From the NCBI GenBank assembly GCA_016931995.1, contig JAFGDS010000105.1:1-41689 (forward strand): a DNA stretch of 41,689 nucleotides, in the 5' to 3' direction. The position numbers and the translations under genes were made by a program. How positions within the stretch are numbered: position 1 is the stretch's first letter; each line of letters begins with the position of its first letter. The notes below the pieces were generated by a model. The model did not search any database. It was given only the letters and a program-made list of their open reading frames with translations, and had not been told where the DNA came from. Positions 1 to 41,689 of the stretch are shown here, in pieces. Source of the stretch: Pirellulales bacterium. GTDB lineage: Bacteria > Planctomycetota > Planctomycetia > Pirellulales > Thermoguttaceae.

Positions 1-21
1 AATCACAAAATCGTGAGCGAA

Positions 22-76
22 GGACTTCAGTCCGAAGCCACGATTCTCAACGAACCCACCGCCTTGCAGGCGGTGG
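22..76. repeat. two short palindromic repeats at the window edge
   Basis: Two separate hairpins are visible: GGACT-TC-AGTCC at 22-33, and CCACCGCC paired with GGCGGTGG at 56-76. They lie downstream of the minus-strand mqnD gene. Neither is followed by a T-run, so they look like dispersed palindromes rather than terminators. Confidence 0.5.
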
Positions 77-121
77 TGGTTCAGTTCGTGTATTTCGTGG
101 TTCTCCCCAATCGCCGTCCTC

Positions 122-1015
<894 letters not shown>

Positions 1016-1026
1016 GAAGGTCGTCT

Positions 1027-1893
1027 CTACGTTCCGATCTGCAGCCGGGCCGCGTGCAGGGTGTTCTTCAGGAGCATGGCGATCGTCAGGGGGCCCACGC
1101 CGCCGGGCACGGGCGTCAACAGGCCGGCCACTTCCTTGACCGATTCAAAATCCACGTCGCCGACCAACCCCTCGTCCGTACGGTTGATGCCCACGTCGAT
1201 CACCGTGGCCCCGGGCCGGACCATGTCGGCCGTGACGAAACGCGGCCGGCCGATGGCGACAATCAGGATATCGGCCGAGCGGCATACGTCGGGGAGGTTC
1301 CTCGTGCGGCTGTGGCAGACGGTCACCGTGGCGTCGGCGCCCGCCGCGCGCTGCATGAGGATGATGGCCGTCGGCTTGCCCACAATGTCGCTGCGGCCCA
1401 CCACCACGACGTGCGCCCCGGCCGTTTCGACCCCGCTTCGCAAGAGCAACTGTTGCACGCCCTGCGGCGTGCAGGGGAGGAATCGCGGCCGGTTTTGCAC
1501 CAACAGGCCGACGTTCTCTGGATGGAAAGCGTCGACGTCCTTGATCGGGTTGACGGCCTGGAAGATCCGCGGCTCGTCCAATCCGCCCGGCAGCGGCGAC
1601 TGGACCAGGATTCCATGGACCGAAGCGTCCTTGTTGAGCCGGTTGACGACCGTGAGGAGTTCCTCCATCGACGTGTCTTCCGGCAGCCGCTGGAACTTGC
1701 TTTCCATGCCCGTCTGATCGCAGGCTTTCTGCTTGTTGCGGACGTAAACCTGGCTGGCGGGGTCGTCGCCCACCAACACGGCCGCCAGACACGGCACGAC
1801 GCTGCTGTCCTGGATGAAATCGGCGATCTCCTCGGCCAACTCGGCGCGGATCTGTTGCGAGAGGGCCTTTCCGTCCAGTATCTTGGCGGTCAC
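1027..1893 (-). CDS. folD: bifunctional methylenetetrahydrofolate dehydrogenase/cyclohydrolase
   Basis: The 288-residue product is FolD, which oxidises 5,10-methylene-THF to methenyl-THF with NADP and then hydrolyses it to 10-formyl-THF. Visible motifs are YVRNKQKACDQTG (carrying the catalytic lysine), VQSPLPGG, VNPIKDVDAFHPENVG, the nucleotide-binding VVVVGRSDIVGKP, and the C-terminal TPVPGGVGPLTIAML. I chose the GTG start at 1893 because the frame opens there with the family N-terminus (TAKILDGKAL) and a GGAG lies 8 bases upstream; the frame stays open further upstream but is not FolD-like there. The gene ends 11 bases before mqnD, suggesting one transcript. Length matches the family. Confidence 0.96.
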   Translation of the reverse strand: MTAKILDGKALSQQIRAELAEEIADFIQDSSVVPCLAAVLVGDDPASQVYVRNKQKACDQTGMESKFQRLPEDTSMEELLTVVNRLNKDASVHGILVQSPLPGGLDEPRIFQAVNPIKDVDAFHPENVGLLVQNRPRFLPCTPQGVQQLLLRSGVETAGAHVVVVGRSDIVGKPTAIILMQRAAGADATVTVCHSRTRNLPDVCRSADILIVAIGRPRFVTADMVRPGATVIDVGINRTDEGLVGDVDFESVKEVAGLLTPVPGGVGPLTIAMLLKNTLHAARLQIGT

Positions 1894-2011
1894 AATGGAG
1901 TCTCCATGGGGCGGGAAGACGCCCCGGTTCCGGGGAAAACCCGGATTGTAGCAGAGGCGCACACAACCCAAAAGAGCCCAGCGGAGGGCGAAACCGCCCC
2001 CGCCATCCATC

Positions 2012-2455
2012 ATGTCCGCCCATCCCCCGTCGTCGGTTGCCCGCCGCGGCGCGTCGCCCACGCCCGCGGACGTCCTCCACCCCTGGATGCGGTTCCTGCT
2101 GCGTTTTGCGGGGTTTTTCAATCTCTTGGCCGCGCTGTGCATGATGTGCTTCTATCACGAAGGCTACCGGTGGTTGGGGCTTAAGGGCCCCGAGCTGGCG
2201 CTGCCGGTCCAGGTGATGGGTGTTTTGGTGGGCCTGTTCGGCGTCGGCTATCTCCTCGTCGCCGCCCGGCCGTTGGAAAACGTCAACCTGCTGCACCTGG
2301 GCTTCTGGAGCAAGGCAATCAGCTCCGCGTTTGCCCTGGCCCACGTCGCGGCCGGCAACCTGCCCTGGTTGTTCGTGCCGATTCTGCTCTTCGCCGACGT
2401 CGCGTATCTGCCGTTCTTTTGGATCATCCTGCGGCATCTGAAACGACACGGCTGA
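2012..2455 (+). CDS. small membrane protein of unknown function
   Basis: The 147-residue product begins with about 25 hydrophilic residues, followed by four likely membrane segments: near residues 27-47 (LLRFAGFFNLLAAL), 63-85 (LPVQVMGVLVGLFGVGYLL), 96-113 (the HLGFWSKAISSAF region) and 116-138 (LPWLFVPILLFADVAYLPFF). The C-terminus is short and basic (RHLKRHG). I do not recognise a catalytic motif or a named family. It is read divergently from folD, and their shared 118-base gap could hold both promoters. Hydrophobicity and coding bias make it a credible gene. Confidence 0.7.
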   Translation: MSAHPPSSVARRGASPTPADVLHPWMRFLLRFAGFFNLLAALCMMCFYHEGYRWLGLKGPELALPVQVMGVLVGLFGVGYLLVAARPLENVNLLHLGFWSKAISSAFALAHVAAGNLPWLFVPILLFADVAYLPFFWIILRHLKRHG

Positions 2456-2465
2456 GCGTTCACGT

Positions 2466-2547
2466 GTGCCACTGGCTTCGCCAGTGCCATGAGGCCCGAA
2501 CCGTTTGAAGATGTTGTTGACCGGCGCACTGGCGGAGCCAGTGGCAC
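2466..2547. repeat. REPIN-like pair, CACTGGC-GCCAGTG family
   Basis: Arms at 2466-2487 and 2526-2547 each contain the hairpin core CACTGGC-NNN-GCCAGTG and lie in opposite orientation about 38 bases apart. This is the first of about 14 such pairs or clusters in the window. Confidence 0.9.
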
Positions 2548-2622
2548 TCCGCCTCGGACCAGTGGTGCCCGGCAGAGCCAATAACACTCGGCCGAGAAGC
2601 CGGTGCCGCCAGGAGGAAGCTG

Positions 2623-2652
2623 GTGACAAGGCCGGGGGCGTTCGGGCATAAT
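2623..2652 (+). promoter_or_regulatory. candidate promoter of the HhH protein gene
   Basis: GTGACA at 2623-2628 and CATAAT at 2647-2652 are 18 bases apart and lie 30 bases upstream of the chosen start at 2683. They fit a sigma-70-type promoter moderately well. If this is right, the upstream in-frame start at 2623 cannot be used. Confidence 0.4.
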
Positions 2653-2682
2653 GAAAGCTGTCTTTCCGGGCGAGCCCTGCCA

Positions 2683-3090
2683 ATGACCCCGCCATCCGCC
2701 GACAAGCCGACGCCAGACCCACATTGGCTGCTGCGGCGGGCCGATCAGTTGGGCGTGGCCCTTCTCGTGCTGGCCGGCCTGGGCGGCTCGATCGGATGGT
2801 GGTTTGCCCAGGGTGGGTGGCAAGGGCGGCTCGTCGAGTTCGAGCGCGCGGCGCCGTGCCAGGCCCGGTTCCAGGTCGATCTGAACGCGGCCTCGTGGCC
2901 CGAGCTGGCCCAACTACCCGGCCTCGGAGAAACGCTCGCCCGGCGGATCGTCGCGTCGCGCGAGGAGGACGGGGCGTTCCTCGACCACGACGATCTCCTG
3001 CGCGTTCGCGGCATCGGCCCCCGCAAACTCGACGCCGTGCGACCCTTTCTCCTGCCCATGCCGTCGGCCGAGAACGTCGCTGGACGATAA
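2683..3090 (+). CDS. membrane-anchored ComEA-like helix-hairpin-helix protein
   Basis: The 135-residue protein has a hydrophilic N-terminus, one membrane segment at about residues 23-42 (VALLVLAGLGGSIGWWFA), and a ComEA-type tandem helix-hairpin-helix domain at about 65-123. The HhH part reads VDLNAASWPELAQLPGLGE, then ARRIVASREEDGAF, then LLRVRGIGPRKLD. In ComEA this fold binds double-stranded DNA non-specifically during uptake, with the domain outside the membrane. No other competence genes are nearby, so a role in transformation is only inferred from the family. I chose ATG 2683 because a promoter-like CATAAT lies between it and the upstream in-frame start. Confidence 0.82.
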   Translation: MTPPSADKPTPDPHWLLRRADQLGVALLVLAGLGGSIGWWFAQGGWQGRLVEFERAAPCQARFQVDLNAASWPELAQLPGLGETLARRIVASREEDGAFLDHDDLLRVRGIGPRKLDAVRPFLLPMPSAENVAGR

Positions 3091-3226
3091 GCCGGGCTGC
3101 TCGATCGCGCGGGCGCCACGGCTAGCTTGCCCAGCAGGGTCTTTGCCGCAATGTTCTTCATGCACTGCTGGGCAAGCCAGCCATGGCGCCCATTTCCAAA
3201 CACGTTCTCAAAACCATGAAGCCCCC

Positions 3227-3299
3227 GTCATGCTGAGCGAAGCGAAGCATCTCATTTCGTGCAATGCCAACGAGATCCTTCGCTGCGCTCAGGATGACA
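3227..3299. repeat. inverted pair of the CATCCTGAGCGAAGCGAAGGAT repeat family
   Basis: A diverged copy (TCATGCTGAGCGAAGCGAAG) at the left faces an inverted copy (CGCTGCGCTCAGGATGAC) at the right. The same unit recurs near 16928, 18553, 21373, 24161 and 35962. It is a dispersed repeat and carries no gene. Confidence 0.85.
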
Positions 3300-3329
3300 T
3301 GGTTGGGGAACAGATTCCGGGATAGGCTG

Positions 3330-3896
3330 CTAATCCGCCTTGTCGATGAAGGCGTAGCACAACAAGTGGGTCATCACGAAGAAACAGTCTTCAAGATGGC
3401 CCATGTGGTCTGCCGGAACGACCAGCGGCAACTGGGCCAGGTCCTTCAGCCGGCCGCCCTGGGCGGTGGTCAGGCCGATCGTGCGGCAGCCGATCCGGTT
3501 GGCGTATTCGACCGCCTTCAGGACGTTGGGGCTGTTGCCGCTGCCGCTGATGGCAATGAGCACGTCGCCGGCGGCGGCGAAATTCTTCAGCGGCTCGACG
3601 AAGATCGTCTCGAAGCCCACGTCGTTGCCGTAGGCCAACATGGTGCCGACGCTGTCGGTCAGTCCGATCATCTTGAACCGCGTCGGCCGCCCGATCGACG
3701 CTTGCTTGACCATGTCCACGACCATCTGCGACGCGATAAGCGCGCTGCCGCCGTTGCCGCAGGAGAAAATCGTCCGGCCCTCGCGGCCCGCCTCGGCCAG
3801 CCACGCGACCGCGCGGGTAATCGCCTCCGCATCCAAATTGGCCAGCATGTCGGCCAGGCGATCCAGATACCCTCGGGCGTAAGAGGCGTCGCACAT
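3330..3896 (-). CDS. GmhA-like SIS-domain sugar-phosphate isomerase
   Basis: The 188-residue protein is a single SIS domain of the sedoheptulose-7-phosphate isomerase (GmhA/DiaA) type. The phosphosugar-binding loops read FSCGNGGSALIASQMVVDM and ISGSGNSPNVLKA, and the C-terminus has the family HLLCYAF helix. GmhA makes D-glycero-D-manno-heptose 7-phosphate for cell-surface sugars; DiaA-like relatives bind DnaA instead, so the substrate is not settled by sequence alone. The start at 3896 has GAGGA 7 bases upstream; the frame stays open 33 bases further upstream without a comparable site. No other heptose-pathway gene is adjacent. Confidence 0.85.
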   Translation of the reverse strand: MCDASYARGYLDRLADMLANLDAEAITRAVAWLAEAGREGRTIFSCGNGGSALIASQMVVDMVKQASIGRPTRFKMIGLTDSVGTMLAYGNDVGFETIFVEPLKNFAAAGDVLIAISGSGNSPNVLKAVEYANRIGCRTIGLTTAQGGRLKDLAQLPLVVPADHMGHLEDCFFVMTHLLCYAFIDKAD

Positions 3897-3948
3897 GGGG
3901 GTGTCCTCACTACTCGGTGGTGTTCGCAACGTAGGTTCCCCATAGGTC

Positions 3949-4025
3949 CCTTTTCTCTAGCCCAGGCGTTTACGCCCGCGGTCACTTTCGATCCGCGGGC
4001 GTAAACGCCTGGGCTAGAGAAAAGG
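3949..4025. repeat. perfect 33-base inverted repeat (REPIN-like)
   Basis: Arms 3949-3981 and 3993-4025 are perfect inverted copies separated by 11 bases. The core is CTAGCCCAGGCGTTTACGCC. It lies just upstream of the minus-strand isomerase gene. Perfect arms suggest recent insertion or maintained pairing. Only one copy is in the window. Confidence 0.9.
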
Positions 4026-4119
4026 CAATTAAGCCCAAGGCGCGGCACACCCAGGATAGCATTGTGCGTCGGTCACGGCACTGGGGACTGCTTCCGAAAA
4101 CACGCACTCGGCGGTCGTG

Positions 4120-4140
4120 TATTAGCAATGCTAATATAAA
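4120..4140 (+). promoter_or_regulatory. 17-base palindrome overlapping a TATAAA box: candidate operator
   Basis: TATTAGCAATGCTAATA at 4120-4136 is a perfect palindrome with 8-base arms around a central A. It runs into TATAAA at 4135-4140, about 108 bases upstream of the FMN-enzyme start. It stands out because this AT-rich patch lies in GC-rich DNA. A repressor site over a -10 box is plausible, but I cannot assign a regulator. Confidence 0.4.
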
Positions 4141-4247
4141 ATCCCTATATTCTTCGATTCCTTTATTTTCCCGGATACGCTACACTTTCCAGCCGATGCG
4201 ACCGATGCCGCGGTCCTTCAGTCCCCGTTGCGAAAGAGAGGTGCCAG

Positions 4248-5858
4248 GTGAGTCTCCAGGTTCCAGCCGGAAACGACATTTCCCAGACGAAGAACCGATC
4301 GCGCAACGTGGCTCCGAGTTCGGGGCTGTGCACGCGGTGTCTGGACAGTTGCGCGGGCAACTGCGAGGTGTTCAAGGCGTCGCTTCGCGGGCGCGAGGTG
4401 ATCTACCCCGGCCCATTCGGCGAACTCACCGCCGGGGCGGACAAGGAGTATCCGGTTGATTACTCCCATCTGAACATCCTCGGCTATGCCTTGGGGGCCG
4501 AGGCCATCGACGAGGCCAACCCCGACAAGGCGATCTTTCCCGACGTGGACACCGCGGCCGTCTACGGCCACACCCATCCCGTGCGGATGCGGATGCCGAT
4601 CTTCACCGGGGCGCTGGGTTCGACCGACGTCGCCCAACGGCACTGGGACGGTCTGGCCGCCGGGGCGGCCATCTGCGGGATCTCGCTGGTGGTGGGCGAG
4701 AACGTCTGCGGAATCGACCCTGAACTCCAGCGCGACGCCAACGGCCGCGTCACCCGATCGCCCGAGATGGAGCGGCGTCTGGCCCTTTACCGCGATTGGA
4801 AGGACGAATACGGCGACATCATCGTCCAGATGAACGTCGAGGATGAGCGGCTCGGCGTGGCCGAGTACGTCGTCGGGAAGCTGGGCGTCGAGACAATCGA
4901 GCTGAAGTGGGGACAGGGCGCCAAGTGCATCGGCGGAGAGATCAAGGTCCACGATCTGGATCGCGCCCTCGAGCTTCGCCGTCGCGGGTACATCGTCACG
5001 CCGAACCCCGAGGACCCGACCAATCAGGCCGCGTTCAAATCGGGCGCCATCCGCGAGTTCGAGCGCCATTCGCGGCTCGGGTTCATCGACGAGGAGGGCT
5101 TCCTGCGGGCCGTGGAGCGCCTGCGACGCAAGATCGGCGTCAAACGCGTTTCGCTCAAGACGGGCGCGTACGGTCCCCGCGAGCTCGCCATGGCGCTGAA
5201 ATGGTCGTCCAAGGCCCGCGTCGACCTGTTGACCATCGACGGCTCGGGCGGCGGCACGGGCATGAGCCCCTGGCGGATGATGCAGGAGTGGGGAATCCCC
5301 ACGTTCTACCTGCAAGCGATGGCAAGCCGCTTCGCCAAACGGCTGGCCAGCCGCGGCGAATGGATCCCCGACCTGGCCATGGCCGGCGGGTTTTCGACCG
5401 AAGACCACATCTTCAAGGTCCTCGCCCTGGGCGCGCCGTACTTCCGCGCGGTGTGCATGGGCCGTGCGCTGATGATCCCCGGTTTCGTGGGCGACAACGT
5501 CGAGGCGATCCTTCGCCCCGGCGGCAAAAAGAGCACGCAGTGGAAGGACCTGCCGGCGACGGTCGGCGCCTTCGGCAAAACGCCCGACCAGATCTTCGCC
5601 ACCTACGAGACCCTGGCCGAGCGGTTCGGCCGCGAGCGGATGAAGCAGTTGCCCTTGGGCGCCGTGGCGATGTTCACCTACGTGGACAAGCTGCGGACCG
5701 GCCTGACCCAGCTCATGGCCGGCGCCCGTCGCTTCCGGCTCGACACGGTCCGCCGCGAGGACATCGTCTGTCTCACGGAGGAATCCGCCCGCGTCTCCGG
5801 CATCCCCTACATCATGGAATCCGGCATGGAGGCCGCCGAGCGGATCCTGGATTCGTGA
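4248..5858 (+). CDS. FMN-binding glutamate-synthase-family protein with N-terminal four-cysteine motif
   Basis: The 536-residue protein matches the FMN/glutamate-synthase central domain family, a TIM barrel that in GltB joins ammonia and 2-oxoglutarate. FMN and phosphate-binding loops are seen as IDGSGGGTGMSPW and MAGGFSTEDHIFKVLALGAPYFRAV (read across residues about 325-405). Before the barrel is CTRCLDSCAGNC, giving cysteines 28, 31, 35 and 39 in a CxxCxxxCxxxC spacing that could bind an Fe-S cluster or zinc. There is no glutaminase domain and no GltD gene nearby, so it is not an ordinary GOGAT; substrate and electron donor are unknown. The GTG start has GAGAGG 6 bases upstream. A possible operator lies about 110 bases upstream. 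Confidence 0.85.
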   Translation: MSLQVPAGNDISQTKNRSRNVAPSSGLCTRCLDSCAGNCEVFKASLRGREVIYPGPFGELTAGADKEYPVDYSHLNILGYALGAEAIDEANPDKAIFPDVDTAAVYGHTHPVRMRMPIFTGALGSTDVAQRHWDGLAAGAAICGISLVVGENVCGIDPELQRDANGRVTRSPEMERRLALYRDWKDEYGDIIVQMNVEDERLGVAEYVVGKLGVETIELKWGQGAKCIGGEIKVHDLDRALELRRRGYIVTPNPEDPTNQAAFKSGAIREFERHSRLGFIDEEGFLRAVERLRRKIGVKRVSLKTGAYGPRELAMALKWSSKARVDLLTIDGSGGGTGMSPWRMMQEWGIPTFYLQAMASRFAKRLASRGEWIPDLAMAGGFSTEDHIFKVLALGAPYFRAVCMGRALMIPGFVGDNVEAILRPGGKKSTQWKDLPATVGAFGKTPDQIFATYETLAERFGRERMKQLPLGAVAMFTYVDKLRTGLTQLMAGARRFRLDTVRREDIVCLTEESARVSGIPYIMESGMEAAERILDS

Positions 5859-5892
5859 CGACTGTCGTGCGGACACCGTGCCCAATCCCGCC

Positions 5893-5922
5893 TTGACGGT
5901 CAACAGGTAACTGAAGTAAAAT
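5893..5922 (+). promoter_or_regulatory. promoter of the fluoride-riboswitch transcript
   Basis: TTGACG at 5893-5898 and TAAAAT at 5917-5922 are separated by 18 bases. Transcription would begin near 5929, right at the first stem of the riboswitch, which supports both calls. Confidence 0.65.
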
Positions 5923-5928
5923 GTAGGC

Positions 5929-5983
5929 TCAGGGGATGGAGTCCCCCGCATAATCGCCCGGAACCGGGCTAATGACTCCTGCC
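5929..5983 (+). promoter_or_regulatory. fluoride riboswitch (crcB motif)
   Basis: The segment reads AGGGGATGGAGTCCCCC, then a short ATAATC linker, then a second hairpin GCCCGGAACCGGGC, then TAATGACTCCTGCC. This matches the crcB/fluoride aptamer: a GGGGATG...CCCC first stem-loop, a small second stem, and a 3' strand whose GACTCC pairs with GGAGTC in the first loop to form the pseudoknot that encloses the fluoride-magnesium cluster. An intrinsic terminator follows at 6026-6049, and the 3' end (CCTGCCG) can also pair with CGGCAGG at about 5996, giving a possible competing hairpin. The expected action is antitermination of the antiporter gene when fluoride is present. Confidence 0.88.
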
Positions 5984-6025
5984 GCGACGCCTCGTCGGCA
6001 GGGGTTACACTCTTGTGCCCGCAAG

Positions 6026-6049
6026 CCCTGCCCACAGGCAGGGTTTTTT
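6026..6049 (+). terminator. intrinsic terminator of the fluoride riboswitch
   Basis: CCCTGCC (6026-6032), loop CACA, GGCAGGG (6037-6043), then six T. It lies between the aptamer and the antiporter start, so it is the likely expression platform rather than the end of the preceding gene. Confidence 0.85.
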
Positions 6050-6097
6050 GTTGGCACGTGCCCCCTTCGCGGTCGGCGCGCCATGGGAGGGACTCGA

Positions 6098-7324
6098 ATG
6101 GAACAGACTTACGCAATTGCCGCCGGGTGGCTTGCTCTTGCCGTTTTCTCCACCATCCTTGCCAGCCACTTGCGGGTTTCCATGGCCCTGGTGGAAATCT
6201 GCGTTGGGATGGTGGCGGCGTTCGCCGCCGATCGCCTTCTCTATCCCAACGCCCTTGGCGCGGATCTCGATTGGCTCCGGTTCATTGCGTCGATCGGCGC
6301 GGTTCTCTTGACCTTCCTGGCGGGAGCGGAGCTTGACCCGACGGCCATGATGGCGAAACTCAGGGAAGTGACCGTCGTGGGCTTGTTCGGTTTCTTCGCG
6401 CCTTTCCTGGGCTGCGCCGCGCTGGCCAGATTCGTACTGGGATGGGACGGGCCGGCCAGTTGGCTCGCCGGGATAGCCTTGTCAACCACGTCGATGGCCG
6501 TTGTCTACGCCGTGATGCTCGAATCCGGCTTCAACAGAACCGAATTCGGCAAAGGGATTCTCGGCGCGTGTTTCGTGAACGACGTGGGCACCGTCATCGC
6601 TTTGGGGCTGATGTTCGCCCCGTTCACCTATCGAACGGTGGTCTTTCTGGGGGTGTCCGTTGTGGTCATCGCCCTGTTGCCGCTCATCACGTCGCGCCTG
6701 ATCGCGTGGTACGGCAACCGGACGGCCGCCATCCGGACGAAGTGGATCCTGTTTGTTCTGTGTGGACTGGGCGCGCTGGCCCTTTGGTCGGGAAGCGAGG
6801 CGGTTCTGCCCGCCTACATTGCGGGAATGGTACTCGCCAAGACCATTAGCCGGGACCACTTCTACGTCCGACGCTTGCGAACGCTGACCATTGGCTTTCT
6901 CACGCCGTTCTATTTCCTTCGGGCCGGCTCGCTCGTATCGCTCCCGGCGCTGGCGTCCGCCCCGCTGGTGTTTCTGGCGCTCTTCTCGGCAAAGACGGCC
7001 TCCAAGGTGTTTGGCCTCTTCCCCATCATCCGCATGTTTCGTCAAGACGGCAAGGAAAGGTGGTACTACACGCTGATGATGTCCACCGGGTTGACCTTCG
7101 GCACCATCTCCGCCCTCTACGGCCTGACGCACGACATTGTGACCCAAGAGCAGTATTCGTTTCTGGTGGCAACGGTCATTGCCAGTGCCGTGATTCCGAC
7201 CCTGGTCGCCAACGCCGTCTTTCTTCCGCGACACCTGCTCCCGATCGCCGACGAAGAGATCCCACAACTGGAAGACGACTTCGCCGAAACGACGGAGTCC
7301 TCCAACGGGCTTGGGGATGAGTGA
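6098..7324 (+). CDS. cation/proton antiporter under fluoride-riboswitch control
   Basis: The 408-residue protein has about twelve membrane segments and resembles CPA-family Na+/H+ (or K+/H+) exchangers. Visible landmarks are LTFLAGAELDP near residue 75, STTSMAVVYAVM, and FVNDVGTVIALG, the position of the family's conserved acidic pair; a charged C-terminal tail follows. Fluoride riboswitches are known to control antiporters of this type as well as CrcB/Fluc and CLC-F channels, so fluoride export or relief of fluoride stress is the likely role in the cytoplasmic membrane. I chose ATG 6098 because GGGAGG lies 7 bases upstream; a nearby in-frame ATG at 6083 has no such site. The exported ion is not shown by sequence. 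Confidence 0.86.
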   Translation: MEQTYAIAAGWLALAVFSTILASHLRVSMALVEICVGMVAAFAADRLLYPNALGADLDWLRFIASIGAVLLTFLAGAELDPTAMMAKLREVTVVGLFGFFAPFLGCAALARFVLGWDGPASWLAGIALSTTSMAVVYAVMLESGFNRTEFGKGILGACFVNDVGTVIALGLMFAPFTYRTVVFLGVSVVVIALLPLITSRLIAWYGNRTAAIRTKWILFVLCGLGALALWSGSEAVLPAYIAGMVLAKTISRDHFYVRRLRTLTIGFLTPFYFLRAGSLVSLPALASAPLVFLALFSAKTASKVFGLFPIIRMFRQDGKERWYYTLMMSTGLTFGTISALYGLTHDIVTQEQYSFLVATVIASAVIPTLVANAVFLPRHLLPIADEEIPQLEDDFAETTESSNGLGDE

Positions 7325-7461
7325 TCGGCGATCCCAAGCAGGATCCAATCCAACATGCGTCACCGCCTTTGCGCCGTGGTCCCGATCGCACCACGATAGC
7401 AGGCAGCGGCCGCGTGTCCAGGGCGCGGCATTCTGCCGACCGCCGTCAGCGGTGCGCGCGC

Positions 7462-10400
7462 TCACGCGCCGGCGTCGAGATCGGACCAGGCGACGTCGAG
7501 GCGGGTGTGCAGGCGGGCGGCAAGTTCGGCACAGTCGGGCCGATCGACCACGAGCGAAGCAGCCAACCGGTTGGCCGACAGCCGGCCTATCTCCCAGCAG
7601 ACGATCACCTCGCCGCTCCGATCGACAACCACCGCTGGATTGCTCTGTCCGCGATCGCGAACCGCCGCGGCCAGCGCGCCGGCGGCCTGCTCGGGGCAGA
7701 CCACCAGCAAACGCCGCGCGCCGCCCCCGACCGCAATCGTCGGCCGTGCCAACTCCAGAGCCGAGCGGACCAGATCCCCGCCCTCGTCGGCCTCGCCCGT
7801 CGCGCGGCCCGAGGTCAGAAGCCGCCCGGCCACGTCGAGCCGGCCCAGGGCCTCGGCAATCGTCGTGCGCGCGGCCGTGCGGAGTTGCTCCAGAAACGCG
7901 CCGTCCAGGCCCGGACCCTCGGCCACGAAGGCGTGCAACCCGCCGTGTGGCTGCAGGATCGAGGCGGTAAGCTGATGGTCCAGCGCCTCGGCCAGCTCGG
8001 GCAGTCCGGCGCGGAGGGCGTCGGCCAGGGCCAGTTGCAAATCGTGCCACGCTCCCGAGGCCGGACCGGACACATCGAGGGCCTCGCCCCAGGACGACGC
8101 GGCGGCGAAAAGGTCCGCCGTCAGGCTCAACTGCCCGTCCAGATCCCGCAGCCGGTCGGTCAGCTCCGCCACGTCCGTCCGCAAGGCCCGCAACAGCACG
8201 CCCGTCCCCGTCAGCGCGAGTTCGTCCAGCCGCAGCCGGAAGTACGCCTCGGCGTGGTCGGTCCCGGCGCCTGCCGCGTGCGACGTCCGCCGGATGTGCA
8301 GCCAGCCCTTGCTCGGGGTCGCCTCGGGCGAGGCGCCGTCGGCGAGCCCCTGCTTCGCCCGGGCCAGCGACGATTGAATCCGTCCGCGCATGACGCCCAG
8401 CTTGCTCTCGAGCTGCCGCAGCCGTTCGGCGACCCATCCGGCCGCCTTGAGCGAGCCCTTCAGTCGGGCGCTCGAGGCGTCGACCAATTCGAGAATCCAA
8501 TGGGAGACGGCCTCGCCCTGTTCGGCGGAAAGCTCCCGAAGCCGCGTGGTCAGTGCCCGCTGGAGCGAGTCGGGCGGGGCTTCCTCGGGATCGGCCGTCA
8601 GGTCGCACGCGCCCAACACCTCCTCGACCGCCGCCGCCACGGCCGCCGCGCCGCCGTCGCCCGCCGTTCTTGGGTCCCGCGCTCGGCGCAACGCCTCGGC
8701 GAAACGCGCGTCCGGCTTGCCGCCGAGCAACTCGTGGAGCACGCCGTCCACCTGCTCCGCGAGCCGACCGACGTCCAACTCCAATTCCAGCCGTTTGTCG
8801 GGCTCGGGGCCGGCCGCGTCCGCCGCGCCGCGCGCCGCGGCCGCGCTGGGCGTCAGCCCGCGCCAACGGTCGAGCAATCGCCGACACAGCTCCTCCGCCG
8901 CCACGAGCGGCAGATCGCCCCGCGAGCACCCGATCTGGCAAAGCCCAAAGGAACGCCACGCGCCTTCGCCTTGGGCGGCGGCCTTCCGATCGGCCTCGCG
9001 GCTTTGTTCAAAAAAAGCCCCGGCCGGCGTGACGGCGCTCAGGCAAAGGAACTCGGCCAGAACGCCAGCCGCCGCGTCCACTTGCGCCTCGTTTAGATCG
9101 TCGCCAAGGTGAACCAGATACGCCGCGTCCAGCGCGGCCGGGCCGGGCGAATCGCCGTCGGAATGGACGATCCCGTGCCGATCCAACTCGCTCAGGCACG
9201 CGCAGGCGTTGGCCACGGCCAATGTCTTGGCGCTGGGAATCCGCGGCGTGGCGTGCGTCAAGAGGCCCACGATCTCGACGTCCAGCCCGCCGGCCGCCGC
9301 CGCCTCGCGCAGGGCGTCGGCCACGTCGGCCACCATGCCGCCGCCGGTTCCGCCCGAAATAGACGCCACGACCACCACCCGGACGGTCGCCGCCTCGGCG
9401 GTCATGCCGGTCGTCCGGGCCGAGCGGTCCAGCGCCTCGCTTTGGCGGATCGCCGCCAGGGCCCGGCCCACGTGCTCGACGAACTTCGCCCGATGGTCCA
9501 GGAAGGCCAGCCGCCCGAGCGGTCGGATGCCCTCGGGCTGTTGCGAGCGGGGTAAATTGAAAAGCCACCGGCGGCTGAGCCAGCGGAGGATCTTCGGGGC
9601 GTCGGTTCGGTAGTCCTGCGCCCGGCGCAACGGCGCGGCCAACGCCTCATTCGCGGCAAATGCCCCGAATCGCTCGTCGCGGAGAAACGTCCCCATCGCC
9701 TTCGCGTCGGCGTCCACGGCCAGCACCGCGACCGAGGGCAGGACCGACGTCGAGCCGAACCGGTCCGCCAATCGCCTCTTGAAGCGGCACAGCGTCCGCA
9801 GTCCCGTGCCGCCCAAGCCCACCACCAGCGTCGGCCGCAGCCGCGCGGCGGCGGGCTCGACCGGCGCCGGCTCGGCGTCGAGGGGCTCCGACAAGGGCTC
9901 GCAGGCCAAGCCGGCAAGACGCGCCAGCCACGGATCGATGGGCGACGTCGCGCCCGCTTCGTGCCGCTCGGGCAACGCCGCCGCGGGCGAATCGGGGTCG
10001 TCCTCCGCCATGCAAGCGTCCAACGCCACGGTCCGCGTATCCGTCTTCTTTCCGGCAACCGGCGTCGTGTCGCCCGGCTGTTGCTGCGGCACGCGCGCGT
10101 CGTGGTCGACGGAAGAGGCCGTGCCCGGCTCGGGCGGATGCAAAAGACTCTCGATCAACTCGCGACACGTCGGGTAGCGGTCGCCCGGATCCTTGGCCAG
10201 CGCGCGGGCGACGATCGGCCGGTCGGCCGGCGGCAGCACGGTCAACTGCGGTCGCGTCCCCAGATGTTGCGAGGCCAACTGGGCGGGCGTTTGGCCCGGA
10301 AACGGAAGCACCCCGGTCAACAACTCCTGGTAGACAATCGCCAGGCTGTACTGATCGCTGTGGGTCGAGGGCCGGTTGTCGAACACTTCCGGCGCGGCGT

Positions 10401-10935
10401 AGATCGGCGTCAGCCCCGTCATCAGCGAAATCGACCGGCCGTGAAGGTCCTTGACCAATCCGAAATCGGCCACCTTCACCCGCCCGCCGACGATCAAAAG
10501 GTTTTCCGGCTTCACGTCCAGGTGCTGCAGCGAGTGCTGCTGGCTCATGTAGTCCAGCGCGTCGGCCGCGTCGTGCAGGTGGGCCAGGAGTTCGTCGCGG
10601 GGGATGCCCGGTTGGCCGGCCTCGCGGCACGCGTCGAACCGATCCTTGAGGCTCCCGTCGGCCAGCTCCGTGATGATGACCAGTTGGCCCTCGACAACCT
10701 CGATCCGCTCCAGGTTCAGCAGAAACGGATGGCGAACCTGCTTGATGTGCTCCAGCGCGCGCAGCTCGTGGCGCGCCCGCTGGTCGTCCAGACACCCGTA
10801 GATGAACTTCACCGCCTTGACCAACCCACCCGGCGCGTCCGCCCGCCACACCTCGCCGTAGCCGCCGGCCCCGATCCGTTGCGTGATCGTGTAACCGGGA
10901 ATGACTTCGTTCGAGTTGGCGGGCAGTGGCAGCAC
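7462..10935 (-). CDS. Ser/Thr protein kinase fused to a tubulin-like GTPase domain
   Basis: This 1,157-residue protein begins with a complete Hanks-type kinase at about residues 14-268: glycine loop GAGGYGEVW (22-30), lysine 43 in AVKF, catalytic HLDVKPENLL (from 138), DFG at 157-159 and APE at 181-183. All key residues are present, so it should be active. A roughly 95-residue acidic, proline-rich linker leads to a tubulin/FtsZ-like region at about 367-560 with a GLGGTG loop (373-378) and the SISGGTGGGM signature (526-535). The remaining roughly 590 residues are Ala/Leu/Arg-rich helical sequence with no motif I know. I see no membrane segment. The GTG start at 10935 lies 29 bases after the FHA gene, implying co-transcription. 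Start is moderately sure because no strong ribosome site is seen. Confidence 0.88.
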   Translation of the reverse strand: MLPLPANSNEVIPGYTITQRIGAGGYGEVWRADAPGGLVKAVKFIYGCLDDQRARHELRALEHIKQVRHPFLLNLERIEVVEGQLVIITELADGSLKDRFDACREAGQPGIPRDELLAHLHDAADALDYMSQQHSLQHLDVKPENLLIVGGRVKVADFGLVKDLHGRSISLMTGLTPIYAAPEVFDNRPSTHSDQYSLAIVYQELLTGVLPFPGQTPAQLASQHLGTRPQLTVLPPADRPIVARALAKDPGDRYPTCRELIESLLHPPEPGTASSVDHDARVPQQQPGDTTPVAGKKTDTRTVALDACMAEDDPDSPAAALPERHEAGATSPIDPWLARLAGLACEPLSEPLDAEPAPVEPAAARLRPTLVVGLGGTGLRTLCRFKRRLADRFGSTSVLPSVAVLAVDADAKAMGTFLRDERFGAFAANEALAAPLRRAQDYRTDAPKILRWLSRRWLFNLPRSQQPEGIRPLGRLAFLDHRAKFVEHVGRALAAIRQSEALDRSARTTGMTAEAATVRVVVVASISGGTGGGMVADVADALREAAAAGGLDVEIVGLLTHATPRIPSAKTLAVANACACLSELDRHGIVHSDGDSPGPAALDAAYLVHLGDDLNEAQVDAAAGVLAEFLCLSAVTPAGAFFEQSREADRKAAAQGEGAWRSFGLCQIGCSRGDLPLVAAEELCRRLLDRWRGLTPSAAAARGAADAAGPEPDKRLELELDVGRLAEQVDGVLHELLGGKPDARFAEALRRARDPRTAGDGGAAAVAAAVEEVLGACDLTADPEEAPPDSLQRALTTRLRELSAEQGEAVSHWILELVDASSARLKGSLKAAGWVAERLRQLESKLGVMRGRIQSSLARAKQGLADGASPEATPSKGWLHIRRTSHAAGAGTDHAEAYFRLRLDELALTGTGVLLRALRTDVAELTDRLRDLDGQLSLTADLFAAASSWGEALDVSGPASGAWHDLQLALADALRAGLPELAEALDHQLTASILQPHGGLHAFVAEGPGLDGAFLEQLRTAARTTIAEALGRLDVAGRLLTSGRATGEADEGGDLVRSALELARPTIAVGGGARRLLVVCPEQAAGALAAAVRDRGQSNPAVVVDRSGEVIVCWEIGRLSANRLAASLVVDRPDCAELAARLHTRLDVAWSDLDAGA

Positions 10936-10944
10936 GTGCGATCG

Positions 10945-10960
10945 CCGGTTCGCGAACCGG
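10945..10960. promoter_or_regulatory. 16-base perfect palindrome between FHA and kinase genes
   Basis: CCGGTTCGCGAACCGG fills most of the 29-base gap between the FHA gene stop and the kinase start. It could be an operator, or an RNA hairpin that lowers kinase translation relative to the FHA gene. The role is unproven. Confidence 0.4.
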
Positions 10961-10964
10961 CCCG

Positions 10965-12140
10965 TCAGGCCAAAGGTATCTCTCGACTCAACGCGGAATG
11001 ACGATCCGCCGGCCGCGGCAGCGCCGGGCCCACGTGATCGCCGCAGACAAATCGGCACCCCAGCTCCCGACACAGGGCGGCGTCGTCCTCCGACCCGATA
11101 CCCAGGGCGACCGTTTCCGTGCCGGTCTCGCGGGCCGTGCGAATGGCCGTCTCCACGCCGCGGCGTCGCGTCGGCTGGCGGTGCATCTGGCGGAGGAGCG
11201 ACTCTTCGAGTATCAAGTAGTCGGAACGGGGCGCCGGCGTCTCCCGACCGGCCGGGCCCGCCGACGCAAGCCCGCTCGTGGCGATCTGAATGCCCTCGCC
11301 GCGGAGCCGCTCCGGCAGGTCGTGCGCGTCGGGCAGCCCACCCAGGGCGCACTCGGGCAGTTGGACAACGAGTTGATGCCGGGCGGGCAACTGACGGCGC
11401 AAACGGACGAGCGAACCGCCCAGCGTCGCGTCGCCCACCTCGGACGCGTCCACGCGGGTGAACAGGTGGTATTCGCCGCCCCAGTCCGCCGCCGCCTCGA
11501 CGGCGAGCATCCGCTCCAGCCGCCGGACGTGGCCAGTCAGCCGGCATTCGACGGCCAACAGCGGATCGACGTCGGGCGCGGCGTCGGGCCGTCCGGTGTA
11601 CCATCGCCCCCCCGCCACGTAGCCCAGCGTGCGGCCCCGACCCAGGTCCACCACCGGCCGGAAGAGCATCTCGATCGCGCGATGGGCAAGGGCCTCGGCC
11701 AGACGCCGCGTGCCGAGAATCAACTCGGTCGCCGAGTGGAGCGTCTCCGCGCCGGGCAGGGCAAGGTCCAACACCTGCGTGGCCGTCGCCCGAGACGTCT
11801 CCGAGCGGCCGGAGAAAAACGTGAATTGAACGTCGGCCACGACGAGAACGTCGCCGTCTCCCAGCACCGCCTCGCTAATCGGCTGGCCGTTGACCAGCGT
11901 TCCGTTCGTGCTGCCCAGGTCCTCCACGTGGTAGCGATCGTCCTTCTTGTGGATGACCGCGTGCTCGCGGGAAACCTTGGCGGAATCGATGGCCAGATCG
12001 CACGCCGGACTGCGACCCAGCGTGAACGGGAGCGGTTCCAACGGAATCGTCTCCGGCGCGGCCTCGCCCTCGACAAAACGCTCCAACCAGGCCACGCCGG
12101 CCACCGGCGCCCGCATCAACTGGGTCTGCATTGCGTCCAT
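10965..12140 (-). CDS. FHA domain fused to degenerate EAL-like domain
   Basis: The 391-residue protein has a good FHA phosphothreonine-binding domain at about residues 35-110: LGRSPACDLAI, SREHAVIH and DLGSTNGTLVNG carry the usual Arg, Ser/His and Ser-Thr-Asn contacts. From about 145 onward it resembles an EAL c-di-GMP phosphodiesterase (IEMLFRPVVDLGRGRTLGYV), but the EAL triplet is replaced by YVA and metal-binding residues are not recognisable, so it should not hydrolyse c-di-GMP. It precedes the kinase gene on the same strand and may be a substrate or reader of that kinase. ATG 12140 is my choice; the frame remains open to a GTG at 12200 with no better ribosome site. Confidence 0.82.
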   Translation of the reverse strand: MDAMQTQLMRAPVAGVAWLERFVEGEAAPETIPLEPLPFTLGRSPACDLAIDSAKVSREHAVIHKKDDRYHVEDLGSTNGTLVNGQPISEAVLGDGDVLVVADVQFTFFSGRSETSRATATQVLDLALPGAETLHSATELILGTRRLAEALAHRAIEMLFRPVVDLGRGRTLGYVAGGRWYTGRPDAAPDVDPLLAVECRLTGHVRRLERMLAVEAAADWGGEYHLFTRVDASEVGDATLGGSLVRLRRQLPARHQLVVQLPECALGGLPDAHDLPERLRGEGIQIATSGLASAGPAGRETPAPRSDYLILEESLLRQMHRQPTRRRGVETAIRTARETGTETVALGIGSEDDAALCRELGCRFVCGDHVGPALPRPADRHSALSREIPLA

Positions 12141-12340
12141 CCCAGGGCCACGCCTGCCGCCCGACCGCACGTCGGCGCCGGCGGGCCACCATGATCCCAC
12201 CTCAATTTCTCGAACCGCGCATCAAGACGAGCATCCCGACAAGCCTGCCCCCGCAGTTGCCACCACGCTTCATCCGACCAGGGGTGTAGAGTGTCCCCTC
12301 ATAACCATAGCATTGTGGGTATAGTTACTAAAGGGGGTCC

Positions 12341-12358
12341 ATTATAATACCACGTGGT
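12341..12358. promoter_or_regulatory. AT-rich palindromic patch in a divergent intergenic region
   Basis: ATTATAAT at 12341-12348 contains TATAAT on both strands, and ACCACGTGGT at 12349-12358 is a second palindrome beside it. The site lies between the minus-strand FHA-kinase operon and the plus-strand receiver/GGDEF gene and could be a shared promoter or operator. I find no convincing -35 on either strand. Confidence 0.3.
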
Positions 12359-12373
12359 GCTTTGGCGCAGTCC

Positions 12374-12479
12374 CCTTTGGCGTGCGGCGACTTGTCGCCG
12401 CTTTTTGGGGGGAGTCGGACACGAAACCCAACAGGAGCCCAACGGACGAAAGCGGCGACAAGTCGCCGCACGCCAAAGG
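12374..12479. repeat. perfect 31-base inverted repeat (REPIN-like)
   Basis: Arms 12374-12404 and 12449-12479 are exact inverted copies around 44 bases. Their core is GCGGCGACTTGTCGCCGC. Together with the AT-rich patch at 12341-12358 it is the main content of the 460-base gap 12141-12601; I see no gene there. Confidence 0.9.
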
Positions 12480-12601
12480 AAGGGAGCGCCGCCGTGACGT
12501 AAAGTTGAAAAGGCATACAATGCGTTTGTCCGGAAAGGATTGCAGGATACCAACGAGGGAACCCCGCCGGGCCTTGGGGGGCCCAGGGGAAATTCGCGCC
12601 C

Positions 12602-14005
12602 ATGTCATCCTCATCTCGACCCCTGCGGATCCTGTTGGTTTCCGATGATCGGAAGACCTTGCGCCGTTTGTCGGCGTTTCTTGAAGTCTTCGGTTTCGAG
12701 ATGCGCCAGGCGACGGGTTGGCCCGAGGCGCTGGGAGCGCTCGAGGCGGGACCCGCCGAGTGCGTGATCCTCGACGCGGGGGGGTCGATTCGTCAAGCCT
12801 TCCCCTGGTGCGGCCAGCTCCGCGACAAGACGGCTCGCGACCACGTCCACGTGCTCATGCTCGTCGACGAACCCGGCCCGCGGGCGCTCACCGAAGCCCT
12901 GGAGGCCGGCGCGGACGATTTTCTGACGCGACCGATCGTTTTTGGCGAGGTTCTCGCCCGGCTTCGTTCGGCCGCGCGCGCCGTTGAGTTCGAGCGCCGC
13001 TTGCGCGAGCAGTCGGACGTCGAGCCCATCACCGGCATGCCCAGCCGCGCCGTGTTGTTGGAACACCTGGCGCGCGCCGTGGGCCGCGCCGGACAGGGTG
13101 GGGCGTCCTCGTGCGTTCTGTTGGATATTGATTTCCTGGACGCCGTCAACCGACGCCATGGCCGGCCGGAGGGCGACCGGCTCATCCGCGCCGTCGGCGA
13201 GAAGCTCGCCGCGATGCCGGCGCCGTGGATCGCCTCGCTGGGGGCCGGCCGGTTCGCCGCGGTCCTGGCCGACGCGTCCGAGGAAGACGCCGCGGCGTGG
13301 GCCGATTCGATCCGTCAGACGATCGCGACGACCGAATTCAACCTTGGCGGCGCGGACCGGCCCGTCCGTTTGAGCGGCGCCGTTGTCCCGGTCCGCGCCG
13401 AACTCTCCGCCCAGCAAAACCTCGACAAGGCAACCGACGCCCTGCGCTGGGCCAAACACTCGGGACGGAACGTCGTCGTTCGATCGGGCCAGTTCGCCGA
13501 GGAGTCGCAGGCGTGGAACGAGCTCGTCTCGCAGGGCCGGCTCTTCGAGGGAACGATCGCCCGCGACGTCATGACCCCCTGCACGCTCGTTCTGGGCGTC
13601 GACGACCCGCTGGATCGCGCCGCCGCCCTGTTCGCCCGCTCCCGGCTCGAGATCCTGCCCGTGGTCGATGGCCAGGGCCGGCTGGCTGGCGTGCTGGAGA
13701 ACGCGGCCATCGTGGGCATGTCGCCGGCCGACGCGGCCTCGCCGGTCGGCGCGCTCATGGAGACCGCGCCGCTTGCGCGCGACGAGGAAACGCCCTTCGA
13801 CGAGCTGATGGAGTTCTTCCGCCAGCAGCCGGCCGCAAGGCTCGTGATCCAACGCGACGGCCGCCCGACTGGCCTCGTGACGGCCAATAGTCTGTTGGCG
13901 CTGAGCGTGCCGCTTGGCTCGGAGAGCTTCGCGCCCGCCGAGCCCTTCTCCACCACAAGCGACTTCCTGCTCGTGCCCGATCTGACCGTGGCCGACGAAG
14001 CGTGA
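12602..14005 (+). CDS. receiver, degenerate GGDEF and CBS-pair signalling protein
   Basis: The 467-residue protein starts with a CheY-like receiver domain (about 8-125): acidic pair SDD at 14-16, phosphoacceptor Asp58 in CVILDAG, and Arg replacing the usual conserved Lys in the LTRPI segment. A GGDEF-fold domain follows at about 135-290, but the active-site loop reads GAGRF instead of GGDEF, so cyclase activity is not expected. Two CBS motifs at about 318-440 (ARDVMTPCTLVLGVDDPLD and VGALMETAPLARDEETPFDE) suggest nucleotide sensing. It is divergent from the FHA/EAL-kinase operon, whose EAL domain is also degenerate, suggesting a shared non-catalytic signalling role. ATG 12602 has only a weak upstream site. 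Confidence 0.83.
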   Translation: MSSSSRPLRILLVSDDRKTLRRLSAFLEVFGFEMRQATGWPEALGALEAGPAECVILDAGGSIRQAFPWCGQLRDKTARDHVHVLMLVDEPGPRALTEALEAGADDFLTRPIVFGEVLARLRSAARAVEFERRLREQSDVEPITGMPSRAVLLEHLARAVGRAGQGGASSCVLLDIDFLDAVNRRHGRPEGDRLIRAVGEKLAAMPAPWIASLGAGRFAAVLADASEEDAAAWADSIRQTIATTEFNLGGADRPVRLSGAVVPVRAELSAQQNLDKATDALRWAKHSGRNVVVRSGQFAEESQAWNELVSQGRLFEGTIARDVMTPCTLVLGVDDPLDRAAALFARSRLEILPVVDGQGRLAGVLENAAIVGMSPADAASPVGALMETAPLARDEETPFDELMEFFRQQPAARLVIQRDGRPTGLVTANSLLALSVPLGSESFAPAEPFSTTSDFLLVPDLTVADEA

Positions 14006-14024
14006 GACCGGCCTCGCGCGTCGT

Positions 14025-14124
14025 GTGCCACTGGCTCCGCCAGTGCGCGGTTGGGCACAGACTTGACGCCAGGACTCTTCAGGAATCCTCGCCCGCCGCA
14101 CACACTGGCGGAGCCCGTGGCGCC
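14025..14124. repeat. REPIN-like pair, CACTGGC-GCCAGTG family
   Basis: A copy at 14025-14046 and a diverged inverted copy at about 14103-14123 (GAGCCCGTGG in place of GAGCCAGTGG) lie 20 bases after the receiver/GGDEF gene. The rest of 14125-14300 shows no gene I can support. Confidence 0.8.
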
Positions 14125-14301
14125 TGACGGCCAACGTCCTTCGCCGCGCGCTCCAGAATGACGTGTCCATGGGGCGCAGGTTTTCGGATCGGCCCCCACC
14201 GCCCCTCCCACATGTTCCCTCCAACGAGGGGCTTGAGCGTGGTGGGGTGGGTTCGGGCCACGAGCCGGATGCCTTTTTCCCGCCGATCGCGTGGTTCCCC
14301 C

Positions 14302-14330
14302 TTGCATCCGGCGGGCATGCGAGCTAAAAG
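14302..14330 (+). promoter_or_regulatory. candidate promoter of the aroF leader
   Basis: TTGCAT at 14302-14307 and TAAAAG at 14325-14330 are 17 bases apart, about 48 bases upstream of the leader-peptide ATG. It is a reasonable but not strong match. Confidence 0.4.
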
Positions 14331-14378
14331 AGAACGTGTGGAGCAAGTCCGCTTTGGCGGACGATAGGCATTTTTGCG

Positions 14379-14459
14379 ATGAAGACTCTGCCGAACACCT
14401 ACTTCCGGTTCTGGTTTAGCCCGCCGCGTCGCGGGGCCGGAGGAGGTGCCTCGGTTTAG
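14379..14459 (+). CDS. aromatic-amino-acid leader peptide upstream of aroF
   Basis: This 26-codon open frame (ATG 14379, TAG 14457-14459) contains TYFRFWF at residues 7-13: Tyr, Phe, Phe, Trp and Phe within seven codons. It ends 30 bases before an intrinsic terminator and 209 bases before a DAHP synthase gene. Peptides like this (PheL, TrpL) act by stalling the ribosome when charged tRNA for the pathway end-product is scarce. Phe, Tyr and Trp all come from the aroF pathway, so the peptide would sense general aromatic supply. A classical ribosome-binding site is not obvious upstream of the ATG, the main weakness of the call. It is too short for most gene finders. Confidence 0.75.
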   Translation: MKTLPNTYFRFWFSPPRRGAGGGASV

Positions 14460-14521
14460 CCTCCTACCAGAAGCGACAAGAAACCAAGCCCCGCGACCCC
14501 CCAAGGTCCGCGGGGTTTTTT
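14428..14521 (+). promoter_or_regulatory. transcription attenuator of aroF
   Basis: GTCGCGGGG at 14428-14436, inside the leader reading frame, is exactly complementary to CCCCGCGAC at 14489-14497, which is also the 5' half of the terminator. The two pairings exclude each other. A ribosome stalled on the Tyr/Phe/Trp codons (14400-14417) would leave most of 14428-14436 free to form the antiterminator; a ribosome reaching the stop at 14459 would cover it and let the terminator form. A further AGGAGG...CCTCCT pairing (about 14440-14465) may add a pause hairpin. This is inferred from sequence only. Confidence 0.75.
14489..14521 (+). terminator. intrinsic terminator in the aroF leader
   Basis: CCCCGCGACC at 14489-14498 pairs with GGTCCGCGGGG at 14505-14515, with one bulged base, and is followed by six T at 14516-14521. 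It lies after the leader peptide and before aroF. Confidence 0.88.
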
Positions 14522-14568
14522 GTTAACCGTGCGAGTCGTCGGATGCCTTTTTGCGTGTCCCATTGGGC

Positions 14569-14626
14569 GCCACTGCTGGCTTATCCAGAAGTGCTGAAAA
14601 GCGCTGTCGGATAAGCCAGCAGTGGC
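14569..14626. repeat. perfect 18-base inverted repeat in the aroF 5' leader
   Basis: Arms 14569-14586 and 14609-14626 (core CACTGCTGGCTTATCC) are exact inverted copies around 22 bases. They lie between the attenuator terminator and the aroF start, so the mRNA would carry this hairpin 42 bases ahead of aroF. Confidence 0.88.
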
Positions 14627-14668
14627 ATTGCCCGGTTTGAGTCGAACGAAAACGAGGAAGCCATTGCC

Positions 14669-15703
14669 ATGATCGTCGTGATGAAGCGGGGCGCCACCCC
14701 GGAGCAGATTGAACACATGATCCAACGCGTCGAAGAACTGGGCTTGAAGGCCCATCCGATCCATGGAACCGAGCGGACGGTGATCGCCGCCATTGGCGAA
14801 AAGCGGGACGAGCACCGCACGTCGTTGGAGAGCTGCCCCGGCGTGGCCGAAGTGGTGCCCATCCTGGCGCCCTACAAAGTGGCCAGCCGCGAGGTCAAGC
14901 CCGAGTCCACCGTGGTCCGCGCCGGCAGCCTTGCGGTGGGCAACAGCCACATCGGCATGATCGCCGGGCCGTGTTCCGTGGAAGACGTGGACCAGATGAT
15001 CGCCACCGCCCGGGCGGTGTCTCGCGCGGGCGCCACGGCCCTGCGCGGCGGCGCCTTCAAGCCACGCACGAGCCCCTACAGCTTCCAGGGGCTCAAGGAA
15101 GACGGCTTGAAAATCCTCGCCGTCGCCCGGGACGAAACCGGCCTGGCCGTGGTTACCGAGGTGATTGCCGCCGACGACGTCGAGCTGGTCGCCCGATACG
15201 CCGACGTGCTGCAAATCGGCGCCCGCAACATGCAAAACTACCGGCTGCTCGAGGCGGCCGGCGCCACGGGCAAGGCCATCCTGCTGAAGCGCGGCCCCAG
15301 CGCCACCATGGACGAATTGCTCCTGGCCGCCGAATACATCCTCAACGCGGGCAATCCCAGCGTCATGCTCTGCGAGCGCGGCATCCGCACGTTCGAGAAC
15401 CACACGCGCTACACGCTGCCGCTGGCCTCCGTGCCCTACCTGCACGAGCGGACGCACCTGCCCGTCGTGGTCGACCCCAGCCACGGCACGGGCCACGCCA
15501 GCCTGGTCACGCCGATGGCCTGCGCGGCCATCGCGGCCGGCGCGGATGGGCTCATCATCGAGGTCCACCCCAACCCGGAAAAGGCCTTAAGCGACGGCTA
15601 CCAGTCGCTCAACTTCGAGCAGTTTGGCCAGGCCATGGCCCTCTGCCGCAAAATGGCCGACGTCGTGGGCCGGCAAATCGCATTGAACCAACGCACGCCG
15701 TGA
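14669..15703 (+). CDS. aroF: 3-deoxy-7-phosphoheptulonate (DAHP) synthase, type I-beta
   Basis: The 344-residue enzyme condenses phosphoenolpyruvate with erythrose 4-phosphate, the first step of the shikimate pathway. Residues 1-70 form a ferredoxin/ACT-like regulatory domain ([14 protein letters not shown]...), as in the Thermotoga-type enzyme, which is feedback-inhibited by Tyr or Phe. The TIM-barrel catalytic part shows [50 protein letters not shown] and [11 protein letters not shown]. Metal and substrate residues within these motifs look intact. An aromatic leader peptide and attenuator lie upstream, so the gene appears to be controlled both at transcription and by feedback on the protein. 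AGGAAG precedes the ATG at suitable spacing. Confidence 0.96.
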
Positions 15704-15829
15704 TCCGCCGCCGGCGCCCCGTCGGGGATGAAAAAACACGTCATCCCGAGGTTGGCTGGCCCGCGTCGCCCGGCGGGCGGGTTCCAGGGGCTCCGCCGGC
15801 CGGGCTTCCCCAAAACCCGGTTTGCCCAC

Positions 15830-15858
15830 TTGCCTACCCCTTCCCCCGTGCGTATAAT
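15830..15858 (+). promoter_or_regulatory. strong sigma-70-like promoter
   Basis: TTGCCT at 15830-15835 and a consensus TATAAT at 15853-15858 are exactly 17 bases apart. It is the best-looking promoter in the window and faces the HTH-like gene starting at 16190. Confidence 0.7.
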
Positions 15859-15864
15859 GCGCAC

Positions 15865-16189
15865 GAAGGCAACGGAACGAGCTTATCTCATCGCTTTCAT
15901 TGCGGCGTTTCGCCGACGGGTTGGTCATGCGGAGTTTCCGGCGCGAGGGCAAGAGGCGCCGGACCGGTAGGGAGCATTTGACGCTCGGCTTTCCGCAATT
16001 CAAGTCGCCCCCGTCTCGGACGGACGAACGTGGTCGCCTGAAGAGGCCTCCTCGGTTAATTCTCTTCGGCCCGGACCAGCGCCGGGTGGCTTGATCCGCA
16101 GCGGCGCGAAAGCGCCCTCGGGCGGAAAGCGGAACGAACCGCGCGTGGCGGGACAGCACGCGCCGCTCGCCTGCTCGAAGGGGACTGCC
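15865..16189 (+). other. long untranslated leader of the HTH-like gene
   Basis: About 325 bases separate the promoter at 15830-15858 from the start at 16190. The segment contains several GC-rich stem candidates, for example GGCGCG-AAAG-CGCC near 16105, but matches no riboswitch or RNA family that I recognise. There is no supported gene in it. It could hold cis-regulation or a small RNA. Confidence 0.4.
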
Positions 16190-16726
16190 ATGAGCTTCGC
16201 CGATTGCGACACCTATGGGACCGACGCCCGCTACGACGCGGCCCTCGGCCCATCGCGCCCTTGCCGGTCGTTGCACCAATTGGCGGCCGTCCGCCGGCGA
16301 GAGGGGCTTTCCCGCCGCGCCGTCGCCCGCCGGCTCGGCACCGACGTCCGTAGCGTCCGGCTCCAGGAGGAGCAAACGTTCGACATGCCGTTGAGCCAGT
16401 TGTACGACTGGCAGCGGGCATTGGGCGTGCCAGTGAGTGAATTGCTGGCCGACGCCGACGACGCGCTCTCGCCGCCCGTGCTCAAGCGGGCGCAAATGGT
16501 CCGGCTGATGAAAACCGCGGCGGCCATCCGCGAGCGAAGCCGGCAAACGCCCGTGCAGCGAATGGCCCAAATGCTCGTCGAGCAGATCCTTGAAATCATG
16601 CCCGAGTTGAAAGACGTTAGCCCTTGGAACGCCGTCGGCCATCGCCGCACGCTGGACGACCTGGGCCAGGCGGCCCATCGCCGGCTGTCGCTCGACGCCT
16701 TGGCCGATCTGATGGACGGCGGCTAA
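16190..16726 (+). CDS. HTH (XRE-like) DNA-binding protein, probable regulator
   Basis: The 178-residue product carries a helix-turn-helix of the XRE/Cro type at about residues 26-85: LHQLAAVRRREGLSRRAVARRLGTDVRSVRLQEE followed in sequence by a QLYDWQRALGVPVSELL segment, the usual fourth helix ending before a linker (written here from two adjacent stretches, the first broken at residue boundaries by eye). The remaining C-terminal half is mostly helical with no recognised ligand domain. I chose ATG 16190 because GAAGGGG lies about 7 bases upstream; an upstream in-frame start at 16091 would add a non-conserved basic stretch. It is transcribed from a strong promoter through a long leader. Targets are unknown. 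Confidence 0.7.
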   Translation: MSFADCDTYGTDARYDAALGPSRPCRSLHQLAAVRRREGLSRRAVARRLGTDVRSVRLQEEQTFDMPLSQLYDWQRALGVPVSELLADADDALSPPVLKRAQMVRLMKTAAAIRERSRQTPVQRMAQMLVEQILEIMPELKDVSPWNAVGHRRTLDDLGQAAHRRLSLDALADLMDGG

Positions 16727-16927
16727 GCCGCCTCCGCGAATAAAACCACAAGCGACCGGGGCCAGCATTGGCCGTGCGACTCCCCCTGACGGGCCCCGGT
16801 CGCTCTCCACCACGCCGCCGACAGACAGGGCCGGCCGGGATCACGCCCGCGATGGTCCCGGCTAACTTGAGATCCCGGCCGCCCTGCCTTGATTCCTCCC
16901 TTTTCGTGCGTGCGTCAGGCCGTGCGC

Positions 16928-17000
16928 GTCATCCTGAGCGCGGCGAAGGATCTCGTTGGCGCCGCAAAGGTCGAGATCCTCCGCTTCGCTCAGGCTGACA
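16928..17000. repeat. inverted pair of the CATCCTGAGCGAAGCGAAGGAT family
   Basis: GTCATCCTGAGCGCGGCGAAG at the left (its first 20 bases match the family) faces CCGCTTCGCTCAGGCTGACA at the right. It is one of several repeats filling the 650-base gap 16727-17377, which holds no supported gene. Confidence 0.8.
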
Positions 17001-17016
17001 AAGGGACATCGAGGAA

Positions 17017-17100
17017 GGGGTTCACCCGCCCTAAGACCGCGCGGGGGCTCTGCCCCCGTACCCCCGGGATTTTCCCAGGCATAACTCCGGTGTCCAATGG
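17017..17100 (+). repeat. dispersed repeat shared with 25942-26023
   Basis: The stretch contains GGTTCACCCG, GGGGGCTCTGCCCCCG, CCCCCGGGATTTTCCCAGGC and ACTCCGGTGTCCAATGG in that order. The same blocks occur in reverse complement at about 25942-26023, and the last block again near 25722-25751. It is a non-coding mobile-type repeat of about 85 bases. Confidence 0.75.
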
Positions 17101-17161
17101 TGCTTGGAACGGGACAGCGATTATTCGTGTCGTGAGTTGCTTGGAAAACGGCTTCGCGCGT

Positions 17162-17185
17162 GTGCCACTGGCTCCGCCAGTGTGC
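17162..17185 (+). repeat. single CACTGGC-GCCAGTG repeat
   Basis: A lone copy with the core CACTGGC-TCC-GCCAGTG and no inverted partner nearby. Confidence 0.8.
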
Positions 17186-17377
17186 GTGGATACGGGGCCA
17201 TGCCTTAAATAAAGGATCCCGCGGCGAAACCGCGCCAGCATTCTTTGCCACGCACAGAAGTGGGAGCCCTCCCCCAATTGGAGCAGTCCGTCTTGACCGC
17301 GCGCCGCCTGGCCGCCACGATGAGAGTTTGCCGGCGCCGACGTGCCGGTGTGTGTTCCTCCTGGAGGCTTCCATCGC

Positions 17378-18526
17378 ATGACGCTCGATCAGGATCACGT
17401 GGCCGCGCTGTTCGCCCAGCGGTTTGGCGAGGCGCCTCGCTGGGTGGTTCGCGCCCCGGGCCGCGTCAATCTCATCGGCGAGCATACCGACTACAACGGC
17501 GGCTTCGTCCTGCCGCTGGCCATCGACCGCGCCATCTGGATCGCCCTGCGGCCCCGCCCCGACCGCTCCGTCCTGGTCCACTCGCTCGATTATAACGAAG
17601 AGGCCGCCTTCTCGCTGGACACCTTGGCCAAAGGCGAGCAACCTTGGGCCGAGTATCTCAAAGGCACGGCCTGGAGCCTCGCCGACGCGGGTTTCGCGCT
17701 GTCTGGTTGGGAAGGCATCGTCGCCGGCGACGTGCCGCTGGGGGCCGGGCTCTCGTCGTCCGCCGCGCTCGAGATGGCCACCGCCCGGGCCTTCGCCGCC
17801 GTCTCGGGCCTCCCCTGGGACCCGCCGGCCATGGCCCTGTTGGGCCAGCGGGCGGAGAACCGCTGGGTCGGCGTGCAGTGCGGAATCATGGATCAGCTCG
17901 CCTCGGCGTCTGGCCGGGCCGGCTGCGCGCTTCTGATTGACTGCCGGTCGCTGCATACCACGGCGGTGCCCTTTCCGCGCGGCGTCGCCGTGGTCGTGCT
18001 CGACACGGCCACCCGCCGCGGACTGGCCGATTCGGCCTACAACGAGCGCCGCGCCCAGTGCGAGGCGGCCGCCGCGCTGTTCGGCGTCGAGTTTCTCCGC
18101 GACGTGACCCGCGAGGCGTTCCGCCGCCGCGCCGAGGAGCTGGACGACGCCACGCGCCGCCGCGCCCGCCACGTCGTCACCGAAAACGAACGGACCCTCC
18201 GCGCCGCCGAGGCCATGCAGCGCGAGGATCTCACCTCCCTGGGCCAGTTGCTCAACAACAGCCACGAGAGCCTTCGCGACGACTTCGAGGTCTCCTGCCC
18301 GGCCCTGGACGCCATGGTCGAGGCCGCCCAGGCCCATCCGTCCTGCCACGGCGCCCGCATGACCGGGGCCGGATTCGGCGGCTGCGCCGTCGCCGTGATC
18401 GACGCCGCCGGGAGCGACGACTTCACCCGAACCGTGGCCGCGCAATACCAGTTGGCCACCGGCCACGTGCCCAGCCTGTACGTCTGCCAAGCCACCGACG
18501 GCGCGTCCGTGGTCGTCGGCGACTGA
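17378..18526 (+). CDS. galK: galactokinase
   Basis: The 382-residue GHMP kinase phosphorylates galactose to galactose 1-phosphate in the Leloir pathway. All three family motifs are present: APGRVNLIGEHTDYNGG near residue 26 (galactokinase signature), VPLGAGLSSSAALE near 120 (ATP loop), and RMTGAGFGGCAVAV near the C-terminus. The catalytic Asp lies in QCGIMDQLASA. I chose ATG 17378 because GGAGG lies about 10 bases upstream and the family N-terminus begins there. GalT and GalE are not next to it; a glycosidase follows downstream, so a loose sugar-use link is possible. Length is normal for the family. Confidence 0.95.
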   Translation: MTLDQDHVAALFAQRFGEAPRWVVRAPGRVNLIGEHTDYNGGFVLPLAIDRAIWIALRPRPDRSVLVHSLDYNEEAAFSLDTLAKGEQPWAEYLKGTAWSLADAGFALSGWEGIVAGDVPLGAGLSSSAALEMATARAFAAVSGLPWDPPAMALLGQRAENRWVGVQCGIMDQLASASGRAGCALLIDCRSLHTTAVPFPRGVAVVVLDTATRRGLADSAYNERRAQCEAAAALFGVEFLRDVTREAFRRRAEELDDATRRRARHVVTENERTLRAAEAMQREDLTSLGQLLNNSHESLRDDFEVSCPALDAMVEAAQAHPSCHGARMTGAGFGGCAVAVIDAAGSDDFTRTVAAQYQLATGHVPSLYVCQATDGASVVVGD

Positions 18527-18552
18527 AGCCCCCCAATCCTGTTCCCCATACG

Positions 18553-18665
18553 TCATCCTGAGCGAAGCGAAGGATCTCGTTCGTCTTGAACGCGCGAGTG
18601 CCACTGGCTTTGCCCGTGCCGAGCTGTCCACGTTTCGGGCAACACTGGCGGAGCCAGTGGCGCTC
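18553..18665. repeat. CATCCTGAG repeat plus REPIN-like pair
   Basis: A single CATCCTGAGCGAAGCGAAGG copy at 18553-18580 is followed by a CACTGGC-family inverted pair with arms at about 18598-18620 and 18643-18665. They fill the 200 bases between galK and the GH5 gene. Confidence 0.85.
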
Positions 18666-18726
18666 CACGCTCGATAGCGTATCCCGAAATCCCGTTTCGT
18701 ATCACCGCCGACAGGAGCAAACCGCC

Positions 18727-19821
18727 ATGAAACGACGCGACTTCCTGAAGACGGCGGCGGCCGCCGCCGCGAGTCTGGCCGGCGCCCTTCGCGCCGACGT
18801 GCCCGACGCTTCGGCCGCGCCTTCAACGTCCAGCGAAACCGAGCCGCTCGCCCGCCGCCTGCCGCGGTGGCGAGGATTCAACCTGCTCGAGAAATTCCAG
18901 GTGGCCAGCCAACGGCCGTTTGCCGAGTCCGATTTCGACTGGATGACCGAGTGGGGCTTCGACTTCGTCCGGCTCCCGATGGACTACCGTTGCTGGACCG
19001 ACCGCGACGCCCCCGACCGGCTCGACGCCGCCGTGCTCAAACAGATCGACCAGGCCGTTCAGTGGGGCGAGAAATACGGCGTCCACGTCAGTCTGAATCT
19101 GCACCGCGCCCCCGGCTACACGGTGGCGCATCCGCCCGAGCGGCTCAACCTCTGGAAGGACGAGGAGGCCCAAAAACAGTTCGATTTCCAGTGGGCCCAC
19201 TTCGCCAAGCGTTATCAAGGCGTCCCGTCAAAACGGCTGAGCTTCGATCTGGTGAACGAGCCGGCCAACGTGGACGCGGCCAGCTACGCGCGGGTGTGCC
19301 GCCGCGTCGTCGCGGCCATCCGGCGCGAGGACGCCGAGCGGCTCGTGATCTGCGACGGGCTGGACTGGGCCCGCACGCCCGTCTTCGAGCTGGTCGATCT
19401 CGCCGTGGCCCAGAGCACCCGCGGCTACGACCCCATGGCGCTGAGCCACTACGGGGCCGCGTGGATGTGGAACAAAGGCCGCTGGGCCAAGCCCACCTGG
19501 CCGCTCGTGCAGGACAAGAAAACGATCGACCGCGAGGCGCTCCGCCGCGAACGCATCGAGCCGTGGCAAAAGCTCGCCAAGCAGGGCGTCGGCGTCCACG
19601 TCGGCGAGTGGGGCGCGTTCAACAAAACCCCGCACGACGTGGCGCTAGCCTGGATGCGCGACTTCCTCGGCCTGTGGAAAGAAGCCGGCTGGGGTTGGGC
19701 CCTGTGGAACTTCCGCGGCGGCTTCGGCATCCTCGACAGCCACCGCGAGGACGTCCGCTACAAGACCTTCCACGACCACCAGCTCGACCGCGCCATGCTC
19801 GACCTGCTGCGCGAGTTCTGA
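18727..19821 (+). CDS. Tat-exported glycoside hydrolase family 5 (cellulase-like)
   Basis: The 364-residue protein opens with a twin-arginine signal, MKRRDFLKTAAAAAASL, so it should be exported folded. The mature part fits the GH5 TIM barrel of retaining beta-glycanases: RGFNLLEKF at the first strand, FVRLPMDYRCW, VSLNLHRAPGY, the acid/base Glu in FDLVNEPAN, ALSHY, and the nucleophile Glu in VHVGEWGAFN, followed by ALWNFRGGFGILDS. Both catalytic glutamates are present. The natural substrate (cellulose, mannan or other beta-glucan) cannot be read from sequence. CAGGAGC lies about 9 bases before the ATG. No carbohydrate-binding module is fused. Confidence 0.92.
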   Translation: MKRRDFLKTAAAAAASLAGALRADVPDASAAPSTSSETEPLARRLPRWRGFNLLEKFQVASQRPFAESDFDWMTEWGFDFVRLPMDYRCWTDRDAPDRLDAAVLKQIDQAVQWGEKYGVHVSLNLHRAPGYTVAHPPERLNLWKDEEAQKQFDFQWAHFAKRYQGVPSKRLSFDLVNEPANVDAASYARVCRRVVAAIRREDAERLVICDGLDWARTPVFELVDLAVAQSTRGYDPMALSHYGAAWMWNKGRWAKPTWPLVQDKKTIDREALRRERIEPWQKLAKQGVGVHVGEWGAFNKTPHDVALAWMRDFLGLWKEAGWGWALWNFRGGFGILDSHREDVRYKTFHDHQLDRAMLDLLREF

Positions 19822-19985
19822 ACGACGGCGCATGACCTCGCACGCCCCGGGGACGGTCCCCTTCTGGCGCGCTTCATCCACAAAACCCGCCTCCGCCCCG
19901 CGTTGCATCCCGCCCGAACCGTCGCCTAACAACCGGGCGGGGGCTCGGCCAGGGGCCTTGCCCTCCCGGTCTCCGACAACTTCCT

Positions 19986-21338
19986 TTGGAAACGGCCGTG
20001 GCATTGGCGTTGGAAGACGTACTGATTGGCTCTCGGGCAACCCGCTGGGCGTGGAAACCCCTGCTGCGGCGGTATCTGACGGCCAGTTGGGCTCCCCTTC
20101 GGATGCGGCCCGGTCGGGCGGCGTTCACCGCGGTGCTTCGCCAGATGGGCGTCTACCTGCACGTCCCCTTCTGCCGGCGACCCTGTGGCTATTGTCCATA
20201 CAATCGCGTCACCTACGACGCGGCGCTCCACGAGACCTTCGAGCAAGCGGCCCATCGGGAAATCGACCTCGTGGCGGCCGCCATGGCCGAGGCGCGGCGA
20301 CATGCCGGCGCGCCGCCCCCTGCCATCACGTCCCTCTACGTCGGCGGTGGCACGCCCACCATCGTGCCCGAGAGCCTCGCCCGGCTGCTGGCCCACGCGG
20401 GCGAGGCCTTCGGCCCGCCGGAAGACGTTGGCGTCGAGCTGCACCCCGCCGCGGCGGACGATCCGTGCCTCGACGTGCTAGCGCGGTCGGGTGTCACGAT
20501 GGTCTCGGTGGGCGTGGAGAGCCTGTCCGACCGGCTGCTGCGGCTGATTGGCCGGTCGCACGACGCGGCCACGGCCCACCAGACGCTCCGCCGCGTGGTC
20601 GCCCGGGCGTTCGCCACCGTGAGCGTCGATCTGATGTTCGCCCTGCCCACCCAGACGCTCGACGAGCTTGACAAGACGCTCGAAGGCGTGTTGGCGCTGG
20701 GCGTCGACCAGATATCGTGCTACCCGATCTTCGCCTTCCCCTTCACCGAGTTGGGGCGGCGGATGCGGCTTCGGCAAATTCGGCGTCCGCCGGCCGCGTT
20801 GATCCGCGAGATGCTCGATCTGATCCGGCGGCGCGCCGGACAGTTCGGCCTCGTGCAAAACGCGGTCTGGTCGTTCGGCCGACCGCGGCGCAAGAAGTTC
20901 ACCTCGACCACCCGACATCATTACCTCGGCATTGGCCCCAGCGCCGCCTCGATGATGCCCGGCCAGTTCCGCGTGAACACCTTCTCGATCGACGAGTACG
21001 CCGCGGCCCTGTCCAATCGATTGCCCACCGCGCTGGTCATGCCCGTCGGGCGGCAATTGGAGATGACCTATTGGCTCTACTGGCGGGCGTATGAAATGCG
21101 AATCCCGCGGGCGGGCTTCCGCGAAACGTTCGGCGAGGAGCTGGAATCCGTCTTCGGGTCGCTCATGGCCACGCTGGAACGACTGGGGATGACGCGGCTG
21201 GAGAACGACGTGTACTGCCTGACCGAGAAATCCGCCTACTGGATCCACCGGGTCCAAAACGAATACGCGCTGAACTACATCAACCACCTCTGGGGCCAAT
21301 GCCGCCGGGAGGCCTGGCCGCAAGTGGTGCGACTGTAG
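19986..21338 (+). CDS. HemW-like radical SAM protein
   Basis: The protein (450 residues from this start) has a radical SAM core with cluster motif CRRPCGYC (CxxxCxxC), preceded by YLHVPFC and followed by YVGGGTPT and SVGVESLSD, the pattern of coproporphyrinogen-III-oxidase-like/HemW proteins. The C-terminal HemW-like part includes HHYLGIGPSAAS and a winged-helix region (YWLYWRAYEMRI...). HemW relatives insert haem into respiratory enzymes rather than oxidise the porphyrinogen; other members are methyltransferases or haem-degrading, so function is open. Haem handling would suit the c-type cytochromes encoded at 39-41 kb, though far away. The start is uncertain: TTG 19986 or GTG 19998, with no clear ribosome site. 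Confidence 0.83.
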   Translation: METAVALALEDVLIGSRATRWAWKPLLRRYLTASWAPLRMRPGRAAFTAVLRQMGVYLHVPFCRRPCGYCPYNRVTYDAALHETFEQAAHREIDLVAAAMAEARRHAGAPPPAITSLYVGGGTPTIVPESLARLLAHAGEAFGPPEDVGVELHPAAADDPCLDVLARSGVTMVSVGVESLSDRLLRLIGRSHDAATAHQTLRRVVARAFATVSVDLMFALPTQTLDELDKTLEGVLALGVDQISCYPIFAFPFTELGRRMRLRQIRRPPAALIREMLDLIRRRAGQFGLVQNAVWSFGRPRRKKFTSTTRHHYLGIGPSAASMMPGQFRVNTFSIDEYAAALSNRLPTALVMPVGRQLEMTYWLYWRAYEMRIPRAGFRETFGEELESVFGSLMATLERLGMTRLENDVYCLTEKSAYWIHRVQNEYALNYINHLWGQCRREAWPQVVRL

Positions 21339-21372
21339 AGCGTTTGCCAGGACCGATGTTGCCTCGTCGGGT

Positions 21373-21495
21373 CATCCTGAGCGCGGCGAAGGATCTCATT
21401 GGCGTTGCACGTGTTGAGACGCGTCGCTTGAGTGCCACTGGCTTTGCCAGTGCGTGAATCGAAGGATCCCCCGACACTGGCGAAGCCAGTGGCAC
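21373..21495. repeat. CATCCTGAG repeat plus REPIN-like pair
   Basis: One CATCCTGAGCGCGGCGAAGG copy at about 21373 precedes a CACTGGC-family inverted pair with arms at 21432-21453 and 21474-21495. Confidence 0.85.
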
Positions 21496-21524
21496 ACGGG
21501 GAGATGGGACTGTCCCCCTCCGCG

Positions 21525-22310
21525 TCACGGCCTGCCGGCGATCGTCGCCACGATCGGCCGGTGGTCCGACGCCATGGGCTCGTCGATCACGTCCGATTCG
21601 GCCGCAAGCTCCTTGAAGCCGCGGACAACGAAGAAGTCGATCTCCGATCGCGGTTCGTCCGACGGGAACGTCTTCTTGCCCTGTTTGTCCAGGATGGTCC
21701 AGCCGTCCTCCTCGAGCATCCGCATGGGTTTCGCGGGCCGCTGGCAATTGAAGTCGCCGGCGAGAATCACCGGGTGCTTCGTCTCCTTGAACGCTTCGAG
21801 AAGCGCCCGCATCTGCGTCACCCGCGACGACTCCTCGATCCAATCCAGATGCAGGCAGACAAACGAGACGGGCACGGGGCTGTCTTTCGGCTGGACGACC
21901 ACCTCGAGCGCCGCCCGGGGCTCCATGCTGCCCCGGGGAAGCACGATCCGCCGCACGTCCTGGATCGGGTGCTTCGAGAGCACGGCCAGGCCGTACTGCC
22001 CGCCCTCGAAATCCATGAACGACGCGAACCGGTGCTCCATGCCCAGCCGCTTACCCAACACCGCGGCGATGTCCTGCCGGCCGCTTCGATTGCAGTTCTT
22101 GTCCACCTCCTGCAAGGCCACCAGGTCGGCGCCCATCCGGGCCAGCACGTCGCCCGTCCGCTCGACGTTGACCTTGCCGTCCATCCCCCGGCCGTGCTTG
22201 ATGTTGTACGACGCCACGCGGAGCGTCGTCCGCCCGGGCTGCTGCTCGGCCACGACGGCCGGACACGCGAGCCCCATGAGGATTCCGGCGACGACAAACG
22301 ATCTGGACAT
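21525..22310 (-). CDS. secreted endonuclease/exonuclease/phosphatase-family protein
   Basis: The 261-residue protein starts with a Sec signal peptide (MSRSFVVAGILMGLACPAVVA). The mature part is an EEP/DNase-I-like domain: RVASYNIKHGRG (first metal-site Asn), LVALQEVDKN (metal-binding Glu), VCLHLDW, VILAGDFNCQ (catalytic Asp and Asn) and ASDHRPIVATI (catalytic Asp-His). Members cut DNA, RNA or phosphoester lipids; the substrate is not evident here. GGAG lies about 9 bases ahead of ATG 22310. The frame remains open upstream through repeat DNA, which I judge non-coding. Length is typical for small exported members. Confidence 0.9.
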   Translation of the reverse strand: MSRSFVVAGILMGLACPAVVAEQQPGRTTLRVASYNIKHGRGMDGKVNVERTGDVLARMGADLVALQEVDKNCNRSGRQDIAAVLGKRLGMEHRFASFMDFEGGQYGLAVLSKHPIQDVRRIVLPRGSMEPRAALEVVVQPKDSPVPVSFVCLHLDWIEESSRVTQMRALLEAFKETKHPVILAGDFNCQRPAKPMRMLEEDGWTILDKQGKKTFPSDEPRSEIDFFVVRGFKELAAESDVIDEPMASDHRPIVATIAGRP

Positions 22311-22371
22311 GTTGACATCTCCGTAGGTGATGCCGTAAGTATACACGTGTGGGACCGACGATGCACACTGA

Positions 22372-22505
22372 GTGCCACTGGCTTTGCCAGTGCCCGGTGT
22401 CCGAAGTGGGGCCGTACGCGGTCCACCTCGGCAAATCACGAGTCACTGACACCAAACACTGGCAAAGCCAGTGGCACGCACATTCACTGACATAGCCAGT
22501 GGCGC
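22372..22505. repeat. three CACTGGC-GCCAGTG repeats
   Basis: A forward copy at 22372-22393 and inverted copies at 22456-22477 and about 22485-22505. The last, diverged copy (CACTGACATAGCCAGTGG) ends 15 bases before the zinc-ribbon gene start. Confidence 0.85.
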
Positions 22506-22519
22506 CCGCGAGACCCCCC

Positions 22520-23590
22520 ATGCCCGAACCCACGGCGATGGAAGTGACCCTGGACGACGCGGGGCCGGTGCTTTCGGCGCGGGCGTGCGCGCATTGCGGG
22601 GCGCCGGTCGAGGCGGCGGATCGGTTTTGCCCCGCCTGCGGGGGCACGCAGCCGGTCGAGGCGCCCTCCGAGCCGGCCGGCCCGGCGCGGCGGTTCGCCT
22701 GCAAAAACTGCGGCGCGCAGGTGGCCGTGGACCCGAACCAGCGTAGCTACACCTGCGCGTTTTGCGATTCGACGTACGTCGTCGAGCTGCCCGCCGAGGA
22801 TGCCTCGCGCGAGCCGCCGGAGTTCGTGATCGGCTTCGGCGTCACCCACGAGGCGGCGCAGGAGAAGTTCCGCCGGTGGATCGCCGAGAACGGTTGGTTT
22901 CGCCCCGGCGACCTGAAGTCCGCCCGGATCGAGGAGAAGCTCAAGGGCGTGTACCTGCCGTTCTGGTCGTTCTCGATGCTGGCCGAAAGCGACTGGTCGG
23001 CCGACGTCGGCGAGTATTGGTATCGAACCGAAACGTACACCACCATCCAAAACGGCAAGACCGTCACGCGCACCCGCCGCGTCCGCGAGACGGAGTGGTG
23101 GGGATTGTCGGGCCGGCACCACCGCTACTACAGCGGCTACCTCGTCTCGGGCAGCCGGGGCCTGCCGCAGCGCGACGCGGACCGTCTGAATCCCTTTCAC
23201 CTGGCCGCCCTGCGCCGCTATGCCCCGTATTATCTGGCCGGCTGGTTGAGCGAGGAATACTCCGTCCAGCGGGCGGACGCCCTGGCCACCTGCCAGCAGG
23301 AATTCCACCGCCGCGAGCAATCCAACGTGGCCGCGCATCTGCCCGGCGACACCAGCCGCGACGTGAACGTCCGAACCGTATTCAGCCAGATCAACTCCGA
23401 TCTCATCCTGCTGCCCGTCTACCTGTTAAGCTACCGCTACCGCAACAAACTCTATCGGTTCCTGGTCAACGGTCAGACGGGCAAAACCGTGGGCGACAAG
23501 CCGGTCTCGTGGCGCCGCATCGGCCTGGCCGTCGCCGCCGCCGCGCTGGCCGTCGTCGCCGTCGCGATCGCCGTGGCGGCGATGCAGTAG
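22520..23590 (+). CDS. zinc-ribbon membrane protein of unknown function
   Basis: The 356-residue protein has two zinc ribbons near the N-terminus: cysteines 23/26 with 37/40 (CAHC...CPAC) and 61/64 with 79/82 (CKNC...CAFC). A central region rich in Tyr and Trp follows (LPFWSFSMLAESDW, EYWYRTETYTT, RHHRYYSGYLVSG), and the protein ends in one membrane helix at about 332-354 (IGLAVAAAALAVVAVAIAVAA). Tail-anchored proteins of this form are common hypothetical proteins; some resemble primosomal or TFIIB-like ribbons, but no catalytic motif is visible. ATG 22520 was chosen over a GTG that lies inside a repeat at 22499; ATG 22538 is also possible. Confidence 0.75.
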   Translation: MPEPTAMEVTLDDAGPVLSARACAHCGAPVEAADRFCPACGGTQPVEAPSEPAGPARRFACKNCGAQVAVDPNQRSYTCAFCDSTYVVELPAEDASREPPEFVIGFGVTHEAAQEKFRRWIAENGWFRPGDLKSARIEEKLKGVYLPFWSFSMLAESDWSADVGEYWYRTETYTTIQNGKTVTRTRRVRETEWWGLSGRHHRYYSGYLVSGSRGLPQRDADRLNPFHLAALRRYAPYYLAGWLSEEYSVQRADALATCQQEFHRREQSNVAAHLPGDTSRDVNVRTVFSQINSDLILLPVYLLSYRYRNKLYRFLVNGQTGKTVGDKPVSWRRIGLAVAAAALAVVAVAIAVAAMQ

Positions 23591-23612
23591 GGTGACCAGC
23601 GCGAGCGCCATG

Positions 23613-23680
23613 TGGGAGGCGACTCCTGTCGCCGATGGCTCGACAATCACGTCCCTGTCGGTGGCAGGAGTCGCCTCCTA
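23613..23680. repeat. REPIN-like pair, AGGAGGCGACTCC family
   Basis: Arms 23613-23635 (GGAGGCGACTCCTGTCGCCG) and 23658-23680 (inverted) match at 20 of 23 positions. The same family occurs at 32161-32226. The right edge supplies the stop codon of the gene at 23678-24130. Confidence 0.88.
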
Positions 23681-24130
23681 CGCGGGGCGGGCGCGCCCGT
23701 TGCCCAGCACCTCCTCTATCCGCTCGGCCAGCCGGCCGGAGACGAGATCGGCCTCGAACGACGCGACGTCCGGGTAGAGCGCGTGGCTCAGGAAGCGGAC
23801 GGCCCAATTCCGCGCCAGCGGGCTGATCGTGACCACGGCGGCCCCGTGCTGGTGGGCTTCCCACATCTCGATCGCCGTGCCCATCGACGCCTCGGGCACG
23901 AACGCCACCAGCACGTCCACCTCGCGGCACATCGCGTTGTGGTGGAAGAACACGGCGCGGCCCGTCGGGTCGTCGTAGCCCAGCGACTCGGCGTGTTGCT
24001 CCCGCGGATCGTAGACCTCCGCCGCCGGCAGGTGCTTCTCGAGCAGCTCCTTCAAATGCCGCCGGTAGTGCTGGCAGTGCAGCGACTGGGCCAACGACCC
24101 CTGCATGATGCCCGCGAGGAAGATCCGCAT
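23678..24130 (-). CDS. nucleoside 2-deoxyribosyltransferase-like protein
   Basis: The 150-residue protein begins MRIFLAGIMQGS and carries EVYDPREQHAESL, VDVLVAFVPEASMGTAIEMWEA and AVVTISPL. The order of glycine-rich strand, acidic region and SMGTAIE helix resembles the nucleoside 2-deoxyribosyltransferase / DUF4406 fold, with Glu in GTAIE at the usual catalytic place. The family swaps or removes nucleobases; the real substrate is unknown. ATG 24130 is preferred to a TTG five codons earlier. The TAG stop (23680-23678) comes from the first bases of a dispersed repeat, so the original C-terminus may have been replaced or trimmed after VLGNGRARPA. Confidence 0.75.
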   Translation of the reverse strand: MRIFLAGIMQGSLAQSLHCQHYRRHLKELLEKHLPAAEVYDPREQHAESLGYDDPTGRAVFFHHNAMCREVDVLVAFVPEASMGTAIEMWEAHQHGAAVVTISPLARNWAVRFLSHALYPDVASFEADLVSGRLAERIEEVLGNGRARPA

Positions 24131-24160
24131 GGCCAGTAGTTCCAAATTCGCCCCCGCAAG

Positions 24161-24282
24161 TCATCCTGAGCGCAGCGAAGGATCTCGTCCGAGAATCACG
24201 GGAGATTCTTCGCCGCGCTCAGAATGACAAATACACAGGTCTTTCTGTTACAATGCCCCAACCCTCTCCCAAAGGGAGAGGG
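24161..24282. repeat. CATCCTGAG inverted pair and a CTCTCCC-GGGAGAG palindrome
   Basis: The CATCCTGAG family occurs as an inverted pair at about 24161-24232. A separate palindrome, CCCTCTCCC-AAA-GGGAGAGGG, lies at 24262-24282, directly after the lysA stop on the minus strand. It lacks a T-run, so it is not a standard terminator. A related palindrome recurs at 33562-33582. Confidence 0.8.
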
Positions 24283-24288
24283 GACACT

Positions 24289-25557
24289 CTACCCCGGGAT
24301 CGACTCGGCTTGGATCAACTCCTCGAACGTCTGCCGCCGGCGGACGAGCCGGGCGCGGCCGTCGAGCAGGAGCACCTCGGCGGCCATGGGCTTCGAGTTG
24401 TAGTTCGAGCCCATCGCCGCGCCGTACGCCCCCGCGCACTCGATCACCAGCAGTTCGCCCACGGCGGCCTCGGGCAGCCGCCGCGGGACGACGTATCCGC
24501 CCTCTTCCTGCGTGAACACGTCGCCCGACTCGCACAGCGGCCCGCCCACGATCACGTCGTGCTCCGGGCGGTTCGCGTTGCCGTCGCCGGGCACGATCGA
24601 CATGGGATGGTAGGCCCCGTAGAGGATCGGCCTGGCCAGATTGTTGAACCCGGCGTCCACCAGGTAAAAAAGCCGATCGCCCTGCCGCTTGACCGCGCGG
24701 ATCTCGGTGACGAGATAACCGCACTCGGCCACGAGATACCGGCCCGGCTCGACCTCCAGGCGCACGGCGTGCCCAAACGACTGCTCCAGGCGCTTCCGCG
24801 TCGCGTCCCAAAGCGCGTGGTACGCCGCCAGATCGACGTACGACTCGCCCGATTGATAGGGGATGGGCAATCCGCCGCCGGCGCTAACCGAGTGGATGCC
24901 CGGCCCGGCCTCGAGAGCCGCCCGCTCCATGGCCTGACACACCTGGGCGAGGTGGTCCATGTCCGCGCCCGAGCCGATGTGCATGTGCAGGCCGGTCACG
25001 TCCAGTCCGTGCTTCTTCGCCCGGGCGAGACACGCGCCCAGCTCGGCGTGCCAGATGCCGTGCTTCGACTGGTCTCCGCCGGTGTTCGTCTTGCGGCTGT
25101 GCCCATGGCCAAAGCCGGGGTTGATCCGCAGCGTGATTGCCCGGCCGGAAGCGAGCCGGCCGTACTGGTCGATCATGTCGGGCGAGCCGCAGTTGACGTG
25201 AACGCCCTCGCGGACGACCAGGTCGAGCGACGCGGCGTCGAAGACGTCGGCGGTGAAGACGATCGGTGGCGGCGTGCCCCGGGCCGCGTAGCCCGCCGCC
25301 ATGGCCCGGCGGATCTCGAACGCGCTGACCGTATCAACCAGCCCGCCCAAGCGGCGGATCCGATCGAGCACGGCCAGATTCGAGCACGCCTTCACCGCGT
25401 ATCGCACGACGTCGAACGCGGCCAGATCGGCCATGCGCCGGGCGATCACCGCCGCGTCGTACACGAACGTCGGCGTGCCGAACTCGCTGGCCAGCTTGGC
25501 CACGCTCGCGCCGGCGATCTCGGTCCGGATGGTGGGATAGGTCGGAGCAGTCGGCAT
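24289..25557 (-). CDS. lysA: diaminopimelate decarboxylase
   Basis: The 422-residue PLP enzyme converts meso-diaminopimelate to lysine. It is a fold-III decarboxylase: PLP-binding Lys56 in VRYAVKACSN, GSPDMIDQYG, HMHIGSG, the phosphate loop SVSAGGGLPIP, EPGRYLVAE, and the substrate-site Cys in GGPLCESGDVF. C-terminal GAYGAAMGSNYNSKP completes the active site. Length and motifs match bacterial LysA. The product supplies lysine and drains the peptidoglycan precursor pool. It appears to be a single-gene unit; repeat DNA flanks both ends. Confidence 0.96.
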   Translation of the reverse strand: MPTAPTYPTIRTEIAGASVAKLASEFGTPTFVYDAAVIARRMADLAAFDVVRYAVKACSNLAVLDRIRRLGGLVDTVSAFEIRRAMAAGYAARGTPPPIVFTADVFDAASLDLVVREGVHVNCGSPDMIDQYGRLASGRAITLRINPGFGHGHSRKTNTGGDQSKHGIWHAELGACLARAKKHGLDVTGLHMHIGSGADMDHLAQVCQAMERAALEAGPGIHSVSAGGGLPIPYQSGESYVDLAAYHALWDATRKRLEQSFGHAVRLEVEPGRYLVAECGYLVTEIRAVKRQGDRLFYLVDAGFNNLARPILYGAYHPMSIVPGDGNANRPEHDVIVGGPLCESGDVFTQEEGGYVVPRRLPEAAVGELLVIECAGAYGAAMGSNYNSKPMAAEVLLLDGRARLVRRRQTFEELIQAESIPG

Positions 25558-25655
25558 GGGGTTCTTGACTTTCGGAAGTGTGGCTGACCTTATCGGTGGC
25601 GCCCGCGGAAGACTCTATGATACGCGCGAACCGGCGTCTGGAAAAGGCATCAAAA

Positions 25656-26023
25656 AGGTTCATCCGACAGAAGGGTGCGCCGCTACAAGTTTCGCCGCCG
25701 GTGCGGCTGCGCCGCAGGATTTTTTGAGGCATGGCTCCGGTGTCCAATGGGGACGGGAGCGACACGGCTGCCGAGTGCCACTGGCTCTGCCAGTGCGCCC
25801 TTGGCACTGGGCCAATGACGCGTAATCCATAGCCCCGTCCCCACGCAGACTGGCAAAGCCAGTGGCACACGCACAGAGCCTGATTCCGTTTCTCTGCGCA
25901 TCCCAAGAGTACGAGCAATCGCCGTCCCGTCACAAGCCCCCATTGGACACCGGAGTCATGCCTCGGAAAATCCCGGGGGTGCGGGGGCAGAGCCCCCGGA
26001 GATTCTTGTGTCGGATGAACCAA
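25656..26023. repeat. large composite inverted repeat with a nested REPIN
   Basis: GGTTCATCCGACAGAAG near 25656 and GATTTTTTGAGGCATGGCTC/CCGGTGTCCAATGG at 25722-25751 are mirrored by CCATTGGACACCGG...ATGCCTCGGAAAATC at about 25942-25976 and TGTGTCGGATGAACC near 26009-26023. Between the arms sits a CACTGGC-family pair (25775-25796 and 25848-25867). The left arm lacks the GGGGGCAGAGCCCCC block seen in the right arm and at 17040. The structure fills the 540-base gap; no gene is supported there. Confidence 0.7.
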
Positions 26024-26066
26024 AAAACAACGCGGCGCCGTCCGACCCGGGTCGAACGGCGCCGCG
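26020..26066 (-). terminator. intrinsic terminator of the secreted-protein gene
   Basis: Reading the minus strand, GCGGCGCCGT (26065-26056) pairs with ACGGCGCCGC (26041-26032) around a further CGACCCGGGTCG stem, followed by GTTGTTTTTTGG. It lies 33 bases after the stop at 26099. Confidence 0.85.
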
Positions 26067-26098
26067 AGAAACGGTCGGAATAGGACCGCCGCGGGGCG

Positions 26099-27808
26099 TC
26101 AATTGCCCGGCGGGGGAACCATCATCGTCGCCATGCCGGCCATCTGACCGAGCACGCCGAGGATTCCCTTGTCGATCTCCAGCCGGGTCCGGGCGCCGTT
26201 CTCCACCGGCATCGACGTCACGGTGGCGCCGCTGGTGTTGCCGACCTGGGCCAGGGTCATCGCGACCGTCTGGGCCGCTTGCTTCACCTTCGGCTCGTCC
26301 GCCATCGTGGCGATAAACTGCGCCACGGGCAGCGCCGCCACCGTCATGCGCATCGGCGGCACTTCCTTGTCGGCCAGCGACTTCGACTGGTCGATGGCCG
26401 CCTTCAACTTGGCCAACGCCTCCGGACCGATTCCCATGTAAACGCTCTTGGCGTCCGTCCCAATCACCACGTTGAGCGTCTCGCCGACGCATTGAACGAT
26501 CTTCTCGCGATTGTCCATCTCCGCCGGAATGGGAATCGCCAGCGTGTGCAGGGCGACGCCGTCGTGCGTTTCGGCGTCCAGCTTGATCGCCTCCGACAGC
26601 TCGGGACTCTCGGCCATGGCCGTCGTGGCCAGCTCGCGGATCACCTTATCCAGCTTTGTTCCGTCGGCCACGCCGGCGCCAAACACCGCGGTGACCGCGC
26701 CGGGATTGAGGAACGCGCAGCCGCCCGCGTCCGCCTCGCCCCCCTTGATCGTCTCCTCCAAAACGCCCATCACGTCGCCGATCAACTGCTTGGCCTTGTC
26801 GGCCTCCTCGGCCGGCAGGTCCTGCTTGTCCAGCTCCTTCTGGATCTTCAACCGGCCGTTTTGGAGGTTGTTCAACGCGTCGGTGATCGCCCGGGGGCTG
26901 AGCTTCTGCACGGTCACCACCGTCAAGGCCGCCTCGGGCAGGGCAAATCCGGCGAAGCGCGACTTGCCGGGCACGGCCATCGCCAGTTCGTCGGCCGTCT
27001 TCGAGCCCGCCTTGGCCGAAACCTCGACGTCCAGATAGGCCGACTCCGTCTTGTCGTCCACGGCCAAGCCGAGCACCACGGTCTCCAGATCGTTGAACAT
27101 CGTCCGCGTCTGGTCGACCATCTGCTGCGTGAGCTTCTTGCGAACGGCGTATTCCTCGTCCGTCTCCTCATCGCCCCGGACCAAACCCATCTGCGCGCCC
27201 GTCTCGAACTGCGCCACGACCATCTGCTTGAGCATCGGCGGAATGTTGCCCATGTGGATCGAAGCGGCCAGGTCGTATCGTTTCTCCACGCCGCCCAGCA
27301 GGGCCAGCGGATCGGCCGACACGCCGGCCAGATGCTCCGCCTTCATCGCCACGAAGGCCCAATCGCCCTGTTGCTTGATAAACGCGGTGGGCCCCCCGCC
27401 CCCGCCGACGCGCGTCACGCCGTTGCCCGCGTCCTCGCTGGGCATGCCCGCCCCCTCGAACAATCCCAACAACTGCTTGAGGTCGGTCACCGGGATGAAG
27501 GCATAGGCCGAAACCATCGTCATCGGGTCGGGCGTCACCGCCAAACCCCAGGGCCGCTTCGGATCCACGCCAACCAGGCCCTGACCCTTGGTGGGCCCCT
27601 GAAGCATCGCCTCGGCCACCTTCGACAGGTCGGCCGTGCCGCCGAGCTTGCCGATCGTGTTGATGTCGGACATCAGCGCGTCGTAGCCCGAAAACGAAAT
27701 CGTGACCATCGGCTTCGCGTCCTGGGCAACGGCCGGCGCCGCCACGCAGGAAATCAGCCCGGCCCATGCCGCGACGACAATCGCCGCCGTGAACAACGTC
27801 TTCTTCAC
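26099..27808 (-). CDS. secreted protein, paralogue of the gene at 28332-30011
   Basis: The 569-residue protein has a Sec signal peptide (KKTLFTAAIVVAAWAGLISC, then AAPAVAQ) and a long soluble mature part without membrane segments. I do not recognise a named domain. It shares order and motifs with the next gene: SGYDALMSDINTIGKL versus AGYDAWLADVELLGKV, FIPVTDLKQLLGLF versus YVPVTSLAELISVL, FAGFALPEAALT versus FAGFKLPEAALT, and VQCVGETLNVVIG versus VQLVGETLDVVVG. The pair is therefore a tandem duplication, well diverged. GTG 27808 has GGAG 8 bases upstream. A strong terminator follows. An envelope or periplasmic role is likely; function is unknown. Confidence 0.85.
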   Translation of the reverse strand: MKKTLFTAAIVVAAWAGLISCVAAPAVAQDAKPMVTISFSGYDALMSDINTIGKLGGTADLSKVAEAMLQGPTKGQGLVGVDPKRPWGLAVTPDPMTMVSAYAFIPVTDLKQLLGLFEGAGMPSEDAGNGVTRVGGGGGPTAFIKQQGDWAFVAMKAEHLAGVSADPLALLGGVEKRYDLAASIHMGNIPPMLKQMVVAQFETGAQMGLVRGDEETDEEYAVRKKLTQQMVDQTRTMFNDLETVVLGLAVDDKTESAYLDVEVSAKAGSKTADELAMAVPGKSRFAGFALPEAALTVVTVQKLSPRAITDALNNLQNGRLKIQKELDKQDLPAEEADKAKQLIGDVMGVLEETIKGGEADAGGCAFLNPGAVTAVFGAGVADGTKLDKVIRELATTAMAESPELSEAIKLDAETHDGVALHTLAIPIPAEMDNREKIVQCVGETLNVVIGTDAKSVYMGIGPEALAKLKAAIDQSKSLADKEVPPMRMTVAALPVAQFIATMADEPKVKQAAQTVAMTLAQVGNTSGATVTSMPVENGARTRLEIDKGILGVLGQMAGMATMMVPPPGN

Positions 27809-27945
27809 AGTCGAGTCTCCTTGTCTTGTTGTCTTGCTTGCATGTCGAAACAAACGTGAACCGTTACCGCCCACCATGATAGCGGCGCCGCGCGCCGGGT
27901 GCCACCGGCGACGCCGCCCCTCCGGGTCGGGGGCAAGGGACGAGG

Positions 27946-28279
27946 TGGGTGCCAGGCCACGCTTGCGTGGCCATGCGGGGCGTTCCCGCAATAAATGCCC
28001 ACGGCAAGCGTGGGTATGGCATCCAACGCAACATCCATTAATACCCCCCCGATAGAGCGAGCACGGCAACGGTGAGCCTGCCCGCCGTCGCCGTGCGTTC
28101 GCGTTACGACAAACGATCCCGCTCCGTCAGTGTACCACGCAGGGACATCCCCTGCCGGCGGGTTCTCCTTGCGTGCCACCGGCTCCGCCAGTGCGGTTCC
28201 TTAGCGTGCCACTGGCTCCGCCAGTGCCAATTCCTTGCATTGCCGAGGGGGCCCCACCCACTGGCAGAGCCAGTGGCAC
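27946..28279. repeat. repeat cluster between the secreted paralogues
   Basis: Two related palindromes (GGCCACGCTTGCGTGGCC near 27954 and CCCACGGCAAGCGTGGG near 27998) are followed by three CACTGGC-family copies at 28173-28194, 28206-28227 and about 28258-28279, the last inverted. They occupy most of the 520-base gap, which holds no supported gene; the promoter of the 26099-27808 gene must also lie here. Confidence 0.8.
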
Positions 28280-28331
28280 TCGCTGCAATCGTGCAATGCA
28301 ACAATTGCATTTTTGCCATGGCCCGGTCGCG

Positions 28332-30011
28332 TCACCCGCCGGCTCCGCGGGCGGCCGTGGCCCCGAGGGCCTTCAGCAGCCCCGCCTCCGCCTCGACGCG
28401 GACGCGAACGCCCTGGGGAATCGTCCCCACCGTGAGGGTGATATGGTCCTCGTCGCCCGACGCGCTTTTCAGAATCGCGGCCAGCGCCACCGCCATGGGC
28501 CGGTCCTTCGGCTCGCCCACCTGGCTGACGAAGTCGGCCACGGCGCCCAAGGCCACGGACCACGTCACCGGCGGCACGGCGCAGTCCAGGTTCTCCTTCG
28601 AGGCCGTGATCGCCCGCTGGAGCGTTTCCATGGCGTCCTTGCCGGCGGCCAGGTACACGTTCTCCTTGCCCACGCCGACGACCACGTCGAGCGTCTCGCC
28701 CACGAGCTGGACCACCTTCGCGCGGTTTTTCGCGTCGGGCTCGATGGGGATCTTGATCGTGTGCAGACGAACGCCCTCGCATTGCCCCGCGTCGAATTGG
28801 ATCCACTGGCCGACCTTGGGGTGATCCTTTTCGGCCGCCTCGGCCACGAAGCGGACAAGGTGCTCCAGCTTCGTCCCGTTGCCGACGTACTGCGCGCCGA
28901 GCACCGTCATCGGCGGCCCGGCAACCACGGTGAACGCCCCGTCCACCCGATCGCCGCGGAGCATTTCGCGAACCACGTCCAGTAGGCCCGTGGCCAGATG
29001 CTTCTCGTTCTCCTTCTTCTCGGCGGGCTGGGCCTTGCGCTCGATTTCCTCCACGGCCTTGGTCTGGACCGCGTCGACCAATTCGACCAGTTCGGCCGAC
29101 TCCGCCGCCGAGAGCTTGCCCGCCCAGTTGCCCGTCAAGGCCGCCTCGGGCAGCTTGAAACCCGCGAACTGCGTCGTGGCGTCGCCCAGCCGGGCCATCT
29201 GCCGCGCGGTGGGCGTGCCGGGCTTCGCCGTGGCGGATACGTCAAGGAGCATCTTCTCCGAGGCCGCGTCCAGCGACCAACCGACTGTCACGTCCTCGAG
29301 ATCCGCCGCCACGGCGACCACCGCCTCGGCCAACCGCTCGGTGACCCGCTTGCGGACGGAGTAATCCAGGTCGCTTTCGCCGGGACGACGCTGGAGATCC
29401 CGCTGGGTGTTCTTCCGCAACTCGACCTTGAACTTCTCGCGAGCCGCGACCGGCACGTCCTTGACGAGCACGCGCAGCGCCAGGTCGTATTGCCCCGCCA
29501 GTTCGGCCAGAAGCGCCGCCGGCGCGGCCGGCGCCTCGGCGAGCCGCTCCGCCCGATCGGCGACCACCGCCCAGCCGTCCCGCTCCGTCGCGAAGAGCGT
29601 CTTGTCGTGGGTCGGAATCCGCCACACGCCCTGCGACTCCTCGGCAATGTCCGGCCGAAACTTCTTCAGCACGGAGATCAACTCGGCCAGACTCGTCACC
29701 GGCACGTAGCCGTAACCGATCACCCGCTGGCCGTCGGGCAGCAGGATGGCCCCGACCGGCCGCGTCTTGTCCAGGCCGGCCAGCCCACGGCTGCCGGTCA
29801 CCAGCTTGAGCATGGCCTCGATTCCCTTGGCCAGGTCCGGGTTGTCGGACACCTTGCCCAATAGCTCCACGTCGGCAAGCCACGCGTCGTAGCCGGCCCA
29901 ACACGCCACCGCCACCGGCGGCGCCGTCGCGGCCGTGCCCTCGGCCGCGGCCGCAATGGGCGCCGCCGTCACGGCCACAAGCATCAGCGGAAACACAAGT
30001 CGTTTCATCAT
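28332..30011 (-). CDS. secreted protein, paralogue of the gene at 26099-27808
   Basis: The 559-residue protein begins with a Sec signal peptide (MMKRLVFPLMLVAVTAAPIA, cleavage near AAAAEG). The mature region aligns by eye along its whole length with the neighbouring secreted protein, including the GYD, VPVTSL, GWAVVADRAERL, FAGFKLPEAAL and VQLVGETLDVVVG blocks. No catalytic motif or cysteine-rich binding site is visible. AGGAGG lies 8 bases before the start at 30011. The two copies have diverged strongly, so the duplication is old. Likely periplasmic or surface; function unknown. Confidence 0.86.
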   Translation of the reverse strand: MMKRLVFPLMLVAVTAAPIAAAAEGTAATAPPVAVACWAGYDAWLADVELLGKVSDNPDLAKGIEAMLKLVTGSRGLAGLDKTRPVGAILLPDGQRVIGYGYVPVTSLAELISVLKKFRPDIAEESQGVWRIPTHDKTLFATERDGWAVVADRAERLAEAPAAPAALLAELAGQYDLALRVLVKDVPVAAREKFKVELRKNTQRDLQRRPGESDLDYSVRKRVTERLAEAVVAVAADLEDVTVGWSLDAASEKMLLDVSATAKPGTPTARQMARLGDATTQFAGFKLPEAALTGNWAGKLSAAESAELVELVDAVQTKAVEEIERKAQPAEKKENEKHLATGLLDVVREMLRGDRVDGAFTVVAGPPMTVLGAQYVGNGTKLEHLVRFVAEAAEKDHPKVGQWIQFDAGQCEGVRLHTIKIPIEPDAKNRAKVVQLVGETLDVVVGVGKENVYLAAGKDAMETLQRAITASKENLDCAVPPVTWSVALGAVADFVSQVGEPKDRPMAVALAAILKSASGDEDHITLTVGTIPQGVRVRVEAEAGLLKALGATAARGAGG

Positions 30012-30329
30012 CACACAATCCTCCTTACCAAACGGCCCAATGGGATAGTATAAGCGTCCCCGGCGGACGGCGGGGGGATGGCAGTAAGGTAGGTGCGCCG
30101 CCGCCAGAGACGCCTTCCTGGGGGGGTAGAAGATGCGCCTATTGCCCTCTGCCCAGGCTATTCGTCCGGCGCGAGAAGATCTTGGACCCGAGGGGAGAAA
30201 ATCGCCCGTTTGACGCAACCTCCCGCCCGCCAAGATCTTGCGGCCAGCCGTGGAAAACCTCCCTTGAGATTCCGGGAGAGATCCTGCGAGCGGAGCCCCT
30301 TTTCGTGCTTTTGGGACTGTACTGAATTT

Positions 30330-30383
30330 TGTGGCACGGGTTTCCAGCCCGTGAAGAAACACGGCCAAGATGGCCGTGCCACA
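30330..30383. repeat. REPIN-like pair, GTGGCACGG family
   Basis: TGTGGCACGGGTTTCCAGCC (30330 onward) faces an inverted partner ending GGCCGTGCCACA at 30383. Each arm contains its own hairpin. It abuts the 5' edge of the gene remnant at 30388-30666. Confidence 0.8.
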
Positions 30384-30387
30384 TTGA

Positions 30388-30666
30388 TTGACACGACATT
30401 TCGTACAGCCCCACAAGCGGGGTCTGGGCCAGTTTCAATTCGCCTACACGCAGGGCCAGATCGACTACCGGCTTGGCCAGCGGGACGGCAAGCCCGCCGT
30501 GGAGTTCTCCTGGGACGGGTCCGCTGACATGGACGCGGCCCAGGGACGTGGCTGGCTGGTGCTCGATGGCGATGAACTCAAGGGCATGTTCTACTTGCAC
30601 CTTGGGGACGAATCGGGCATCGTGTTGAGGCGAGCCAAGGAAACCGCGAAGAAGCGGAAGAAGTAG
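30388..30666 (+). pseudogene. probable 3' remnant of a gene, truncated by a repeat
   Basis: The frame encodes a coherent C-terminal-looking piece (about 85 residues) with alternating strands: FQFAYTQGQIDYRLGQRDG, AVEFSWDGSADMDAAQG, GWLVLDGDELKGMFYLHLGD, ending in a basic ETAKKRKK tail. There is no convincing start: the frame opens at a TTG directly beside the GTGGCACGG repeat pair. The simplest reading is that the front of a gene was lost when the repeat inserted or recombined. The composition is protein-like, but I cannot name the family. A short intact gene with a rare start is the alternative. Confidence 0.45.
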
Positions 30667-30669
30667 GCA

Positions 30670-30882
30670 ATGATATGGCCCGGATGTGAGCATCTGAAGC
30701 TGGGCAAGTCGTCGGCGTTCGTCAAGCGGGACTTGCGGCTGTTGCCGTTGACGGATGCCAAGTTCGAGGCGGATTTCTTCCTTGACCGTGGGGTCTCGAC
30801 CGCGCGCCGCGAGGTAAGGAAGACCTCGAACGTCCCTTCCCGGCGAGAAGAAGGACTTCTACTGACGTACCGATGGCTCTGA
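30670..30882 (+). CDS. doubtful 70-codon open frame
   Basis: ATG 30670 lies three bases after the preceding remnant's stop and encodes 70 residues (MIWPGCEHLKLGKSSAFVKR...). No motif is recognised and there is no clear ribosome site. It may be part of the same decayed locus. The rest of 30012-31021 holds repeats (30330-30383, 30933-30996) and nothing else I can support. Confidence 0.2.
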   Translation: MIWPGCEHLKLGKSSAFVKRDLRLLPLTDAKFEADFFLDRGVSTARREVRKTSNVPSRREEGLLLTYRWL

Positions 30883-30932
30883 TGTCGTGTGCATCCGATG
30901 CCCCCCTGATTATGAGGACTTGGAGCCGTCGA

Positions 30933-30996
30933 GTGCCACTGGCTTTGCCAGTGCAAGTGTCATGCCGCATCACGGCACTGGCGGAGCCCGTGGCAC
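30933..30996. repeat. REPIN-like pair, CACTGGC-GCCAGTG family
   Basis: Forward arm 30933-30954 and inverted arm 30975-30996, 25 bases before the end of the minus-strand TIGR03009 gene. Confidence 0.88.
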
Positions 30997-31021
30997 GCGC
31001 GAGGTGTACTCGCTCCTAGAA

Positions 31022-31933
31022 TTACCGCATCGCCCCGGGCGTCGGCGGGGCCGCGGTTTGGGCGGTGGCGGGGCGCTCGACAATCTTCTCCCAGCCGAAC
31101 GGCGTGTGCGAGTTCGCCTTGAACGGGTCGCCCGTGAGGAATTGCAGCGGATTGGCGTGGTTCAGCACCATCTTCTCGAACGTGTAGACGGTGCGGTTCT
31201 TCCGGTTCGGATCGTGCAGTTGCACGGCCTTGGGCAGGACGGTCTTGGCGTCAAGGATCATTTCGGCCCGGCAGAAGTTGGCCGCGTCGCGCGGATGACG
31301 CGGATACGCCTGAAGCCAGACTTCCGTCTCTCGCTTATCCTCCGGCGGCGCGACGGCGCGGATCCAATACCGCTTCTTGAGTTCTTCGGCCTTTGCCCCA
31401 AAGAGAAACGGCAGCGGACCGTCCTTGATCGCCTGGCCCTGCATGGCGGGGTCCAAGGGGTATTCCGTCCGCTTCTTGGCCGTGTAGTCGAACTGGAAGA
31501 TCGACTCGCCGTCGCAGATCCATAACTCCTCCCGCGGACCATCGACGCGGAAGTAGCCTTGGTCCGGGTTCTTGTACTTCAGCGTGCCCGTGTCCTTGTA
31601 CCGCGGCGCGTCCGGCGGGCCGAACACCGGGTCGTACTCGTACCGGGTGAAGGGCGTCTCGAAGGTTTTGATCCCATTGCTGCGGGCTTCCCACGCCGCC
31701 AGCCAGCGATCCACGTAGGCCTGTTGCTGGGCGTTGAGCACGAACGGCGGCTGGGCGAACGCCTGCGGGGCTGGTTGCTGGACCGTCGGCTGTGGGCCCA
31801 TCGGCTGCGCCGCGGGACCCGCCGGCCGGGCTGGGCCCGCCCCGGCACGCCAAGGCTGATCCTGCCCACACACCCCCGCCGCCAGCAGGAGCACGCAGAT
31901 GATCGCCGCCGTCAGAACACCAAGTCGCGCCAT
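31022..31933 (-). CDS. TIGR03009-type secreted planctomycete protein
   Basis: The 303-residue protein has a Sec signal peptide (MARLGVLTAAIICVLLLAAG, cleavage after VCG), a Pro/Gln/Ala-rich stretch to about residue 60, then a domain I recognise as TIGR03009, a planctomycete family: PFVLNAQQQAYVDRWLAAWE, then KTFETPFTRYEYDPVFG, GYFRVDGPREELWICDGESI, and RAEMILDAKTVLPKAVQLHD. The fold looks like LolA/outer-membrane-lipoprotein carriers, where each strand ends in polar residues; function is unproven. GGGAGG lies about 8 bases before ATG 31933. The frame upstream is open but not signal-like. It is the only gene in its unit. Confidence 0.88.
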   Translation of the reverse strand: MARLGVLTAAIICVLLLAAGVCGQDQPWRAGAGPARPAGPAAQPMGPQPTVQQPAPQAFAQPPFVLNAQQQAYVDRWLAAWEARSNGIKTFETPFTRYEYDPVFGPPDAPRYKDTGTLKYKNPDQGYFRVDGPREELWICDGESIFQFDYTAKKRTEYPLDPAMQGQAIKDGPLPFLFGAKAEELKKRYWIRAVAPPEDKRETEVWLQAYPRHPRDAANFCRAEMILDAKTVLPKAVQLHDPNRKNRTVYTFEKMVLNHANPLQFLTGDPFKANSHTPFGWEKIVERPATAQTAAPPTPGAMR

Positions 31934-32160
31934 GATGGGTTCCCTCCCAGTGGGGATGGTCCCGGTCCTCCGATGACGAAGGTGGGACAGTCCCTTCATT
32001 GATCCGTCAATAGTCCCGAGGCCGCCGATTTTAGCAGACCGCGGCCTTTGGTCCCAAGGTCGATTTGCCCGCACTGTAGGGGGAACCCAAAACGCTCTTG
32101 ACCCTTCGGACCGGTTCGACCAGGATGGTTTGGCCGCCGGTTGTGTACGGCGGTGATTTT

Positions 32161-32337
32161 TGTAGGAGGCGACTTCCGTCGCCGACAGGCCCGTGTCTCG
32201 GTCGGCGACGGGAGTCGCCTCCTACAGTGCGGGGTGAGTGCCACTGGCTCCGCCAGTGCCTTTCCAAGACGAGAACAACGACGCACTGGCGGAGCCAGTG
32301 GCACTCGGCGCCGCATGGCCACGCAAGCGTGGCCATG
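32161..32337. repeat. cluster of three palindromic repeat families before the GT4 gene
   Basis: An AGGAGGCGACTCC-family pair spans 32161-32226 (26-base arms, one mismatch), a CACTGGC-family pair has arms at 32238-32259 and 32283-32304, and a perfect palindrome CATGGCCACGC-AA-GCGTGGCCATG occupies 32314-32337. They fill 32161-32337 of the 441-base gap 31934-32375; the rest shows no gene. Confidence 0.88.
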
Positions 32338-32375
32338 GCACCCGACACGCAGTGTCTCACGAAGAGGATTTCCCC

Positions 32376-33545
32376 GTGCGGATCGCGTTGGTCCACGACT
32401 GGCTTACCGGGATGCGGGGCGGCGAGAAGTGCCTGGAGGTGCTCTGCCGCCGTTTTCCCGACGCGCGGCTCTATACGCTCCTGCACGCGCCCGGCGCCAC
32501 CTCGCCGGCCATCGAACGGATGCGGATCACCACCAGCTTCCTGCAGCGGGTGCCGGGCGTGGCGCGGCACTATCGCTATCTGTTGCCGCTCATGCCGGCG
32601 GCGGTCAGCCGGCTGGCGATCGACGCCGACGTGGACCTCGTGGTCAGCTTCTCCCACGCGGTGGCCAAGAGCATCGAGCCCCCGCCGGGCGTGCCGCACG
32701 TGTGCTACTGCTTCACGCCGATGCGCTACGCCTGGCATCGCCGGGCCGATTATTTTTGCATCGAGGGCCGCGCCGTGCGGACGCCCATGGCCGCCGCGCG
32801 CAACCTCGTGCTCGACTGGCTCCGCGATTGGGACCGCAACACGAGCGACCGCGTCACCCATTTCATCGCGATCAGCCGGACGGTGGCCGGGCGGATCCGG
32901 GAGTGCTACGACCGCGCGAGCCAGATCATCTACCCACCGGTGGACACCGATTTCTACACGCCCGCCGACGTCGCCCGCGAGGACTTCTATCTCTACATCG
33001 GCGCGCTGGCGCCGTACAAGCGGGTGGACGTGGCCATCGAGGCGTGCAACCGGCTGGGCCGGCGGCTGGTGGTGATCGGCACGGGCTCGGAGCTGGACCG
33101 TCTGGCGCGCCTGGCCGGCCCGACCGTCACCATGGCCGGCTGGCGGCCGGACGAGGCGATCCGCGACCACCTGCGGCGCGCCCGGGCCCTGGTGTTTCCC
33201 GCGAACGAGGACTTTGGCATTGTCCCGCTCGAGGCGCAGGCATGCGGCGCGCCGGTGTTGGCCCTCGGCGAGGGCGGGGCCACGGAGACGGTCCTGCCGG
33301 CCGAGGGCGATCGGGCCGGGACGGGCCTGTTCTTCGATCGGCAGACGCCCGAGTCGCTCGCCGCCGCGATCGAGCGGTTCGAGTCGGGCGCGGATCGCCT
33401 TTGCCCGGCGCTGGCCCGTCGCCACGCCGAGCGGTTCGCCCTGCCGCGCTTCGAGCGAGAGCTGGTCGGCTTCCTCGAAGCCGTTCACCACGGGGCCAAG
33501 GACTTCCACGCGGAGACGCGCCATGATGAAGAAGCCATCTCGTGA
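32376..33545 (+). CDS. GT4-family glycosyltransferase
   Basis: The 389-residue protein is a GT-B fold retaining glycosyltransferase. The N-terminal domain opens RIALVHDWLTGMRGGEKCLE; the C-terminal domain shows LYIGALAPYKRVDVAIEA (phosphate-binding Lys/Arg) and the EX7E motif in NEDFGIVPLEAQACGAPVLA, residues that hold the sugar nucleotide. Such enzymes build lipopolysaccharide, exopolysaccharide or glycolipids at the inner membrane face; donor and acceptor are unknown. GTG 32376 is preceded by AGAGGA 8 bases upstream. The frame runs upstream through repeats (peptides like PLAPPV), which I treat as read-through, not protein. No other polysaccharide gene is adjacent. Confidence 0.9.
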   Translation: MRIALVHDWLTGMRGGEKCLEVLCRRFPDARLYTLLHAPGATSPAIERMRITTSFLQRVPGVARHYRYLLPLMPAAVSRLAIDADVDLVVSFSHAVAKSIEPPPGVPHVCYCFTPMRYAWHRRADYFCIEGRAVRTPMAAARNLVLDWLRDWDRNTSDRVTHFIAISRTVAGRIRECYDRASQIIYPPVDTDFYTPADVAREDFYLYIGALAPYKRVDVAIEACNRLGRRLVVIGTGSELDRLARLAGPTVTMAGWRPDEAIRDHLRRARALVFPANEDFGIVPLEAQACGAPVLALGEGGATETVLPAEGDRAGTGLFFDRQTPESLAAAIERFESGADRLCPALARRHAERFALPRFERELVGFLEAVHHGAKDFHAETRHDEEAIS

Positions 33546-33561
33546 AGGCCAACCTCCCAGT

Positions 33562-33810
33562 CCCCTCTCTCTTTGGGAGAGGGTGAGGGCGTCGTGTGCC
33601 ACTGGCTTTGCCAGTGCCGAGCCCTCGGGTAGCCCCGATAGCTCTGCTATCGGGGGGCCGTTAGGCCCAAGAGGTTCTTGTCAACGGCCTCTTGCCGCTC
33701 GCGCGGCCCAGACGAACCAGCCATCTGGGTTAGCCAACCGGGATCTCCCCGTTGAGAAGCACTGGCAGAGCCAGTGGCACTCCGTGAGGCACTGGCAGAG
33801 CCAGTGGCAC
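33562..33810. repeat. repeat cluster leading into the next gene's start
   Basis: In order: a CTCTCTC-GGGAGAG palindrome (33562-33582), a CACTGGC-family forward copy (33596-33617), a perfect hairpin CCCCGATAGC-TCT-GCTATCGGGG (33633-33655), then two inverted CACTGGC copies (33759-33780 and 33789-33810). The final copy overlaps the proposed coding start of the downstream gene. Confidence 0.85.
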
Positions 33811-34563
33811 TCGGCGTGGCTGATCTTTGCGCTGATCTTCGCCTCGCCCGCGTTGGCCGCGGATTTCCGCGTGGAGAACAAGGTTTTTGCCGGCTCGGCC
33901 AAGGAGCCCGTCTCGCGGAGCACGACCCTTTTCCATGGTGGCGTGGTGTATGACTTTCTCGTCGAGCCGAACGAGGTGACCGTTTTCGATCCCGCGCGGG
34001 GGCGTTTTTGGATGTTGGATCCCTCGCGGCGGTTGAAGACCGAGTTGACGTTCGAGACGATCGACAAGGCGATGAGCGGACTGAAGTCGCGGGCCGCGGC
34101 CGGGAAGGACGAGAAACTTCAATTCCTGTGCAACCCGACCTTCGAGCAGGCGACCGACGAAACCAACGGCGAGTTGGTTTTCTCGAGTCCTTGGGTGACG
34201 TACCGCGTTATCGGCGAGAAGGCCGACGCCCCCGAAATTGCCTCGCAATACCGCGCGTTCTCCGATTGGTCGGCCAAGCTCAACGCGTTCCTTCGGCCGG
34301 GCAGCCAGCCGCCGTTCGCCCGGATGATCGTGAACGAGGCATTGGCGGCGCGCGAGGAGTCGCCGCGGAAGGTGGAGTTGACAAGCGTGCGGAAGCAGGG
34401 GCTCATTGCGCGTCGGACGAGCATTCACAGCGAGCATCTGCTTTCGCGTCGGCTTTTGGAGTCGGACCGTCGCCGCGTGGCCCAGACCGACGAGTACATG
34501 GCCATCTTCAGCCCGGTCGGCCCCAAGGAGTACGAAGCCCGCCTGGGCAAACCGAAGCAATGA
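33784..34563 (+). CDS. secreted LolA-like protein whose start lies in a repeat
   Basis: The coherent protein begins with a hydrophobic signal-like core, WLIFALIFASPALAADFRVE, and continues to residue 259 with strands typical of LolA/LolB-type lipoprotein carriers (LFHGGVVYDFLVEPNEVTVF, FWMLDPSRRLKTELTFETI). There is no ATG near the front. The only nearby in-frame start is GTG 33784, which gives MRHWQSQWHSA before the hydrophobic core; those first residues are encoded by a CACTGGC-family repeat. The native 5' end seems to have been replaced by repeat DNA. Whether the gene is still expressed and exported is unknown. No matching Lol transport genes are nearby. Confidence 0.65.
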   Translation: MRHWQSQWHSAWLIFALIFASPALAADFRVENKVFAGSAKEPVSRSTTLFHGGVVYDFLVEPNEVTVFDPARGRFWMLDPSRRLKTELTFETIDKAMSGLKSRAAAGKDEKLQFLCNPTFEQATDETNGELVFSSPWVTYRVIGEKADAPEIASQYRAFSDWSAKLNAFLRPGSQPPFARMIVNEALAAREESPRKVELTSVRKQGLIARRTSIHSEHLLSRRLLESDRRRVAQTDEYMAIFSPVGPKEYEARLGKPKQ

Positions 34564-34574
34564 CGGCCTCGCGC

Positions 34575-34598
34575 GTGCCACTGGCTTTGCCCGTGGCA
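34575..34598 (+). repeat. single CACTGGC-family repeat
   Basis: A diverged lone copy (right half GCCCGTGGCAC) lies in the 56-base gap between the LolA-like gene and tyrS, whose 3' ends converge here. Confidence 0.7.
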
Positions 34599-34619
34599 CA
34601 CGATGGAGACCACGCCTCC

Positions 34620-35903
34620 TCATGCGAAGCAAAGAACCGCGTAGCGTTTTTTGCCCGTGCGAAGGACCAGGGCGGCGCGGCCCGCCAGATCGTCGGGGGT
34701 GAGCCGGGCGTCGGGACTCTCGACGCGGCGGTTGTTGACGTAGGCCCCGCCCTGGGTGATGGTCCGCCGGGCTTCGCCCTTGCTCTTGGCCAGGCCGGCC
34801 TCGCACAGGGCATCCACCACGGCGAGCCCCTCGCCCGCGAGCCGGTCCCGCCCGAGGCGGCTGCTGGGCACGTCGGCGAAGATCTCCGTCAATTGAGCGT
34901 CGGTCAGATCGCCCAACTCGGCCCCGAAGAACACGTCGGTCGCCCGTTGGGCCGCGGCGAGCCCCTCGGCGCCGTGTACCAGCCGCGTCAGCTCGACCGC
35001 CAGCCGGCGCTGCGCCCCGCGCTGGCCGGGGTCCTGCTCGTGCTGAGCCACGACGCCCTCCAGCTCGGCCTGGTCCAGGTCGGTGAAGAACCGCAGGCAG
35101 CGGCCCACGTCGGCGTCGTCCAGGTTGATCCAGTATTGATAGAACTGGTAGGGGCTGGTCCGCTCGGGCGCGAGCCACACGGCGCCCGATTCGGTCTTGC
35201 CCATCTTCGCCCCGTCGCTCTTGGTCAACAGCGGGCAGGTCATGCCGTACAGTTGCGCGCCGCGGAGTCGCCGGGCCAGATCGATGCCGGCGGTGATGTT
35301 ACCCCACTGATCGCTCCCGCCCACCTGCAACTCGCAGCCGTGCCGCTCGTTCAGGTACACGAAATCGTACGCCTGCAAGAGCATGTAGCTGAACTCGGTG
35401 TAGCTTAGGCCGGAGTCGGTCCGTTCGAGGCGCGACTTGACCGAGTCCTTGGTGAGCATCACGTTGACGGGGAAGTGCTTGCCCACGTCGCGGAGGAATT
35501 CGAGGTAGCCGAAGCGGCCCATCCAGTCGAAGTTGTCCAGCACCAACGCGGAGCGGGGCGAGTCGTCCACCTCCAAGAGCCGGCGGATCTGCCGCTCCAT
35601 GCCGGCGATGTTGGCGCGCAGCTCGTCCTCGCCGAGCAGATTGCGTTCCTGGCTCCTGCCGCTGGGGTCGCCGATCATGCCGGTGGCTCCGCCCAAAAGC
35701 GCGATCGCGCGGTGGCCGGCCCGCTGGAACCGCCGCAGGATGTTCACGGCCATGAGGTGGCCGACGTGCAGGCTGTCGGCCGTCGGGTCGAAGCCGGCGT
35801 AGACCGTGCGCGGCCGCTCGGCCAGCCAGCCGGGCAGGCCCGCGTCGTCCGTGCTCTGATGGATCAGCTCCCGCCAGGTCAACTCGGCGTATACGTCGGA
35901 CAC
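34620..35903 (-). CDS. tyrS: tyrosyl-tRNA synthetase
   Basis: The 427-residue class-I synthetase charges tRNA-Tyr. Signatures: YAGFDPTADSLHVGHLMA (HIGH-like HVGH), the Tyr-binding SYTEFSYMLLQAYDF, GGSDQWGNITAGIDL, and KMGKT in place of KMSKS, a usual variant in bacterial TyrS. A C-terminal S4 RNA-binding domain (SKGEARRTITQGGAYVNN) follows. Length is normal. The GTG start at 35903 has AAGGAT 9 bases upstream. No T-box leader is visible in the 214-base gap upstream, as expected outside Gram-positives; that gap holds CATCCTGAG repeats. Confidence 0.97.
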   Translation of the reverse strand: MSDVYAELTWRELIHQSTDDAGLPGWLAERPRTVYAGFDPTADSLHVGHLMAVNILRRFQRAGHRAIALLGGATGMIGDPSGRSQERNLLGEDELRANIAGMERQIRRLLEVDDSPRSALVLDNFDWMGRFGYLEFLRDVGKHFPVNVMLTKDSVKSRLERTDSGLSYTEFSYMLLQAYDFVYLNERHGCELQVGGSDQWGNITAGIDLARRLRGAQLYGMTCPLLTKSDGAKMGKTESGAVWLAPERTSPYQFYQYWINLDDADVGRCLRFFTDLDQAELEGVVAQHEQDPGQRGAQRRLAVELTRLVHGAEGLAAAQRATDVFFGAELGDLTDAQLTEIFADVPSSRLGRDRLAGEGLAVVDALCEAGLAKSKGEARRTITQGGAYVNNRRVESPDARLTPDDLAGRAALVLRTGKKRYAVLCFA

Positions 35904-35961
35904 GGATGGGTTATCCTTGTGAAGTCTGTGAATGTCGCTACATCAAGGCCGGATAGCACAC

Positions 35962-36068
35962 GTCATTCTGACGGCGCACGTCATTCTGAGCGAAGCGAAG
36001 AATCTCGGTAAGTATCCGGTCAGAGATCCTTCGCTTCGCTCAGGATGACGCGCTTCGCTCAGGATGAC
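35962..36068. repeat. CATCCTGAG repeat cluster
   Basis: At least four partial or complete units: two forward (CGTCATTCTGA near 35962 and 35979) and two inverted (TTCGCTTCGCTCAGGATGAC near 36030, and CGCTTCGCTCAGGATGAC ending at about 36068). The extra tandem half-unit at the right suggests slippage or a second insertion. Confidence 0.85.
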
Positions 36069-36117
36069 ATGGAGGCCACCGTTCGGCAGAGGAGGCGATT
36101 TCCTTGTGTGAAACTTC

Positions 36118-36858
36118 TTACCGCCACATGTCGTCGTCCGCGAAAGGATGTATGGGGCCGTCGAACTTCGGTTTGGGCAGAGCTTTCATGGCCTGCTCGG
36201 CCAGGCGGAGATCGTCGCGCGTGGTGATTTTGATGTTCGCCCGCGAGCCGAGCACCACCGTGACCGCGTGGCCGATCCGCTCGACCAATTGGGCGTCGTC
36301 CGTGGCGGAGAAGCCGTTCCGCTTGGCGTAGGCCTCCAGGAGCACCTCGCGGCGGAATACCTGGGGCGTCTGGGCCTCCCAGAGGTCGCCGCGGTCCACC
36401 GTCTCCTCGATCCGGCGGTCCGACTTGACGCGCTTGAGCGTTCCGGCCACGGGCACGGCGAGGATCGCGGCGCCCGATTTCTCGGCGGCCTCGAAAACAT
36501 GGTCGATCCAGACGTCGGCCAGGCAGGGCCGCGCGGCGTCGTGGACGCAGACGAACTCGGCCTCGGGCTTCACCCGCGCCAGCGCGGCCTCGACCGAGTC
36601 GCTCCGCTGGGCGCCGCCCTCGACCACGTCGATGCCGAGGATCGCCACGTTCGAGGCGAATTTGGCGTTAAAGTCGTCCCGGTCCTCGCGGCCGATCACC
36701 AGGATGAGCTGCGCGACGTCGGCGCGGTTGAGGAACCGCTCGGCCGAATGGAGCCAGACCGCCCGATTCGCCAGCGGCGCGAAGGGCTTTTTGTAGTACT
36801 TGTCGTGGAAGCGGCTGCTGCGGCCGGCGGCCGGCAGGATGACGGCGTGTTGGGCCAC
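36118..36858 (-). CDS. ispD: 2-C-methyl-D-erythritol 4-phosphate cytidylyltransferase
   Basis: The 246-residue enzyme joins CTP and MEP in the non-mevalonate isoprenoid pathway. The nucleotide-binding loop is [23 protein letters not shown] holds the metal-binding Asp, and [20 protein letters not shown] the substrate-site Thr and following residues; the C-terminal [12 protein letters not shown] and [14 protein letters not shown] are also family-typical. The isoprenoids made would include the menaquinone side chain. I chose GTG 36858 because AAGGAGG lies 9 bases upstream; the TTG at 36864 would be only 3 bases from that site. IspF is not adjacent. Confidence 0.94.
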
Positions 36859-37000
36859 GGGCAAAGCCCTCCTTTGGGCAGGTCAACCGGGAGCAGAACC
36901 CCTCGATTGTCCATCTTCCCGGGTCGAAGTCAAGGCCGCGGCCGGGGCGGTGGCCGGAACGCCTGGACTGAGGTAGACTTGACGGACGTGTCGGAACGGG

Positions 37001-37064
37001 GTGCCACTGGCTCCGCCAGTGCTTCCGTCACGACGCGTGGAAGCACTGGCGGAGCCAGTGGCAC
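37001..37064. repeat. REPIN-like pair, CACTGGC-GCCAGTG family
   Basis: Forward arm 37001-37022 and inverted arm 37043-37064, both with the TCC/GGA loop, 20 bases apart. It lies 59 bases before aroH, in the likely promoter region. Confidence 0.9.
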
Positions 37065-37122
37065 TCGGTTCAAGGGATTCCATCGGCTTGGAGTCCGCGA
37101 AGCGGGCGAGGAGACCAAAGGG

Positions 37123-37593
37123 ATGTCGGGCGCGGTCAAAGTGTGTCGCGGGGTCCGCGGGGCCACCACGGCGGACGCGAACACCAGCGAGGCGATTCTC
37201 GAAGCCACGCGCCAACTGCTGGCCCTCCTCATTCGCCAGAACGGCATCGAGCCGGAAGACGTCGCCAGCGCGATCTTCACGCTCACGAAGGACCTAGACG
37301 CCGAGTTTCCGGCGCTGGCCGCGCGGCAGTTGGGCTGGCTGGGCGTGCCGCTCTTGTGCAGCTACGAACTCGAGGTGCCCGGCTCGCTGGGGCATTGCGT
37401 GCGGGTGATGTTGCACTGGAACACCGAGAAGTCGCCCGAGGAGATCGTCCACGTCTACATCAAGGGCGCGGCGCGGCTGCGGCCCGACTTGTGCCACCTT
37501 CCGCCGGTCGATTGGGAGGAGCTGGAGCGCTGGATCGCGGACCATCTGGACGAATCCGCCCGATCGAGCCGCGCCGCCGGGGACGATGGGTGA
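37123..37593 (+). CDS. aroH: monofunctional chorismate mutase, AroH class
   Basis: The 156-residue protein converts chorismate to prephenate, the branch point to Phe and Tyr. It fits the AroH (trimeric alpha/beta barrel-like) class, not Aro[16 protein letters not shown] with the active-site Arg, [33 protein letters not shown] and [10 protein letters not shown]. It has about 30 extra C-terminal residues ending in a polar tail. GAGGAG lies about 9 bases before ATG 37123. The next gene starts 3 bases after its stop, so they share a transcript. Confidence 0.94.
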
Positions 37594-37596
37594 CCC

Positions 37597-39072
37597 ATGC
37601 CCGAATCGTTCGACCCGTACCATCAATGGTTGGGCATCCCGTCCGCCGAGCAGCCGCCAGACCACTACCGGCTGTTGGGCGTTGCCCGGTTCGAGGCGAA
37701 CGTCGAGGTCATCCGCTCGGCGGCCGACCGGCAAACGGTCCATCTGAACACGTTTCGCGGCGGTCCGCGCGGGGCGCTGGCCAAGCGGCTGTTGGACGAG
37801 GTCCAGGCCGCGCGGTTGTGCCTGCTCGATCCGACGAGGAAGGCCGCCTACGACCGCCGATTGCCTGGGCCCTGCGCGGAGGGCGCCCTGTCCGACGACG
37901 ACCTTGACGGGTTGTTGTCGCAGGTGGACGAGACCGGCCCGAAAATGCTCGCGCCCTTGCCGCGGCGGCGCAAGCCCGTCTGGCCTTGGGTGAAGCGGGC
38001 GGCGATTGTGACGGTGGTGCTTGTGGCAGTGGCTTTGGCGGTCAGTGTCGTCCGCTTCGGCTTGCGACGGCTGGAGGCATACCGCGAGTCGGCGCGGGCC
38101 TCGCGGTACGTGGACGATCAACCGTCGGCGTTTCTCGGGCCGGCCGAGTTGCCCGTTGTGCCCCCGGCCGAATCGCTCGAGCCGCCGCTTCCGCGGGTCT
38201 TCGCGGGTCATGGCCGGCCCGTGACGGCGCTGGCCTTCGCGCCGAACGGCCGCACGCTGGTCTCGGCGGCCAAGGACGGCCGGGTGGGACTCTGGGAGGT
38301 GGACAGCGGCCAAGAGCTGTGGAAGAGCCCTTCCGAGGGCCGTGAACTGGCCGCGGTCGTCTTCGGTCCGGACGGGACTTGGCTGGCCGCCGGCGGCGAT
38401 TCGTGCGAGGTGAAGATCCGGGACGCCAAGACGTGGGAGGTCCGCCGGACGCTCTCCGGCCACACGCGCCCCGTTCGCGCCCTGGCCGTTTTGCCCGACG
38501 GCGCGACGCTCGCCTCGACCGGTTTGGACGGCACGCTCCGCCTTTGGGACCCGACAGCCGGCCTCCTCCGAAAACAGTGGATTGCCCACCAGGACGGCGT
38601 CATGGCCGCTGTCTTCTCGCCGGATGGATCGCTCCTGGCCACCGGTGGTCTGAACGGCGCCGTGCGGCTCTGGACGGTCGGCGGCGAATCCCGGCATGTG
38701 CTTGCCGGCAACGGTTCCGCCGTGCGCGCCTTGGCCTTTCATCCAGAAGGAAAACTGCTGGCCTCCGCCGACGAGCGGGGCGGCGCGCGGCTTTGGGACG
38801 TGGAGACGGGCGCACTGAAGGCGACACTGACGGGCCACACCGACCGCGTGTCGGCCGTTGCGTTCTCGCGCGACGGAAAGACCCTCTTCTCGGCTGGCTA
38901 TCGCCGCGATCCGGTGCTCCGCGCGTGGAACGCGACCACGGGCGAGGCCGTCCGCATCCTCTCGGGCCACGCGTCCGGCATCGCGTCGCTGGCCGTCTCG
39001 CCCGATGGTCGCCAGCTCGCTTCCGGCGATTACGCCGGGCGGATCTTGCTGTGGGACGCCGTGGAACGCTAG
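37597..39072 (+). CDS. J-like/transmembrane/WD40 repeat protein
   Basis: The 491-residue protein opens with the planctomycete J-like module (residues 1-90: FDPYHQWLGIPSAEQPPDHY, then RLLGV, LNTFRGG, RLCLLDPTRKAAYD), which resembles a DnaJ fold but has no clear HPD. A single membrane helix follows at about 129-152 (WVKRAAIVTVVLVAVALAV), then seven WD40-type blades from about 190 to the end, each with a GH...W signature (for example GHTRPVRALAVLPDG, GHTDRVSAVAFSRDG, GHASGIASLAVSPDG). The propeller would be a binding platform on the far side of the membrane, probably outside the cytoplasm. It is 3 bases after aroH, but a functional link with it is not evident. Confidence 0.88.
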   Translation: MPESFDPYHQWLGIPSAEQPPDHYRLLGVARFEANVEVIRSAADRQTVHLNTFRGGPRGALAKRLLDEVQAARLCLLDPTRKAAYDRRLPGPCAEGALSDDDLDGLLSQVDETGPKMLAPLPRRRKPVWPWVKRAAIVTVVLVAVALAVSVVRFGLRRLEAYRESARASRYVDDQPSAFLGPAELPVVPPAESLEPPLPRVFAGHGRPVTALAFAPNGRTLVSAAKDGRVGLWEVDSGQELWKSPSEGRELAAVVFGPDGTWLAAGGDSCEVKIRDAKTWEVRRTLSGHTRPVRALAVLPDGATLASTGLDGTLRLWDPTAGLLRKQWIAHQDGVMAAVFSPDGSLLATGGLNGAVRLWTVGGESRHVLAGNGSAVRALAFHPEGKLLASADERGGARLWDVETGALKATLTGHTDRVSAVAFSRDGKTLFSAGYRRDPVLRAWNATTGEAVRILSGHASGIASLAVSPDGRQLASGDYAGRILLWDAVER

Positions 39073-39116
39073 AGTGGCGTCTCGGAGGAGTTGGATCTTT
39101 GGGGGGGTGGTTTTGT

Positions 39117-39204
39117 GTGCCACTAGTTTTGCCAGTGTCTTGGGCACTGGCGGAGCCAGTGGCACACGCGCTCCGACGGCAACCGTTCACAGGGGACTGT
39201 CCCC
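39117..39204. repeat. REPIN-like pair and GGGGACTGTCCCC palindrome
   Basis: A diverged CACTAGTTTTGCCAGTG copy at 39117-39138 faces an inverted copy at 39144-39165. GGGGACTGTCCCC lies at 39192-39204; related palindromes occur at 19849, 21506 and 31984. Confidence 0.8.
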
Positions 39205-39227
39205 CTTCGGCCGCACCCTGGACTGGG

Positions 39228-39256
39228 TTGACCACCGACCGTCCGTGATTTATGCT
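39228..39256 (+). promoter_or_regulatory. candidate promoter of nrfH-nrfA
   Basis: TTGACC at 39228-39233 and TATGCT at 39251-39256 are 17 bases apart and lie 36 bases upstream of nrfH. No FNR or NarL-type site is obvious. Confidence 0.5.
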
Positions 39257-39291
39257 GCCGCCAAGACTCATCCAGGACGGGAGCCGAGACG

Positions 39292-39888
39292 ATGTTCCGG
39301 CGCGCGCGGCGGCTGTCTTACGGGCTGATCTCGTTGGGCTTCGTCCCCTGGGCGTGGCGGGCGCCGTGTTTTGCGATGCTGGGGGTGTTGGCGGGCCTTG
39401 CCCTGGCATTGGGACACGTCTCCCGCGCCCCGTCCTATCTGAGCGACCGGCCCGAGGCGTGCGTCAATTGCCACGTCATGCGGCCGCAGTACGCCTCGTG
39501 GCGGCATTCGAGCCACGCGCGGGTGACCACGTGCAACGATTGCCACGTTCCCCACGACAACGTGGCGGCGACGTACGCCTTCAAAGCCCGCGACGGGTTG
39601 TACCACTCGACGATTTTCACGCTGCGGCTGGAACCGCAGGTGATCCGGATTTCGTCCGGGGCCGTGCCGGTGGTCGAGGCGAACTGCCGGCGGTGCCACG
39701 AGCCGGTGCTGGCGGCGGTGGCCGAGCACGCGCCCGAGGCGGCGTCGCGGCTTTGTTGGGATTGCCATCGCGAGGTGCCCCACGGCAGCGCGCGGAGCCT
39801 GTCGGCCAGCCCCGCCGCGATGAATCCGGAGCTTGCCCCCGTGACGTCTCCGCCACAGTCCCCGCGCATCGGGGGCCGGCTGCCGTGA
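39292..39888 (+). CDS. nrfH: NrfH-type tetrahaem quinol dehydrogenase
   Basis: The 198-residue protein has an N-terminal membrane anchor at about residues 24-43 and four CxxCH haem sites: CVNCH (57-61), CNDCH (81-85), CRRCH and CWDCH. This is the NapC/NirT/NrfH pattern; NrfH takes electrons from menaquinol in the membrane and hands them to NrfA on the periplasmic side. CVNCHVMRPQYASWRHSSHA is the typical first-haem context. The C-terminus adds a short Pro-rich tail. Its gene is 152 bases ahead of nrfA, with a REPIN in between; menaquinone could be made through the mqnD gene product. A good promoter is upstream. Confidence 0.94.
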   Translation: MFRRARRLSYGLISLGFVPWAWRAPCFAMLGVLAGLALALGHVSRAPSYLSDRPEACVNCHVMRPQYASWRHSSHARVTTCNDCHVPHDNVAATYAFKARDGLYHSTIFTLRLEPQVIRISSGAVPVVEANCRRCHEPVLAAVAEHAPEAASRLCWDCHREVPHGSARSLSASPAAMNPELAPVTSPPQSPRIGGRLP

Positions 39889-39938
39889 TCGTTGCTGAAC
39901 GGGATTCGCTTAAATGGCATTTTCAACCACTCGAATGT

Positions 39939-40002
39939 GTGCCACTGGCTTTGCCAGTGCGTGAATCCCGGCATTTCCGGGCACTGGCAAAGCCAGTGGC
40001 AC
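39939..40002. repeat. REPIN-like pair between nrfH and nrfA
   Basis: Forward arm 39939-39960 and inverted arm 39981-40002, both with the TTT/AAA loop. In the mRNA it would form a hairpin 38 bases before nrfA and might set the relative yield or stability of the two parts. Confidence 0.9.
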
Positions 40003-40040
40003 TCAGCGGCTGCTCCCGTTGAACCGAGGAAGACCCTACA

Positions 40041-41588
40041 ATGACCGATCCATCACGGCCGGATAATCCTGCTTCCCGTTCTGGCGCCGCCACGACCGCG
40101 CGGTGGACCTGGCTGGGGTGGTTCACGTTCGCCGTCGTGACGGTGGCCGTGTTCTTCCTTGGCCTGTTGTTCGCCTCGGTGCTCGAGCGGCGCGACGAGG
40201 CGCGGATTCGCCCGCCGATCGTGCCCATCGACGCGCTGGAGACCGACAGCAGCCGCTGGGCGGCCAACTGGCCGCGGCAGTATGCCTCGTACAAGCGGAT
40301 GGCCGACGACACGACCCGCACCAAGTACGGTGGCGCGGCGCCCCGCGATTATCTCGAGGAGACGCCCGCCAACGTGGTGCTCTTCGCCGGCTACGGCTTC
40401 GCGAAGGACTACCGTCAGGCCCGAGGGCACACCTGGGCGATCGACGACGTGACGCAGACCGCGCGGATCGCGCCGACCACGCCGGCCACGTGCTGGACCT
40501 GCAAGGGCCCCGACGTGCCGCGGATGATGGTCGAGCTGGCCCAGGCCAAAGCGGGCGCGAGGGACGAAGGAGGGAAGGTGTCTGGGGAGAATTCAAAACT
40601 CGACGACGCGGCGTTCGAGCGGCTCATTTTGGCCGGGGCGGGCGATTTCTACGGCCACGGTTTCGCCGACTTCAAGGACGAGATCACCCATCCGATCGGA
40701 TGTCTCGATTGCCACGAGCCCCAGACCATGCGGCTGCGGATCACGCGCCCGGCCCTGATCGAGGCGTTCGAGCGTCAGGGCCGCGATATCCACGACGTCT
40801 CGCACCAGGAGATGCGCACGCTCGTGTGCGCCCAGTGCCACGTCGAGTACTACTTCAAGAAGGAAGGCGACTACCTCGCGTTCCCCTGGGACAAGGGCAC
40901 GTCGGTCGAGGCGATCGGGGAATACTACGACGAGGCCCAATTCAGCGACTGGACGCACGCCATCAGCAAGGCCCCGATGGTCAAGATGCAACATCCGGAC
41001 TACGAGATGTATCGCACGGGCATCCACGCCTACCGCGACGTGGCCTGCGCCGATTGTCACATGCCCTATCGCACCGAAGGCGGCGTGAAGTACACGGACC
41101 ACCACCTGCAAAGCCCGCTGTTGAACGTGGCCAACTCCTGCGCGGTGTGCCATCGCTGGAGCGAGGCGGAGATCGTCGCCCGCGCGACGGGCATTCAGGA
41201 CAAGGTCCGCGAGGGCCGCGACCGGGCGGAGCGGACGATCGCCCGGGCGCATTTCGACGTGGCCGCGTGCATCGAGACCGGCGCGACCGACGAACAGCTT
41301 GGTGACGTGCGACGCCTGGTCCGCGAGGCGCAGCTCCGCTGGGACTACGTGGCGGCCAACAACGGGATGGGCTTCCACTCGCCGGCCGAGAGTCTGCGGA
41401 TTCTCGCCGCCGCCGTGGAGCTGGCCGAGGAGTGCCGGCTGACCTGCGCTCGGCTCCTGGCGCGGAAGGGCCACGCCGAGCCGGTCGCGTATCCGGACTG
41501 CTCGACCAAGGAGAAGGCGCAGGCCGTGCTCAAACAGTATCTCGACGGCAAGCCACCGAAGCTGCTGGGGTCAGCGGCGACGCAATAA
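40041..41588 (+). CDS. nrfA: ammonia-forming cytochrome c nitrite reductase
   Basis: The 515-residue protein reduces nitrite to ammonium with six electrons, outside the cytoplasmic membrane. It carries the diagnostic active-site haem motif CWTCK (151-155, Lys as axial ligand) and four CxxCH: CLDCH (221-225), CAQCH (263-267), CADCH and CAVCH. The catalytic Tyr follows in CAQCHVEYYFKKEGDY, the catalytic Arg in TMRLRITRPAL, and the distal His in DWTHAISKAPMVKMQHPDYE. In place of a cleaved signal it has an N-terminal membrane segment (about 23-46), so it may stay anchored. A short polar insert (AGARDEGGKVSGENSK, 171-186) follows the active-site haem. GAGGAAG lies about 8 bases upstream. Confidence 0.96.
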   Translation: MTDPSRPDNPASRSGAATTARWTWLGWFTFAVVTVAVFFLGLLFASVLERRDEARIRPPIVPIDALETDSSRWAANWPRQYASYKRMADDTTRTKYGGAAPRDYLEETPANVVLFAGYGFAKDYRQARGHTWAIDDVTQTARIAPTTPATCWTCKGPDVPRMMVELAQAKAGARDEGGKVSGENSKLDDAAFERLILAGAGDFYGHGFADFKDEITHPIGCLDCHEPQTMRLRITRPALIEAFERQGRDIHDVSHQEMRTLVCAQCHVEYYFKKEGDYLAFPWDKGTSVEAIGEYYDEAQFSDWTHAISKAPMVKMQHPDYEMYRTGIHAYRDVACADCHMPYRTEGGVKYTDHHLQSPLLNVANSCAVCHRWSEAEIVARATGIQDKVREGRDRAERTIARAHFDVAACIETGATDEQLGDVRRLVREAQLRWDYVAANNGMGFHSPAESLRILAAAVELAEECRLTCARLLARKGHAEPVAYPDCSTKEKAQAVLKQYLDGKPPKLLGSAATQ

Positions 41589-41621
41589 CGCCGCGGTCAA
41601 CATCTTAGTACGTCATAAACC

Positions 41622-41638
41622 CACGGCCTACGGCCGTG
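41622..41638. repeat. CACGGCC-TAC-GGCCGTG palindrome after nrfA
   Basis: A 7-base-arm palindrome 34 bases after the nrfA stop. It is not followed by a T-run; it looks like another dispersed palindrome rather than a standard terminator. Confidence 0.5.
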
Positions 41639-41689
41639 CGACCCTGGGGGCTAAGCCGTTCCGGCGAGCCCTGAAATAGCATACGCTCT

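Follow-up and report, generated by a model that had tools for sequence, protein, structure and literature searches.

A putative leader-peptide attenuator with Phe, Tyr and Trp codons ahead of the DAHP synthase gene aroF in planctomycetes

Introduction

Why should a short reading frame crowded with aromatic codons stand directly in front of an intrinsic terminator and of aroF, which encodes 3-deoxy-7-phosphoheptulonate (DAHP) synthase? Leader-peptide attenuation is a textbook mechanism, mainly studied in Proteobacteria and Actinobacteria, and the locus considered here belongs to a planctomycete. A first-pass annotation of the window, by which we mean the whole 41.7-kb stretch of DNA analysed, had described a 26-codon frame containing TYFRFWF, an intrinsic terminator and aroF in this order, and had read them as an attenuator in which stalling on aromatic codons would favour antitermination. 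Here, we examine this reading in the window, in related genomes and in front of other genes.

Results

Architecture of the aroF leader

The frame, the terminator (14486-14521) and aroF lie where they had been described (Table 1), and five of seven consecutive codons are indeed aromatic (codons 7-13, T-Y-F-R-F-W-F). The assignment of aroF is secure, its product scoring 487.6 bits against NCBIfam NF006421 (cut-off 335, 2e-146) and above the cut-off of TIGR01361 (2.3e-113). The predicted terminator combines a hairpin of about -21 kcal/mol (-21.4 when folded alone) with six T at 14516-14521; a simple terminator scan did not list this hairpin on the + strand, probably because of a bulge in its 3' arm. 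A strand within the frame had also been proposed to complement the 5' half of the terminator, and this holds to the letter: all 10 nt of GTCGCGGGGC (14428-14437) match the reverse complement of GCCCCGCGAC (14488-14497), the duplex amounts to -24.1 kcal/mol, and each of the two sequences occurs a single time on the + strand of the window. The stretch 14427-14498 folds into a single long hairpin of -34.4 kcal/mol, to be compared with the -21.4 kcal/mol of the terminator hairpin alone. As judged from sequence, antiterminator and terminator are mutually exclusive, both needing segment 3. No clear Shine-Dalgarno sequence was seen by eye in the window, a point that we counted against the attenuator reading.

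Table 1. Elements of the aroF leader region, in window coordinates
Feature	Coordinates	Strand	Remarks
Promoter-like pair TTGCAT (14302-14307), 17 nt, TAAAAG (14325-14330)	14302-14330	+	Motif only
Leader reading frame, 26 codons and stop	14379-14459	+	ATG at 14379, TAG ends 14459; peptide MKTLPNTYFRFWFSPPRRGAGGGASV, then stop
Regulatory codons TAC TTC CGG TTC TGG TTT (Tyr Phe Arg Phe Trp Phe)	14400-14417	+	
Segment 1, CCCGC, candidate protector strand	14420-14424	+	Could pair with GCGGG 14431-14435; weakly supported
Segment 2, antiterminator 5' strand CGTCGCGGGGCC	14427-14438	+	Within the frame; begins 9 nt downstream of the last aromatic codon
Inner antiterminator helix, GGAGGAGG (14439-14446) with CCTCCTACC (14460-14468)	14439-14468	+	Single-sequence fold
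Segment 3, terminator 5' arm AAGCCCCGCGACC	14486-14498	+	Partner is segment 2 or segment 4
Segment 4, terminator 3' arm and T run GGTCCGCGGGGTTTTTT	14505-14521	+	
aroF, DAHP synthase	14669-15703	+	NCBIfam NF006421, TIGR01361

Between the terminator and aroF lies an inverted repeat with identical 18-base arms (14569-14626), in a region (14561-14635) that folds to about -55 kcal/mol. Its arm has 91 matches in the genome at up to one mismatch, often arranged as inverted pairs, and the reversed control has none; the repeat is thus a member of a repeat family that is situated in the aroF leader.

From the promoter-like pair upstream of the frame, a transcript would be predicted to start near 14337. 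A TTGC or TTGA hexamer followed after 16-18 nt by an AT-rich hexamer that ends 33-60 nt before the leader ATG is found in 15 of 18 members examined in the window's family, as motif matches without a chance control. The first-pass annotation had named a transcription start downstream of 14459 as evidence against its reading; the promoter-like motif points to a likely start upstream of the frame, and a consensus scan of 13800-15000 listed no sigma-70 site. The sister families differ in spacing: in 12 of 17 of their leaders (L022, L024, L025, L027, L029, L033, L034, L035, L037, L039, L040 and L042), TTG and AT-rich hexamers, likewise matched by motif with no control for chance, stop 6-7 nt short of the ATG. 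A transcript would then start about at the ATG, which suggests that these 12 leader transcripts are leaderless.

Conservation within the order

The AroF search covered 60 genomes, the window's own among them, all belonging to the same family and order and each to another genus; 59 gave a match. Upstream DNA was read at 41 AroF loci from 41 genera, the window included, with AroF proteins 63-100% identical to that of the window; L019, which has 2 nt of upstream sequence, and the partial orthologues G001:C380 and G011:C83 were left out. Leaders were chosen from rule-based lists and by eye, L005 being found through its segment 2 beyond the first 500-nt cut. An aromatic-rich short frame followed by a predicted terminator precedes aroF at 35 of these 41 orthologous loci, and the element is absent from the other six (L003, L013, L021, L023, L036 and L041). 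Typical leader peptides among the relatives are TYFWFYFCPPGRGAGGGTPG and TYWFWFYFTPTGRGAGGGI. Aromatic residues account for 238 of the 876 residues of the 35 leaders, against 4.2% in the AroF proteins of 22 of these loci; Phe, Tyr and Trp are all represented in 28 leaders, and exactly 11 codons separate the last aromatic codon from the stop in 25.

Codon choice in the leaders departs from that of the gene. Phe is mostly encoded by TTT in the leaders (88/116) and by TTC in the aroF genes of 22 loci (110/127), and Gly codon use is likewise shifted (L026, L027 and L040 were left out of the codon table, and gene usage comes from 22 of the 35 loci).

Evidence for two exclusive pairings

Covariation was assessed on the 35 aligned leaders, each from another genus, against 500 shuffles in which relatedness is uncontrolled. 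For the antiterminator helix (2:3), 83.2% of the cells are paired, compared with 27-50% when the strands are slid, and 22 cells are changed on both sides, against 8.3 in the shuffles, none of which reached as high; double changes affect 6 of the pairs, which is not above the shuffles (168/500). The terminator helix (3:4) is paired in 89.8% of the cells, with 35 double-changed cells against 9.1 shuffled (0/500). Conserved aromatic codons and two exclusive, covarying pairings, which the first-pass annotation had proposed to look for in related genomes, are therefore found across the 35 leaders.

Two further comparisons concern helix 2:3. A segment 2 paired with its own segment 3 gives a mean of -20.6 kcal/mol, against -18.4 kcal/mol with swapped partners, a difference reached in 0 of 20000 permutations, although relatedness is left in place by this control too; pairing is poor in L014, L034 and L040. 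When the leaders were recoded synonymously with the codon use of three genes of the window, 20 of the 35 had a stronger 2:3 helix with their real codons (p<0.05), a number that rises to 26 of 35 with a flat codon choice. Because synonymous recoding weakens 2:3, the RNA, and not the peptide alone, appears to be under selection.

Geometry and modelled switching

The distance of 9 nt between the last aromatic codon and the start of segment 2 in the window is the same in most relatives, owing to the constant 11-codon tail. Compared with most relatives, the window has its segment 2 two codons more distant from the stop, so that it would stay uncovered by a ribosome pausing at that codon, a point counted against the attenuator reading. 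A ribosome was assumed to cover 12 nt at its front, starting with the first base of the A-site codon, and we modelled the 35 leaders with this value, counting 2:3 as formed when at least 6 of its pairs are made before segment 4. When the last aromatic codon occupies the A site, 2:3 is predicted to form in 29 of 35 leaders, and in 31-34 when the A site lies one to six codons before it. Past this codon the number falls to 21 one codon later, 1 at two codons and 0 at three. In the model, the switching point is thus the last aromatic codon. Together with the covariation of both helices, this supports the earlier proposal that stalling on aromatic codons would favour antitermination.

Without a ribosome, 2:3 is predicted in 23 of the 35 leaders, that of the window included, for which readthrough would be the default state, whereas a protector would be expected to lead to termination; the other 12 fail to reach 6 pairs. 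By eye, most leaders fold from segment 2 to segment 3 as a single long hairpin, in which an inner helix involving GGAGG is frequent.

A switch operating at full equilibrium was considered and rejected. In equilibrium folds that include segment 4, a ribosome placed at the first aromatic codon leaves the terminator as the preferred structure in 33 of 35 leaders, and all 35 prefer it at each of six later positions, with a mean terminator probability of 0.89-0.97 depending on where the ribosome is. No switch is visible in these folds, since the terminator wins nearly always, and only the stage before segment 4 switches. The switch would hence have to be co-transcriptional, with segment 2 catching segment 3 during transcription.

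Breadth across the phylum and beyond

To the 41 first loci we added 85 further AroF loci, hand-picked among the best matches listed, mostly one per genus although some genera recur; leaving out the contig-end loci L117 and L119 gave 124 regions. L113, a duplicate of L042, was also left out. A fixed rule was applied: a frame of 10-45 aa had to hold at least five F/W/Y within 8 codons and to be followed by an intrinsic terminator. Such an element was found in 73 of the 124 AroF upstream regions, a count that includes the 41 first loci and is not a random-sample rate, against 1/124 on the reverse strand and a mean of 0.5/124 over 10 dinucleotide shuffles. With four aromatics the figures are 76/124, 3 on the reverse strand, 1.9 in the shuffles and 1/8 before a second AroF type. 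The latter, about 50% identical, gave 0/8 under the five-aromatic rule, the eight being drawn from about 27 such copies. By these counts, the pairing of frame and terminator before aroF is more than chance.

Among the more distant loci, 39 leaders, some of them closely related, were compared for their own and swapped partners: the own 2:3 duplex averages -12.9 kcal/mol, against -10.7 when swapped (0/20000 permutations). The peptides differ, yet as a set the coding strand best complements its own terminator. In 10 of these 39 leaders, the own partner brings no gain over the swapped mean; these are a close group of eight with TTG or GTG starts (L097, L099-L101 and L103-L106), L135 and L152.

An RNA model of the element has matches in 158 of 392 genomes of the phylum at E ≤ 0.01, a figure not usable as a prevalence because many weak matches are bare terminators; AroF itself has matches in 285 of the 392 at E ≤ 1e-60. 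Among 80 named loci, the five-aromatic element was found in 14 of the 32 grouped as planctomycete by title (one of these is titled only 'bacterium' and one is Kuenenia), in 4 of the 48 others and in neither group on the reverse strand, a result that is not independent of that on the 124 regions because genomes are repeated (L175 = L016, L177 = L089, L187 = L041 and L199 = L118). The culturable planctomycete Roseimaritima sediminicola (L186) is one carrier of the element. The aromatic leaders with terminators before aroF outside the planctomycetes are L225, L232, L236 and L253 (Thermodesulfovibrionales, two Calditrichota and Anaerolineae); similar leaders thus exist, or arose, elsewhere.

Leaders in front of other genes

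In another genome of the phylum, the RNA model retrieved a leader (L080) whose aromatic residues are all Phe and which precedes a prephenate dehydratase gene (224 bits with NF008865, whose cut-off is 219; the score with the model of the bifunctional chorismate mutase stays below the cut-off). L078 and L079, also from other genomes of the phylum, are Phe/Tyr-rich leaders with one Trp each, followed by terminators, in front of aroFGH-type DAHP synthases (TIGR00034). The window's own genome contains a Leu-rich leader, MRHLLLLALLLALAGRRP followed by a stop, with a terminator before leuA (L053; G000:C121, complement of about 1493-1620), in which GGCCTTAGGGG, spanning the leader stop, pairs with the 5' arm of the leuA terminator at -18.5 kcal/mol; a Leu-rich leader precedes leuA in another genome as well (L075). 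The leader codons of L080, L078, L079 and L053 therefore match the product of the gene, as expected from attenuation. A scan of the window's own genome detected no leader with a terminator near the prephenate dehydratase gene (L255) or the chorismate-binding genes (L256, L257), which suggests that aroF may be the main attenuated step of the pathway in this genome. A second HMGL-like gene (L259) had no convincing leader.

Discussion

The data argue strongly that the region upstream of aroF is a ribosome-mediated transcription attenuator whose signal is charged tRNA-Phe, tRNA-Tyr and tRNA-Trp, and we consider this reading very probable. RNA polymerase would transcribe the leader with a ribosome close behind. 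Should charged tRNA for Phe, Tyr or Trp run short, the ribosome would stall with an aromatic codon in its A site and its front edge just short of segment 2, which could then pair with segment 3 as soon as the latter is made; no terminator would form and aroF would be transcribed. With the three amino acids plentiful, the ribosome would cover segment 2, leaving segments 3 and 4 to form the terminator, and the transcript would end near 14521. We infer that the frame is translated, that tRNA charging is the signal, that timing is co-transcriptional and that all three amino acids count; for the last point, it is the codons of the leader that suggest sensing of all three.

How the attenuator is built is where another explanation carries some weight. 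In a classical four-segment arrangement, the CCCGC and GCGGG strands would form a 1:2 protector hairpin after the ribosome leaves, and untranslated RNA would terminate. Such a hairpin is seen in several folds, with 71.9% of its cells paired, and the 12 leaders that fall short of 6 pairs of 2:3 without a ribosome would accommodate it. However, it lacks covariation, as 278 of 500 shuffles pair equally well; its strength exceeds that of synonymous codons in 0 of 35 leaders (2 of 35 with a flat codon choice), and its own-versus-swapped difference was reached in 1431 of 20000 permutations, L026 and L027 being left out. Since most leaders, including that of the window, are also predicted to form 2:3 with no ribosome present, we regard a classical protector as unlikely. 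Much further from the evidence is the idea that a small, conserved peptide made from the frame is itself functional, or that it arrests the ribosome as a nascent chain with the end GRGAGGG, the terminator being incidental. The C-terminal G-R-G-A-G-G-G is indeed kept within one order, but the codons conserved there are the antiterminator strand and are biased beyond the needs of the peptide in the 20 leaders noted above, and the distant leaders, with quite different C-termini, still as a set best complement their own terminators; we think this very unlikely.

A leader with a terminator ahead of an amino acid gene would also be expected of a T-box, a known riboswitch or a protein-bound antiterminator. 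Clustered cognate codons in a coding frame are needless for such systems, and the 9 Rfam matches obtained for 13800-15000 at E values of up to 10 include neither a T-box nor a riboswitch; no family reaches its gathering score there, and Trp_leader (RF00513) scores 14.7 bits (gathering cut-off 41, E 9.2). We take all three to be more improbable still than a functional peptide. Least credible of all, and close to negligible, is an ordinary terminator of the upstream gene (12602-14005) next to a chance frame: that gene shares the strand, but the terminator lies about 480 nt beyond its stop, and the pair of frame and terminator accompanies aroF at 35 of 41 loci.

If the ribosome-mediated attenuator of aroF is accepted, it is tempting to go further and to propose an old and widespread planctomycete device that integrates all three aromatic amino acids where their pathway begins. 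Its plan would be a reduced one, with an antiterminator strand placed in frame about 9 nt (one ribosome front) past the last aromatic codon, no protector, and readthrough by default unless the ribosome overruns that strand. We advance this fuller proposal tentatively, as one that is slightly less likely than not. Whatever its exact plan, attenuation appears here as a frequent means of controlling DAHP synthase across many genomes of a single phylum, in which codons and terminator turn over together. The aroF leader also offers a directly testable switch, a check on the coupling of translation and transcription in planctomycetes and a case where a single peptide could read three amino acids.

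The nearest textbook relatives are trpL and pheL of E. coli, which use a protector helix and respond to one amino acid each. Like them, the aroF leader combines a short frame rich in cognate codons with exclusive antiterminator and terminator hairpins; unlike them, its candidate protector is without covariation, its antiterminator strand lies in the frame and three amino acids are represented. Regarding novelty, the first-pass annotation knew of no such attenuator for a planctomycete aroF, and we likewise found none in the open-access literature, but the precedents that it gave, from Proteobacteria, have to be widened: two reports describe aroR, an aromatic leader peptide before aroF of Corynebacterium glutamicum, where stalling raises transcription under Phe limitation (PMC11802643, PMC4046766). 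Compared by function alone, both systems have an aromatic-codon leader peptide upstream of a gene for DAHP synthase. They differ in phylum and in the residues reported, Phe-Tyr-Phe for aroR, with Trp unmentioned and Tyr availability described as without effect on transcription (PMC11802643). The Tyr result is a caution for the aroF leader, where the codons only suggest that all three amino acids are sensed. A 2010 survey states that, to its authors' knowledge and the atypical ermC leader aside, no such attenuation had been shown outside Proteobacteria and Actinobacteria before their own Firmicutes cases (PMC2965389). The presence of several amino acids in one leader has a parallel in C. glutamicum ilvL-ilvBNC, whose leader (MTIIRLVVVTARRLP) is described with a transcript starting one nucleotide from the leader ATG (PMC11857589). 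Likened by description, ilvL serves branched-chain amino acids, unlike the aroF leader, and shares with the planctomycete leaders the presence of several amino acids in one peptide and, as the motifs in 12 of 17 sister-family leaders suggest, a transcript start near the ATG.
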